A stretch of DNA of 36,832 bases, from NCBI GenBank assembly GCA_017438265.1, contig JAFRVZ010000058.1, forward strand, positions 1 to 36,832, in the 5' to 3' direction. Below the pieces are notes generated by a model that worked only from the letters and a program-made list of their open reading frames with translations, searched no databases and was not told where the DNA came from. The stretch comes from Bacteroidales bacterium (GTDB lineage: Bacteria > Bacteroidota > Bacteroidia > Bacteroidales > UBA932). Of the stretch, positions 1 to 36,832 are shown piece by piece. The translations under genes were made by a program, and so were the position numbers. How positions within the stretch are numbered: the stretch's first letter is position 1; each line of letters starts with the position of its first letter.

Positions 1-1
1 C

Positions 2-1351
2 CAGCTCGCCCTCCTCGCCGCCCTCGCCGCCGGCGGCGCCCTCTGGCTCCACCACGGCTACCGCGGCATCAGTTTCCCCAGCCTCTATGCGACCCAGATC
101 AGCCAGAACGGCTGCTGGGACTTCCTCGAGGCCTTTACCGGCAACAAACTGGAATACAGGCAGTTCTATGAACTGCTCCCGGACGCGGAGGCCGAAGCGC
201 TCCGGCAGCGCCTGACGGGCCAGGACGCATCGGGCGTCGCCCGCATCGAGAACGAAGGCCCGGAGCTCCGCAAGAACATCGTCCTCATCACGGTCGAAAG
301 CCTGAGCGCCGACTTCCTCGCGCACTTCGGCAACACGGAGGGCCTGACCCCGAACCTCGACCGGCTCGCCGGCGAGGGCCTCTGGTTCACCCGCCTCTTC
401 GCGACCGGCAACCGGACCGTGCGCGGCCTGGAGGCCGTTTCCCTCAGCCTCCCGCCGAGCGCCGGCGAGAGCCTCGTCAAGCGCCCGGACAACGCCGGCT
501 TCTTCTCGCTGGGCAGCCTGCTGCGCGAGCGCGGCTACGCCGTCCGCTTCCTCTACGGCGGGGACAGCTACTTCGACAACATGGGTGAATTCTTCCGCGG
601 CAACGGCTACGACGTCGTGGACAAGAAGGACTTCGGCCGGGACGAAATCACCTTCGACAACATCTGGGGCACCTGCGACGAGGATTCCTACGCCGTCGCG
701 CTCCGCACCTTCGACGCCGACCACGCCGCCGGCAAGCCCTTCCTGGGCCACATCATGACCATCTCGAACCACCGTCCCTACACCTACCCGGACGGCCGCA
801 TCACCTACGACGGCAATCCGATGAGCCGCGAGGCGGCGGTCAAATATACCGACTACGCCCTCGGCAAATTCCTCGAAGAGGCCGCCCGGAAGCCCTGGTT
901 CAGCGAAACCGTCTTCGTCATCCTCGCGGACCACTGCGCCTCGAGCGCCGGCAAGACCAGCCTCCCGCTGGACTGCTACCACATCCCCGCCCTCCTCTGG
1001 TCCCCCGGCTTCATCGCCCCCGCCGAGGTCGGCAAGGTCTGCTCCCAGATCGACCTGGTCCCGACCCTGCTGCAGCTGCTGAACTTCTCCTATGATTCTG
1101 CCTTCTACGGCCGGGACATCCTCGCCCCGGACTTCCGCGAGCGCGCGTTCATGGCGACCTACCAGGACCTCGGCTACTATGCCGACGGCATCCTGACCGT
1201 CCTCTCCCCCGTCCGCCAGGTCCGCCAGTTCGCAGTCACCGAGGCCCCGGACGGCCGCTACACGGAAACCCCGCTGGACCGGCCTTCCGCCCCACAGCTC
1301 CGCGAGGCGCAGGCCCTCTACCAGACGGCCAACCTGAAAAACGAAAGGTAA
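2..1351 (+). CDS. LTA-synthase-like sulfatase-fold phosphotransferase, 3' part (5' end outside window)
   Basis: The reading frame is open from the first bases of the window, so the gene starts to the left and only its last 449 codons are seen. The first visible residues are hydrophobic and look like the end of a membrane segment (ALLAALAAGGALW). The soluble domain then begins with NIVLITVESLSADFL, the typical first strand of the alkaline-phosphatase/sulfatase fold in the LtaS/MdoB family. The Thr codon at 416-418 (GNRTVRGLE) is the likely catalytic nucleophile, and ILADHC with the following residues is a metal-binding segment. By family it should be an inner-membrane enzyme with a periplasmic domain that transfers phosphoglycerol or phosphoethanolamine-like groups; the substrate cannot be told. 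An internal GTG at 419 could be mistaken for the start but would cut off the catalytic Thr. It ends 6 bp from the convergent arginase gene. Confidence 0.85.
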   Translation, partial: QLALLAALAAGGALWLHHGYRGISFPSLYATQISQNGCWDFLEAFTGNKLEYRQFYELLPDAEAEALRQRLTGQDASGVARIENEGPELRKNIVLITVESLSADFLAHFGNTEGLTPNLDRLAGEGLWFTRLFATGNRTVRGLEAVSLSLPPSAGESLVKRPDNAGFFSLGSLLRERGYAVRFLYGGDSYFDNMGEFFRGNGYDVVDKKDFGRDEITFDNIWGTCDEDSYAVALRTFDADHAAGKPFLGHIMTISNHRPYTYPDGRITYDGNPMSREAAVKYTDYALGKFLEEAARKPWFSETVFVILADHCASSAGKTSLPLDCYHIPALLWSPGFIAPAEVGKVCSQIDLVPTLLQLLNFSYDSAFYGRDILAPDFRERAFMATYQDLGYYADGILTVLSPVRQVRQFAVTEAPDGRYTETPLDRPSAPQLREAQALYQTANLKNER

Positions 1352-1357
1352 CCCCGC

Positions 1358-2227
1358 CTACGCGAGGAAAGCGTCGAGCACCTCCCGGCAGAGGCGCTCC
1401 GTCCGGCCCTTGCGGTCAAGGGCGGGGATGAACTCGACGAGGTCTGCGGAGCGGAGGATGTCGAGGCCGCGGACGGCGTGGACGATTTCCAGGAATTCCT
1501 CCGCCCGGAGGCCGTGCTTGACGCGCACGCCGGTGCCGGGGGCTTCGCCCGGATCGACGACGTCGATGTCGATGCTGAAATGGAGATGGTGGATCTGCCG
1601 CTCCCAGAGGAACTTCCAAATGCGCTCCAGCGCGGCTTCGACGCCGAAGAAACGGATGTCGTGGGCCATGATTACGCCCATCCGTTCCTCGTCCACGAGC
1701 GCCTGCTCCCCGGGATCGAGGGCGCGGGTGCCGGCGAAGAGGACGTTGCAGGGGCGGACCTTGACGGGCGCGACCGCCTGGAGCTCCGGGTCGCCGCAGC
1801 CGAGGGCGGCGGCCAGGGACATGCCGTGGATGTTGCCGCTGGGCGAGGTCTCCGGGGTGTTGATGTCGCCGTGGGCGTCGAGGTAGAGGACGCCGAAATG
1901 CTCCGGGCCGAAGGCTGCGCAGGCCGCGGCGATCGAGCCGAGCGCGCAGGCGTGGTCGCCGCCGACGTTCAGCACGAACTCGCCGGCCCGGAAGGCGTCG
2001 GCCGCCCGGTCGCGCAGGCGGCAGGAAACGTCGAGGGCGCGGTCGAGGTTGCGGAGGCCCTTGCGGGTGCCGGGATCGACGGCGGGGATGATGTCGCCCG
2101 CGTCGCGCACCGCGCCGCCGAAGGCGATGGACTCCTTCAGCCGCCGGGCTCCGAGGTCCGCGCCGGGCACCCTGCCCGCCGACCCCATATAGGTACCGAT
2201 GACTGCTGTCTTGCGGTTTTCCGTCAT
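1358..2227 (-). CDS. Arginase-family ureohydrolase
   Basis: The 289-residue protein has the complete binuclear manganese site of ureohydrolases: GGDHA (His92), DAHGDIN (Asp117, His119, Asp121) and SIDIDVVDP (Asp220, Asp222). SGNIHGM around residue 130 and PGTG near 231 resemble true arginases (arginine to ornithine and urea) more than formimidoylglutamases or agmatinases. Because histidine-degradation genes lie 3 kb away, a HutG role (formimidoylglutamate to glutamate and formamide) was considered. The arginase-like motifs and the presence of ftcD, which already handles that intermediate, argue against it. The gene lies 7 bp downstream of the acyltransferase gene on the same strand, so the two are probably cotranscribed. 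The family is certain and the substrate moderately so. Confidence 0.82.
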   Translation of the reverse strand: MTENRKTAVIGTYMGSAGRVPGADLGARRLKESIAFGGAVRDAGDIIPAVDPGTRKGLRNLDRALDVSCRLRDRAADAFRAGEFVLNVGGDHACALGSIAAACAAFGPEHFGVLYLDAHGDINTPETSPSGNIHGMSLAAALGCGDPELQAVAPVKVRPCNVLFAGTRALDPGEQALVDEERMGVIMAHDIRFFGVEAALERIWKFLWERQIHHLHFSIDIDVVDPGEAPGTGVRVKHGLRAEEFLEIVHAVRGLDILRSADLVEFIPALDRKGRTERLCREVLDAFLA

Positions 2228-2234
2228 GCTGAAG

Positions 2235-4061
2235 TTATTCCGTAGGCGCGTAGCCGAAGCGGACCAGGATGGCCTCCTGCATCTCCGGAGGCAGCGGACG
2301 GACGATGGTCCGCAGGGTATTCTCCGGGTAGTCGGTGAATCGCAGCAGGATCAGGCCATCGAGGCTGTCGGCGAAGAGCGGATCCACATTCATGCAGATC
2401 AGCTTCGCGCGGAACTTGAAATACTGGCGCACGAGCACCGGAATCCGGTATTTCCCGTCGGAAATGGCGCTCAGCAGCCGGTCGAAGCTGTCGAGGCTGT
2501 CGAGGTGGCGGGACAGGAGGTCCGCCGGGTTGACCGCGAGGTAATCGGGGACGAAGGGATGCGGGGGCGTGGCGACCTTCTCCGCTTCCGGGAACGGGAA
2601 CGCGTGCTCCAGATAATAGACAATCAAGCTTTTATAGAAGTCGGGAATGCTGTTGGAGATGCTGACGGGGCCGAGGAAGTACTCGCACTCCGGGGAGCGG
2701 AGGGCGACGACGGCGAGGCCGGTGAAGAGCATCTTCAGCGGCAGGACTTCGCGCTGGTATTTTCCGATGATGAACGAGCGGCCGAGCTCGACGCACTTGC
2801 CGAGCAGGGGCTCCACGCCCGGCGCATAGCGGAACTCGCTGGCCGTGTAGAAGCCCCGGACGCCACCGTGGTCCCGCAGCATTTCGGGGCCGATGCCGAT
2901 GCGGTAGGCGCCGACGATCTCCCCTTCCGTGCGGTTCCAAAGGACCATCTGGCGGAAGTAGGTGTCGTAGACATCGGTGTCGAGGGCCTTGCCGGTCCCC
3001 TCGCCGACGGCGCGGAAGGTCTCCTCGCGGAGGCGGGCGATCTCGCGCATCGTTTCCGGGATGTCGGCGCTGCCGGTCAGGTAGCAGCTGTAGTCGCCCA
3101 TGTCGAAGAGCCGGCGGTCCTCGATGCGCGCGATTTCGGCGCGGACCTTTTCGGGGTCGGTGGGCGCCGCGACGGGCTCGTCCCACTGCGGTTCTGCCGC
3201 AGCGGAGGAGGCTGCAACGCACTGGGCCTGCAGGGCGTAGGTGCGGTTGCGGAGGTATTTTCCGAGCGCGGGGACGTCGTAGGCGGCGATTTCCTCCGGG
3301 GAGATCGGCGCTCCGATGCGGACCTGGACGGTCGTGCCGCGCTTGTTGAAGAGTTCGTGGATCAGGCGGACGGTCCGCAGGCGCGGATGGATCCTGCCGA
3401 GGCGGTGGAAATTCTCGGAGTTGCCGCCGTCGAAATAGATCGGGACGACCGGGAGGCCGGATTTGCGGATCAGTTTGACCAGGTTCTCGGCCCAGGGGAT
3501 GTCTTCGACGATTTTCCTGCCGCCGTAGGAGGAACGGAGGGCCTTTTTCTGGCGGGTCGCCACCTCGCCGGCCGGGAAGAGGCCGAGCGGGCCGCCCGCA
3601 TCGACGTGCTCCAGGGCACGCCGGAGGGCCTTGACATTGCGCTTCGCCGCGTCGCCGCCGAAATTGTCGACGGGCAGGAAGCTGTCGCGCAGGCTGGGGA
3701 TCAGCGCCAGCAGGAAGGTCGTGAGGATCCGGTAGTCCGGGCGGATGCGGCCGACGACGGTGCTGAGGACCATGCCGTCGATGGCGCCGTAATGGTGGTT
3801 CGAGACGGTGAAGAAGCCGCCTTCGCGGGGGATGTTCGCCAGCTGCTCGGGCGGGATTTCATAGGAGACGCCGACTTCCTCGAGGACGTGGGCGGAGAAC
3901 TCCGGGCCGTCGTAGGCGGCGAATTTCTTGTGGATCCGGTTGACTTCTTTCAGCTCCAGGAAACGGTACGCCGCACCGGCGACGAGACGCCCGAAGAAGC
4001 CCTTGATACCCAGGGATTCCTGCAGTTCGGTCTTGTTTAGTACGTGCGTCTGTTTTTCCAT
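2235..4061 (-). CDS. Two-domain acyltransferase (PlsC-like plus GNAT/hemolysin-type), probable glycine-lipid synthase
   Basis: The protein is 608 residues from the ATG at 4061; a longer frame reaches 4145 but runs through the promoter. Residues about 20-310 form a PlsC-like acyltransferase with the NHHYGAIDG active-site block (residues 88-96) and a downstream FPAGE motif. Residues about 340-608 match the hemolysin/OlsB-like N-acyltransferase group (Acetyltransf_5), including a GAYRIGIG stretch. In Bacteroides two separate proteins of these types, GlsB and GlsA, make N-acyl and then O-acyl glycine lipids, and I recall that fused forms (GlsF) occur in other Bacteroidales. The likely role is therefore sequential N- and O-acylation of glycine or a related amino acid at the inner membrane. 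The amino-acid substrate cannot be read from the sequence. It is transcribed with the arginase gene and diverges from the NUDIX-HD gene. Confidence 0.8.
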   Translation of the reverse strand: MEKQTHVLNKTELQESLGIKGFFGRLVAGAAYRFLELKEVNRIHKKFAAYDGPEFSAHVLEEVGVSYEIPPEQLANIPREGGFFTVSNHHYGAIDGMVLSTVVGRIRPDYRILTTFLLALIPSLRDSFLPVDNFGGDAAKRNVKALRRALEHVDAGGPLGLFPAGEVATRQKKALRSSYGGRKIVEDIPWAENLVKLIRKSGLPVVPIYFDGGNSENFHRLGRIHPRLRTVRLIHELFNKRGTTVQVRIGAPISPEEIAAYDVPALGKYLRNRTYALQAQCVAASSAAAEPQWDEPVAAPTDPEKVRAEIARIEDRRLFDMGDYSCYLTGSADIPETMREIARLREETFRAVGEGTGKALDTDVYDTYFRQMVLWNRTEGEIVGAYRIGIGPEMLRDHGGVRGFYTASEFRYAPGVEPLLGKCVELGRSFIIGKYQREVLPLKMLFTGLAVVALRSPECEYFLGPVSISNSIPDFYKSLIVYYLEHAFPFPEAEKVATPPHPFVPDYLAVNPADLLSRHLDSLDSFDRLLSAISDGKYRIPVLVRQYFKFRAKLICMNVDPLFADSLDGLILLRFTDYPENTLRTIVRPLPPEMQEAILVRFGYAPTE

Positions 4062-4081
4062 ATGTCCATTCAGGTCAGATG

Positions 4082-4089
4082 CAAATATA
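4082..4089 (-). promoter_or_regulatory. Bacteroidetes -7 box for the acyltransferase/arginase operon
   Basis: Read on the minus strand the sequence is TATATTTG, a perfect TAnnTTTG box, 20 bp upstream of the ATG at 4061. No clear -33 TTG is seen at the usual spacing. Confidence 0.6.
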
Positions 4090-4127
4090 CAACTTTTCTC
4101 CCAAGTTCGACCCACCCCCTTTTTTAC

Positions 4128-4135
4128 TATCTTTG
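4128..4135 (+). promoter_or_regulatory. Bacteroidetes -7 box for the NUDIX-HD gene
   Basis: TATCTTTG matches TAnnTTTG exactly and lies 21 bp before the ATG at 4157. It is back to back with the divergent acyltransferase promoter, so the two share about 100 bp of control region. Confidence 0.6.
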
Positions 4136-4156
4136 TAAGGAACATTCCCGAATCCG

Positions 4157-5176
4157 ATGGACCCGAAGAAAAGCATTGAAGTTGTGGCCGCCGTCCTGCG
4201 CGACGGGGACCGGTTTTTCGCCACCCAGCGCGGGTACGGCGACTGGAAAGACTGGTGGGAGTTTCCCGGCGGAAAGATGGAGCCGGGCGAGACCCCGGAA
4301 GCTGCGCTCGTGCGCGAGATCCGGGAGGAGCTGGGCGCGGAAATCCGCGTCGGGGCGCTGCTGGAGACGGTCGAATGGGATTATCCGGCTTTCCACCTCA
4401 CGATGCACTGCTACCGCTGCACGCTCGCGTCGGCGGCGGTCGAGCTGCGGGAGCACGAGGCCGCGCGCTGGCTCGGGTACGAGCAGCTGCGCGAGGTCCG
4501 CTGGCTCCCCGCGGACGAGGGGCTCCTGCCGCTGCTCGCGGCGGAGCTGCTCGGCGCGGACCCGCGCCTCGCCCGCTACCTCGAGGGCAGCGTCATCCCC
4601 CGCTACGCCGCGTTCGACGCGGCCCACCGGGAGGACCACGCCCGGGCGGTCGTCGCGCGGGCGCTGGACCTGGCGCCGTACTACGCCGTGGACCGGAACA
4701 TCCTCTACGCGGCCGCGGCGTGCCACGACCTGGGCCTCGCCGTGGACCGGAAGACCCACCACCTTGAATCCGGGCGTATCATCCGCGGCGACGCCGTGCT
4801 CCGGGAGCTCCTCGGAGCGGAGGGGCTGGAGCTGGCCGCGCAGGCGGCGGAGGACCACCGCGCCTCCGGCGGCGAGCCCCGCACGGTTTACGGCCGCATC
4901 GTGGCCGAGGCGGACCGCCTGATCGATCCGGAGACCGTGATCCGGCGCACGATCCAGTACGGGATGGACCATTACCCGGAGCTGGACACGGAAGGCCACT
5001 GGGAGCGCACCCGGGCCCACCTCCGCGAGAAGTACGGCGACGGCGGCTACCTCCGGCTCTGGATTCCGGAGTCCCCGAACGCGGAACGCCTCGAGGCCCT
5101 GCGCCGCATCATCCGCGACCCCGCCGCCCTCCGCTCCGTTTTTGATACTTTATTTCCGCTTTTACTGCGAAAATGA
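4157..5176 (+). CDS. NUDIX hydrolase fused to an HD-domain protein
   Basis: The 339-residue protein starts with a MutT-like NUDIX domain (about residues 5-130). Its NUDIX box runs from Gly39 to Ala61 and fits Gx5Ex7REUxEExGU fully (E45, R53, E54, E57, E58). From about residue 145 a second domain has HD-superfamily features: His157 and His161, the CHDLGL motif with His190-Asp191, the His201-His202 pair and a further EDHRA motif. NUDIX domains of this kind hydrolyse oxidised dNTPs or other nucleoside diphosphate derivatives. HD domains are metal-dependent phosphohydrolases. The fusion suggests two consecutive steps on a nucleotide, or a nucleotide-controlled HD enzyme, but the substrate is unknown. 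The gene stands alone on the plus strand with its own promoter. Confidence 0.85.
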   Translation: MDPKKSIEVVAAVLRDGDRFFATQRGYGDWKDWWEFPGGKMEPGETPEAALVREIREELGAEIRVGALLETVEWDYPAFHLTMHCYRCTLASAAVELREHEAARWLGYEQLREVRWLPADEGLLPLLAAELLGADPRLARYLEGSVIPRYAAFDAAHREDHARAVVARALDLAPYYAVDRNILYAAAACHDLGLAVDRKTHHLESGRIIRGDAVLRELLGAEGLELAAQAAEDHRASGGEPRTVYGRIVAEADRLIDPETVIRRTIQYGMDHYPELDTEGHWERTRAHLREKYGDGGYLRLWIPESPNAERLEALRRIIRDPAALRSVFDTLFPLLLRK

Positions 5177-5208
5177 AAACAAATCTCCACATTACTGAAA
5201 CAAATCAT

Positions 5209-5216
5209 TATCTTTA
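5209..5216 (+). promoter_or_regulatory. Possible -7 box of the ftcD transcript
   Basis: TATCTTTA differs from TAnnTTTG only at the last base and is in the AT-rich gap after the NUDIX-HD gene. If it is used, transcription begins near 5223 and ftcD has a leader of about 165 nt containing the large inverted repeat at 5238-5356. Confidence 0.4.
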
Positions 5217-5237
5217 TAAGTTGTAACCCGATGTTTT

Positions 5238-5356
5238 TTCCGGCATAGTAATATGTATCCCTGAAACTGTGCCACCCTCGGCAACATAAGAGGGAGGGGC
5301 CCTTTAGGGAGGGGTCGCGCAGCGACGTTTCAGGGATACATATTACTATGCCGGAA
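5238..5356. repeat. 30-bp perfect inverted repeat enclosing three small hairpins
   Basis: Positions 5238-5267 and 5327-5356 are exact reverse complements (left arm begins TTCCGGCATAGTAATATG). The 59-nt interior can form three more stems: 5275-5279 with 5290-5294, 5300-5303 with 5306-5309, and 5314-5318 with 5322-5326. The last ends directly against the outer arm, giving a cloverleaf-like fold. The interior also has four G-tracts (GGGAGGGG twice between 5292 and 5314). The right arm contains an ATG at 5348 in frame with ftcD, but the real ftcD start is further on at 5390. It could be a MITE/REP-type element or a leader structure. Confidence 0.8.
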
Positions 5357-5389
5357 GATAATCCGGACAGAATCAGAAAAGAGACAGAT

Positions 5390-7096
5390 ATGAAAAGAAT
5401 TGTCGAGTGTGTACCGAATTACAGTGAAGGAAGGGACAGGAGCGTGATTGACCGGATCGTAGGGGCCATCGCCGCCGTCAAGGGAGTGAAAGTGCTGGAC
5501 GTGGATCCGGGCGAGGCGACCAACCGGACGGTCGTGACCTTCGTCGGGGCGCCGGAAGACGTGGTCGAAGCCGCGTTCCGGGGCGCGCAGAAGGCGCAGG
5601 AACTGATCGACATGCGGCAGCACCACGGCGCCCATCCGCGCAGCGGCGCGACCGACGTGCTCCCGCTCGTCCCCGTCAGCGGCATCACCCTCGCGGAATG
5701 CGCCGAACTCGCACGCGCGCTCGCGGAGCGCCTGTTCCGGGAACTCGGCATCCCGTGCTACTGCTACGAAGCCGCAGCCTTCACCCCGGAGCGCAGGAAC
5801 CTCGCGGTCTGCCGCGCGGGCGAATACGAAGCCCTGCCGGAGAAGATGGCGGACCCGGCGCGGAAGCCGGATTTCGGGGACGGGTACAACGAGACCGTCG
5901 CCCGCTGCGGCGCGACGAACGTCGGCGCCCGCAACTTCCTCGTCGCCGTCAACTACAACCTCAACACGACCTCGACCCGCCGCGCGATGGCGGTCGCCTT
6001 CGACGTGCGGGAAAAGGGCCGCAAGGCCCGCGAGGGCGGCTCGCTGACCGGCAAGCTCCTGAAGGACGCCGACGGCAACCAGCTTTGGATTCCCGGCACG
6101 CTGAAGGGCTGCAAGGCCATCGGCTGGTATATCGATGAATACGGGATCGCGCAGGTCTCGATGAACATCACGGACATCGAGGCGACCCCGCTCCACGTCG
6201 CCTACGAGGAGGTCTGCCGCGCCGCCGCGGCCCGCGGGCTGCGGGTGACCGGGGCCGAGATCGTGGGCCTCGTGCCGAAGCGCGTGCTGCTGGACGCCGG
6301 GCGCTTCTACCTGGAGAAACAGCAGCGCTCGCTGGGCGTCAGCGAGGAGGAGATCCTGAAGATCGCCGTGAAATCGATGTCGCTGGACGACCTGAAGCCG
6401 TTCGACCCGAAGGAGAAGGTGATCGAGTTCCTGATGGAGGACGAGCAGGAGGCGGCCGCGCGCGAACGGCTGATCCGGATGAGCCTGAAGGCTTTCGCGG
6501 CCGAGACTGCGTCCGAATCCGCGGCACCGGGCGGCGGTTCCGTGTCCGCCTACATGGGTGCGCTCGGGGCCGCGCTGGCCACGATGGTCGCGAACCTGTC
6601 GGCCCACAAGCGCGGCTGGGACGACCGCTGGAAGGAGTTTTCCGATGTCGCCGAGCAGGGGCAGGCGCTCGTCGCCGAGCTGACCGCCCTGGTCGATGAG
6701 GATACCGCCGCGTTCGACGGCATCATGGCCGCCTTCGGGCTGCCGAAAGGCACGGACGAGGAGAAGGCCGCCCGCGCCGCCGCGATCGAAGCCGCGACGC
6801 TGCACGCCGCCGCCGTGCCGCTGCGCACGATGGAGGCCGCGCTGAAGGCGCTGCCGCTCGCGCTCCAGATGGCGCGCAGCGGCAACCCCGCCTCCGCCTC
6901 CGATGCCGGCGTCGCCGCCCTCGCCGCGACCGCCGCCATCCGCGGCGCCGCCCTCAACGTCCGCATCAACGCCTCCTCCCTCGCCGACAAATCCCCCGCC
7001 GCCCCCCTCCTCTCCCGCGCCTCCGCCATCCTCTCCGACGCCCTCAACCTCCAGGAACAAGTCCTGGAATCAGTAAACAATCATATTGAATTATAG
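5390..7096 (+). CDS. ftcD: Bifunctional glutamate formimidoyltransferase / formimidoyltetrahydrofolate cyclodeaminase
   Basis: From the ATG at 5390 (MKRIVECVPNYSEGRD, the family's usual beginning) the protein has 568 residues. Residues 1 to about 330 are the formiminotransferase, with the catalytic histidine at His82 in HHGAHPRSGATDV. Residues about 360-568 are the cyclodeaminase, recognised by SAAPGGGSVSAYMGALGAAL near 377-396. The enzyme moves the formimino group from N-formimino-glutamate to tetrahydrofolate and then releases ammonia, giving 5,10-methenyl-THF. The fused arrangement is the one known from animals. The frame is open back to 5348, but those 14 codons lie partly in an inverted repeat and are unlikely to be translated. 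It is the first gene of the plus-strand histidine-degradation group; the next hut gene is separated from it by a GIY-YIG element. Confidence 0.93.
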   Translation: MKRIVECVPNYSEGRDRSVIDRIVGAIAAVKGVKVLDVDPGEATNRTVVTFVGAPEDVVEAAFRGAQKAQELIDMRQHHGAHPRSGATDVLPLVPVSGITLAECAELARALAERLFRELGIPCYCYEAAAFTPERRNLAVCRAGEYEALPEKMADPARKPDFGDGYNETVARCGATNVGARNFLVAVNYNLNTTSTRRAMAVAFDVREKGRKAREGGSLTGKLLKDADGNQLWIPGTLKGCKAIGWYIDEYGIAQVSMNITDIEATPLHVAYEEVCRAAAARGLRVTGAEIVGLVPKRVLLDAGRFYLEKQQRSLGVSEEEILKIAVKSMSLDDLKPFDPKEKVIEFLMEDEQEAAARERLIRMSLKAFAAETASESAAPGGGSVSAYMGALGAALATMVANLSAHKRGWDDRWKEFSDVAEQGQALVAELTALVDEDTAAFDGIMAAFGLPKGTDEEKAARAAAIEAATLHAAAVPLRTMEAALKALPLALQMARSGNPASASDAGVAALAATAAIRGAALNVRINASSLADKSPAAPLLSRASAILSDALNLQEQVLESVNNHIEL

Positions 7097-7132
7097 TTAG
7101 ATACTTCATGGAATAATCACCAAACAATTGTT

Positions 7133-7175
7133 GTCATTTCGACTAAGGTCCGAAGGACCGCATGGAGAAATCTCT
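7133..7175 (+). repeat. REP-like palindromic repeat, left end of GIY-YIG element
   Basis: The copy consists of GTCATTTCGAC, a middle containing the small hairpin GGTCCGAAGGACC, and GGAGAAATCTCT. The outer parts can pair as an imperfect stem (ATTTC with GAAAT), as in REP sequences. Confidence 0.75.
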
Positions 7176-7176
7176 T

Positions 7177-7497
7177 ATGCATAAACAATACTGGATATAT
7201 ATTCTTTCAAATAAGACTGACACTACCTTGTACATTGGAGTAACAGATAATCTGGAAGCAAGGACACTTGAACACAGAGTTGGCACCAATGCAGGTTTTG
7301 CCGAGAAATACTGTTGTGACAAGTTGGTTTATTATGAAGAGTATTCCAGTATTGACCAGGCTATTGACAGGGAAAAACAATTAAAGAAATGGTCAAGGAA
7401 AAAGAAAGACTGGTTGATTGATCAGATGAATAAAGAGAGGAAAGACTTATTGCCAGAGATTTCTCCACTCGCTTCGCTCGGTCGAAATGACATCTAA
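7177..7497 (+). CDS. Small GIY-YIG superfamily endonuclease
   Basis: The best start is ATG 7177 (MHKQYWIYILSNK). The ATG at 7162 would add MEKSL, which is just translated repeat. The 106-residue protein holds one compact GIY-YIG domain: WIYILSN (GIY strand), LYIGVT (YIG strand), the Arg-containing RTLEHR helix, and the Glu in AIDREKQLKKW that binds the metal. This is the short UvrC-N/UPF0213-like type common in Bacteroidetes, with no extra DNA-binding domain. The gene is markedly AT-rich against its neighbours, a sign of transfer. Its last codons (LASLGRNDI) are encoded by the right-hand repeat, and the stop is 4 nt beyond it. It presumably nicks or cuts DNA, and its position between inverted repeats suggests it acts on or spreads them. 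Confidence 0.85.
   Translation: MHKQYWIYILSNKTDTTLYIGVTDNLEARTLEHRVGTNAGFAEKYCCDKLVYYEEYSSIDQAIDREKQLKKWSRKKKDWLIDQMNKERKDLLPEISPLASLGRNDI
7455..7491 (-). repeat. REP-like palindromic repeat, right end of GIY-YIG element (inverted)
   Basis: This is the reverse-orientation partner of the repeat at 7133. The middle (ACTCGCTTCGCTCG) differs from the left copy but contains the GCGAAGC mini-hairpin sequence on the other strand. The outer 11 and 12 bases match the left copy exactly. Confidence 0.75.
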
Positions 7498-7518
7498 AAC
7501 TTGTAAAACACATATCCA

Positions 7519-7588
7519 TCATTTCGAGCACCACATTGTCATTTCGAGCACCACATTGTCATTTCGAGCGTAGTCGAGAAATCTTTTT
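7519..7588 (+). repeat. Tandem half-repeats followed by a full REP-like copy upstream of hutU
   Basis: The 20-bp unit ATTTCGAGCACCACATTGTC occurs twice in perfect tandem (7521-7560). A full repeat follows (7558-7588), reading GTCATTTCGAGCG, TAG, TCGAGAAATCTTTTT. The region is open in the hutU frame, so an ATG at 7536 would add a false N-terminus such as CHFERSREIF to urocanase. Confidence 0.75.
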
Positions 7589-7607
7589 ACAAGGAATGTT
7601 TAATAAT

Positions 7608-9689
7608 ATGACTGATTTTCAAAGAGAGATTTTGGAAGGGATTCCGGCGGAGCTGCCGGAGGCGAAGCCGTATGACGCGGCGGTGAACCATGCGCCGCGG
7701 CGGAAGGACATCCTGACGGCGGAGGAGAAGGTCCTCGCCCTCAGGAACGCGCTCCGCTACTTCCCGGAGCGCCTCCACGCCGCCCTGGCCCCGGAATTCG
7801 CCGAAGAACTGCAGCGCTACGGCCGCATCTACATGTACCGCTACCGCCCCTCGTACGACATGTACGCGCGGCCGATCGACGAGTACCCGGCGAAATCGCG
7901 GCAGGCGGCGGCCATCATGGCGATGATCCAGAACAACCTGGACCCGCGCGTCGCGCAGCACCCCCACGAACTCATCATCTACGGCGGCAACGGCGCCATC
8001 TTCCAGAACTGGGCCCAGTACCGCCTCACGATGCGCTACCTCGCGACCATGACCGACGAGCAGACCCTCGCGATGTACTCGGGCCACCCCCTCGGCCTCT
8101 TCCCCTCCCACCGGGACGCCCCCCGCGTCGTCGTGACCAACGGCATGGTCATCCCGAACTACTCCAAGCCCGACGACTGGGAGCGCTTCAACGCCCTCGG
8201 CGTCAGCCAGTACGGCCAGATGACCGCCGGCTCCTATATGTACATCGGCCCCCAGGGCATCGTCCACGGCACCACGATCACGGTGATGAACGCGGCCCGG
8301 AAGGTGCTGCGGCAGAGATTTCTCGACTGCGCTCGAAATGACAGCGGGGGCGCTCGAAATGGCGGCGCGGACCTGGATGACCGCGGCGGGATGCTGTTCG
8401 TGACGGCGGGCCTCGGCGGCATGTCAGGCGCCCAGCCGAAGGCCGGCAACATCGCCGGCGTCGTCAGCGTGACCGCGGAAATCAACCCCCTCGCCGCGCG
8501 CAAGCGCTTCGAACAGGGCTGGGTCGACGAACTCCACGACAGCCTCGACGAACTCATCCCCCGCATCCGCAAGGCCGTCGCCGCGAAGGAAGTCGTCTCC
8601 CTGGCCTACGTCGGCAACGTCGTGGACCTCTGGGAGCGCCTCGCCGACGAACGCATCCGCGTCGACCTCGGCTCCGACCAGACCTCCCTCCACAACCCCT
8701 GGGCTGGCGGTTACTACCCCGTCAGCTACAGCCTGGAAGCATCCCAGCGGATGATGGCCGCGGAGCCGGACCGCTTCCGCAAGGCCGTCCAGGAGTCCCT
8801 GCGCCGCCACGTCGCCGCAATCAACCGCCTCGCCGCGGACGGGATGTATTTCTTCGACTACGGCAACGCCTTCCTGCTCGAAAGCTCCCGCGCCGGCGCC
8901 GACATCCTCCTGCCCGACGGGCGCTTCCGCTACCCGTCCTATGTCCAGGACATCATGGGCCCGATGTATTTCGACTACGGCTTCGGCCCGTTCCGCTGGG
9001 TCTGCATGAGCGAAAAGCCGGAGGACCTCGCGAAGACGGACGAAATCGCCGTGCGCGTCCTTTCGGAAATCGCCGCGACGGCCCCGGAGGAAATCGCCGG
9101 CCAGATGCGCGACAACATCCGCTGGATCCGGGAAGCCGGCCGCAACCGCCTCGTCGTCGGCTCCCAGGCCCGCATCCTCTACGCGGACTGCGAGGGCCGC
9201 ACGAAGATCGCCCTCGCCTTCAACGACGCGATCCGCAGCGGCGAAATCACTGCCCCGATCGTCCTCGGCCGCGACCACCACGACGTCTCCGGCACGGACT
9301 CCCCCTTCCGCGAGACCTCCAACATCTATGACGGCTCCCGCTTCACCGCCGACATGGCGATCCAGAACGTCATCGGCGACGCCTTCCGCGGCGCGACCTG
9401 GGTCTCCATCCACAACGGCGGCGGCGTCGGCTGGGGCGAAGTCATCAACGGCGGCTTCGGCATGGTCATCGACGGCAGCGACGACGCCGCCCGCCACATC
9501 CGCCAGATGCTGTTCTGGGACGTGAACAACGGCATCGCCCGCCGCAGCTGGGCCCGCAACGACGGCGCCCGCACCGCCATCGCCCGCGAAATGGCCCGCA
9601 CCCCCGGCCTCGAAGTCACCGTCCCCAACCTTGCCGATGAAACCCTGATCCGCGCCGTCATTTTGAGCGCAGTCGAAAAATCTCTTTAA
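7608..9689 (+). CDS. hutU: Urocanate hydratase (long form) with repeat-derived insertion
   Basis: The enzyme converts urocanate to 4-imidazolone-5-propionate, the second step of histidine degradation. The start is ATG 7608 (MTDFQREILEGIP) or possibly ATG 7596; upstream codons are repeat sequence. The 693-residue product resembles the long, animal-type urocanases. Visible landmarks are the glycine-rich NAD site TAGLGGMSGAQ (about 265-275), DLGSDQTSLHNPWAGGYYP, and GFGPFRWVC. Residues about 236-252 (QRFLDCARND...) are not part of the family; they are an inverted palindromic repeat inserted in frame just before the NAD-binding segment. The final residues (VILSAVEKSL) are encoded by another copy, with the TAA at its end. 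Whether the enzyme is still active is not known, but the frame is intact. hutH follows after 4 bp. Confidence 0.92.
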   Translation: MTDFQREILEGIPAELPEAKPYDAAVNHAPRRKDILTAEEKVLALRNALRYFPERLHAALAPEFAEELQRYGRIYMYRYRPSYDMYARPIDEYPAKSRQAAAIMAMIQNNLDPRVAQHPHELIIYGGNGAIFQNWAQYRLTMRYLATMTDEQTLAMYSGHPLGLFPSHRDAPRVVVTNGMVIPNYSKPDDWERFNALGVSQYGQMTAGSYMYIGPQGIVHGTTITVMNAARKVLRQRFLDCARNDSGGARNGGADLDDRGGMLFVTAGLGGMSGAQPKAGNIAGVVSVTAEINPLAARKRFEQGWVDELHDSLDELIPRIRKAVAAKEVVSLAYVGNVVDLWERLADERIRVDLGSDQTSLHNPWAGGYYPVSYSLEASQRMMAAEPDRFRKAVQESLRRHVAAINRLAADGMYFFDYGNAFLLESSRAGADILLPDGRFRYPSYVQDIMGPMYFDYGFGPFRWVCMSEKPEDLAKTDEIAVRVLSEIAATAPEEIAGQMRDNIRWIREAGRNRLVVGSQARILYADCEGRTKIALAFNDAIRSGEITAPIVLGRDHHDVSGTDSPFRETSNIYDGSRFTADMAIQNVIGDAFRGATWVSIHNGGGVGWGEVINGGFGMVIDGSDDAARHIRQMLFWDVNNGIARRSWARNDGARTAIAREMARTPGLEVTVPNLADETLIRAVILSAVEKSL
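8314..8363 (-). repeat. REP-like repeat inserted in frame within hutU
   Basis: AGAGATTTCTCGACTGCGCT continues into CGAAATGAC (8314-8342), the reverse complement of the full repeat. A second half-site, CGCTCGAAATGGC (8351-8363), follows, echoing the tandem half-sites upstream of hutU. The insert keeps the urocanase frame. Confidence 0.8.
9657..9689 (+). repeat. REP-like repeat forming the 3' end of hutU
   Basis: GTCATTTTGAGCGCAGTCGA is followed by AAAATCTCTTTAA. It differs by few bases from the copies upstream and supplies the last ten residues and the stop codon of urocanase. Confidence 0.72.
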
Positions 9690-9693
9690 CGCC

Positions 9694-11181
9694 ATGATTC
9701 ATGTCATTTCGAGCGAAAGGCTCTCCCTCGAACGCCTGAAGGAAATCATCGACGGCCACGCGAAACTCGTCCTCGGCGAGGAAGCGACCGCCGCCATCAT
9801 CAAATGCCGCAAGTACCTGGACAGCAAGATGGAAGACATCGGCCGCCCCGTCTATGGCATCACGACCGGCTTCGGCTCCCTGTACAACGTCACGATACCC
9901 GCCGGCGAGCTCTCCCAGCTCCAGCACAACCTCGTCGTCTCCCACGCCTGCGGGGCCGGCGAGACCGTCCGCCCGGAAATCGTCAAGCTGATGCTGTTCC
10001 TGAAGGCCCAGAGCCTCTCCTACGGCCATTCCGGCGCCCAGCTCATCACGGTCCAGCGTCTCATCGACATGTTCAACGAGGACATCCTCCCCGTCGTCTA
10101 CCAGCAGGGCTCCCTCGGCGCGTCCGGAGACCTCGCCCCCCTCGCCCACCTCAGCCTCCCGCTGATCGGCCTCGGCGAAGTCCTCTACCGGGGCTCCATC
10201 CGTCCCGCCGCCGAAGTCTGGGCCGAGAAAGGCTGGGAGCCCATCACCCTCCAGTCCAAGGAAGGCCTCGCGCTGCTGAACGGCACCCAGTTCATGAGCG
10301 CCCACGCCGTCTGGTCCATCCTGAAGTCGATGCGCCTCTCCCGCTGGGCCGACCTGATCGGCGCGATGTCCCTGGACGCCTACGACGGCCGCATCGAGCC
10401 CTTCCTCCCGCTGACCCACCACCTCCGCCCCCACGTCGGCCAGATCCTGACCGGCAAGCGTTTCCAGGAAATCCTGGAAGGGAGCGAGCTCATCAACCGT
10501 CCGAAGGAGCACGTCCAGGACCCGTACAGCTTCCGCTGCATCCCGCAGGTCCACGGCGCCGTCAAGGACAACATCCTCTATGTCAAGTCCGTGATTGAGA
10601 ACGAAATCAACTCCGCGACCGACAACCCGAACATCTTCCCCGACGAGGACATGGTCATCTCCGCCGGCAACTTCCACGGCGAGCCGATCGCGATTCCGAT
10701 GGACTCGCTCGCCATCGCGATGTCCGAGCTCGCGAGCATCTCGGAGCGCCGCATCTTCCAGCTGATCAACGGCGTCCGCGGCCTCCCGAAGTACCTCGTC
10801 GCCGAGCCGGGCCTGAACAGCGGTTTCATGATTCCGCAGTACACGGCCGCCAGCATCGTCAGCCAGAACAAGGGCCTCTGCTGGCCCGCCTCCTGCGATT
10901 CCATCCCCTCCTCGCAGGGCCAGGAGGACCACGTCAGCATGGGTTCCAATTCCGCGACCAAGCTCGTCCGCATCGTGGACAACACGGAAACGGTCCTCGC
11001 CATCGAGCTCTTCAACGCCGCCCAGGCCCTCGAGTTCCGCCGCCCGGCGAAGACCTCCCCCGTCCTCGAGCGCATCTTCGCCGATTACCGCACCGTCGTC
11101 CCCTTCCTCTCCCACGACACCTACATGCACCCCCACATCGCGGATTCCGTCACCTTCATCCGCCGCGAACAATACCTCTAA
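9694..11181 (+). CDS. hutH: Histidine ammonia-lyase
   Basis: The enzyme deaminates histidine to urocanate, the first step of the pathway. The 495-residue protein carries the MIO-forming triplet Ala143-Ser144-Gly145 in GSLGASGDLAPLAHL, at the position known from other HALs. Also seen are the N-terminal YGITTGFG motif and the NGTQFMSAH segment in the middle. The ATG at 9694 follows the hutU stop by 4 bp, so the two are cotranscribed. Bases 9703-9717 (GTCATTTCGAGCGAA) in codons 4-8 match the local palindromic repeat, although the resulting residues look normal for the family. The gene is convergent with hutI. Confidence 0.95.
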   Translation: MIHVISSERLSLERLKEIIDGHAKLVLGEEATAAIIKCRKYLDSKMEDIGRPVYGITTGFGSLYNVTIPAGELSQLQHNLVVSHACGAGETVRPEIVKLMLFLKAQSLSYGHSGAQLITVQRLIDMFNEDILPVVYQQGSLGASGDLAPLAHLSLPLIGLGEVLYRGSIRPAAEVWAEKGWEPITLQSKEGLALLNGTQFMSAHAVWSILKSMRLSRWADLIGAMSLDAYDGRIEPFLPLTHHLRPHVGQILTGKRFQEILEGSELINRPKEHVQDPYSFRCIPQVHGAVKDNILYVKSVIENEINSATDNPNIFPDEDMVISAGNFHGEPIAIPMDSLAIAMSELASISERRIFQLINGVRGLPKYLVAEPGLNSGFMIPQYTAASIVSQNKGLCWPASCDSIPSSQGQEDHVSMGSNSATKLVRIVDNTETVLAIELFNAAQALEFRRPAKTSPVLERIFADYRTVVPFLSHDTYMHPHIADSVTFIRREQYL

Positions 11182-11203
11182 CCCCTCGCGCCGGACACCT
11201 GGA

Positions 11204-11309
11204 ACCTTGCCCGTCACTTTTTGCGTCAAACAGCCTTCTACGCTACTCCAGGGCCACTTTCCAAGAAACAGGCGGGCAAGGTCCCCCCATCCAAAAAGGG
11301 ACCTTGCCC
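11204..11309. terminator. Convergent intergenic hairpins between hutH and hutI
   Basis: GGGCAAGGTCCC (11274-11285) and GGGACCTTGCCC (11298-11309) form a perfect 12-bp stem with a 12-nt loop. A third copy, ACCTTGCCCG at 11204-11213, can pair with CGGGCAAGGT at 11273-11282 instead, so two folds compete. No long U-tract follows, but the site between two convergent genes fits a bidirectional terminator. Confidence 0.6.
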
Positions 11310-11332
11310 AGGCCCACGGCTGCGGCGGGCGC

Positions 11333-11356
11333 GGCAGGACCGGGACCGGGCCTGCC
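11333..11356 (+). terminator. Second small hairpin after hutH
   Basis: GGCAGG (11333-11338) pairs with CCTGCC (11351-11356) around a 12-nt loop, and an A-rich run follows at 11363-11368. This is weaker than the hairpin at 11274. Confidence 0.35.
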
Positions 11357-11380
11357 GAAGGCAAAAAACAGGGAAGCCGG

Positions 11381-12589
11381 CTAAACCGGAATGCCGTGCA
11401 GGAATACCTTCCGAATAAATGGACTTCTGTACAGGTACGGCAGTTTCGTCAGCGTCCAGCCCGGGGTCGAAAGAATCAGGTCGGCGCGCTTGCCGCGCGT
11501 GATTGAGCCGGTTTCGGCGCTCAGGCCCATCGCGTAAGCGCCGTTCAGCGTCACGGCGTTCAGCGCCTGGACCGGCGTGAGGCGCATCCGGATGCAGCCG
11601 AGGGCCATCACGAAGCGCATGTCCCCGGCGGGCGAGGAGCCCGGATTGTAATCGGAAGCCAGCGCGACGCCCAGCCCGGCGGCGATGAAATCCTTCGCGC
11701 GGCCGTACGGCAGCCCGAGGAAGAACGAGGAGCCCGGCAGCATCGTCGGCATCGTCTCCGATCCCCGCAGGGCGGCGATTTCCGCGTCGCCGGCGCGCTC
11801 GAGGTGGTCCACCGAGAGCGCCCCGTGGGCCACGCCCACCTGCACGCCGCCGCTCTCCGCGAGCTCGTTGGCGTGGATCTTCGGCCGCAGCCCGGCAGCG
11901 GCGCCCGCTTCCAGGATGCGCGCCGTGTCCTCCGGCGTGAAGAAGCCTTCGTCGCAGAAGACGTCGATAAAGTCGGCGAGCGTCGCCGCCTCCGGCGTCA
12001 TGGCGATCACCTCCCGGACATAAGCTTCATGGGTATAGCCGCGGCCGACGGCGTGGGCGCCGAGGAAGGTCGCCTTCACCGCAGCGGGAACGCTTTCCCG
12101 GATGCGGCGGATGACCCGCAGCATCTTCATCTCGTCCGCGGGATTCAGCCCGTAGCCGCTCTTGATTTCCATCGCGCCGGTGCCGCAGGCCATCATCTCG
12201 CGCACGCGGACCATCGCCTGGCGGTATAGCTCCTCCTCGGAGGTCCCGTGGAGCAGGTCGGCGGAATTCAGGATTCCGCCGCCGCGCGCGGCGATCTCCT
12301 CGTAGCTCAGTCCCCGGATCTTGTCCAGGAACTCGCCGTCGCGGCTGCCGGCGTACACGATGTGCGTATGGCTGTCGCAGAACGCGGGCAGCACCATGCC
12401 GCCCGCCGCGTCAATCCGCTCGCCGCCGGCCGGCGCGTCTCCCGTCCCGAAATCCGCGATCTTCCCGTCCTCAACGGCAATCCACGCATTGTGCAGGATC
12501 CCCGTTTCATCCATCTCCGCGCCCTGCCTGCGCAGCACGCCTTCCGGCACAATGCCGGCCAGTTCACCGATATGCTCGATTACCATCAT
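11381..12589 (-). CDS. hutI: Imidazolonepropionase
   Basis: The enzyme opens the imidazolone ring of 4-imidazolone-5-propionate to give N-formimino-glutamate, the substrate of FtcD. The 402-residue protein is a metal-dependent amidohydrolase; the HxH metal motif is seen in DSHTHIVYAG (His74, His76), and a KSGYGL segment and the HANE motif follow. The start is ATG 12589 (MMVIEHIG). A frame from a TTG at 12595 is also open but less likely. It lies 12 bp downstream of the MBL-fold gene and is on the opposite strand from the other hut genes, so it may be expressed separately. Confidence 0.93.
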   Translation of the reverse strand: MMVIEHIGELAGIVPEGVLRRQGAEMDETGILHNAWIAVEDGKIADFGTGDAPAGGERIDAAGGMVLPAFCDSHTHIVYAGSRDGEFLDKIRGLSYEEIAARGGGILNSADLLHGTSEEELYRQAMVRVREMMACGTGAMEIKSGYGLNPADEMKMLRVIRRIRESVPAAVKATFLGAHAVGRGYTHEAYVREVIAMTPEAATLADFIDVFCDEGFFTPEDTARILEAGAAAGLRPKIHANELAESGGVQVGVAHGALSVDHLERAGDAEIAALRGSETMPTMLPGSSFFLGLPYGRAKDFIAAGLGVALASDYNPGSSPAGDMRFVMALGCIRMRLTPVQALNAVTLNGAYAMGLSAETGSITRGKRADLILSTPGWTLTKLPYLYRSPFIRKVFLHGIPV

Positions 12590-12601
12590 ATTCAAAAGGG
12601 A

Positions 12602-13888
12602 TTACCGGGTATTGAAGTTCAGGACCGAGCGGACGGTCATGGACTCGTCGGCGGCGGTCAGGTAGGTGATGCTGAAGGTCTTGCCGCCCTGCGGGACGTC
12701 CAGGACGACGTGGCCGCCCTCGAAAGCGGCAGGTTCGATGTCTGCGAGCCAGGGCGCGCCCTTGTCTTCTTCGCGCCGCTCGGCCGGGAAGATGCCCGGG
12801 CAGATGATCCGCTCGCCGGGGTACAGGGAGCGGTCCGCGAGGGTCTCCATCACGGGCGCGACATTGTGGAGCTGGTCCCAGACGCAGCTGACATAGACCT
12901 GCGACTGCAGCGCCGCGACGAGCTTCGGCGGCATCGAATAATGCCCATGGTGGTTGATCTTCGCGACGTTGGCCTTGCCGCAGACCTCAGCGAGGGCCTC
13001 TTCGATCCGGAAGGTCGTCCCATCCTCCAGCGCCCAGCTGTCGGAAAAGTCCCCCGCCGTATAAAACTTGAAATCGCCGTAAGTGAAGACCATGCCGAGA
13101 CTCATGCCGTTCTCGTTGAAGCTGCGCGGCGGATGCTTCTTGCGCTCCGCGTAGAGGTCGATGATCCGGCCGTCCGGCGCGGCGATGCGGCCGTTTCCGC
13201 AGAGGTTGCGGACGGAAAAGTCCCTGTATTTCGCGCGGTTATGCAGCAGCGCTACCTGATCAACCTCGCCGACGCGGAACTTTTCGACCTGCATCCCGCG
13301 GGACTTCCGCATGTAATCGTAGAACTTCGTCATATGGGTGCGCATCTGCGCGCCGTCGTCTACCAGCGGGATCGGATCCTGGAAATCCGGGTAGCAGCGG
13401 TCGAAGGCCCTGCGGAACTCCAGCGTCTCCGCCGCCTGCGCAAAGCCGCTCAGGAAGTAAGGCTTCCCGTCGCGCTCGACCTCCGAAGCATAGAAGGTCT
13501 CCCCGCCGCCGTGATCGTTGTGGTAGTGCGACAGCATCATGTAGTCCACCTTCCGCCCGCCCGGATTCACGCGTTCGACGTAGCGGGCGATCCACTCGCC
13601 GGAGTGGCGCCCGCCGTCCGGCAGCACCGGCACCGCCAGCTTGCCGCGCCCGATGGCGTTGTGGTCGCCGCAGTCCAGCAGCAGGCTCGTCCCGTCCGGG
13701 AAGAGCATGAACATCGACTCCGCGACACCCGTATAAATGAAGTGCACCTGGAAATGGCCCTTCTTCCAGCCCTTCCACGCCTTCCCGACCGCGGCATCCG
13801 CCGTCCCGGCCGCAAAAGCCTTCTCCCAATCCAGCATCAGCGCCGCCGTCGCCGCCGCCGAAGCCTTAATAAATAATCTTCTGTCCAT
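12602..13888 (-). CDS. Exported MBL-fold hydrolase
   Basis: The 428-residue protein has an N-terminus with RRLFIKASAAATAALML, resembling a Tat-type signal. The metallo-beta-lactamase motif is clear: HYHNDH with His121, His123, Asp125 and His126, followed by GGG. Further metal ligands may be in YTAGDFSDS and NHHGHY. This version is related to the ComEC-type MBL domains often found alone in Bacteroidetes. The substrate is unknown. It is the first gene of a two-gene minus-strand unit with hutI, but nothing in the sequence ties it to histidine degradation. It diverges from the serpin gene. Confidence 0.8.
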   Translation of the reverse strand: MDRRLFIKASAAATAALMLDWEKAFAAGTADAAVGKAWKGWKKGHFQVHFIYTGVAESMFMLFPDGTSLLLDCGDHNAIGRGKLAVPVLPDGGRHSGEWIARYVERVNPGGRKVDYMMLSHYHNDHGGGETFYASEVERDGKPYFLSGFAQAAETLEFRRAFDRCYPDFQDPIPLVDDGAQMRTHMTKFYDYMRKSRGMQVEKFRVGEVDQVALLHNRAKYRDFSVRNLCGNGRIAAPDGRIIDLYAERKKHPPRSFNENGMSLGMVFTYGDFKFYTAGDFSDSWALEDGTTFRIEEALAEVCGKANVAKINHHGHYSMPPKLVAALQSQVYVSCVWDQLHNVAPVMETLADRSLYPGERIICPGIFPAERREEDKGAPWLADIEPAAFEGGHVVLDVPQGGKTFSITYLTAADESMTVRSVLNFNTR

Positions 13889-13935
13889 ATTACTGTTTCA
13901 TGGGGATAAATATCGCAAATCTCCCGCTTTCTTTG

Positions 13936-13943
13936 CAACTTTG
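13936..13943 (+). promoter_or_regulatory. Possible -7 box for the serpin gene
   Basis: CAACTTTG differs from TAnnTTTG at the first base and lies 25 bp before the ATG at 13969, in the gap between divergent genes. Confidence 0.4.
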
Positions 13944-13968
13944 CATTGGGAAAATGCATCTATTAAGT

Positions 13969-15216
13969 ATGAGCCTCAAGCATTCTTTCATCCTCCTCGC
14001 CGCGCTGTCGATGCTCGCGGCCGCCGTCGCCTGCGACAAGTCCGTCACGGAAGACGACGGTGAGAATCCGTACCAGACGGTGGAACTGACGACAAAGTCC
14101 GCCTCCTTCGTCGAGCCCGGCAATGCCTTCGCATTCAACTTCCTCGACAAGGTCAACGCCGCGTCGCTGAAGGACTATGTCATCTCCCCGCTGAGCCTCC
14201 AATTCCTGCTGGGGATGCTCCTGGACGGGGCGCAGAACGAGACGGAGGCGCAGATCTGCCGGGTCCTCGGCTACGGCGCCGGGGAAGCGGATGCAGTGGA
14301 CGAGTACTGCCTCGCCATGATGAAGCAGCTCCCCACCCTAGATAAGAAGACCACGCTCGAAATCGCCAACGCGATTTTCGTCGACGACGGATGGCCCCTG
14401 CTGAAGAGCTACCAGACGCGTGTTGCGAACTACTATGCCGCCGAAGTCTCCAACCTGGATTTCAATAATTCCACCAAGTCCTTGAAAGCCATCAACGGCT
14501 GGGCGGGCGAAAAGACCCACGGAATGATTCCCAAGGTCCTGGATAAAGTTGACCCGGACATGCTCGCCTACCTGCTGAACGCCGTCTATTTCAAGAGCCG
14601 GTGGACGGACAGTTTCGACAAGGACGCGACTGCCGCGGAGACCTTCACCCGGGAGAACGGCACAGCCGGCAAGGTCAAGATGATGAAGCAGCACGCGAAG
14701 TTCAGCTATAAGGAAACCCGCAACGCCCAGGTCGTCCGTCTCCCCTACGGTAACGGCGCCTATGCGATGACCGTCGTCCTCCCGTCCGGCAAGGCCGGCA
14801 TCGCCGACGTGGTCGCCTCGCTCCGCGGTTCCGCCGGCGAGGATGTCCTCTGCGGCCTGAGCACCTGCGAAGTGGACCTCTGGCTCCCCCGTTTCGAAAC
14901 GAAGTTCCAGATCAACCTGAATGATATCCTTTCGAAAATGGGAATGCCCGACGCCTTCGACGAAAGCAAGGCGGACTTCCTCGCGATGTCCGATTACGCC
15001 CTATGCCTGAGTTTCGTCCAGCAGGACGCCGCCATCACTGTCGATGAGGAAGGGACTGAAGCCTCCGCCGTCTCGACCGCCGGTATAGTGAAATACACCT
15101 CCTTTGGCGGCGCCCCGAAGAATGCCGTCTTCCATGCCGACCACCCGTTCCTCTACCTGATTACGGAGACCAGCACGGGTGCGATTCTCTTCGCCGGCCG
15201 CTATAGCGGGAAATAA
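13969..15216 (+). CDS. Serpin-family lipoprotein (protease inhibitor)
   Basis: From ATG 13969 the protein is 415 residues, with a hydrophobic signal and a lipobox ending at Cys22 (LAAAVAC), so it is probably a lipid-anchored surface or periplasmic protein. The serpin fold is recognised by FAFNFLDKV, VISPLSLQFLLGML, LEIANAIFVDD, LNAVYFKSRWTDSF and the C-terminal FHADHPFLYLITE. The reactive-centre hinge DEEGTEASAVSTAG has Gly and Thr at P15/P14 and small residues after, as in inhibitory serpins. Counting from the hinge puts P1 near the Tyr in VKYTSF, which would suit a chymotrypsin-like target. In gut bacteria serpins are thought to block host or competitor serine proteases. An in-frame extension back to 13900 is not needed. 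Confidence 0.9.
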   Translation: MSLKHSFILLAALSMLAAAVACDKSVTEDDGENPYQTVELTTKSASFVEPGNAFAFNFLDKVNAASLKDYVISPLSLQFLLGMLLDGAQNETEAQICRVLGYGAGEADAVDEYCLAMMKQLPTLDKKTTLEIANAIFVDDGWPLLKSYQTRVANYYAAEVSNLDFNNSTKSLKAINGWAGEKTHGMIPKVLDKVDPDMLAYLLNAVYFKSRWTDSFDKDATAAETFTRENGTAGKVKMMKQHAKFSYKETRNAQVVRLPYGNGAYAMTVVLPSGKAGIADVVASLRGSAGEDVLCGLSTCEVDLWLPRFETKFQINLNDILSKMGMPDAFDESKADFLAMSDYALCLSFVQQDAAITVDEEGTEASAVSTAGIVKYTSFGGAPKNAVFHADHPFLYLITETSTGAILFAGRYSGK

Positions 15217-15300
15217 ATCAGAAACGCAGCACGAGACCGACGCCGTCCTGCGCCGATGCAAAGGAAAGCTGCACGCCGCGCGCCTGGTTGGCGCCGGCGC

Positions 15301-15314
15301 GGCCCTGTAGGGCC
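15301..15314. terminator. Short palindrome between serpin and PlsC-like genes
   Basis: GGCCCT and AGGGCC are exact reverse complements separated by two bases, in the 107-bp gap between two convergent genes. It may serve as a weak bidirectional terminator; no U-tract is present. Confidence 0.3.
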
Positions 15315-15323
15315 GTTCCTGCC

Positions 15324-16145
15324 TCATTTCAACGGAATCCCGTAGACGGACTCCCGCAGCCAGCGGCCGAAATCCGCCACGTCGGGATGCCGGAGCTGTT
15401 CCTCCACGGACAGCGTTTCGCCGATGCCGACCCGGAGGGTCCGGCCCTGCTTGTTGGTCAGCTCGCGGGGCAGCCGCAGCGTGCGGAGCCGCCAGTCGAC
15501 CAGGCCCAGCAGGTAAAAGAAAAGGGAATTCCGGTCGTGGAACTTGACCGGGACGATGGGGACTTTCACCTTCTGGAGCAGGCGGAGCAGCGGTTCCTGC
15601 CACTGCCGGTCCCGGATGGACCGGCCCCGGAGGCTGAGGTCCGAGACCGCCCCCGAAGGGAAAAAGCCGACGGGGTGGCCGTCGGACAGGCGCGAGATGA
15701 CCTCCTTCACGCCCTGGATGTTCCTGTCCGTCACGCCCCGGCGGGCGTCGGTCGTGGGGTTGACCAGGATCAGGGCGGGACGCAGGGCCTCCACGTAAGC
15801 GAGGAATTCGTTGACCATGACCTTGAAGTCCGGGCGCCGCCCCCCAATCAGGCGGAGCAGGACGAGGCCGTCGACGCCGCCGTAGGGGTGGTTGCTGACC
15901 GTGACGAACGGGCCTTCCGGCAGGCGGTCCAGCCGCCCGGCGCCGTCCACGGCGCAGGTAACCTCCAGTTCATCCAGTATGGCGGCGGCGAAGTCCACAC
16001 CCCGGAAGTGGGATACCCGGTCGTATTTGTCCGACAGGGAGGCCACGGCGAAAAGCCGCCTTGCCGCTTCGCCCAGGAGACGGCCCGCTTTCCCCCGGAA
16101 GACGGGAGAGAGCTTTTCCAGTTCGCTGACGGGCAGGAGCGGCAT
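15324..16145 (-). CDS. PlsC-like lysophospholipid acyltransferase
   Basis: The 273-residue protein has the acyltransferase block NHPYGGVDG (residues 85-93) and a GFFPSGA motif around residues 170-180. It resembles the first half of the two-domain acyltransferase at 2235-4061, so the window holds two related acyltransferases. It should add an acyl chain to a lysolipid or lipid hydroxyl at the inner membrane. It is the last gene of a minus-strand operon, 8 bp after the CDP-alcohol phosphotransferase, which suggests that it finishes or remodels the lipid made by the operon. Confidence 0.85.
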   Translation of the reverse strand: MPLLPVSELEKLSPVFRGKAGRLLGEAARRLFAVASLSDKYDRVSHFRGVDFAAAILDELEVTCAVDGAGRLDRLPEGPFVTVSNHPYGGVDGLVLLRLIGGRRPDFKVMVNEFLAYVEALRPALILVNPTTDARRGVTDRNIQGVKEVISRLSDGHPVGFFPSGAVSDLSLRGRSIRDRQWQEPLLRLLQKVKVPIVPVKFHDRNSLFFYLLGLVDWRLRTLRLPRELTNKQGRTLRVGIGETLSVEEQLRHPDVADFGRWLRESVYGIPLK

Positions 16146-16153
16146 GGCTCCCC

Positions 16154-16861
16154 TTATTGATCCCGGCGGGGCATCGGGTCCATGCGGGCGTAGCCGCAGG
16201 CATCCACGATGACCGTAACCAGATAGATGACGGAGAGGAGCAGGAGGATGGCAAGGCCCGCGATATCCAGGGACCGCAGCACAAACTCGTTCCCGAAAAG
16301 GAGGAAGCCCGTGCGGAACGTGCGGATGCCTGGGATGAAGATCAGGGCCAGGATCAGCAGGCAGGCGAGGATGCGGAACTCGGTCGGGCCCAGCTTGATA
16401 TAGGTCAGCTTGAACTCGCTTTTCAGGTGGGCGTTGACGCTGACGTTCACGGTCAGGCAGAGATACACGACCAGGATCAGCAGGGCCAGGTCCAGCCGGA
16501 TCAGCGGCGAGAGGCCGACACCGAGGAACATGATGATTTCATTGATGCAGTCCACCGTATGGTCCAGGTAATAGCCATAGATCGGGCGCTGCGTCCCCCG
16601 GACGCGCGCGAGCGTCCCGTCCAGGGAGTCTCCGTACCAGTTGACGAAAAACCCGAAGATGCTCAGCCAGAGCCAGTGGATATTCTTTCCGCTGAGGATG
16701 AACCCCGCGGCGACCAGCAGCGCCCCGACCGATCCGAGCGCCGTCAGCAGGTCGGAGACCACCCACCGCGGCTGCCTTTCGGCCAGGAACACAAGCGCTT
16801 TCTTCTCAGCCTTGTTGAGGATGGACTCTTGGATCCGGGTTGCTTTCTTGTCTGGCGTCAT
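16154..16861 (-). CDS. CDP-alcohol phosphotransferase family membrane enzyme
   Basis: The signature D-x2-D-G-x2-A-R-x8/9-G-x3-D-x3-D is complete in the segment DSLDGTLARVRGTQ...GYYLDHTVD near residues 78-103. About six hydrophobic segments follow or surround it, as expected for the family. Such enzymes join a CDP-activated lipid or alcohol to a second alcohol, as in phospholipid head-group synthesis. The 235-residue length is usual. The start codon overlaps the stop of the upstream GNAT gene (ATGA, 16858-16861), so the products are probably made together. The acceptor alcohol cannot be told. Confidence 0.88.
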   Translation of the reverse strand: MTPDKKATRIQESILNKAEKKALVFLAERQPRWVVSDLLTALGSVGALLVAAGFILSGKNIHWLWLSIFGFFVNWYGDSLDGTLARVRGTQRPIYGYYLDHTVDCINEIIMFLGVGLSPLIRLDLALLILVVYLCLTVNVSVNAHLKSEFKLTYIKLGPTEFRILACLLILALIFIPGIRTFRTGFLLFGNEFVLRSLDIAGLAILLLLSVIYLVTVIVDACGYARMDPMPRRDQ

Positions 16862-17985
16862 AGCAAAGATTTATTGTATACGCGGGCGCGCTTGTGGAGG
16901 CAGTGCTCCAGGCGGCCCCACAGGTTCCGGACGTTGTGGTTCTCTTCCAGTTCGCGGGTGCTCTCCAGATACTTGATTCCGCGCTTCTGCATGCCGGTGC
17001 CGACCTTCGAGAAGATCATCGCATGGACACCCTTGTCCTGGTACTCCTCGCGGACGGCGATGAGCAGCGCGTCGACCGTGTCGTTCCTGCGGAGGGCCCG
17101 CAGGATGTGGAGGAAGCCGAAGGGGAAGAGGCTTCCGTTCGCCTTCTGCAGGGCGAGGGAGAGGGACGGGAGGGTGATGCCGAAGCCGACGACCCTGTCG
17201 TCCTTGTCCACGACGACCGAAATCAGGTCGAGCTGCAGATTGGACAGGAACTGGTTCTTCAGGTCCTCGCACTGGCCGGGGGAAAGTTCCGAGAAGCCGT
17301 GCAGCTTCGCGTAGCAGGCGTTGAGCGTCTCGAAGATGCCGTCCATGTATTTGCGTATCAGTTCCTTCTTGTTGCGGTAGGTCCCTTCCCTGAGGTCGAA
17401 GCGCTCTCCGACCATTTCGCCGAGACGGATGTAGCGTTCGATGTCGTCGGGAACGGTGATCCGGTATTCCACGAAGTCCGTGACTCGGCCGTAGCCCGCT
17501 TTCAGGACCATCGGTTCGTAATACGGGGCATTGTACTTGCCGTACGCCGTTGGAATCTGGTCAAAACCGTCGACCAGGATACCGGAGACGTCGAATTCCA
17601 GGAAGCCGACAGGTCCCTCTACTTCCTCCATCCCCTGTTCCCGGGCATAAGCCTCGACCGTCGCCAGCAGCGCGGAAGCCACCTCCTGCGACTCCACGAA
17701 GTCAATCCAGCCGAAACGGCAGATTTTCTTCCCGACCTTTTCGTTGTAGCGGTGGTTGATGATTCCGGCGACGCGGCCGACGGTCCGCCCGGAAGCATCG
17801 GTTGCCAGCCAGAATTTCCCCTCGCAAACCTCAAAGGCGCGGTTCTTTTCCGGAGAAAAGGTCGCCATGTCCATCGAGACGATCTGGGGTACATAATACG
17901 GGTTCCCTGCATACAGTTCGTTCGGGAACCGGGCGAAGCGGCGCAAATCACGCCTGGAGGAGACCTCCCTTACAGTAATGTCCAT
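16858..17985 (-). CDS. GNAT-like N-acyltransferase
   Basis: The 375-residue protein from ATG 17985 (MDITVREVSSRRDL) looks like the large GNAT proteins of Bacteroidetes, with GKFWLATDASGRTVGRVAGI in the first half and IAVREEYQDKGVHAMIF in the second, the latter resembling an acyl-CoA-binding helix region. An upstream open stretch to 18069 runs through the promoter and is not coding. Its overlap with a CDP-alcohol phosphotransferase and the PlsC-like gene behind it point to a role in lipid building, for example acylating an amino group of a long-chain base or head group. That is inference from context; the sequence alone shows only the fold. Confidence 0.7.
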   Translation of the reverse strand: MDITVREVSSRRDLRRFARFPNELYAGNPYYVPQIVSMDMATFSPEKNRAFEVCEGKFWLATDASGRTVGRVAGIINHRYNEKVGKKICRFGWIDFVESQEVASALLATVEAYAREQGMEEVEGPVGFLEFDVSGILVDGFDQIPTAYGKYNAPYYEPMVLKAGYGRVTDFVEYRITVPDDIERYIRLGEMVGERFDLREGTYRNKKELIRKYMDGIFETLNACYAKLHGFSELSPGQCEDLKNQFLSNLQLDLISVVVDKDDRVVGFGITLPSLSLALQKANGSLFPFGFLHILRALRRNDTVDALLIAVREEYQDKGVHAMIFSKVGTGMQKRGIKYLESTRELEENHNVRNLWGRLEHCLHKRARVYNKSLL

Positions 17986-18021
17986 ACACGTCTTAATCCC
18001 TTCCAGAAGGATAACGGGTCT

Positions 18022-18053
18022 CAAAGATACGGAGAAAAAGGTATATATCAAAA
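18022..18053 (-). promoter_or_regulatory. Promoter of the lipid operon
   Basis: On the minus strand there is a perfect -7 box TATCTTTG (18022-18029) and TTTTG as the -33 element (18049-18053), 19 bp apart, which is the usual Bacteroidetes spacing. The ATG at 17985 is 36 bp downstream of the -7 box. This is one of the clearest promoters in the window. Confidence 0.7.
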
Positions 18054-18091
18054 TTGTGGCACTTCCCAACCAAGCAATGGAAGTGCCACAA
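18054..18091 (-). terminator. Hairpin terminator of the GH97-GH59-esterase operon
   Basis: TTGTGGCACTTCC (18054-18066) and GGAAGTGCCACAA (18079-18091) pair perfectly over 13 bp with a 12-nt loop. On the minus strand the stem is followed by ATTTTGATAT. It lies 32 bp after the esterase stop and directly abuts the -33 element of the next operon. Confidence 0.65.
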
Positions 18092-18123
18092 ATGCTGAAA
18101 AAAGCGTTATTGAAAAAACCGGT

Positions 18124-19191
18124 TTACCGGAAAAGCAGCTGGGAGAAATGGTACAGGGCCAGGCGCCAGGTCTTCCACTCGTGGGCGGAGTCCGGCGTCA
18201 CGAAGTAATGGGCGTTCATCCCGGATTCCTTCAGTTCGCGGGTCAGTTTGCCCGGGTCGGGACGGCCTTCGGCCAGGTTTTCGACCTCCTTGCTTCCGTA
18301 ATTGAGGAAGAAGAGCTTGTTCGTCTCGCGGAAGCCCTTCAGGTTGCGGGATTCCTCGACGGAGAGGGTGCCGCCGCTGAAGATGCCGACATAGGCGAAG
18401 TCGGTCGGGTGGGCGGTGATCGTCGCCTTGGTCTCCATGCCGCCCATCGAGAGGCCGGCCAGCGCGGTGTTGGCGGCGCCCTTCTTCACCTTGAAGTTCT
18501 TCTCGACGTAGGGGCGGATGTCGTTGGTCAGTTCATCCGGGAACTGGTTGACGCTGATCGCACCGTTCGGCATCACGACGATCATCGGGACGATCTTGCC
18601 TTCGGCGAGAAGGTTGTCGAGGATGTCATTCGCGCAGCCGACCTGCGTCCAGTCCGCGTCGGAATCGCCGCCGCCGTGGATCAGGTAGAGGACGGGGAGC
18701 TCCTGGCCGGAGGCGATGTAGCCCGCCGGGGTCCAGACATGGAACTGGCGCTCCTGGCCGGTCGTCGTGGAGAAGTACTTCACGGTCGAGACGATGCCGT
18801 GGGGAACATCGTTCCGGTGGGCCCAGAAGAGTTTTTCGCCCTTCGTCAGCTGGATGACGGGACGGCGGTCGTTGATCTGCGGGGAGCGCGGGTCATAGAC
18901 CTGGACGCCGTCCACGACGAAATGGTAGCGGTAGGCCAGGGGCTGCAGGCCGGGGACCGTCGCACGCCAGATGCCGTCGGCGCCTTTGGTGAACGTTCCC
19001 TTTCCGTTCAGGTCACTGCCGAGCGCGACGGAGTGCGCGTCCGGGGCGTAAATGCTGAAGGTGACGGTGCCGTCGGGGTTCGTCACGACGGATTTCAGGG
19101 TATCCGCCGGGGTGACGGGGCGGCGCTGGGGCTGGGCGAATGCAGGCTGGAAAGCCAGGATGCAGACAAGAAGGAGAATCAGTCTTTTCAT
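18124..19191 (-). CDS. Exported CE1-like esterase with N-terminal E-set domain
   Basis: The 355-residue protein has a signal peptide (cleavage likely after AFAQ, about residue 20), an immunoglobulin-like E-set/CBM48-type domain (about 36-105, FSIYAPDAHSVALGSDLNG) and an alpha/beta hydrolase domain of the esterase D type (about 130-355). Ser248 in GLSMGG is the nucleophile, and His337 in SAHEWKTW fits the catalytic His. Relatives remove acetyl or feruloyl groups from plant polysaccharides. It is the third gene of the operon, 5 bp after GH59, so it probably deacylates the glycan that the two glycosidases attack. Confidence 0.88.
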   Translation of the reverse strand: MKRLILLLVCILAFQPAFAQPQRRPVTPADTLKSVVTNPDGTVTFSIYAPDAHSVALGSDLNGKGTFTKGADGIWRATVPGLQPLAYRYHFVVDGVQVYDPRSPQINDRRPVIQLTKGEKLFWAHRNDVPHGIVSTVKYFSTTTGQERQFHVWTPAGYIASGQELPVLYLIHGGGDSDADWTQVGCANDILDNLLAEGKIVPMIVVMPNGAISVNQFPDELTNDIRPYVEKNFKVKKGAANTALAGLSMGGMETKATITAHPTDFAYVGIFSGGTLSVEESRNLKGFRETNKLFFLNYGSKEVENLAEGRPDPGKLTRELKESGMNAHYFVTPDSAHEWKTWRLALYHFSQLLFR

Positions 19192-19196
19192 ATGTC

Positions 19197-21227
19197 TTAA
19201 AGGGGTTTAACGGTTAGATTATCGAAATAAGGCGTGCTCACGCACTGTTCCCGGAGCGGGGCCAGGAGGCCGGCCATACCGTGGCCATAGTGGTCCGAGG
19301 TCGCGGAAACGACTTCGCGGCCGTCGACGTAGCCGGTAATCCGGGCACCTTCGAAGCGCAGCTTCAGGTTGTGCCACTGGCAGGGGGTGATTCCCTCGAC
19401 CCGGGCCTGGCCGATCGTGTATTCGCCGCCGATCTCCACGTCCTTGCGGGCGAGGATCAGGGCCTGCTGCTCGGCGTCGCCGATGGGCTCGCGCGGGTTG
19501 GGCTTGCCGCGGGAAAGGATCAGGGTCACGTTGCCCTGTTCGTCCATTTTCAGGTAGTAGCCCTTGGCCCAGATGCCGTAGCCGGTGCCGACGTCGCAGA
19601 GGCGGCCCATCACGCCGGCCTCGTCGCCGGGATTCAGGTAGACGTCCGCGGCGACCTCATAATCGGTCCAGTCGACGTCGCCGAGAATGGTATAGTGGTG
19701 CCACTCGGGGGCCCAGCTCAGCGTATGTTCGCTGACCGTCTGGCGGATGCAGGTGCCGCGGTGGTCCGGGCGCTCGGCGAGCTCGAAGCAGCCGATCAGG
19801 TCGGCCAGGTAGTGCGGCAGGTAGCCGTACTGCTCCGGATGGGCATACTGCTCAAAGTCGTCCGCATACGGGAACGGGAACGCGCGGGAGGCCGGGATGT
19901 CGTCGAACGAGCCTTTCTGCTGGCCGCGGGTCGTCGAGAAGGAATAGACGCTGCCGGGGTCGACGGTGAAGGTCAGCGTGCGGCTCCGGGGGGCGAGGTC
20001 CGCCTGGCGGATGAACTGCGCCTGCTCGTTGCTGCGCCAGACGCAGAGCTTCTCCGTGGAGAGGCCCTTGGGCAGGCGGACGCGGACGGTCTGGGGGGCC
20101 GTGGCGCCCTTGGTCTCGACGATGATGCTGTAGTCCCCCGTCGCGGGGTCGCGGAGCATGCAGAGCGAGCCGCCGCCGTCGAGGTGGACGCAGGCGTCAT
20201 CGACATACTCCCAGCCCAGGCGGGTGAACTGGCCGTAGTGGGCGTAGCCCCAGAGGGCCTCGCGGACGGCGTAGTGGCCGCTCCAGGGTTCGTGGGCGAG
20301 GATCATCGGCGGATCCTGGCTGTACGGCTCGAGCGGATAGACCGCGCCGATGTCATACCAGTTCACGATGCGGGTCGCACCGCTGTCGATATAATTGTCG
20401 TTGAAGCACTTGACGATGGTGATCAGGCAGTCGAAGCCCTTGCGGTAGATATGCTCCTCGCTGTTCCAGAGGGGTTTGCCGAGGGCGTCGATCGCCGCAC
20501 GCTGCTCCGGCTTCAGGGGGATTTCGCTGAAGGTATGGGCGCAGATGACGTCGATCGCATCCGCGAGCTCCGGGTCCTTCTGCATCGCGTCGAGGAATTC
20601 GAGCTTGGTGCGGCCCCAGTTGCCGAAGCCGTGGAGCTGCACGTCCGCGAAGCCGCGCTCGTTCATCGCCTTGCGCAGGTGTTTCGCGAAATCGGCGTTC
20701 CAGCCTTTCTCGTTGTGGCAGCCCAGGGCGTCGAGCTCGAGCCCGTGGACCTCGCGCAGGCCCTGCATCCAGGCGATGTAGTAGTCGACCATGTCGTCGG
20801 TCCAGAAGCTGCCGACCCAGGCGGGGGCGCTCCAGGCCGTGGCGTCCAGCGAGAGCGCAGGGTTGCGCTTCTTCGCCTCCTTCAGGATGTCCCAGAGGTA
20901 GCCGCGCTCGAAGTTGGAGTCGCCGCGCCAGTGGCTGTGGGAAGGCATGCTGCCCTGCGTCGAGTTGCCGTCGCCGGGGACCTCGACGAGGATCGCGCTG
21001 ACGGAGGCGCCGAACATCGGCTTGAAGACCAGGTCCATCATCTGGGAGTACTGCTGCCGGGGGTAGTCCTTCAGCAGGACGGAGGTCGCGCCGCCGCCGT
21101 TGACGGCGCCGATGCCGTCGAAACGCTTGCCGGCGAGGTCGCTGCCGACCCGGATTTCCTGGACCTGGGCCAGGGATACGGCGCTGGCGCAACAGAGGAG
21201 CGCCAGGGTTGCGATCAGTCTTCTCAT
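19197..21227 (-). CDS. GH59 family galactosylceramidase-like beta-galactosidase
   Basis: The 676-residue exported protein (signal peptide to about residue 20) resembles animal galactocerebrosidase along its whole length. RFDGIGAVNGGGATS opens the TIM barrel, and FKPMFGAS and GDGNSTQGSMPSHSHW follow. The likely acid/base is Glu173 (CHNEKGW) and the nucleophile Glu257 (LWNSEEH). EPWSGHY is also conserved. A beta-sandwich and a C-terminal lectin-like domain follow (GDVDWTDYEVAADVYL, PYFDNLTV). Family members cleave beta-galactosyl groups from galactosylceramide or from galactans. Whether this one acts on glycolipid or polysaccharide cannot be decided here. It lies 12 bp behind GH97 and 5 bp before the esterase in one operon. 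Confidence 0.9.
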   Translation of the reverse strand: MRRLIATLALLCCASAVSLAQVQEIRVGSDLAGKRFDGIGAVNGGGATSVLLKDYPRQQYSQMMDLVFKPMFGASVSAILVEVPGDGNSTQGSMPSHSHWRGDSNFERGYLWDILKEAKKRNPALSLDATAWSAPAWVGSFWTDDMVDYYIAWMQGLREVHGLELDALGCHNEKGWNADFAKHLRKAMNERGFADVQLHGFGNWGRTKLEFLDAMQKDPELADAIDVICAHTFSEIPLKPEQRAAIDALGKPLWNSEEHIYRKGFDCLITIVKCFNDNYIDSGATRIVNWYDIGAVYPLEPYSQDPPMILAHEPWSGHYAVREALWGYAHYGQFTRLGWEYVDDACVHLDGGGSLCMLRDPATGDYSIIVETKGATAPQTVRVRLPKGLSTEKLCVWRSNEQAQFIRQADLAPRSRTLTFTVDPGSVYSFSTTRGQQKGSFDDIPASRAFPFPYADDFEQYAHPEQYGYLPHYLADLIGCFELAERPDHRGTCIRQTVSEHTLSWAPEWHHYTILGDVDWTDYEVAADVYLNPGDEAGVMGRLCDVGTGYGIWAKGYYLKMDEQGNVTLILSRGKPNPREPIGDAEQQALILARKDVEIGGEYTIGQARVEGITPCQWHNLKLRFEGARITGYVDGREVVSATSDHYGHGMAGLLAPLREQCVSTPYFDNLTVKPL

Positions 21228-21239
21228 AAGGCTATGGCT

Positions 21240-23216
21240 TTAGCGGGTCAGGATGGCCGCCCAGCCGCCGCCGGGGGCAAGGTGGACTTTGATCTTCTCG
21301 CCGGAGCGGACGGTGCGGGTCGTGTGGGCATAGTCTTCGGCCGCACGGTCGGCGTTGACGCCGTCGGCGAAGATGTCGGCCTTCCAGGTGCCGGCGCCGA
21401 GGAACGAGCAGTCGATCTCGATGTCACGCGCCTCCCAGTCGGTCATCGCGCCGACATACCAGACGCCGTCCTTCTCGCGGGCGACCGCGACATACGCGCC
21501 CACCTTGCAGTCGAGGGCGACGGTCCGGTCGAAGACGGTCGGGACCTTGGCGATGAAGTCGGTGCATTCCTGCTCGCGCATGTACTTCGACGGGCTGTCC
21601 GCCAGCATCTGGTAGGGCGCGTCGAAGACGGGGTACATCGCCATCTGGTGGACGCGGGTACCCATGCTCATCGGGCTGGAGCCGTCGGCGCGGTAGCCGC
21701 GGGCGGTCGCGTTGTCCATCGCACCCGGGGTATAGTCCATCGGACCGATCAGCATGCGCCCGAACGGCGCGGTCACGTCGTAGCGCGGCATGTCGTCGAC
21801 CGGCTGGTTGTTCGCCACGGCGGTCCAGCGGGCGTTCTCGAGGCCCTTCACGCCTTCGAAGTTCAGCACGTTCGGGTACGGGCGCTGGATGCCGAAGGCC
21901 TTCATGCCGTGGAGGTCGAGAATCAGGTGGTTCTCGGCGGCGAGGGCGGCGAGACGGTACATCACGCCGTTGATCCGCTGGTCGTCGGCGTCGAAGAAGT
22001 CGACCTTGAAGCCCTTGACGCCCATCTTCGCGTAGTGCGGGAACGCCTTTTCGGCTTCCGCCTCCGTCATCGTGGCGTGGCTCCAGAGGACGACGCCGAC
22101 GCCCTTGGAGGAGGCGTAGTCGATGATGGCCTGGAGATCGAAGCCTTCGCGCAGCTGCATCAGGGAGCCGGCGCTCCAGCCGGCGTCGATCAGGATATAC
22201 TCGAGGCCGTTCGCGGCGGAGAAGTCCACGAAGTATTTATAGGTCTCCGTATTGGTGCCGACGCGGAAGTCCACGCCGGTGATGTGCTTGGAGCTCCACC
22301 AGTCCCAGGAAGTCTTGCCGGGCTTGATCCAGGACGTGTCGGCGATGCGGCACTCGGGGGCGAGGAGCTGCGCCAGGTCGTTCTCCAGGAAGTCGCCGTC
22401 GCGGTCCGCAATCGCGAGGACGCGCCACGGGAAGGTCCGCGTGCCGGCCGTCTTCGCGATATAGTCCGCCCGCTTGACGGGGATCGTATAGCCGCCGACG
22501 CGGCCGTACTCGAGCGGATAGGGGGCGAACTCGCTGACCAGGCTCTGCCGGTCGGCGGTGTTGATCTTCAGGAACATGCCCGGATAATCCTCCGCACCGG
22601 CCTCCATCACGGCGACCTTCTTGCCGCGCAGGTCGACGATGTAGGGGACGATCGTAAGGGAGTCGTCGACCATCTTCGACATCGGGACCTCGGTATAATA
22701 GGACTCGAAGGAGTAGCAGTAGCGCTCGCCGCCGCGGTTGTCGTTGACGTACGGGATAAAGGTGTCGTAATCCTTGTCGAAGCGGAAGTTCACGCGCTCG
22801 TCCTTCACGGTCAGTTCGCCCTTGCGCGCGGTCGCGAAGCGGTAGGCGACGCCGGAGTCATACGCGCGGAACTCCACGCTGAACCCGCCGGACATTTTCA
22901 GCGTCAGGGCGTTGTAGTGGTCGCGGATCTCCGATTTGTGGTAAATCGGGGTCTGGATGGTCTTGTCGACCGTCGCCGTCTTCGCCGAGCTCACGCGCGG
23001 CGCCTTGCCGAGGACGGTCCCGTCGGAGAGGACCATCGCCATCTCCGAAGGCAGGATTACGGTCTGTCCGTCGCGGCTGACCTGCCAGGACAGTGCGCTT
23101 CCCGCGCTGACCGTCACCACGGTCCGCCCGTCGGGGGATTTCAGGGAGTAGTCTTTCGCCGCCGCAAAGGTGGCGCACAGGGCCAGGAGGGCCGCCGCAA
23201 ACAAAACTTTTCTCAT
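21240..23216 (-). CDS. GH97 glycoside hydrolase, retaining alpha-galactosidase type
   Basis: The 658-residue protein has a signal peptide (about 1-20) followed by the three GH97 parts: an N-terminal beta-sandwich, a TIM barrel (about 290-560) and a C-terminal beta domain. In the barrel, Asp406 in GFKVDFFDADD occupies the nucleophile position of retaining GH97 enzymes such as the Bacteroides alpha-galactosidase; inverting SusB-type enzymes lack it. Glu454 in VLNFEGVKG is a candidate acid/base. The likely reaction is removal of terminal alpha-galactose in the periplasm. It is the first gene of the three-gene operon and diverges from the sensor-regulator gene. Confidence 0.92.
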   Translation of the reverse strand: MRKVLFAAALLALCATFAAAKDYSLKSPDGRTVVTVSAGSALSWQVSRDGQTVILPSEMAMVLSDGTVLGKAPRVSSAKTATVDKTIQTPIYHKSEIRDHYNALTLKMSGGFSVEFRAYDSGVAYRFATARKGELTVKDERVNFRFDKDYDTFIPYVNDNRGGERYCYSFESYYTEVPMSKMVDDSLTIVPYIVDLRGKKVAVMEAGAEDYPGMFLKINTADRQSLVSEFAPYPLEYGRVGGYTIPVKRADYIAKTAGTRTFPWRVLAIADRDGDFLENDLAQLLAPECRIADTSWIKPGKTSWDWWSSKHITGVDFRVGTNTETYKYFVDFSAANGLEYILIDAGWSAGSLMQLREGFDLQAIIDYASSKGVGVVLWSHATMTEAEAEKAFPHYAKMGVKGFKVDFFDADDQRINGVMYRLAALAAENHLILDLHGMKAFGIQRPYPNVLNFEGVKGLENARWTAVANNQPVDDMPRYDVTAPFGRMLIGPMDYTPGAMDNATARGYRADGSSPMSMGTRVHQMAMYPVFDAPYQMLADSPSKYMREQECTDFIAKVPTVFDRTVALDCKVGAYVAVAREKDGVWYVGAMTDWEARDIEIDCSFLGAGTWKADIFADGVNADRAAEDYAHTTRTVRSGEKIKVHLAPGGGWAAILTR

Positions 23217-23255
23217 ACGGATTATTGGTTTTAGGTAATGCGCAATCTTCTACTA

Positions 23256-23263
23256 CAAATATA
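23256..23263 (-). promoter_or_regulatory. -7 box for the GH97-GH59-esterase operon
   Basis: The minus strand reads TATATTTG, an exact TAnnTTTG match, 39 bp before the GH97 ATG. Nested inverted repeats lie just upstream of it (23284-23323), where an activator could bind. Confidence 0.6.
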
Positions 23264-23283
23264 ACGGAATGACGGGAATCCGA

Positions 23284-23323
23284 CATGTCCGAATCGGACG
23301 GATTCGGATACATTTCGGACATG
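23284..23323. promoter_or_regulatory. Nested inverted repeats, candidate operator of the divergent regulator
   Basis: CATGTCCGA (23284-23292) and TCGGACATG (23315-23323) are exact reverse complements. Inside them TCCGAATC (23288-23295) faces GATTCGGA (23301-23308). The site is about 20 bp upstream of the GH97 -7 box and about 50 bp before the regulator ATG, a natural place for an AraC-type activator. Confidence 0.5.
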
Positions 23324-23372
23324 GAATATAGGAAGTCCCCCGCAGTTTGCTTAAATTCACGACAAAATTGGA

Positions 23373-26057
23373 ATGATGCCTTTCGTAAGAACCCTCCTCG
23401 TCCTGCTCCTCTCCGCGGGCCTGGCCGCCGGCGCCCGCGCGGAGCGCCCCGCCGCACCGGAAATCATCGGCGGGACGGAGTCGCTTTCCGTCCGCGCCGT
23501 CGCGCAGGACTCCCACCGCCAGGTCTGGTTCGGCACGGACAAGGGGCTATACCGCTTCGACGGCTATGCGCCGACGTTCTGCTCGGACCGGGACGGCGGA
23601 AAGGACCATTTCCAGATCAACGGGATGGTCTGCCTGGAAGACCGGGTGCTGCTCGGCACCATCGACGGGCTCGTGGAATACGACTGTATGGAAGGGCGTT
23701 TCTCGATTCCGGAAGTGCTGGCCGGAAAGGAAGTCTTCGCCCTGTTCCGGCAGGGAGACACGGTCTGGATCGGCTCTGAGGCGGGACTGTACCGCTACGG
23801 GGCCGCTGACGGCGCCTGCAGCGCCGTCCCGCTGGACACGCGGCTGGATATCCGCTCGGTTACGGTCGCCGGGGACAGGCTGGTCCTGGGGACCCGGCGT
23901 CCGGCGGAGGTCCGGGTCTATTCCCTGGAGAGCCTGGCGCCGGCGCTCGTTTACACGGTCCAGGATTTCAACGGGAACATCGGTTCCGTGGACGCACTCC
24001 GTCCCTACGGGGCGGACAGGCTGCTGGCCGGGACCTCCGGCGCCCTCTTCGAGCTGGGCCTGGAGCTTCCTTCCGTCCGCAGGATCGCGGATTTCAACTG
24101 GGTCAAAGCCCTTTACGCCCGGCAGGACAGCTTGCTGGTCGCGACCGACAACGGCCTCTTCTCCTGCAACATCCGGGACGGCAAGGCCTCCCGCCGGATG
24201 AACAACGTCGTCTGGGCCATCTTCGAAGACGCCGGCGGCAACTGCTGGTACGGCAGTGACACCGGTCTCCTCCTCTCCGGCGGCGAAAGGCTCATCCGTC
24301 CGCTGGAAGTCGCCCCCCGCGGCGCAAGCAACCTGCTCAGCGCGATCTCCGGCGACGGCGAAGGGACCATCTACGCCGGCGGCAGCTACGGTCTGCTGGC
24401 CTTCGGGAACAGCCCGGAGCCCGGAGTTCCCCGCTGGTACCGCATGGCCGACCCGGTCCATCCGATCGCCCACAACAAGATCCGCCAGATCAAGCGGAAT
24501 CCCTACGACGGCACGGTCTGGGCGCTGACCGCCGCCGGCACCGTCCGGCTGGACCCGTCGGACGGGCAGTTCAAACGGATTCCGGCGCAGAGCCTCCTGC
24601 TGGCCAACGCATTCGACATCCTTTTCCAGGAAGACTGCTTCTGGGTCGCCTCCTTCACTGGGCTGAACTGCTTCCAGCGGGATTCGCTCGTGGACTCCGT
24701 CACTGCCGCCGACGGCCTGTCCAGCAACCAGGTCGTCCAGCTCGCCGGGGACCGGAGCGGGCGGATCTGGCTCCGGACGCAGGACAGGAACCTGTACCGC
24801 TATGACCCCGGGAACCGGAACCTGGCGCCGTTCCTGCCGGACGGGGGCGCGGCCGCCGTCTGGGACCTCATCTATGCCGACCCGTCCGGCGACCTGTGGG
24901 CCGTCGCCGGCAACCGCCTCTGCAAGATCCGCGGGACGGGCGAAGGGGCGCCCTTCGATGCGGAATACCTGCTCCCGGGCTTTGCGGGAACGGAGGTTTC
25001 CGCGCTCATCAAGGTGGAGAATATGCTCTGGGCCTGCTCGCCGGAAGGAATTGCCATCCTGGATGAGACTTCGGGCAAGATCCGCCTGATCCACGCCGAA
25101 GCCCAATACGTCAGCATGTATTACGACCGGCCTTCCGCACAGGTTTACCTCGGAGGGCTGGACCGGATCGACGTCGCCGGCGTCCGCGACGCCGCGGCGC
25201 TGCTCGACCAGCGCGACGCCGGCATCCGGGTCACCCGGGTCGGCCTGGGGGACGGGCAGGTGATTCCGGCCCGGGAATACGCCGACGGAATCCTTTCCCT
25301 CCCCTCCTCCCAGAACAACCTCTACGTCTGGTTTTCGGACTTCGACTACGCCCACGGCGGGACACGGCGGCTCCAGTTCAACCTGGACGGCAGCCCGGAG
25401 CGCTGGTTCGAGGCCGGCGGCGAAGGCAACCGCGCTTTCCTGCCGGACCTGTCGCCGGGACGCCACCGGCTGTTCGCTTCGGCGGGCGGCAATGTCGCCG
25501 GCGAGCTCCTCCTCACGATCCGCATCCTGCGGCCCTGGTACGCCTCCCCCGGCGCATTCCTCCTGTATGCGCTCCTGGCCGCGCTGCTGGTGTTCCTGGC
25601 AGTCCGGCTCTCCCAGGTCCGCAAAAGGATGAAAGAGGAGCGACGCCAGAAAGCGGAGGAGATGGCGCAGATCCGGGATGAAGTGCGCGTGGAACTGATT
25701 TCCACGCCGATGGACGAGGGGGAGATGTCCGCGGACGAGCGGCTGCTGGACCGGATCACCCGCATCATCGAAGCCCGGATGGAGAACCCCGGTTTTTCCG
25801 TGAGCACGCTCTGCGAACTCAGCGGGCACAACGAAAAATACCTCTACCGGAAAATCAAACGCCTCACGGGCCTGTCCACCGTCGAGTATATCCGGTCCAT
25901 CCGCCTGAAGAAAGCGGCCCGCCTGCTCGAAAACGACAATTTCAGCGTTTCCGAGGTCATGTATATGGTAGGATTCACGAATTCCTCCTACTTCTCCAGG
26001 ACCTTCGCCGCCCGCTTCGGCAAGACGCCGAAAGAGTACCGGCGGCAGCGGCGCTGA
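23373..26057 (+). CDS. Transmembrane propeller sensor with AraC-type DNA-binding domain, lacking a kinase
   Basis: The 894-residue protein starts with MMPFVRTLLVLLL and a signal peptide. A long two-component-regulator propeller region follows (repeats such as VWFGTDKGLYRFDGY, VWIGSEAGLYRYG, RIWLRTQDRNLYRYD), then a Y_Y_Y-like beta domain (about 640-720), one membrane helix (about 726-748), a short charged coil and an AraC HTH (about 795-894, FSVSEVMYMVGFTNSSYFSR). Hybrid two-component systems of Bacteroidetes have histidine kinase and receiver domains between membrane and HTH; here both are absent, with only about 45 residues in between. The periplasmic ligand would thus control DNA binding directly across the membrane. 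It diverges from the GH97 operon, which it probably activates in response to a galactose-containing glycan. Confidence 0.88.
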   Translation: MMPFVRTLLVLLLSAGLAAGARAERPAAPEIIGGTESLSVRAVAQDSHRQVWFGTDKGLYRFDGYAPTFCSDRDGGKDHFQINGMVCLEDRVLLGTIDGLVEYDCMEGRFSIPEVLAGKEVFALFRQGDTVWIGSEAGLYRYGAADGACSAVPLDTRLDIRSVTVAGDRLVLGTRRPAEVRVYSLESLAPALVYTVQDFNGNIGSVDALRPYGADRLLAGTSGALFELGLELPSVRRIADFNWVKALYARQDSLLVATDNGLFSCNIRDGKASRRMNNVVWAIFEDAGGNCWYGSDTGLLLSGGERLIRPLEVAPRGASNLLSAISGDGEGTIYAGGSYGLLAFGNSPEPGVPRWYRMADPVHPIAHNKIRQIKRNPYDGTVWALTAAGTVRLDPSDGQFKRIPAQSLLLANAFDILFQEDCFWVASFTGLNCFQRDSLVDSVTAADGLSSNQVVQLAGDRSGRIWLRTQDRNLYRYDPGNRNLAPFLPDGGAAAVWDLIYADPSGDLWAVAGNRLCKIRGTGEGAPFDAEYLLPGFAGTEVSALIKVENMLWACSPEGIAILDETSGKIRLIHAEAQYVSMYYDRPSAQVYLGGLDRIDVAGVRDAAALLDQRDAGIRVTRVGLGDGQVIPAREYADGILSLPSSQNNLYVWFSDFDYAHGGTRRLQFNLDGSPERWFEAGGEGNRAFLPDLSPGRHRLFASAGGNVAGELLLTIRILRPWYASPGAFLLYALLAALLVFLAVRLSQVRKRMKEERRQKAEEMAQIRDEVRVELISTPMDEGEMSADERLLDRITRIIEARMENPGFSVSTLCELSGHNEKYLYRKIKRLTGLSTVEYIRSIRLKKAARLLENDNFSVSEVMYMVGFTNSSYFSRTFAARFGKTPKEYRRQRR

Positions 26058-26063
26058 GCCCGG

Positions 26064-26999
26064 CTAGCAGTAGGACTTTCCGGGGAAGAAGCGGGAGACC
26101 TGCGCGCAGTAGCGGGAATACTCGGGATACTTGCCGGCGCTGATTTCCTCCGCGAAGGCGCTGCTGCCGAGGAAGAGGACGATCAGCAGGAGGGCGCCGA
26201 TCATGCTCCAGTTGACGAGGCCGATGCCGCCGCCGACGCTGAAGAGGTAGAAGGCGCACCAGATGCCCTGTTCCGCGAAATAGTTGGGATGCCGGCTGAC
26301 GCGCCAGAGCCCGCGGGTGTTGAAGCCCTTGCAGTAGGGGTCCGGCAGTTCGGCGAGCGGCTGTCCGGCGCGGATCATCCGCCACTTGGCGGACTGGAAC
26401 GCCCACTGCTGCTCGTCCGCCACCGTCTCATAGACGATGAAGCCCAGCATCAGCGCGGCCGCGACGGCGTCCACCCACCCGAAGGGGACATCCACCCCCG
26501 TCAGCACCAGCGCCGGAAGCGTGATCATCAGGACCAGCGCATTCTGGTAGATGCTGATGAAGAAGAGGTTGAAGAACATCCACTTCCAGTGGGGCTGGAA
26601 TTCCTTTTTCGCGCGGAGGACCGCCCAGCGGTAGTCTTCCTCGCCCTCCCAGAACTTGAGCCGGTAGGCGCCCTTGCGGGCGAAGTTGAAGGTCAGGCGG
26701 GCGCCCCAGAGCGTGGCCAGGCAGGCCATCACAATCAGGCGGGCGGGCATTCCGCCCCGGGCGGCGATGATCCAGGTATAGGCGATGGGGAGCAGGCTCC
26801 AGACCTTGTCCATCTGGCTGTTGTTGCCGGTCAGTTCGCCGACGACGAAGCAGAAGAGGGCGCTGCAGGCGGCGATGGTTCCGATGATTTTCAGGGTTTC
26901 GAGCTGGTAGGGATCCAGCGCGGGGCCGACGAAAAAGTACAGGGCCGGGCAGGCGATCAGGGAGACGGCAAGCAGGGAGCCGATCAGCTTTACGTTCAT
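26064..26999 (-). CDS. DUF1295 / steroid 5-alpha-reductase-like membrane protein
   Basis: The 311-residue protein has about eight hydrophobic segments and the C-terminal DUF1295 features GLWRVSRHPNYFAEQGIW and PEYSRYCAQVSRFFP. Relatives belong to the fold of isoprenylcysteine methyltransferases and steroid reductases, but the reaction of this bacterial group is not established. It begins 1 nt after the GH16 stop, so the two are cotranscribed; no functional link is obvious. It ends 6 bp from the convergent regulator gene. Confidence 0.85.
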   Translation of the reverse strand: MNVKLIGSLLAVSLIACPALYFFVGPALDPYQLETLKIIGTIAACSALFCFVVGELTGNNSQMDKVWSLLPIAYTWIIAARGGMPARLIVMACLATLWGARLTFNFARKGAYRLKFWEGEEDYRWAVLRAKKEFQPHWKWMFFNLFFISIYQNALVLMITLPALVLTGVDVPFGWVDAVAAALMLGFIVYETVADEQQWAFQSAKWRMIRAGQPLAELPDPYCKGFNTRGLWRVSRHPNYFAEQGIWCAFYLFSVGGGIGLVNWSMIGALLLIVLFLGSSAFAEEISAGKYPEYSRYCAQVSRFFPGKSYC

Positions 27000-27000
27000 T

Positions 27001-27975
27001 TTATAACAGGTAAGGATTGTATTTGTCGAAGGGTTCGTATTTCATCCAGTCGATTTCCAGCGGGAAAGGATGCTCCGGCTTCTCGATCGAGTCGGGGTTG
27101 GTCTCGACGGGCCAGTTGTCGGTATGCCAGAAGTTCAGGCGGTACTTGCTCTTGAGGCAGGGAACGCCGGTCGTGGAGGGCTGGTCTTCGAACACGTCGA
27201 GGCCCTTGTAGTCCCAGAGCACGATCCGCTTCCCGTTGTCCGGGTTCTCCATCCACCAGACGATCCGGTCGGGATACCAGTCCCAGCCATAGACATAGAA
27301 TCGGGCGGAGGCGTCGTAGCCCTCGACGGGCTGGATCTTCGCGGGCTTGTTCTGGCGGCCGGTGAAGGGCGTGTTGGGGACGCGGGTCACGGTACCGTCC
27401 TCGTGGCGCACTTCGCTGCGCCAGATCGTCTCGAGGATCTCGCCGGTCGCGAGGTTGATGATGCGGCCGACGCGGTTGTGGGCGCCGCGCTTGCCGGTCC
27501 ACGTACCGACGTAGATGATGCGGGGATCCGCCATCAGCCACTCGACGTCGATCTCGCTCTGGCCGTATTCCCGGTCGATGTTGTAGGTAAAGTAGCCGAC
27601 GACCGCGCCGACGTTGGGCTGGATTTCACGCACGTCGGGGACGCGGATGCGGGCGGAGTAGCTGCCGTAGAAGGTAAAGTCCCGGGAGATGATCTCCGGG
27701 CCGCGGCCGGCGCCGGCGGGGTCCGCCGGATCCATGTTGTACCGCATCACGGTCGTGCCGTCCTCCCATGCCGACGGGACGCCGGACGAATACCGGAAAT
27801 CCTCCCCGGAGGGGCGGTAGTTGTATTCGAAATACTGCGAGGAAGGACCGGAGAAGTCCTCGGTGAACGCGCTGTGGAACGTCGGGGAATCCGGCGGCGC
27901 CAGCGGCTTGGTCAAAGGTTCCGTACAGGAGGCCGCGAGGAGCAGCGCGAAGAGGGTAAAGAGCGTCCGTTTCAT
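27001..27975 (-). CDS. GH16-family glycoside hydrolase, lipoprotein
   Basis: From ATG 27975 (MKRTLFTLFALLLAASC) the protein has 324 residues and a lipobox with Cys17, so it is lipid-anchored. The GH16 active-site signature ExDxE is seen in SEIDVEWL with Glu141 (nucleophile), Asp143 and Glu145 (acid/base). The surrounding jelly-roll strands (FYGSYSARIRVPD, YVYGWDWYPDRIVWWMEN) fit the family. GH16 enzymes cut beta-1,3/1,4-glucans or galactans; loops that decide the substrate cannot be judged here. A longer frame from 27999 has an N-terminus unsuited to a signal peptide. Confidence 0.88.
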   Translation of the reverse strand: MKRTLFTLFALLLAASCTEPLTKPLAPPDSPTFHSAFTEDFSGPSSQYFEYNYRPSGEDFRYSSGVPSAWEDGTTVMRYNMDPADPAGAGRGPEIISRDFTFYGSYSARIRVPDVREIQPNVGAVVGYFTYNIDREYGQSEIDVEWLMADPRIIYVGTWTGKRGAHNRVGRIINLATGEILETIWRSEVRHEDGTVTRVPNTPFTGRQNKPAKIQPVEGYDASARFYVYGWDWYPDRIVWWMENPDNGKRIVLWDYKGLDVFEDQPSTTGVPCLKSKYRLNFWHTDNWPVETNPDSIEKPEHPFPLEIDWMKYEPFDKYNPYLL

Positions 27976-27996
27976 ATCGTCAATAATAGGGATATG

Positions 27997-28004
27997 CAAA
28001 AATA
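27997..28004 (-). promoter_or_regulatory. -7 box for the GH16 gene
   Basis: The minus strand reads TATTTTTG (TAnnTTTG), 21 bp before the ATG at 27975. It is set in GCTATTTTTGC, the same context as the box at 35209. Confidence 0.55.
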
Positions 28005-28016
28005 GCGAATAAATGT

Positions 28017-28024
28017 TATCTTTG
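28017..28024 (+). promoter_or_regulatory. -7 box for the metal-efflux operon
   Basis: TATCTTTG is a perfect match and ends only 7 bp before the GTG start at 28032, so the transcript would have almost no leader. It is divergent from the GH16 promoter. Confidence 0.55.
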
Positions 28025-28031
28025 CAGCATC

Positions 28032-28406
28032 GTGCTGAGAAAGATAGAAATCGTATCCGACCTGCTGGCGATGCTGATGGTGCTCTTCGTTTCCGTCGTG
28101 CCCCATCACCACCACCAGGCGATGGTATGCCTCGTCCACGAGGAATGCGTCGTCGACCATTGCTGCAACGACGCCCATACCAACCACCCGGATGCGGACC
28201 AGGAAGAGCAGGAATCCCACTGCGTCGCCCACGAGAAATACTGTCCGTCGGACAACCTCCGCCTGGAGGCGTCCGCGCCCCTCGCCGTTCCCGTCGCGGT
28301 CCTCCCCTGCCCTGTGGCGGTCTCCGTCCCCGCGTTCCCTGCGCCCGGCCGGACCCTCCCCGCTTTCTCCCCGCCTCCCCTCCTGACCTGGCGGATCAAC
28401 TGTTGA
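28032..28406 (+). CDS. DUF6769-like small His/Cys-rich exported protein
   Basis: The 124-residue protein starts at a GTG (MLRKIEIVSDLLAMLMVLFVSVVP), needed to give a membrane or signal segment. A metal-ligand-rich stretch follows: HHHH at about residue 25, then CLVHEECVVDHCCNDAH and HCVAHEKYC. The tail is Pro/Ala-rich. Small proteins of this type precede heavy-metal RND genes in Bacteroidetes and are named DUF6769 as far as I recall. The likely role is periplasmic binding of a metal such as Zn, Cd, Co or Cu, feeding the pump or sensing the metal. The exact function is unknown. Confidence 0.72.
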   Translation: MLRKIEIVSDLLAMLMVLFVSVVPHHHHQAMVCLVHEECVVDHCCNDAHTNHPDADQEEQESHCVAHEKYCPSDNLRLEASAPLAVPVAVLPCPVAVSVPAFPAPGRTLPAFSPPPLLTWRINC

Positions 28407-28428
28407 TGTCCCGTTGTTCTTCCGGTGC

Positions 28429-28453
28429 GCCGCCTGCTGGCAAGCAGGGCGGC
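28429..28453 (+). terminator. Hairpin between DUF6769 and adaptor genes
   Basis: GCCGCCTGCT (28429-28438) pairs with AGCAGGGCGGC (28443-28453) with one bulged base and a GGCA loop. A T-rich stretch (CTTATTTTCC) begins 9 nt later. In mid-operon it could reduce read-through and set different levels of the small protein and the pump. Confidence 0.45.
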
Positions 28454-28497
28454 CGGCCGTGCTTATTTTCCGATAAAGAACAACGAACCATCCCAGT

Positions 28498-29640
28498 ATG
28501 AAAAAGACCCTCATCCTGATCATAACCCTGTGCGCCGTGCTCGGCGGATGCGCCCATAGCCACCACGACCACGACCACGAACACGAGCACGAACACGAAC
28601 ACGAGGAAGGACACGCCCACGACGGCGGCATCGTCCTCAGCCCCGAGCGCCAGGAAGCCCTCGGCATCCGGACCGGCGTCGTCTCCGCCGGCGAATTCCA
28701 CGAAGTCATCCGCACGGGCGGACAGATCGTCTCCTCCGCCGGGGACGAGACGACCGTCGTCGCGAAAAGCGACGGAATCATCGCCCTGAGCGGCCTGAGC
28801 GAAGGCTCCGCCGTCGGCAAGGGCGCCCGGATCGCCACGGTTTCCTCCCGGGAAATCGGCACCGGGGACCGGCTCGCCAAGGCCCGGATCGCCTATGAGA
28901 CCGCGAAGAAGGAGTACGAGCGCGACCTGCTGCTCAGCGAGGACAACATCGTGAGCGAAACCCACCTGGACCAGAGCCGGCTCGCGTATGAGTACGCCCG
29001 GGCGGAGTACGAGGCCCTGTCCGCCGGGGCGACCGCGGCCGGCGGCATCGCGGTAACCTCCCCGCTCGCCGGCTTCATCAAGGCGCTGAATGTCAAGAAC
29101 GGCGACTACGTCACGGCCGGCGCCCCGGTCGCGACGGTCAGCCAGAACCGCCGGCTCCGGCTCCGCGCCGACCTCTCGGAAAAGTATTTCGGACAGCTCG
29201 GGCAGATCCGGGACGCCAACTTCAAGACTTCCTACAGCGACCGCGTCTTCCGGCTGAAGGACCTCGGCGGCAGGCTTGCCAGCTACGGCCGGGCCTCCGA
29301 CGGCGATTTCTTCATCCCGGTCACCTTCGAGTTCGACAACAAGGGCGAACTGGTCCCGGGATCCTATGTCGACGTCTTCCTGATTACGTCCGCAGCGGAG
29401 TCCGCCATCTCCGTGCCGGTCGGCGCCGTGGTCGAGGACCAGGGCGTCCACTATGTCTTCGTCCGGGACGATGACGGCGATTTCCGGAAGCGGGAAGTCG
29501 TCCTCGGCGGCTCCGACGGGGAGCGCGTCCGCGTCCGGAAAGGCCTCTCCGAAGGCGAAGTCATCGTCACGGAAGGAGCGGTCCACGTGAAACTGGCCGG
29601 CGTCACCGCCGTGCCTGCCGGTCATACCCACAACCATTAG
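28498..29640 (+). CDS. Heavy-metal RND efflux adaptor (CzcB/CusB-like) with His-rich N-terminus
   Basis: The 380-residue lipoprotein (lipobox LGGC, Cys18) begins its mature part with an alternating His/Asp/Glu run of about 25 residues (HSHHDHDHEHEHEH...), a likely metal-capturing tail. The rest is a membrane-fusion protein: lipoyl/barrel-sandwich segments (TVVAKSDGIIAL, GFIKALNVKNGDYV), a short alpha-hairpin between them (about residues 125-170), and a beta-barrel domain (RLRLRADLSEKYFGQLG). It links the inner-membrane pump to the outer-membrane factor. The pump gene starts 4 bp later. Confidence 0.92.
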   Translation: MKKTLILIITLCAVLGGCAHSHHDHDHEHEHEHEHEEGHAHDGGIVLSPERQEALGIRTGVVSAGEFHEVIRTGGQIVSSAGDETTVVAKSDGIIALSGLSEGSAVGKGARIATVSSREIGTGDRLAKARIAYETAKKEYERDLLLSEDNIVSETHLDQSRLAYEYARAEYEALSAGATAAGGIAVTSPLAGFIKALNVKNGDYVTAGAPVATVSQNRRLRLRADLSEKYFGQLGQIRDANFKTSYSDRVFRLKDLGGRLASYGRASDGDFFIPVTFEFDNKGELVPGSYVDVFLITSAAESAISVPVGAVVEDQGVHYVFVRDDDGDFRKREVVLGGSDGERVRVRKGLSEGEVIVTEGAVHVKLAGVTAVPAGHTHNH

Positions 29641-29644
29641 CCGT

Positions 29645-32600
29645 ATGGAACAGATCCGGCATGAGAACGGATTCCTGAACGGAATCATCCGCTTCTCCCT
29701 CAACAACCGCATGGCGGTCCTCGTGATCGCCGCGCTCTGCCTGGTCGCGGGGGTTTACTCCGCGATGCATACGGAAGTCGACGTCTTCCCGGACCTCAAC
29801 GCGCCGACGGTCGTCGTGATGACCGAAGGCGAAGGGATGGCCCCGGAGGAGGTCGAACGGCTGATCACCTTCCCGATCGAGACCGCCATCAACGGCGCGA
29901 CCAACGTCCGCCGCGTCCGCTCCGCTTCGAGCGCGGGCTTCTCGATCGTGAACGTAGAATTCGACTGGGGCACCGATATCTACAAGGCGCGCCAGATTGT
30001 CAGCGAGAAGATCGCGATGGTCGGGGACGAGCTACCTTCGAACGCCGGACGCCCGACCCTCGGCCCCCAGGCCTCGATCCTCGGGGAGCTGATGATCATC
30101 GGCCTGACCGCCGACACGACCTCGATGGAGGACCTCCGCACGCTGGCGGACTGGTCGATCCGCCCCCGGCTGCTTTCCACGGGCGGCGTGGCCCAGGTGG
30201 CCGTGACCGGCGGCGACATCAAGGAGTACCAGATCCTGATGGACCCGGCCCGGATGCGCCACTACGGGGTCTCGCTGGACGAGGTCATCTACGCCGTGAA
30301 AGGGATGAACCAGAACGCCGCGGGCGGCACCCTATACCAGTACGGCAACGAATACATCGTCCGGGGAATCCTCTCCTCCGATGACATCGAACAGCTCAAG
30401 AAAGCGGTCGTGAAGGCCTCCCCTTCCGGTTCGCCGGTTACGCTCGAAGCGGTCGCCGACGTCCGGACCGGCCCGAAGACCCCCGTCATCGGCCTCGCCT
30501 CGAACGACGGGAAGCCAGCCGTGATCCTGACCGTGACGAAGCAGCCGCGGGCCAGCAGCCTCGCGCTGACGGAGCGGCTCGAGCAGTCCCTCGACGGCAT
30601 CCGCGCCGAACTCCCCGCCGACGTGAAGGTCAATTCGGAAATCTTCCGCCAGGCGCGCTTCATCGACGGCTCGATCGGCAATGTCAAGAAATCCCTCCTC
30701 GAAGGCGGCATCTTCGTCGTCCTCGTCCTCTTCGTCTTCCTGATGAACTGGCGCACGACCCTGATCTCGCTGGTCTCGATCCCCCTCTCCATCGTCATCA
30801 CCCTCCTCGCCTTCCGCTTCCTGGGCCTGACGATCAATACGATGAGCCTCGGCGGCATCGCCATCGCGATCGGCTCCCTCGTCGACGACTCGATCGTCGA
30901 CGTCGAGAACGTATTCAAACGGCTCCGGCAATCCCGGGGAAAGAGCGTCCTGCAGACCGTCTACGAGGCCTCGAAGGAGGTCCGGATGCCGATGCTCAAC
31001 TCGACCCTCATCATCATCGCCAGTTTCCTGCCCCTCTTCTTCCTCTCCGGAATGGAAGGGCGGATGCTGAAGCCCCTCGGCATCGCCTTCATCATCTCCC
31101 TCTGCACCTCGACCCTCGTCGCCCTGACGGTCACGCCGGTCCTCAGTTCCTACCTCCTCGCCCGTGAAGCGGACCCGGAGGCCGGCGACGCGGCGGAGCA
31201 GAAGGAGGCCCCCGTGGCGGCCTGGCTGAAGAAAGGCTACGCGGTCGCGCTCCGCTGGGCCCTGGGCCACCGGAAAACGGTCCTCGGCGCCTTTGCCTGC
31301 CTGCTGGCGGTCGCGCTCGCGATGTTCTTCTCCCTCGGCCGCAGCTTCCTGCCCGCCTTCAACGAAGGCTCCTTTACGATTGCGATGAGCTCGGTCCCCG
31401 GCATCTCCCTCGCGGAGTCCGACCGGCTCGGACGCCAGGCCGAAGAGATCCTGATGGGCATTCCCGAGATCCTCACCGTCGGCCGCAAGACCGGCCGCGC
31501 CGAGCTCGACGAGCACGCTTTCGGCGTCAACTGCTCCGAGTTCGAATGTCCCTTCGTCCTGACGAAGGGGAAAACCCGCCGGCAGCTGACCGACGAGGTC
31601 CGGGAGAAGCTCTCCGTCCTGCCCGGCGTCAACCTCGAGATCGGCGGCCCGATCTCCCACCGCATCGATGCGATGCTCTCGGGCACCCAGTCGAACATCG
31701 CGATCAAGGTCTTCGGCACGGACCTGAACCGGATGTACACGCTCGGCCAGGAGATCAAGGCGGCCATTTCCGAAGTCGAGGGCATCGCCGACATCAACGT
31801 CGAGCAGCAGGTCGAGCGGCCGGAGCTCAACATCGTCCCCCGGCGGGAGATGCTGGCCCGCTACGGGATCTCCCTCCCGGAGTTCGCGGAGTTCATCCGC
31901 GTGGCCCTCGAAGGCGAGACCGTCTCCACGGTCTACGAGGGCAACCGCTCCTTCGACCTGACGCTCAAGGTGAAAGACGAGGCGCGCGGGACGATGGAAG
32001 CCATCGCGGACCTGATGCTGGACACGCCGGACGGGAAGAAAGTCCCCCTGAGCTATGTCGCTGACGTCGTCTCCGCCGCCGGCCCGAACACCATCAACCG
32101 CGAGAACCTCAGCCGCAAGCTCGTCGTCTCCTGCAACGCGACCGGCGGCGAACTCGCCCGCGCCGTCGCCGCGATCCGCGAAGAGATCGCCGAGCACGTC
32201 ACCCTCCCCGAAGGCTACCGCATCGAGTTCGGCGGCCAGTTCGAGAGCGAGGAGCGCGCCTCGCGGACCATCGCCCTCGTCAGCCTCTTCAGCCTCCTGA
32301 TCATCTTCATGCTCCTCTACGGCGCATTCCGGAATGCCGGCCAGAGCCTGATCGTGCTCCTCAACCTCCCGCTCGCCCTGATCGGCGGCGTAATCACCCT
32401 CTACGCCGGCCACGGCATCCTCAGCATCCCGGCGATCATCGGCTTCATCTCCCTCTTCGGCATCGCGACCCGCAACGGCATGCTCCTCATCGACCGCTAC
32501 AACGCGCTGTCCGCCCGCGGCCTCTCCCCCGCCGAAACCGTGACGGCCGGCTCGCTCGACCGCCTCAACCCGATCCTGATGACCGCCGTGACCTCCGCCC

Positions 32601-32758
32601 TCGCCCTGCTCCCGCTGGCGCTCGGCGGCGACCTCCCCGGCAACGAGATCCAGTCCCCGATGGCCAAGGTCATCCTCGGCGGCCTGCTCTCCTCGACGCT
32701 CCTCAACGGCTTCGTCATCCCGGTTATGTATCTGATTACAAACAAGAAGAAATCATGA
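29645..32758 (+). CDS. Heavy-metal efflux RND pump (CzcA family)
   Basis: The 1037-residue inner-membrane protein has the usual RND layout: one N-terminal membrane helix (MAVLVIAALCLVAGVYSA), a large periplasmic loop with EVDVFPDLNAPTVVV, membrane helices 2-6, a second loop, and the C-terminal helices. GSLVDDSIVDVENVFKRLR (about residues 408-426) is the helix-4 signature of the metal-exporting HME branch and contains the proton-relay acidic residues. The exact metal cannot be read from it. It is driven by the proton gradient and works with the adaptor before it and the TolC-like protein after it, whose start overlaps its stop by 4 bp. Confidence 0.94.
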   Translation: MEQIRHENGFLNGIIRFSLNNRMAVLVIAALCLVAGVYSAMHTEVDVFPDLNAPTVVVMTEGEGMAPEEVERLITFPIETAINGATNVRRVRSASSAGFSIVNVEFDWGTDIYKARQIVSEKIAMVGDELPSNAGRPTLGPQASILGELMIIGLTADTTSMEDLRTLADWSIRPRLLSTGGVAQVAVTGGDIKEYQILMDPARMRHYGVSLDEVIYAVKGMNQNAAGGTLYQYGNEYIVRGILSSDDIEQLKKAVVKASPSGSPVTLEAVADVRTGPKTPVIGLASNDGKPAVILTVTKQPRASSLALTERLEQSLDGIRAELPADVKVNSEIFRQARFIDGSIGNVKKSLLEGGIFVVLVLFVFLMNWRTTLISLVSIPLSIVITLLAFRFLGLTINTMSLGGIAIAIGSLVDDSIVDVENVFKRLRQSRGKSVLQTVYEASKEVRMPMLNSTLIIIASFLPLFFLSGMEGRMLKPLGIAFIISLCTSTLVALTVTPVLSSYLLAREADPEAGDAAEQKEAPVAAWLKKGYAVALRWALGHRKTVLGAFACLLAVALAMFFSLGRSFLPAFNEGSFTIAMSSVPGISLAESDRLGRQAEEILMGIPEILTVGRKTGRAELDEHAFGVNCSEFECPFVLTKGKTRRQLTDEVREKLSVLPGVNLEIGGPISHRIDAMLSGTQSNIAIKVFGTDLNRMYTLGQEIKAAISEVEGIADINVEQQVERPELNIVPRREMLARYGISLPEFAEFIRVALEGETVSTVYEGNRSFDLTLKVKDEARGTMEAIADLMLDTPDGKKVPLSYVADVVSAAGPNTINRENLSRKLVVSCNATGGELARAVAAIREEIAEHVTLPEGYRIEFGGQFESEERASRTIALVSLFSLLIIFMLLYGAFRNAGQSLIVLLNLPLALIGGVITLYAGHGILSIPAIIGFISLFGIATRNGMLLIDRYNALSARGLSPAETVTAGSLDRLNPILMTAVTSALALLPLALGGDLPGNEIQSPMAKVILGGLLSSTLLNGFVIPVMYLITNKKKS

Positions 32759-33933
32759 AACGCATCGCCATATCCCTCCTGCTGCTGACCCTCGCCCTCA
32801 GCGCCCGCGCCCAGGGCTCCGTCCGGCAGGTCCTCCTCGAAATCGGGCAGAACAGCCCCGCCCTGAAGGCCGCCGCCGCAGAAATGGAGGCGGAGCGCCT
32901 CGCCGGGCGCGCCGAGACCCTGCTCGACAACCCGGAAGTCGAGTTCAACTACCTCTGGGGCGCCGAAGGCATCGGCGGCCGCCACGACCTGCGCGTGACC
33001 CAGTCCTTCGACCTCCCGACCCTCACCGGCATGAAGGCCGGCAAGGCCGGGGACCTCGGCGAGCTGGCCTCGCTCCGCTACAAGGCCGAGCGCCAGGCAA
33101 TCCTGCTCGAGGCGAAGCAGGCCTGCATCGACCTGGTCTACTGGAATTCCATCCTGGAAGAGCTCCGGGGCCACCTCGCGCAGTCCACCGCCCTCGTCGA
33201 ATCCTACGAGAAGCGCCTGAAAGCCGGCGAGTCCACGGTCCTCGACCTCAACAAGGCCCGGATCCACCAGACCTCCGTCCACGGCCAGGTCAACCGCGCG
33301 GAGGCGGAGCGCCAGACGCTCCTCGCCGCCCTCCGGGCCCTGAACGGCGGCCGGGAGATCGACTTCGACGCGACCGCCTACGACCTCGACGAGTTCTTCC
33401 CGGACCGCTTCGACAGCTGGTTCGCGGAGGCGTCGGAGCAGAGCCCGATGCTCGGCTATGTCCGCAAGCAGGTCGAGCTCGAGGAGCGCCAGGTCGCCAT
33501 CGACCGCGCCTCCGCCTTCCCCGCGCTTACGGTCGGCTACATGAGCGAGATCGCGACGGCCGAGCAGTTCCGGGGCCTGACCGTGGGCGTGAACATCCCG
33601 CTCTGGGGCGCCGGGAACAAGGTGCGGCAGTCCCGCGCCCGGGCCGCAGCCGCGGCGCAGCGGCGCGACGCCGCCGAGCAGGAGTTCTACTCCGACCTGC
33701 AGAACCAGTACGCGAAAGCCCGCTCGATGAAGGAGAACGCGGAGATGATGCGCCGCTCCCTGAGCGAGACGGACAGCCGCAAATTCCTGCTCTCAGCCCT
33801 CTCCAAAGGGGAAATTTCGATGATTGACTACCTCGTCGAGACCGACCTCTACTACGAAGCCCTCGAAGCCACCCTCGAGGCCGAGCGCGACTACCGCCAC
33901 GCCCTCGCCTCCCTCAACGCCTTCAACCTGTAG
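32755..33933 (+). CDS. TolC-like outer-membrane factor of the metal efflux system
   Basis: The 392-residue protein has a signal peptide (MKRIAISLLLLTLALSARAQ) and two repeats of long amphipathic helices around short beta-barrel strands (VEFNYLWGAEG, ALTVGYMSEI), as in CzcC/TolC. GVNIPLWGAGNKV is the typical strand before the second coiled coil. It forms the exit duct through the outer membrane. The ATG overlaps the pump's stop codon (ATGA), so the proteins are translationally coupled. It is somewhat shorter than the common 410-450 residues. Confidence 0.9.
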   Translation: MKRIAISLLLLTLALSARAQGSVRQVLLEIGQNSPALKAAAAEMEAERLAGRAETLLDNPEVEFNYLWGAEGIGGRHDLRVTQSFDLPTLTGMKAGKAGDLGELASLRYKAERQAILLEAKQACIDLVYWNSILEELRGHLAQSTALVESYEKRLKAGESTVLDLNKARIHQTSVHGQVNRAEAERQTLLAALRALNGGREIDFDATAYDLDEFFPDRFDSWFAEASEQSPMLGYVRKQVELEERQVAIDRASAFPALTVGYMSEIATAEQFRGLTVGVNIPLWGAGNKVRQSRARAAAAAQRRDAAEQEFYSDLQNQYAKARSMKENAEMMRRSLSETDSRKFLLSALSKGEISMIDYLVETDLYYEALEATLEAERDYRHALASLNAFNL

Positions 33934-34045
33934 CCCCGCCTGGGTCAAGGAAATCGGCATCGCCGCCCTCATCGTCTACTTCGTCTCCCTGATCCTCCGG
34001 ATCATCCACAAGCCCCGGATCTGATCCCGGGCCTCAAGACGCTGC

Positions 34046-34080
34046 ATTGTAACGCGCGTTACGGTAACGCGCGTTACAAT
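34046..34080. terminator. 35-nt perfect palindrome made of two copies of a 14-bp palindrome
   Basis: The arms 34046-34062 and 34064-34080 are exact reverse complements with a single central G. Each arm also contains GTAACGCGCGTTAC, which is itself a perfect palindrome. It lies in the gap between the convergent outer-membrane factor and thioredoxin-like genes and touches the latter's stop codon. A bidirectional terminator is likely, although no U-tract follows; a double binding site for a dimeric protein is the alternative. Confidence 0.55.
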
Positions 34081-35190
34081 TCATTGAAAGACCTCGGCGA
34101 GTTTTTTCGCCAGGGCTTCGCCGCGGAGGCCGCGGGCGACGACGATGCCTTCGGGGTCGATCAGAAGGTTGTCAGGGATGGAATTGACAGCATATACCTC
34201 CGCCGCCACGCTCTTCCAGCCCTTCAGGTCGGAGAGGTGGGTCCAGGGCATCTGCCACTCGATGACCGCCCGTTCCCAGGGCTCCTTTTCGCTGTCAAAG
34301 GAAAGTCCGACAATCTCGAAGCCCTTGTCGTGGTACTGTTTGTAGGCTTCGCGCACGTTGGGCATCTCAGCCTTGCAAGGGCTGCACCAGGAGGCCCAGA
34401 AGTCCACCAGCACCCATTTTCCCTGCCCCACATATTCGCTCAGTTGATGCAGGTTGCCTTCGGCGTCGGCCTCTTCCAGGTCCAGGAATCTTTTCCCGAT
34501 GACGGCGCTCTTGACTTTATCTGCCTCCTGTTCTTCGGCCATCGCTTCCAGGCCCTCCCTGAGATCCGCCACGTACGGATGCCTGGCAAAGGGCGCATCC
34601 ATATAAACCAGCTCTTTGAACTTGTCGAGGCCTTCGATTTCGAGGACATCCTCTATGAAAGCGACCGGGATGAGGTTGTCCAGGTTCTCCTCGATGATGG
34701 CGATTTTGGTGTCGGCAAGCTGCCGGTACAAGTCCTCATACCGGGCGGCAAAGGCATCCCCGGCGGCGTTCTGCTCCTCCTTGGACAGCGAGAGGTAATC
34801 ACGGATGAGCCGGTCCAGCCGGGCGTAGACCGCGGCGTTCCGCTTTTCACACGCCGCCAGTCTGACATTCTGGTCCGAGCCGGTGACGGAACTGTCGGCG
34901 AAATTGATTTCGACGGGAACGCCGTCATTGAAAAGCAGGTACTGCCAGTCGGAACCCGCGACTTCAACGTACAGGAAGGCATCTTTAGCGGCCTTCCCCT
35001 TCATCTCGAAAGAGCCGTCGGACACGACCGTGCCGTCAACGTCGTCGGCCAGGTACCGGTCCACCAGATACACGGCGGCCCCGTCCCCGGGAACGTTCTT
35101 TCCCGTAATCACATACTTCGTTTCCTTCCCGGAGCACGCCAGCAACCCTGCTGCGGCTACCATGAGCATAAGAATGGCCTTCGCTTTCAT
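34081..35190 (-). CDS. DUF4369 / thioredoxin-like lipoprotein
   Basis: From ATG 35190 (MKAKAILMLMVAAAGLLAC) the protein is 369 residues with lipobox Cys19. An N-terminal DUF4369-type domain (about 24-115) is followed by a helical linker and a thioredoxin/AhpC-TSA domain (about 235-369) with the redox motif WCSPC in VDFWASWCSPCKAEMP and the cis-Pro region NSIPDNLLID. Such proteins are periplasmic or surface thiol-disulphide reductases of the TlpA/ResA kind and are numerous in Bacteroidetes. The physiological partner is unknown. It shares a divergent promoter region with the FISUMP lipoprotein gene. Confidence 0.88.
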   Translation of the reverse strand: MKAKAILMLMVAAAGLLACSGKETKYVITGKNVPGDGAAVYLVDRYLADDVDGTVVSDGSFEMKGKAAKDAFLYVEVAGSDWQYLLFNDGVPVEINFADSSVTGSDQNVRLAACEKRNAAVYARLDRLIRDYLSLSKEEQNAAGDAFAARYEDLYRQLADTKIAIIEENLDNLIPVAFIEDVLEIEGLDKFKELVYMDAPFARHPYVADLREGLEAMAEEQEADKVKSAVIGKRFLDLEEADAEGNLHQLSEYVGQGKWVLVDFWASWCSPCKAEMPNVREAYKQYHDKGFEIVGLSFDSEKEPWERAVIEWQMPWTHLSDLKGWKSVAAEVYAVNSIPDNLLIDPEGIVVARGLRGEALAKKLAEVFQ

Positions 35191-35208
35191 TTCCAAAGAT
35201 GATTTCGG

Positions 35209-35216
35209 CAAAAATA
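35209..35216 (-). promoter_or_regulatory. -7 box for the thioredoxin-like gene
   Basis: The minus strand reads TATTTTTG, an exact TAnnTTTG match, 18 bp before the ATG at 35190. Confidence 0.5.
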
Positions 35217-35241
35217 GCAATTCTTTCCGACTAAAAATGTA

Positions 35242-35249
35242 TATCTTTA
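35242..35249 (+). promoter_or_regulatory. Possible -7 box for the FISUMP gene
   Basis: TATCTTTA (one mismatch) ends 4 bp before the ATG at 35254. If used, the message would be leaderless or nearly so. Confidence 0.4.
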
Positions 35250-35253
35250 TCGC

Positions 35254-35961
35254 ATGAGAAAGCTATCCGTACTTTTCGTCATGGCGGCATGTGCCGCCGC
35301 TGCCGCGCTGGTTTCCTGCGAAAAAAAGAATTCCGACCCGGACAAGAACCCTTATGATGCATACGCAGTCGACCTGGGCCTGAGCGTCCAATGGGCGAGC
35401 GTCAACGTAGGGGCGTCGAATGAAAAAGACCCGGGCAACTATTATGGGTGGGGAGAAACCGCCGAAAAGCCGGAGGGCACTTACTATGACTGGGAGAGCT
35501 ATCTGGTGTTCCAGGGCGTCGGGACCGGCGACGCCGCGCGTGACGCCGCGCTGGCCCGGCTCTACGACAGCGACCTGACCCTAAAAAGCGACTATGACGT
35601 CGCCAGCGTGCAATGGGGCGGGTCCTGGAGGATGCCTACCATCCGGGAGTTCGAGGAACTCCTGGAAAAATGCACCTGGGAGATGGTGCCGTCCGATTAC
35701 GCCGACTGGTCCGAAGACAATCCCGGTGGATGGAAAGTGACCAGCAAGATCAACGGAAAGTCCATCTTCATCCCGGCCGCCGGACAACGTACGAACATGA
35801 GCCTGGACAAGGACAAAGGCAAACAGGCCTACTACTGGACTTCGCAGCGGGATCCGGACGGGGACATCTTCGCCCTCGGTATCGGCCGGTTCATGAATGC
35901 CCCGTCCTGGAACAGCCAATATGTCTGCATCGGATGCTCGGTTCGTCCCGTCCGCCCTTGA
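35254..35961 (+). CDS. FISUMP-domain lipoprotein
   Basis: The 235-residue protein has a signal peptide and lipobox (AALVSC, Cys22). The mature part begins with AVDLGLSVQWASVNVGASN, the hallmark of FISUMP domains (Fibrobacter succinogenes major paralogous domain), followed by YYGWGETAEKPEG, WRMPTIREFEELL, the YYWTS motif and the C-terminal SVRPVRP. These are surface-exposed proteins in Bacteroidetes and Fibrobacteres whose function is not established; the fold is C-type-lectin/sulfatase-modifying-like. It is convergent with the HdeD-like gene. Confidence 0.87.
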   Translation: MRKLSVLFVMAACAAAAALVSCEKKNSDPDKNPYDAYAVDLGLSVQWASVNVGASNEKDPGNYYGWGETAEKPEGTYYDWESYLVFQGVGTGDAARDAALARLYDSDLTLKSDYDVASVQWGGSWRMPTIREFEELLEKCTWEMVPSDYADWSEDNPGGWKVTSKINGKSIFIPAAGQRTNMSLDKDKGKQAYYWTSQRDPDGDIFALGIGRFMNAPSWNSQYVCIGCSVRPVRP

Positions 35962-35991
35962 ACCAAGCCGTCTGCCCTTGACTGACGAAGG

Positions 35992-36564
35992 CTATTGTTC
36001 GTCAATGCCTGTTCCCCGCCGGAACCCTTCCACGCGGCGCTCGAACCTGTTGATACCCAGCAGGGCAAACAGGTAAGCGGCGCCCATGGCGATGACGCCC
36101 AGGCCGATAAGCGTGGAGAGCGTTGCGGCGGTCACATCCGGATTCCTGAGGCCCAGCACACCCAGCATGGCACCCGCGAGGCCCAGCAGCAGGATACCCC
36201 ACCATCCCGGGAATCCGACCCTCTTGTAGTCGAAGCTGTCCACGGCGATGATGACGCCCTCGAAGAGCACCCACATGGCGAAGATCACCGGCAGGGAGAA
36301 AGCCAGGAAGATGTTGTTGCCGATGAAAATGATGCCCAGGATCATCTCAAGGATGGCGCTGAGCATACGGCTACCGCTGTTGGGCAGGAACATCTGCGTG
36401 CGGAAGGTGAACACCAGTTTGGCGATACCGGCCGCCAGCGTGAAACATCCGATCAGCCATGCCGTCGCGAAAAGGGTTGCTGCAGGTCTGCAGATACAGA
36501 TAACGCCCAGGGCTACCAGGAGGGCTCCCGCCACGGCCAGCCAGATTTTAGAACTTGTCTTCAT
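35992..36564 (-). CDS. HdeD-like DUF308 membrane protein
   Basis: The 190-residue protein from ATG 36564 (MKTSSKIWLAVAGALL) has six membrane segments in pairs, as in the HdeD family, which in enteric bacteria is associated with acid resistance; its molecular activity is unknown. The start is well supported by a strong ribosome-binding site, rare in this window. An in-frame extension to 36594 would include that site. It is a single-gene unit on the minus strand. Confidence 0.87.
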   Translation of the reverse strand: MKTSSKIWLAVAGALLVALGVICICRPAATLFATAWLIGCFTLAAGIAKLVFTFRTQMFLPNSGSRMLSAILEMILGIIFIGNNIFLAFSLPVIFAMWVLFEGVIIAVDSFDYKRVGFPGWWGILLLGLAGAMLGVLGLRNPDVTAATLSTLIGLGVIAMGAAYLFALLGINRFERRVEGFRRGTGIDEQ

Positions 36565-36572
36565 ATTGATAT

Positions 36573-36580
36573 CTCCTTTT
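36573..36580 (-). promoter_or_regulatory. Strong Shine-Dalgarno before the HdeD-like gene
   Basis: The minus strand reads AAAAGGAG, 8 nt before the ATG at 36564. Almost no other gene here has such a site, so it fixes the start and suggests a high translation rate or a different origin of this gene. Confidence 0.7.
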
Positions 36581-36832
36581 ATTGTCACGTCCAAACCGTA
36601 TCAAATCCCGCTCCGGCACCGACAATTCTGACAAGATGGCAGCAAGTCAAACGGGGCTGGCGGGATTATCAATCGTTTAACAATTTCAATACTTATTTGG
36701 ACAAACAAACTTCGTTTTCTTCAGTTCTAAAATGATAGTTTGTTAGGCGAAGTGGAGTGGAATAGAAATAATCTTCTTTTTTGAGAGCCCGAAGTGACGC
36801 ATTGCGGAAAAGGGTACGTTTATATGGCAGAA
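36581..36832. other. AT-rich non-coding end of window
   Basis: I see no convincing gene here. The stretch becomes AT-rich after 36670 and probably holds the HdeD-like gene's promoter and the control region of a gene beyond the right edge. No exact TAnnTTTG box was found on the minus strand. Confidence 0.5.

Follow-up and report, generated by a model that had tools for sequence, protein, structure and literature searches.

The 359-bp segment in which a GIY-YIG nuclease gene stands between two inverted palindromic repeats is probably a second type of mobile unit resembling a REPtron, composed of a gene from one clade of small GIY-YIG nucleases and of the CGTC-type REP that this clade serves. 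It lies in a stretch of Bacteroidales DNA of 36,832 nt (contig JAFRVZ010000058.1), which we refer to as the window. The clade and the REPs are paired, and from this pairing we infer that the protein binds, cuts and mobilizes the repeats. Since the pairing of gene and palindrome recurs across many phyla, the gene becomes a candidate enzyme behind a widespread repeat class, and we read the clade as the missing enzyme of the CGTC REPs, which would correspond to RAYT but work by an unrelated chemistry.

The GIY-YIG gene and the repeats of the window

The ORF of the 359-bp segment matched the GIY-YIG domain (PF01541) with an E value of 3e-16 and a score of 59.7 bits against a cut-off of 22.6. Pfam, at E values up to 0.001, returned PF01541 and T5orf172 only, and no HUH/Y1 transposase domain was found in the flanked ORF. 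The gene is single-copy in the source assembly and AT-rich, with 36% GC compared with 67-68% in its neighbors. Seven residues (Y13, Y24, G26, R34, H38, E71 and N90) are invariant in the 24 members that were aligned, and these are residues with catalytic roles in GIY-YIG enzymes. The first ATG of the ORF (7162) falls within the left REP and the second (7177) is the likelier start. At the other end of the ORF, the right REP supplies the codons for the C-terminal residues. The dN/dS values of about 0.03-0.10 indicate purifying selection, with the Rhizobium values computed on 4 of 12 GIY-YIG genes and with synonymous change saturated in the comparison of the window with its relative G154. The features of the segment and its surroundings are collected in Table 1, in which the ftcD and hutU genes mentioned here and below are what we take them to be from their translations and from an earlier note.

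Table 1. Positions of the GIY-YIG ORF and of REP copies in the window
Feature	Position	Strand	Description
Left REP	7133..7175	+	GTCATTTCGAC-(20 nt)-GGAGAAATCTCT; GTC tag outward; 20-nt center with inner hairpin GGTCC GAA GGACC
GIY-YIG nuclease ORF	7162..7497	+	111 aa counted from ATG 7162
Right REP	7455..7491	-	GTCATTTCGAC-(14 nt)-GGAGAAATCTCT; GTC tag outward; arms as left REP, 14-nt center different
Two tandem 20-nt half copies TCATTTCGAGCACCACATTG	7519..7558	+	Tag arm only
Solo REP GTCATTTCGAGCGTAGTCGAGAAATC	7558..7583	+	Between GIY-YIG gene and hutU
REP in frame within hutU ORF	8315..8342	-	
Diverged REP copy	9657..9685	+	Makes C-terminus of hutU ORF
Half REP (TGTCATTTCGAGCG)	9702..9715	+	Start of ORF after hutU

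The sequence-only reading of the window had described the gene as framed by exact inverted copies of one repeat, with solo copies close by. This is true of the 11-nt and 12-nt arms, which are exact inverted copies on the two sides, but not of the centers, which differ in length and in sequence (TAAGGTCCGAAGGACCGCAT on the left, CGAGCGAAGCGAGT on the right), so that an exact repeat over the whole of the flanking copies is ruled out. The alignment of the left and right flanks scored 14, compared with a highest score of 12 in 200 shuffles. The nearby solo copies were borne out, and they consist of three further REPs and additional half copies (Table 1). A strict pattern, GTCATTTCGA-N{3,30}-GAAATCTC, found 17 copies in the 1.74 Mb assembly (87.7% complete), and the reversed-pattern control found 0 in all 149 family genomes searched; the window REPs are therefore a dispersed multi-copy repeat.

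The form of the window REP, TGTCAT...ATC, has the C/TGTC tag and the complementary AT at the stem ends that belong to the definition of a CGTC REP. This type has a 5-bp outer stem, a variable inner part with an apparent GA/GA internal loop and variable inner stem, and the tail CTC. When treated as single-stranded DNA, the window REPs folded no better than their shuffles, and neither did two further GA-loop REP types under the energy model used. The alpha and dRS3-like REPs gave stable single-strand folds, with z values of about -4 to -5.

Related repeats in other taxa

Repeats peculiar to the window sequence are ruled out as an explanation, since other genera have other arms in the same architecture. 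Within the source family, genes of other genera lie between inverted copies of different palindromes, for example TGTCATTCTGAGCGAAGCGAAGAATCTA, CCGTCATTCCCGCGAAAGCGGGAAC and GTTCGTCATTGCGAGGAGCGAAGCGACGAAGCAATCCAGA. Inverted palindromes also frame the gene in Sinorhizobium, Azospirillum, Shinella, Neorhizobium, Novosphingobium, Sphingobium, Aeromonas and Neisseria; these eight genera represent 8 of the 12 plasmid-collection loci that were fetched, out of 32 matching records. The form common to the repeats is an unpaired GTC tag, then AT plus a stem, and after the center the returning stem plus AT, followed by C. The base before the tag is C or T in most repeats, and the tag mostly points outward from the GIY-YIG gene. 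On inspection by eye, the alpha, Azospirillum and Neisseria copies have a stem of 8-9 bp, a loop of 4-5 nt and a CCA-like tail.

The REPs also form doublets away from the gene, of which 29 were tag-outward, 10 inward and 8 in the same direction, with a median spacer of 33 nt. The doublets thus share their tag-outward polarity with the REP-GIY-REP arrangement. Local arrays of alpha REPs were observed at one locus of G418 (L291) and on contigs G360:C22 and G207:C52. In the G360 array, the copies have the same orientation at a spacing of about 247 nt, suggesting tandem amplification.

The records behind three of the plasmid entries (L051, L054 and L177) had a GIY-YIG match for which the PLSDB table lists no gene. 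Because that gene table is incomplete, the GIY-YIG family may or may not be under-annotated.

How often GIY-YIG genes are flanked by REPs

The sequence-only reading implied that homologs of the gene should generally be flanked by repeats and that repeat numbers should follow the presence of the gene, and both expectations agree with the counts given in this and the next section. Genome contigs were scanned with search patterns that demand conserved peptides, and the best 80 of 574 loci were kept, ranked by similarity to the window protein. According to their record titles, these come from Bacteroidota, Pseudomonadota, Bacillota, Acidobacteriota, CPR, Chloroflexota and others. The flank motif was defined as GTCAT-xyz...rc(xyz)-ATC within 200 nt of the gene. 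Three loci were too close to a contig end, which left 77 testable loci of the 80.

Any REP within 200 nt was found at 64 of the 77 testable loci among the best 80 of 574, compared with 125 of 883 control ORFs, and REPs on both sides with their tags outward were found at 33 of these 77 and at 9 of the 883. The controls were mechanical ORFs of at least 90 aa taken from 112 fetched loci, namely the 80 and 32 others. By this motif, 13 of the 77 loci (best 80 of 574) had no REP and 44 did not have the full outward pair. Since part of the query is encoded by the right REP, an artifact of its C-terminal residues was considered; it is ruled out, as the loci from the best 80 of 574 that remained without hits reaching REP-encoded residues had any REP in 49 of 60 cases and both outward REPs in 23 of 60. 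The motif itself occurred 362 times in 1.25 Mb, compared with 19 times after base shuffling. A gapped inverted-repeat score of at least 16 between the two flanks was reached at 35 of the 77 loci (best 80 of 574) and at 21 of 794 controls.

Other samples gave similar results. Any REP copy was present at 14 of 20 GIY-YIG loci in the first family sample and at 9 of 12 plasmid loci. With a distance of 250 nt, a REP was found beside 24 of 26 tested loci (of 30) in the order of the host, 12 of them with both REPs outward, and beside 19 of 27 tested loci (of 30) in the Rhizobium-type family, for which the sample consisted of 151 genomes from the family of G208. These locus sets overlap, in that L312 is the window, L191 is L093 and L193 is L108. 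UPF0213/YhbQ, another GIY-YIG family, whose proteins are of similar size and include the nearest solved relatives by sequence (PDB 1ywl and 1zg2, E about 0.001), differs in this respect: in the same 151-genome sample, a flanking REP was found at 0 of 25 testable loci (of 27), and 17 of the 25 genomes that carry these control genes contain the alpha repeat.

Repeat abundance and presence of the gene

In the 151 genomes of the Rhizobium-type sample, the alpha repeat (at most 1 mismatch) was carried by 57 of the 69 genomes that have the gene and by 22 of the 82 that do not (p 5e-12, uncorrected for relatedness), and the reversed repeat used as a control was found 0 times in all 151. Total copies numbered 970 in the gene-bearing and 276 in the gene-less genomes. 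Thresholds of 3 and 5 copies were used because gene-bearing genomes include their own flanking REPs; at 5 or more copies, the counts were 42 of 69 and 15 of 82. The 22 gene-less genomes that carry the alpha REP have up to 60 copies, 15 of them having 5-60, and 12 of the 69 gene-bearing genomes do not have this REP variant.

In the order of the host (247 genomes), at least 3 copies of one repeat type were found in 14 of the 36 genomes whose match was strong, compared with 16 of 211 others, and at least 1 copy in 17 of 36 compared with 35 of 211. A strong match here means an E value of at most 1e-28, a cut that we chose at a gap in the list. When the gene states were shuffled within the 24 mixed-state families, the observed value was reached in 73 of 20000 shuffles for at least 3 copies and in 182 of 20000 for at least 1, which rules out family-level relatedness as the sole cause in this order. 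Genomes with weaker relatives (E values from 1e-28 to 1e-10) showed no excess at 3 or more REPs (9 of 61 compared with 21 of 186) and a weak excess at 1 or more (20 of 61 compared with 32 of 186, p 0.018). In the first family sample, the gene was present in 5 of the 12 genomes that carry the window-type repeat and in 13 of the 137 that do not.

The REP-GIY-REP unit and its boundaries

Over 8 nt in 45 elements, left and right arms agreed at 0.91 within an element and at 0.60 between elements. Protein similarity and arm similarity were correlated across the 81 loci with an outward REP (Mantel rho 0.25, a value reached in 0 of 999 permutations), and mean arm identity rose from 0.55 at 45-50% protein identity to 0.93 above 75%. 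Relatedness of the hosts can contribute to this covariation. Genome G209, in which both clades are present together, is a control for such a host effect. It has three GIY-YIG loci, each flanked by REPs that face outward, and two of the three are frameshifted. The REP loop reads CTTGA at both clade A copies and CTTGT at the single clade B copy, which in this agrees with clade B of another genome.

The clade A unit of G209 was used as a query to locate its boundaries. Copies in related genomes, like the second copy in G209, aligned from 642-645 to 1019-1037 of the query, in which the REPs span 645-1017. The outer ends of this unit are GTC and GAC, and the homology stops within 20 nt of them. Outside the copies the DNA differs, and by eye about six sites are represented among nine copies. 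At two loci (L341 and L342), the left homology begins inside the unit. The REPs are thus terminal inverted repeats that limit the unit at different sites, in the manner of an insertion sequence. REP-GIY-REP is a unit whose full, internally deleted and absent states are all found at one site. Like insertion sequences and MITEs, it has terminal inverted repeats, internal-deletion derivatives and more than one copy in one genome, but it differs from them in having no classical transposase and no demonstrated target duplication: by eye, no target-site duplication was seen beside the G209-type units, and the empty and filled intergenic sites were too diverged for the target to be placed.

Presence, absence and decay at single sites

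A comparison of ftcD-hutU gaps, proposed together with the sequence-only reading, did reveal presence and absence of the gene. A search of 61 genomes of the genus returned 30 loci, one of which was the window. All of the other 29 were checked for the gene, including two (L146 and L162) in which ftcD was not recognized beside hutU, and it was present in one, that of G154, whose repeat centers are the same as the two of the window except for one base. The gap of G203 contains a solo REP, those of G175 and G172 contain other REP types, and no REP was found at the remaining loci where the gap was read.

The sufB-sufC site provides a second series. In Azospirillum lipoferum 4B, the gene lies between two REP doublets inside sufB-sufC. 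The corresponding gap is short and gene-less in A. ramasamyi, A. oryzae, Azospirillum sp. B510, A. thermophilum and A. brasilense. In Rhizobium, where the site was identified by homology, loci were read from 30 of 80 genomes, and 12 of these 30 have the gene between identical REPs, 11 of them with a full-length frame. Another (G418) has the gene with an expanded REP array, three (G422, G459 and G450) retain no more than degraded REPs or what an internal deletion left between REPs, one (G452) has the hybrid palindrome described below, and the other 13 have neither gene nor REP. At this site, the gene looks vertically kept rather than moving. Many of the gene-less Rhizobium gaps (L293, L296-L303 and L306-L308) contain a conserved insert of another kind, about 320 nt long, and no REP. 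GIY-YIG units between sufB and sufC were observed in A. lipoferum (L055) and at two Rhizobiales loci (L181 and L182), and their presence in both Azospirillum and rhizobia means either that one site was used repeatedly or that the unit was inherited from long ago.

Two gene-less loci, in Sinorhizobium K101 and Rhizobium G452 (entries L177 and L304), have a hybrid palindrome in which the outer halves of two REPs, the left half of one and the right half of the other, are joined, so that one end has the GTC tag and the opposite end GAC. Such palindromes may be the trace of an excision or show a site as it was before insertion. In S. meliloti Ak57, all 5 of the 5 repeat copies found in a 3.7 Mb record are located at the GIY-YIG locus, where an internally deleted tandem copy lies beside the full copy; this count comes from a search of 12 genomes plus 4 records of the 18 loci, with two omitted for their size.

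Relation to known repeats and enzymes

CGTC REPs were surveyed by Di Nocera, De Gregorio and Rocco in 2013 (PMC3733652), and that paper describes them as having an unpaired CGTC/TGTC tag, stems of 8-9 bp whose first and second positions are complementary AT, loops of 4-5 nt and a CCA-like tail, as existing mostly in HH dimers with some copies within genes, and as occurring in five phyla. There, CGTC-1 of Neisseriae is equated with dRS3, and the class includes RPE-4 and RPE-6 of Rickettsia. The GTAG REPs are tied to RAYT in the same text, while the CGTC REPs "apparently lack a dedicated transposase", and their origin was left open for want of a transposase with which to link them. The main text of PMC3733652 has no occurrence of "GIY", and passages of PMC6006769 and PMC8266576 contained nothing on CGTC enzymes. 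Among the repeats of this analysis, those of the alpha type, of Azospirillum and of Neisseria fit the class as PMC3733652 describes it. The window subtype, with its 5-bp outer stem and GA/GA-like loop, is outlying compared with the 8-9 bp stems given there, and the class, which has no assigned enzyme in that text, is here paired with a GIY-YIG gene.

No report of a GIY-YIG/CGTC REP pairing was found in the literature searched, from which bioRxiv and most subscription journals were absent. The sequence-only reading had known of no established description of the pairing, and this stands for the pairing itself but not for the repeats, which belong to the known class of PMC3733652. The link between the CGTC REPs and the GIY-YIG clade thus appears to be new, while the repeat class and the REP/RAYT design were already known.

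With REP/RAYT systems (REPtrons and REPINs; PMC3116915), the likeness lies in an enzyme gene beside inverted tagged palindromes, in many non-autonomous doublets and in an enzyme clade that matches its repeat type. The two differ in the tag, which is GTC/CGTC here and GTAG in RAYT systems, and in the enzyme, a GIY-YIG nuclease here and an HUH/Y1 tyrosine transposase there. The GIY-YIG unit, whose enzyme gene is flanked by clade-specific inverted repeats of its own, works like a GTAG REPtron without being a member of that group.

Proposed mode of action and alternatives

In the mechanism that we favor, the GIY-YIG protein would recognize the GTC-tagged palindrome as a single-strand hairpin, a cruciform or a duplex, and would nick or cut at or near the GTC tag, after which host replication or repair would copy the unit to other places. 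Recognition of a cruciform or directly of a duplex is equally open, because the window-type and GA-loop REPs fold no better than shuffles. The protein may work on REP-GIY-REP in cis and, in trans, on the tag-outward REP doublets with their spacer of about 33 nt; given such action in trans, the solo REPs would be non-autonomous offspring. GIY-YIG enzymes hydrolyze DNA and are not known to join ends, so that joining would be left to the host, as in homing, and movement of short hairpins by a nuclease of about 95 residues would be new in its mechanism. Several observations weigh against this reading: gene-less genomes with the alpha REP and gene-bearing genomes without this variant, loci with no REP or no outward pair by the motif, no excess at 3 or more REPs among weaker relatives, single-strand folding of the window REPs that is no better than in shuffles, no target-site duplication that could be delimited, and a gene at the Rhizobium sufB site that looks vertically kept.

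The main rival to a REP-specific nuclease is a homing-type selfish nuclease, which would cut at or beside solo REPs and have its unit copied in by break repair with the palindrome arms as homology, the REPs themselves being spread by other means. GIY-YIG domains are classic homing nucleases, the unit shares with the GIY-YIG homing endonucleases the catalytic domain and a compact, selfish-looking form, and a genome has one or a few copies of the gene compared with many REPs. The hybrid palindromes of the gene-less K101 and G452 loci look like the pre-insertion or excision state that homing would leave, which is suggestive only, as the same palindrome is also obtainable by deletion between 9-nt direct repeats inside the REPs. 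Most empty sites that were read have no REP by motif, so that a pre-existing REP seems needless for insertion, and the abundance of the REPs itself follows the presence of the gene. No intron or intein was seen here, and the ends of the unit, in contrast to homing elements, are palindromes with many solo copies. Homing is an unlikely account.

It is less likely still that the nuclease has a housekeeping or guardian role, in which it would resolve or trim REP cruciforms and be kept where REPs are common, with the flanking REPs serving regulation as promoter, terminator or autoregulatory element. The strong purifying selection and the stable sufB-sufC position in the Rhizobium clade would fit such a host-serving gene, but this role leaves unexplained why paired outward REPs are the limits of homology at different sites and why most relatives lack the gene, which only 18 of 149 family genomes have. 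A passive association, in which AT-rich foreign genes and REPs merely share permissive intergenic sites, is consistent with the intergenic location of both and with REPs beside other ORFs (125 of 883 controls), but it is largely refuted and hardly credible, since control ORFs of the same loci and the UPF0213 family (0 of 25) have far fewer flanking REPs than the GIY-YIG loci (64 of 77 among the best 80 of 574), and since tag polarity, arm matching (0.91 compared with 0.60) and the covariation of protein and arm would not be expected from it.

If the REP-specific nuclease is the correct reading, REP-like populations evolved with two unrelated nuclease folds, and the generic annotation "GIY-YIG nuclease family protein" gains a function. 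We lean, by a small measure, toward the wider claim that a bacterium-wide class of mobile DNA, with a GIY-YIG nuclease of about 95 residues as its sole enzyme, generated the CGTC REPs, so that REP-type repeats arose with two unrelated enzymes, HUH and GIY-YIG. The repeats so explained would be dRS3, RPE and the common intergenic palindromes of alpha-proteobacteria and Bacteroidota. There is a real chance that the chemistry of these units is of a new kind. By record titles, the CGTC REPs extend here to more phyla than the five of the 2013 survey (PMC3733652), and a specific enzyme candidate turns the stated open question of their origin into a testable one.

Inserts in coding sequences and neighboring genes

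The same reading, if true, would give a source for in-frame inserts in proteins, among them the hutU insert of the window and perhaps the Rickettsia inserts. The hutU in-frame REP inserts resemble the RPE insertions known from Rickettsia. By eye, the variable loop of hutU has REP-like inserts of different types in the window and in three related species (L148, L151 and L153), and it is without a REP-like insert in most others that were aligned.

A perfect 30-nt inverted repeat lies upstream of ftcD in the window (5238-5267 and 5327-5356), its arms 59 nt apart, and by eye it is unrelated to the REPs. On a Planktothrix plasmid (L057), the GIY-YIG gene is located between a type IIL restriction enzyme (MmeI) and the DISARM gene drmA, with several REPs close by.
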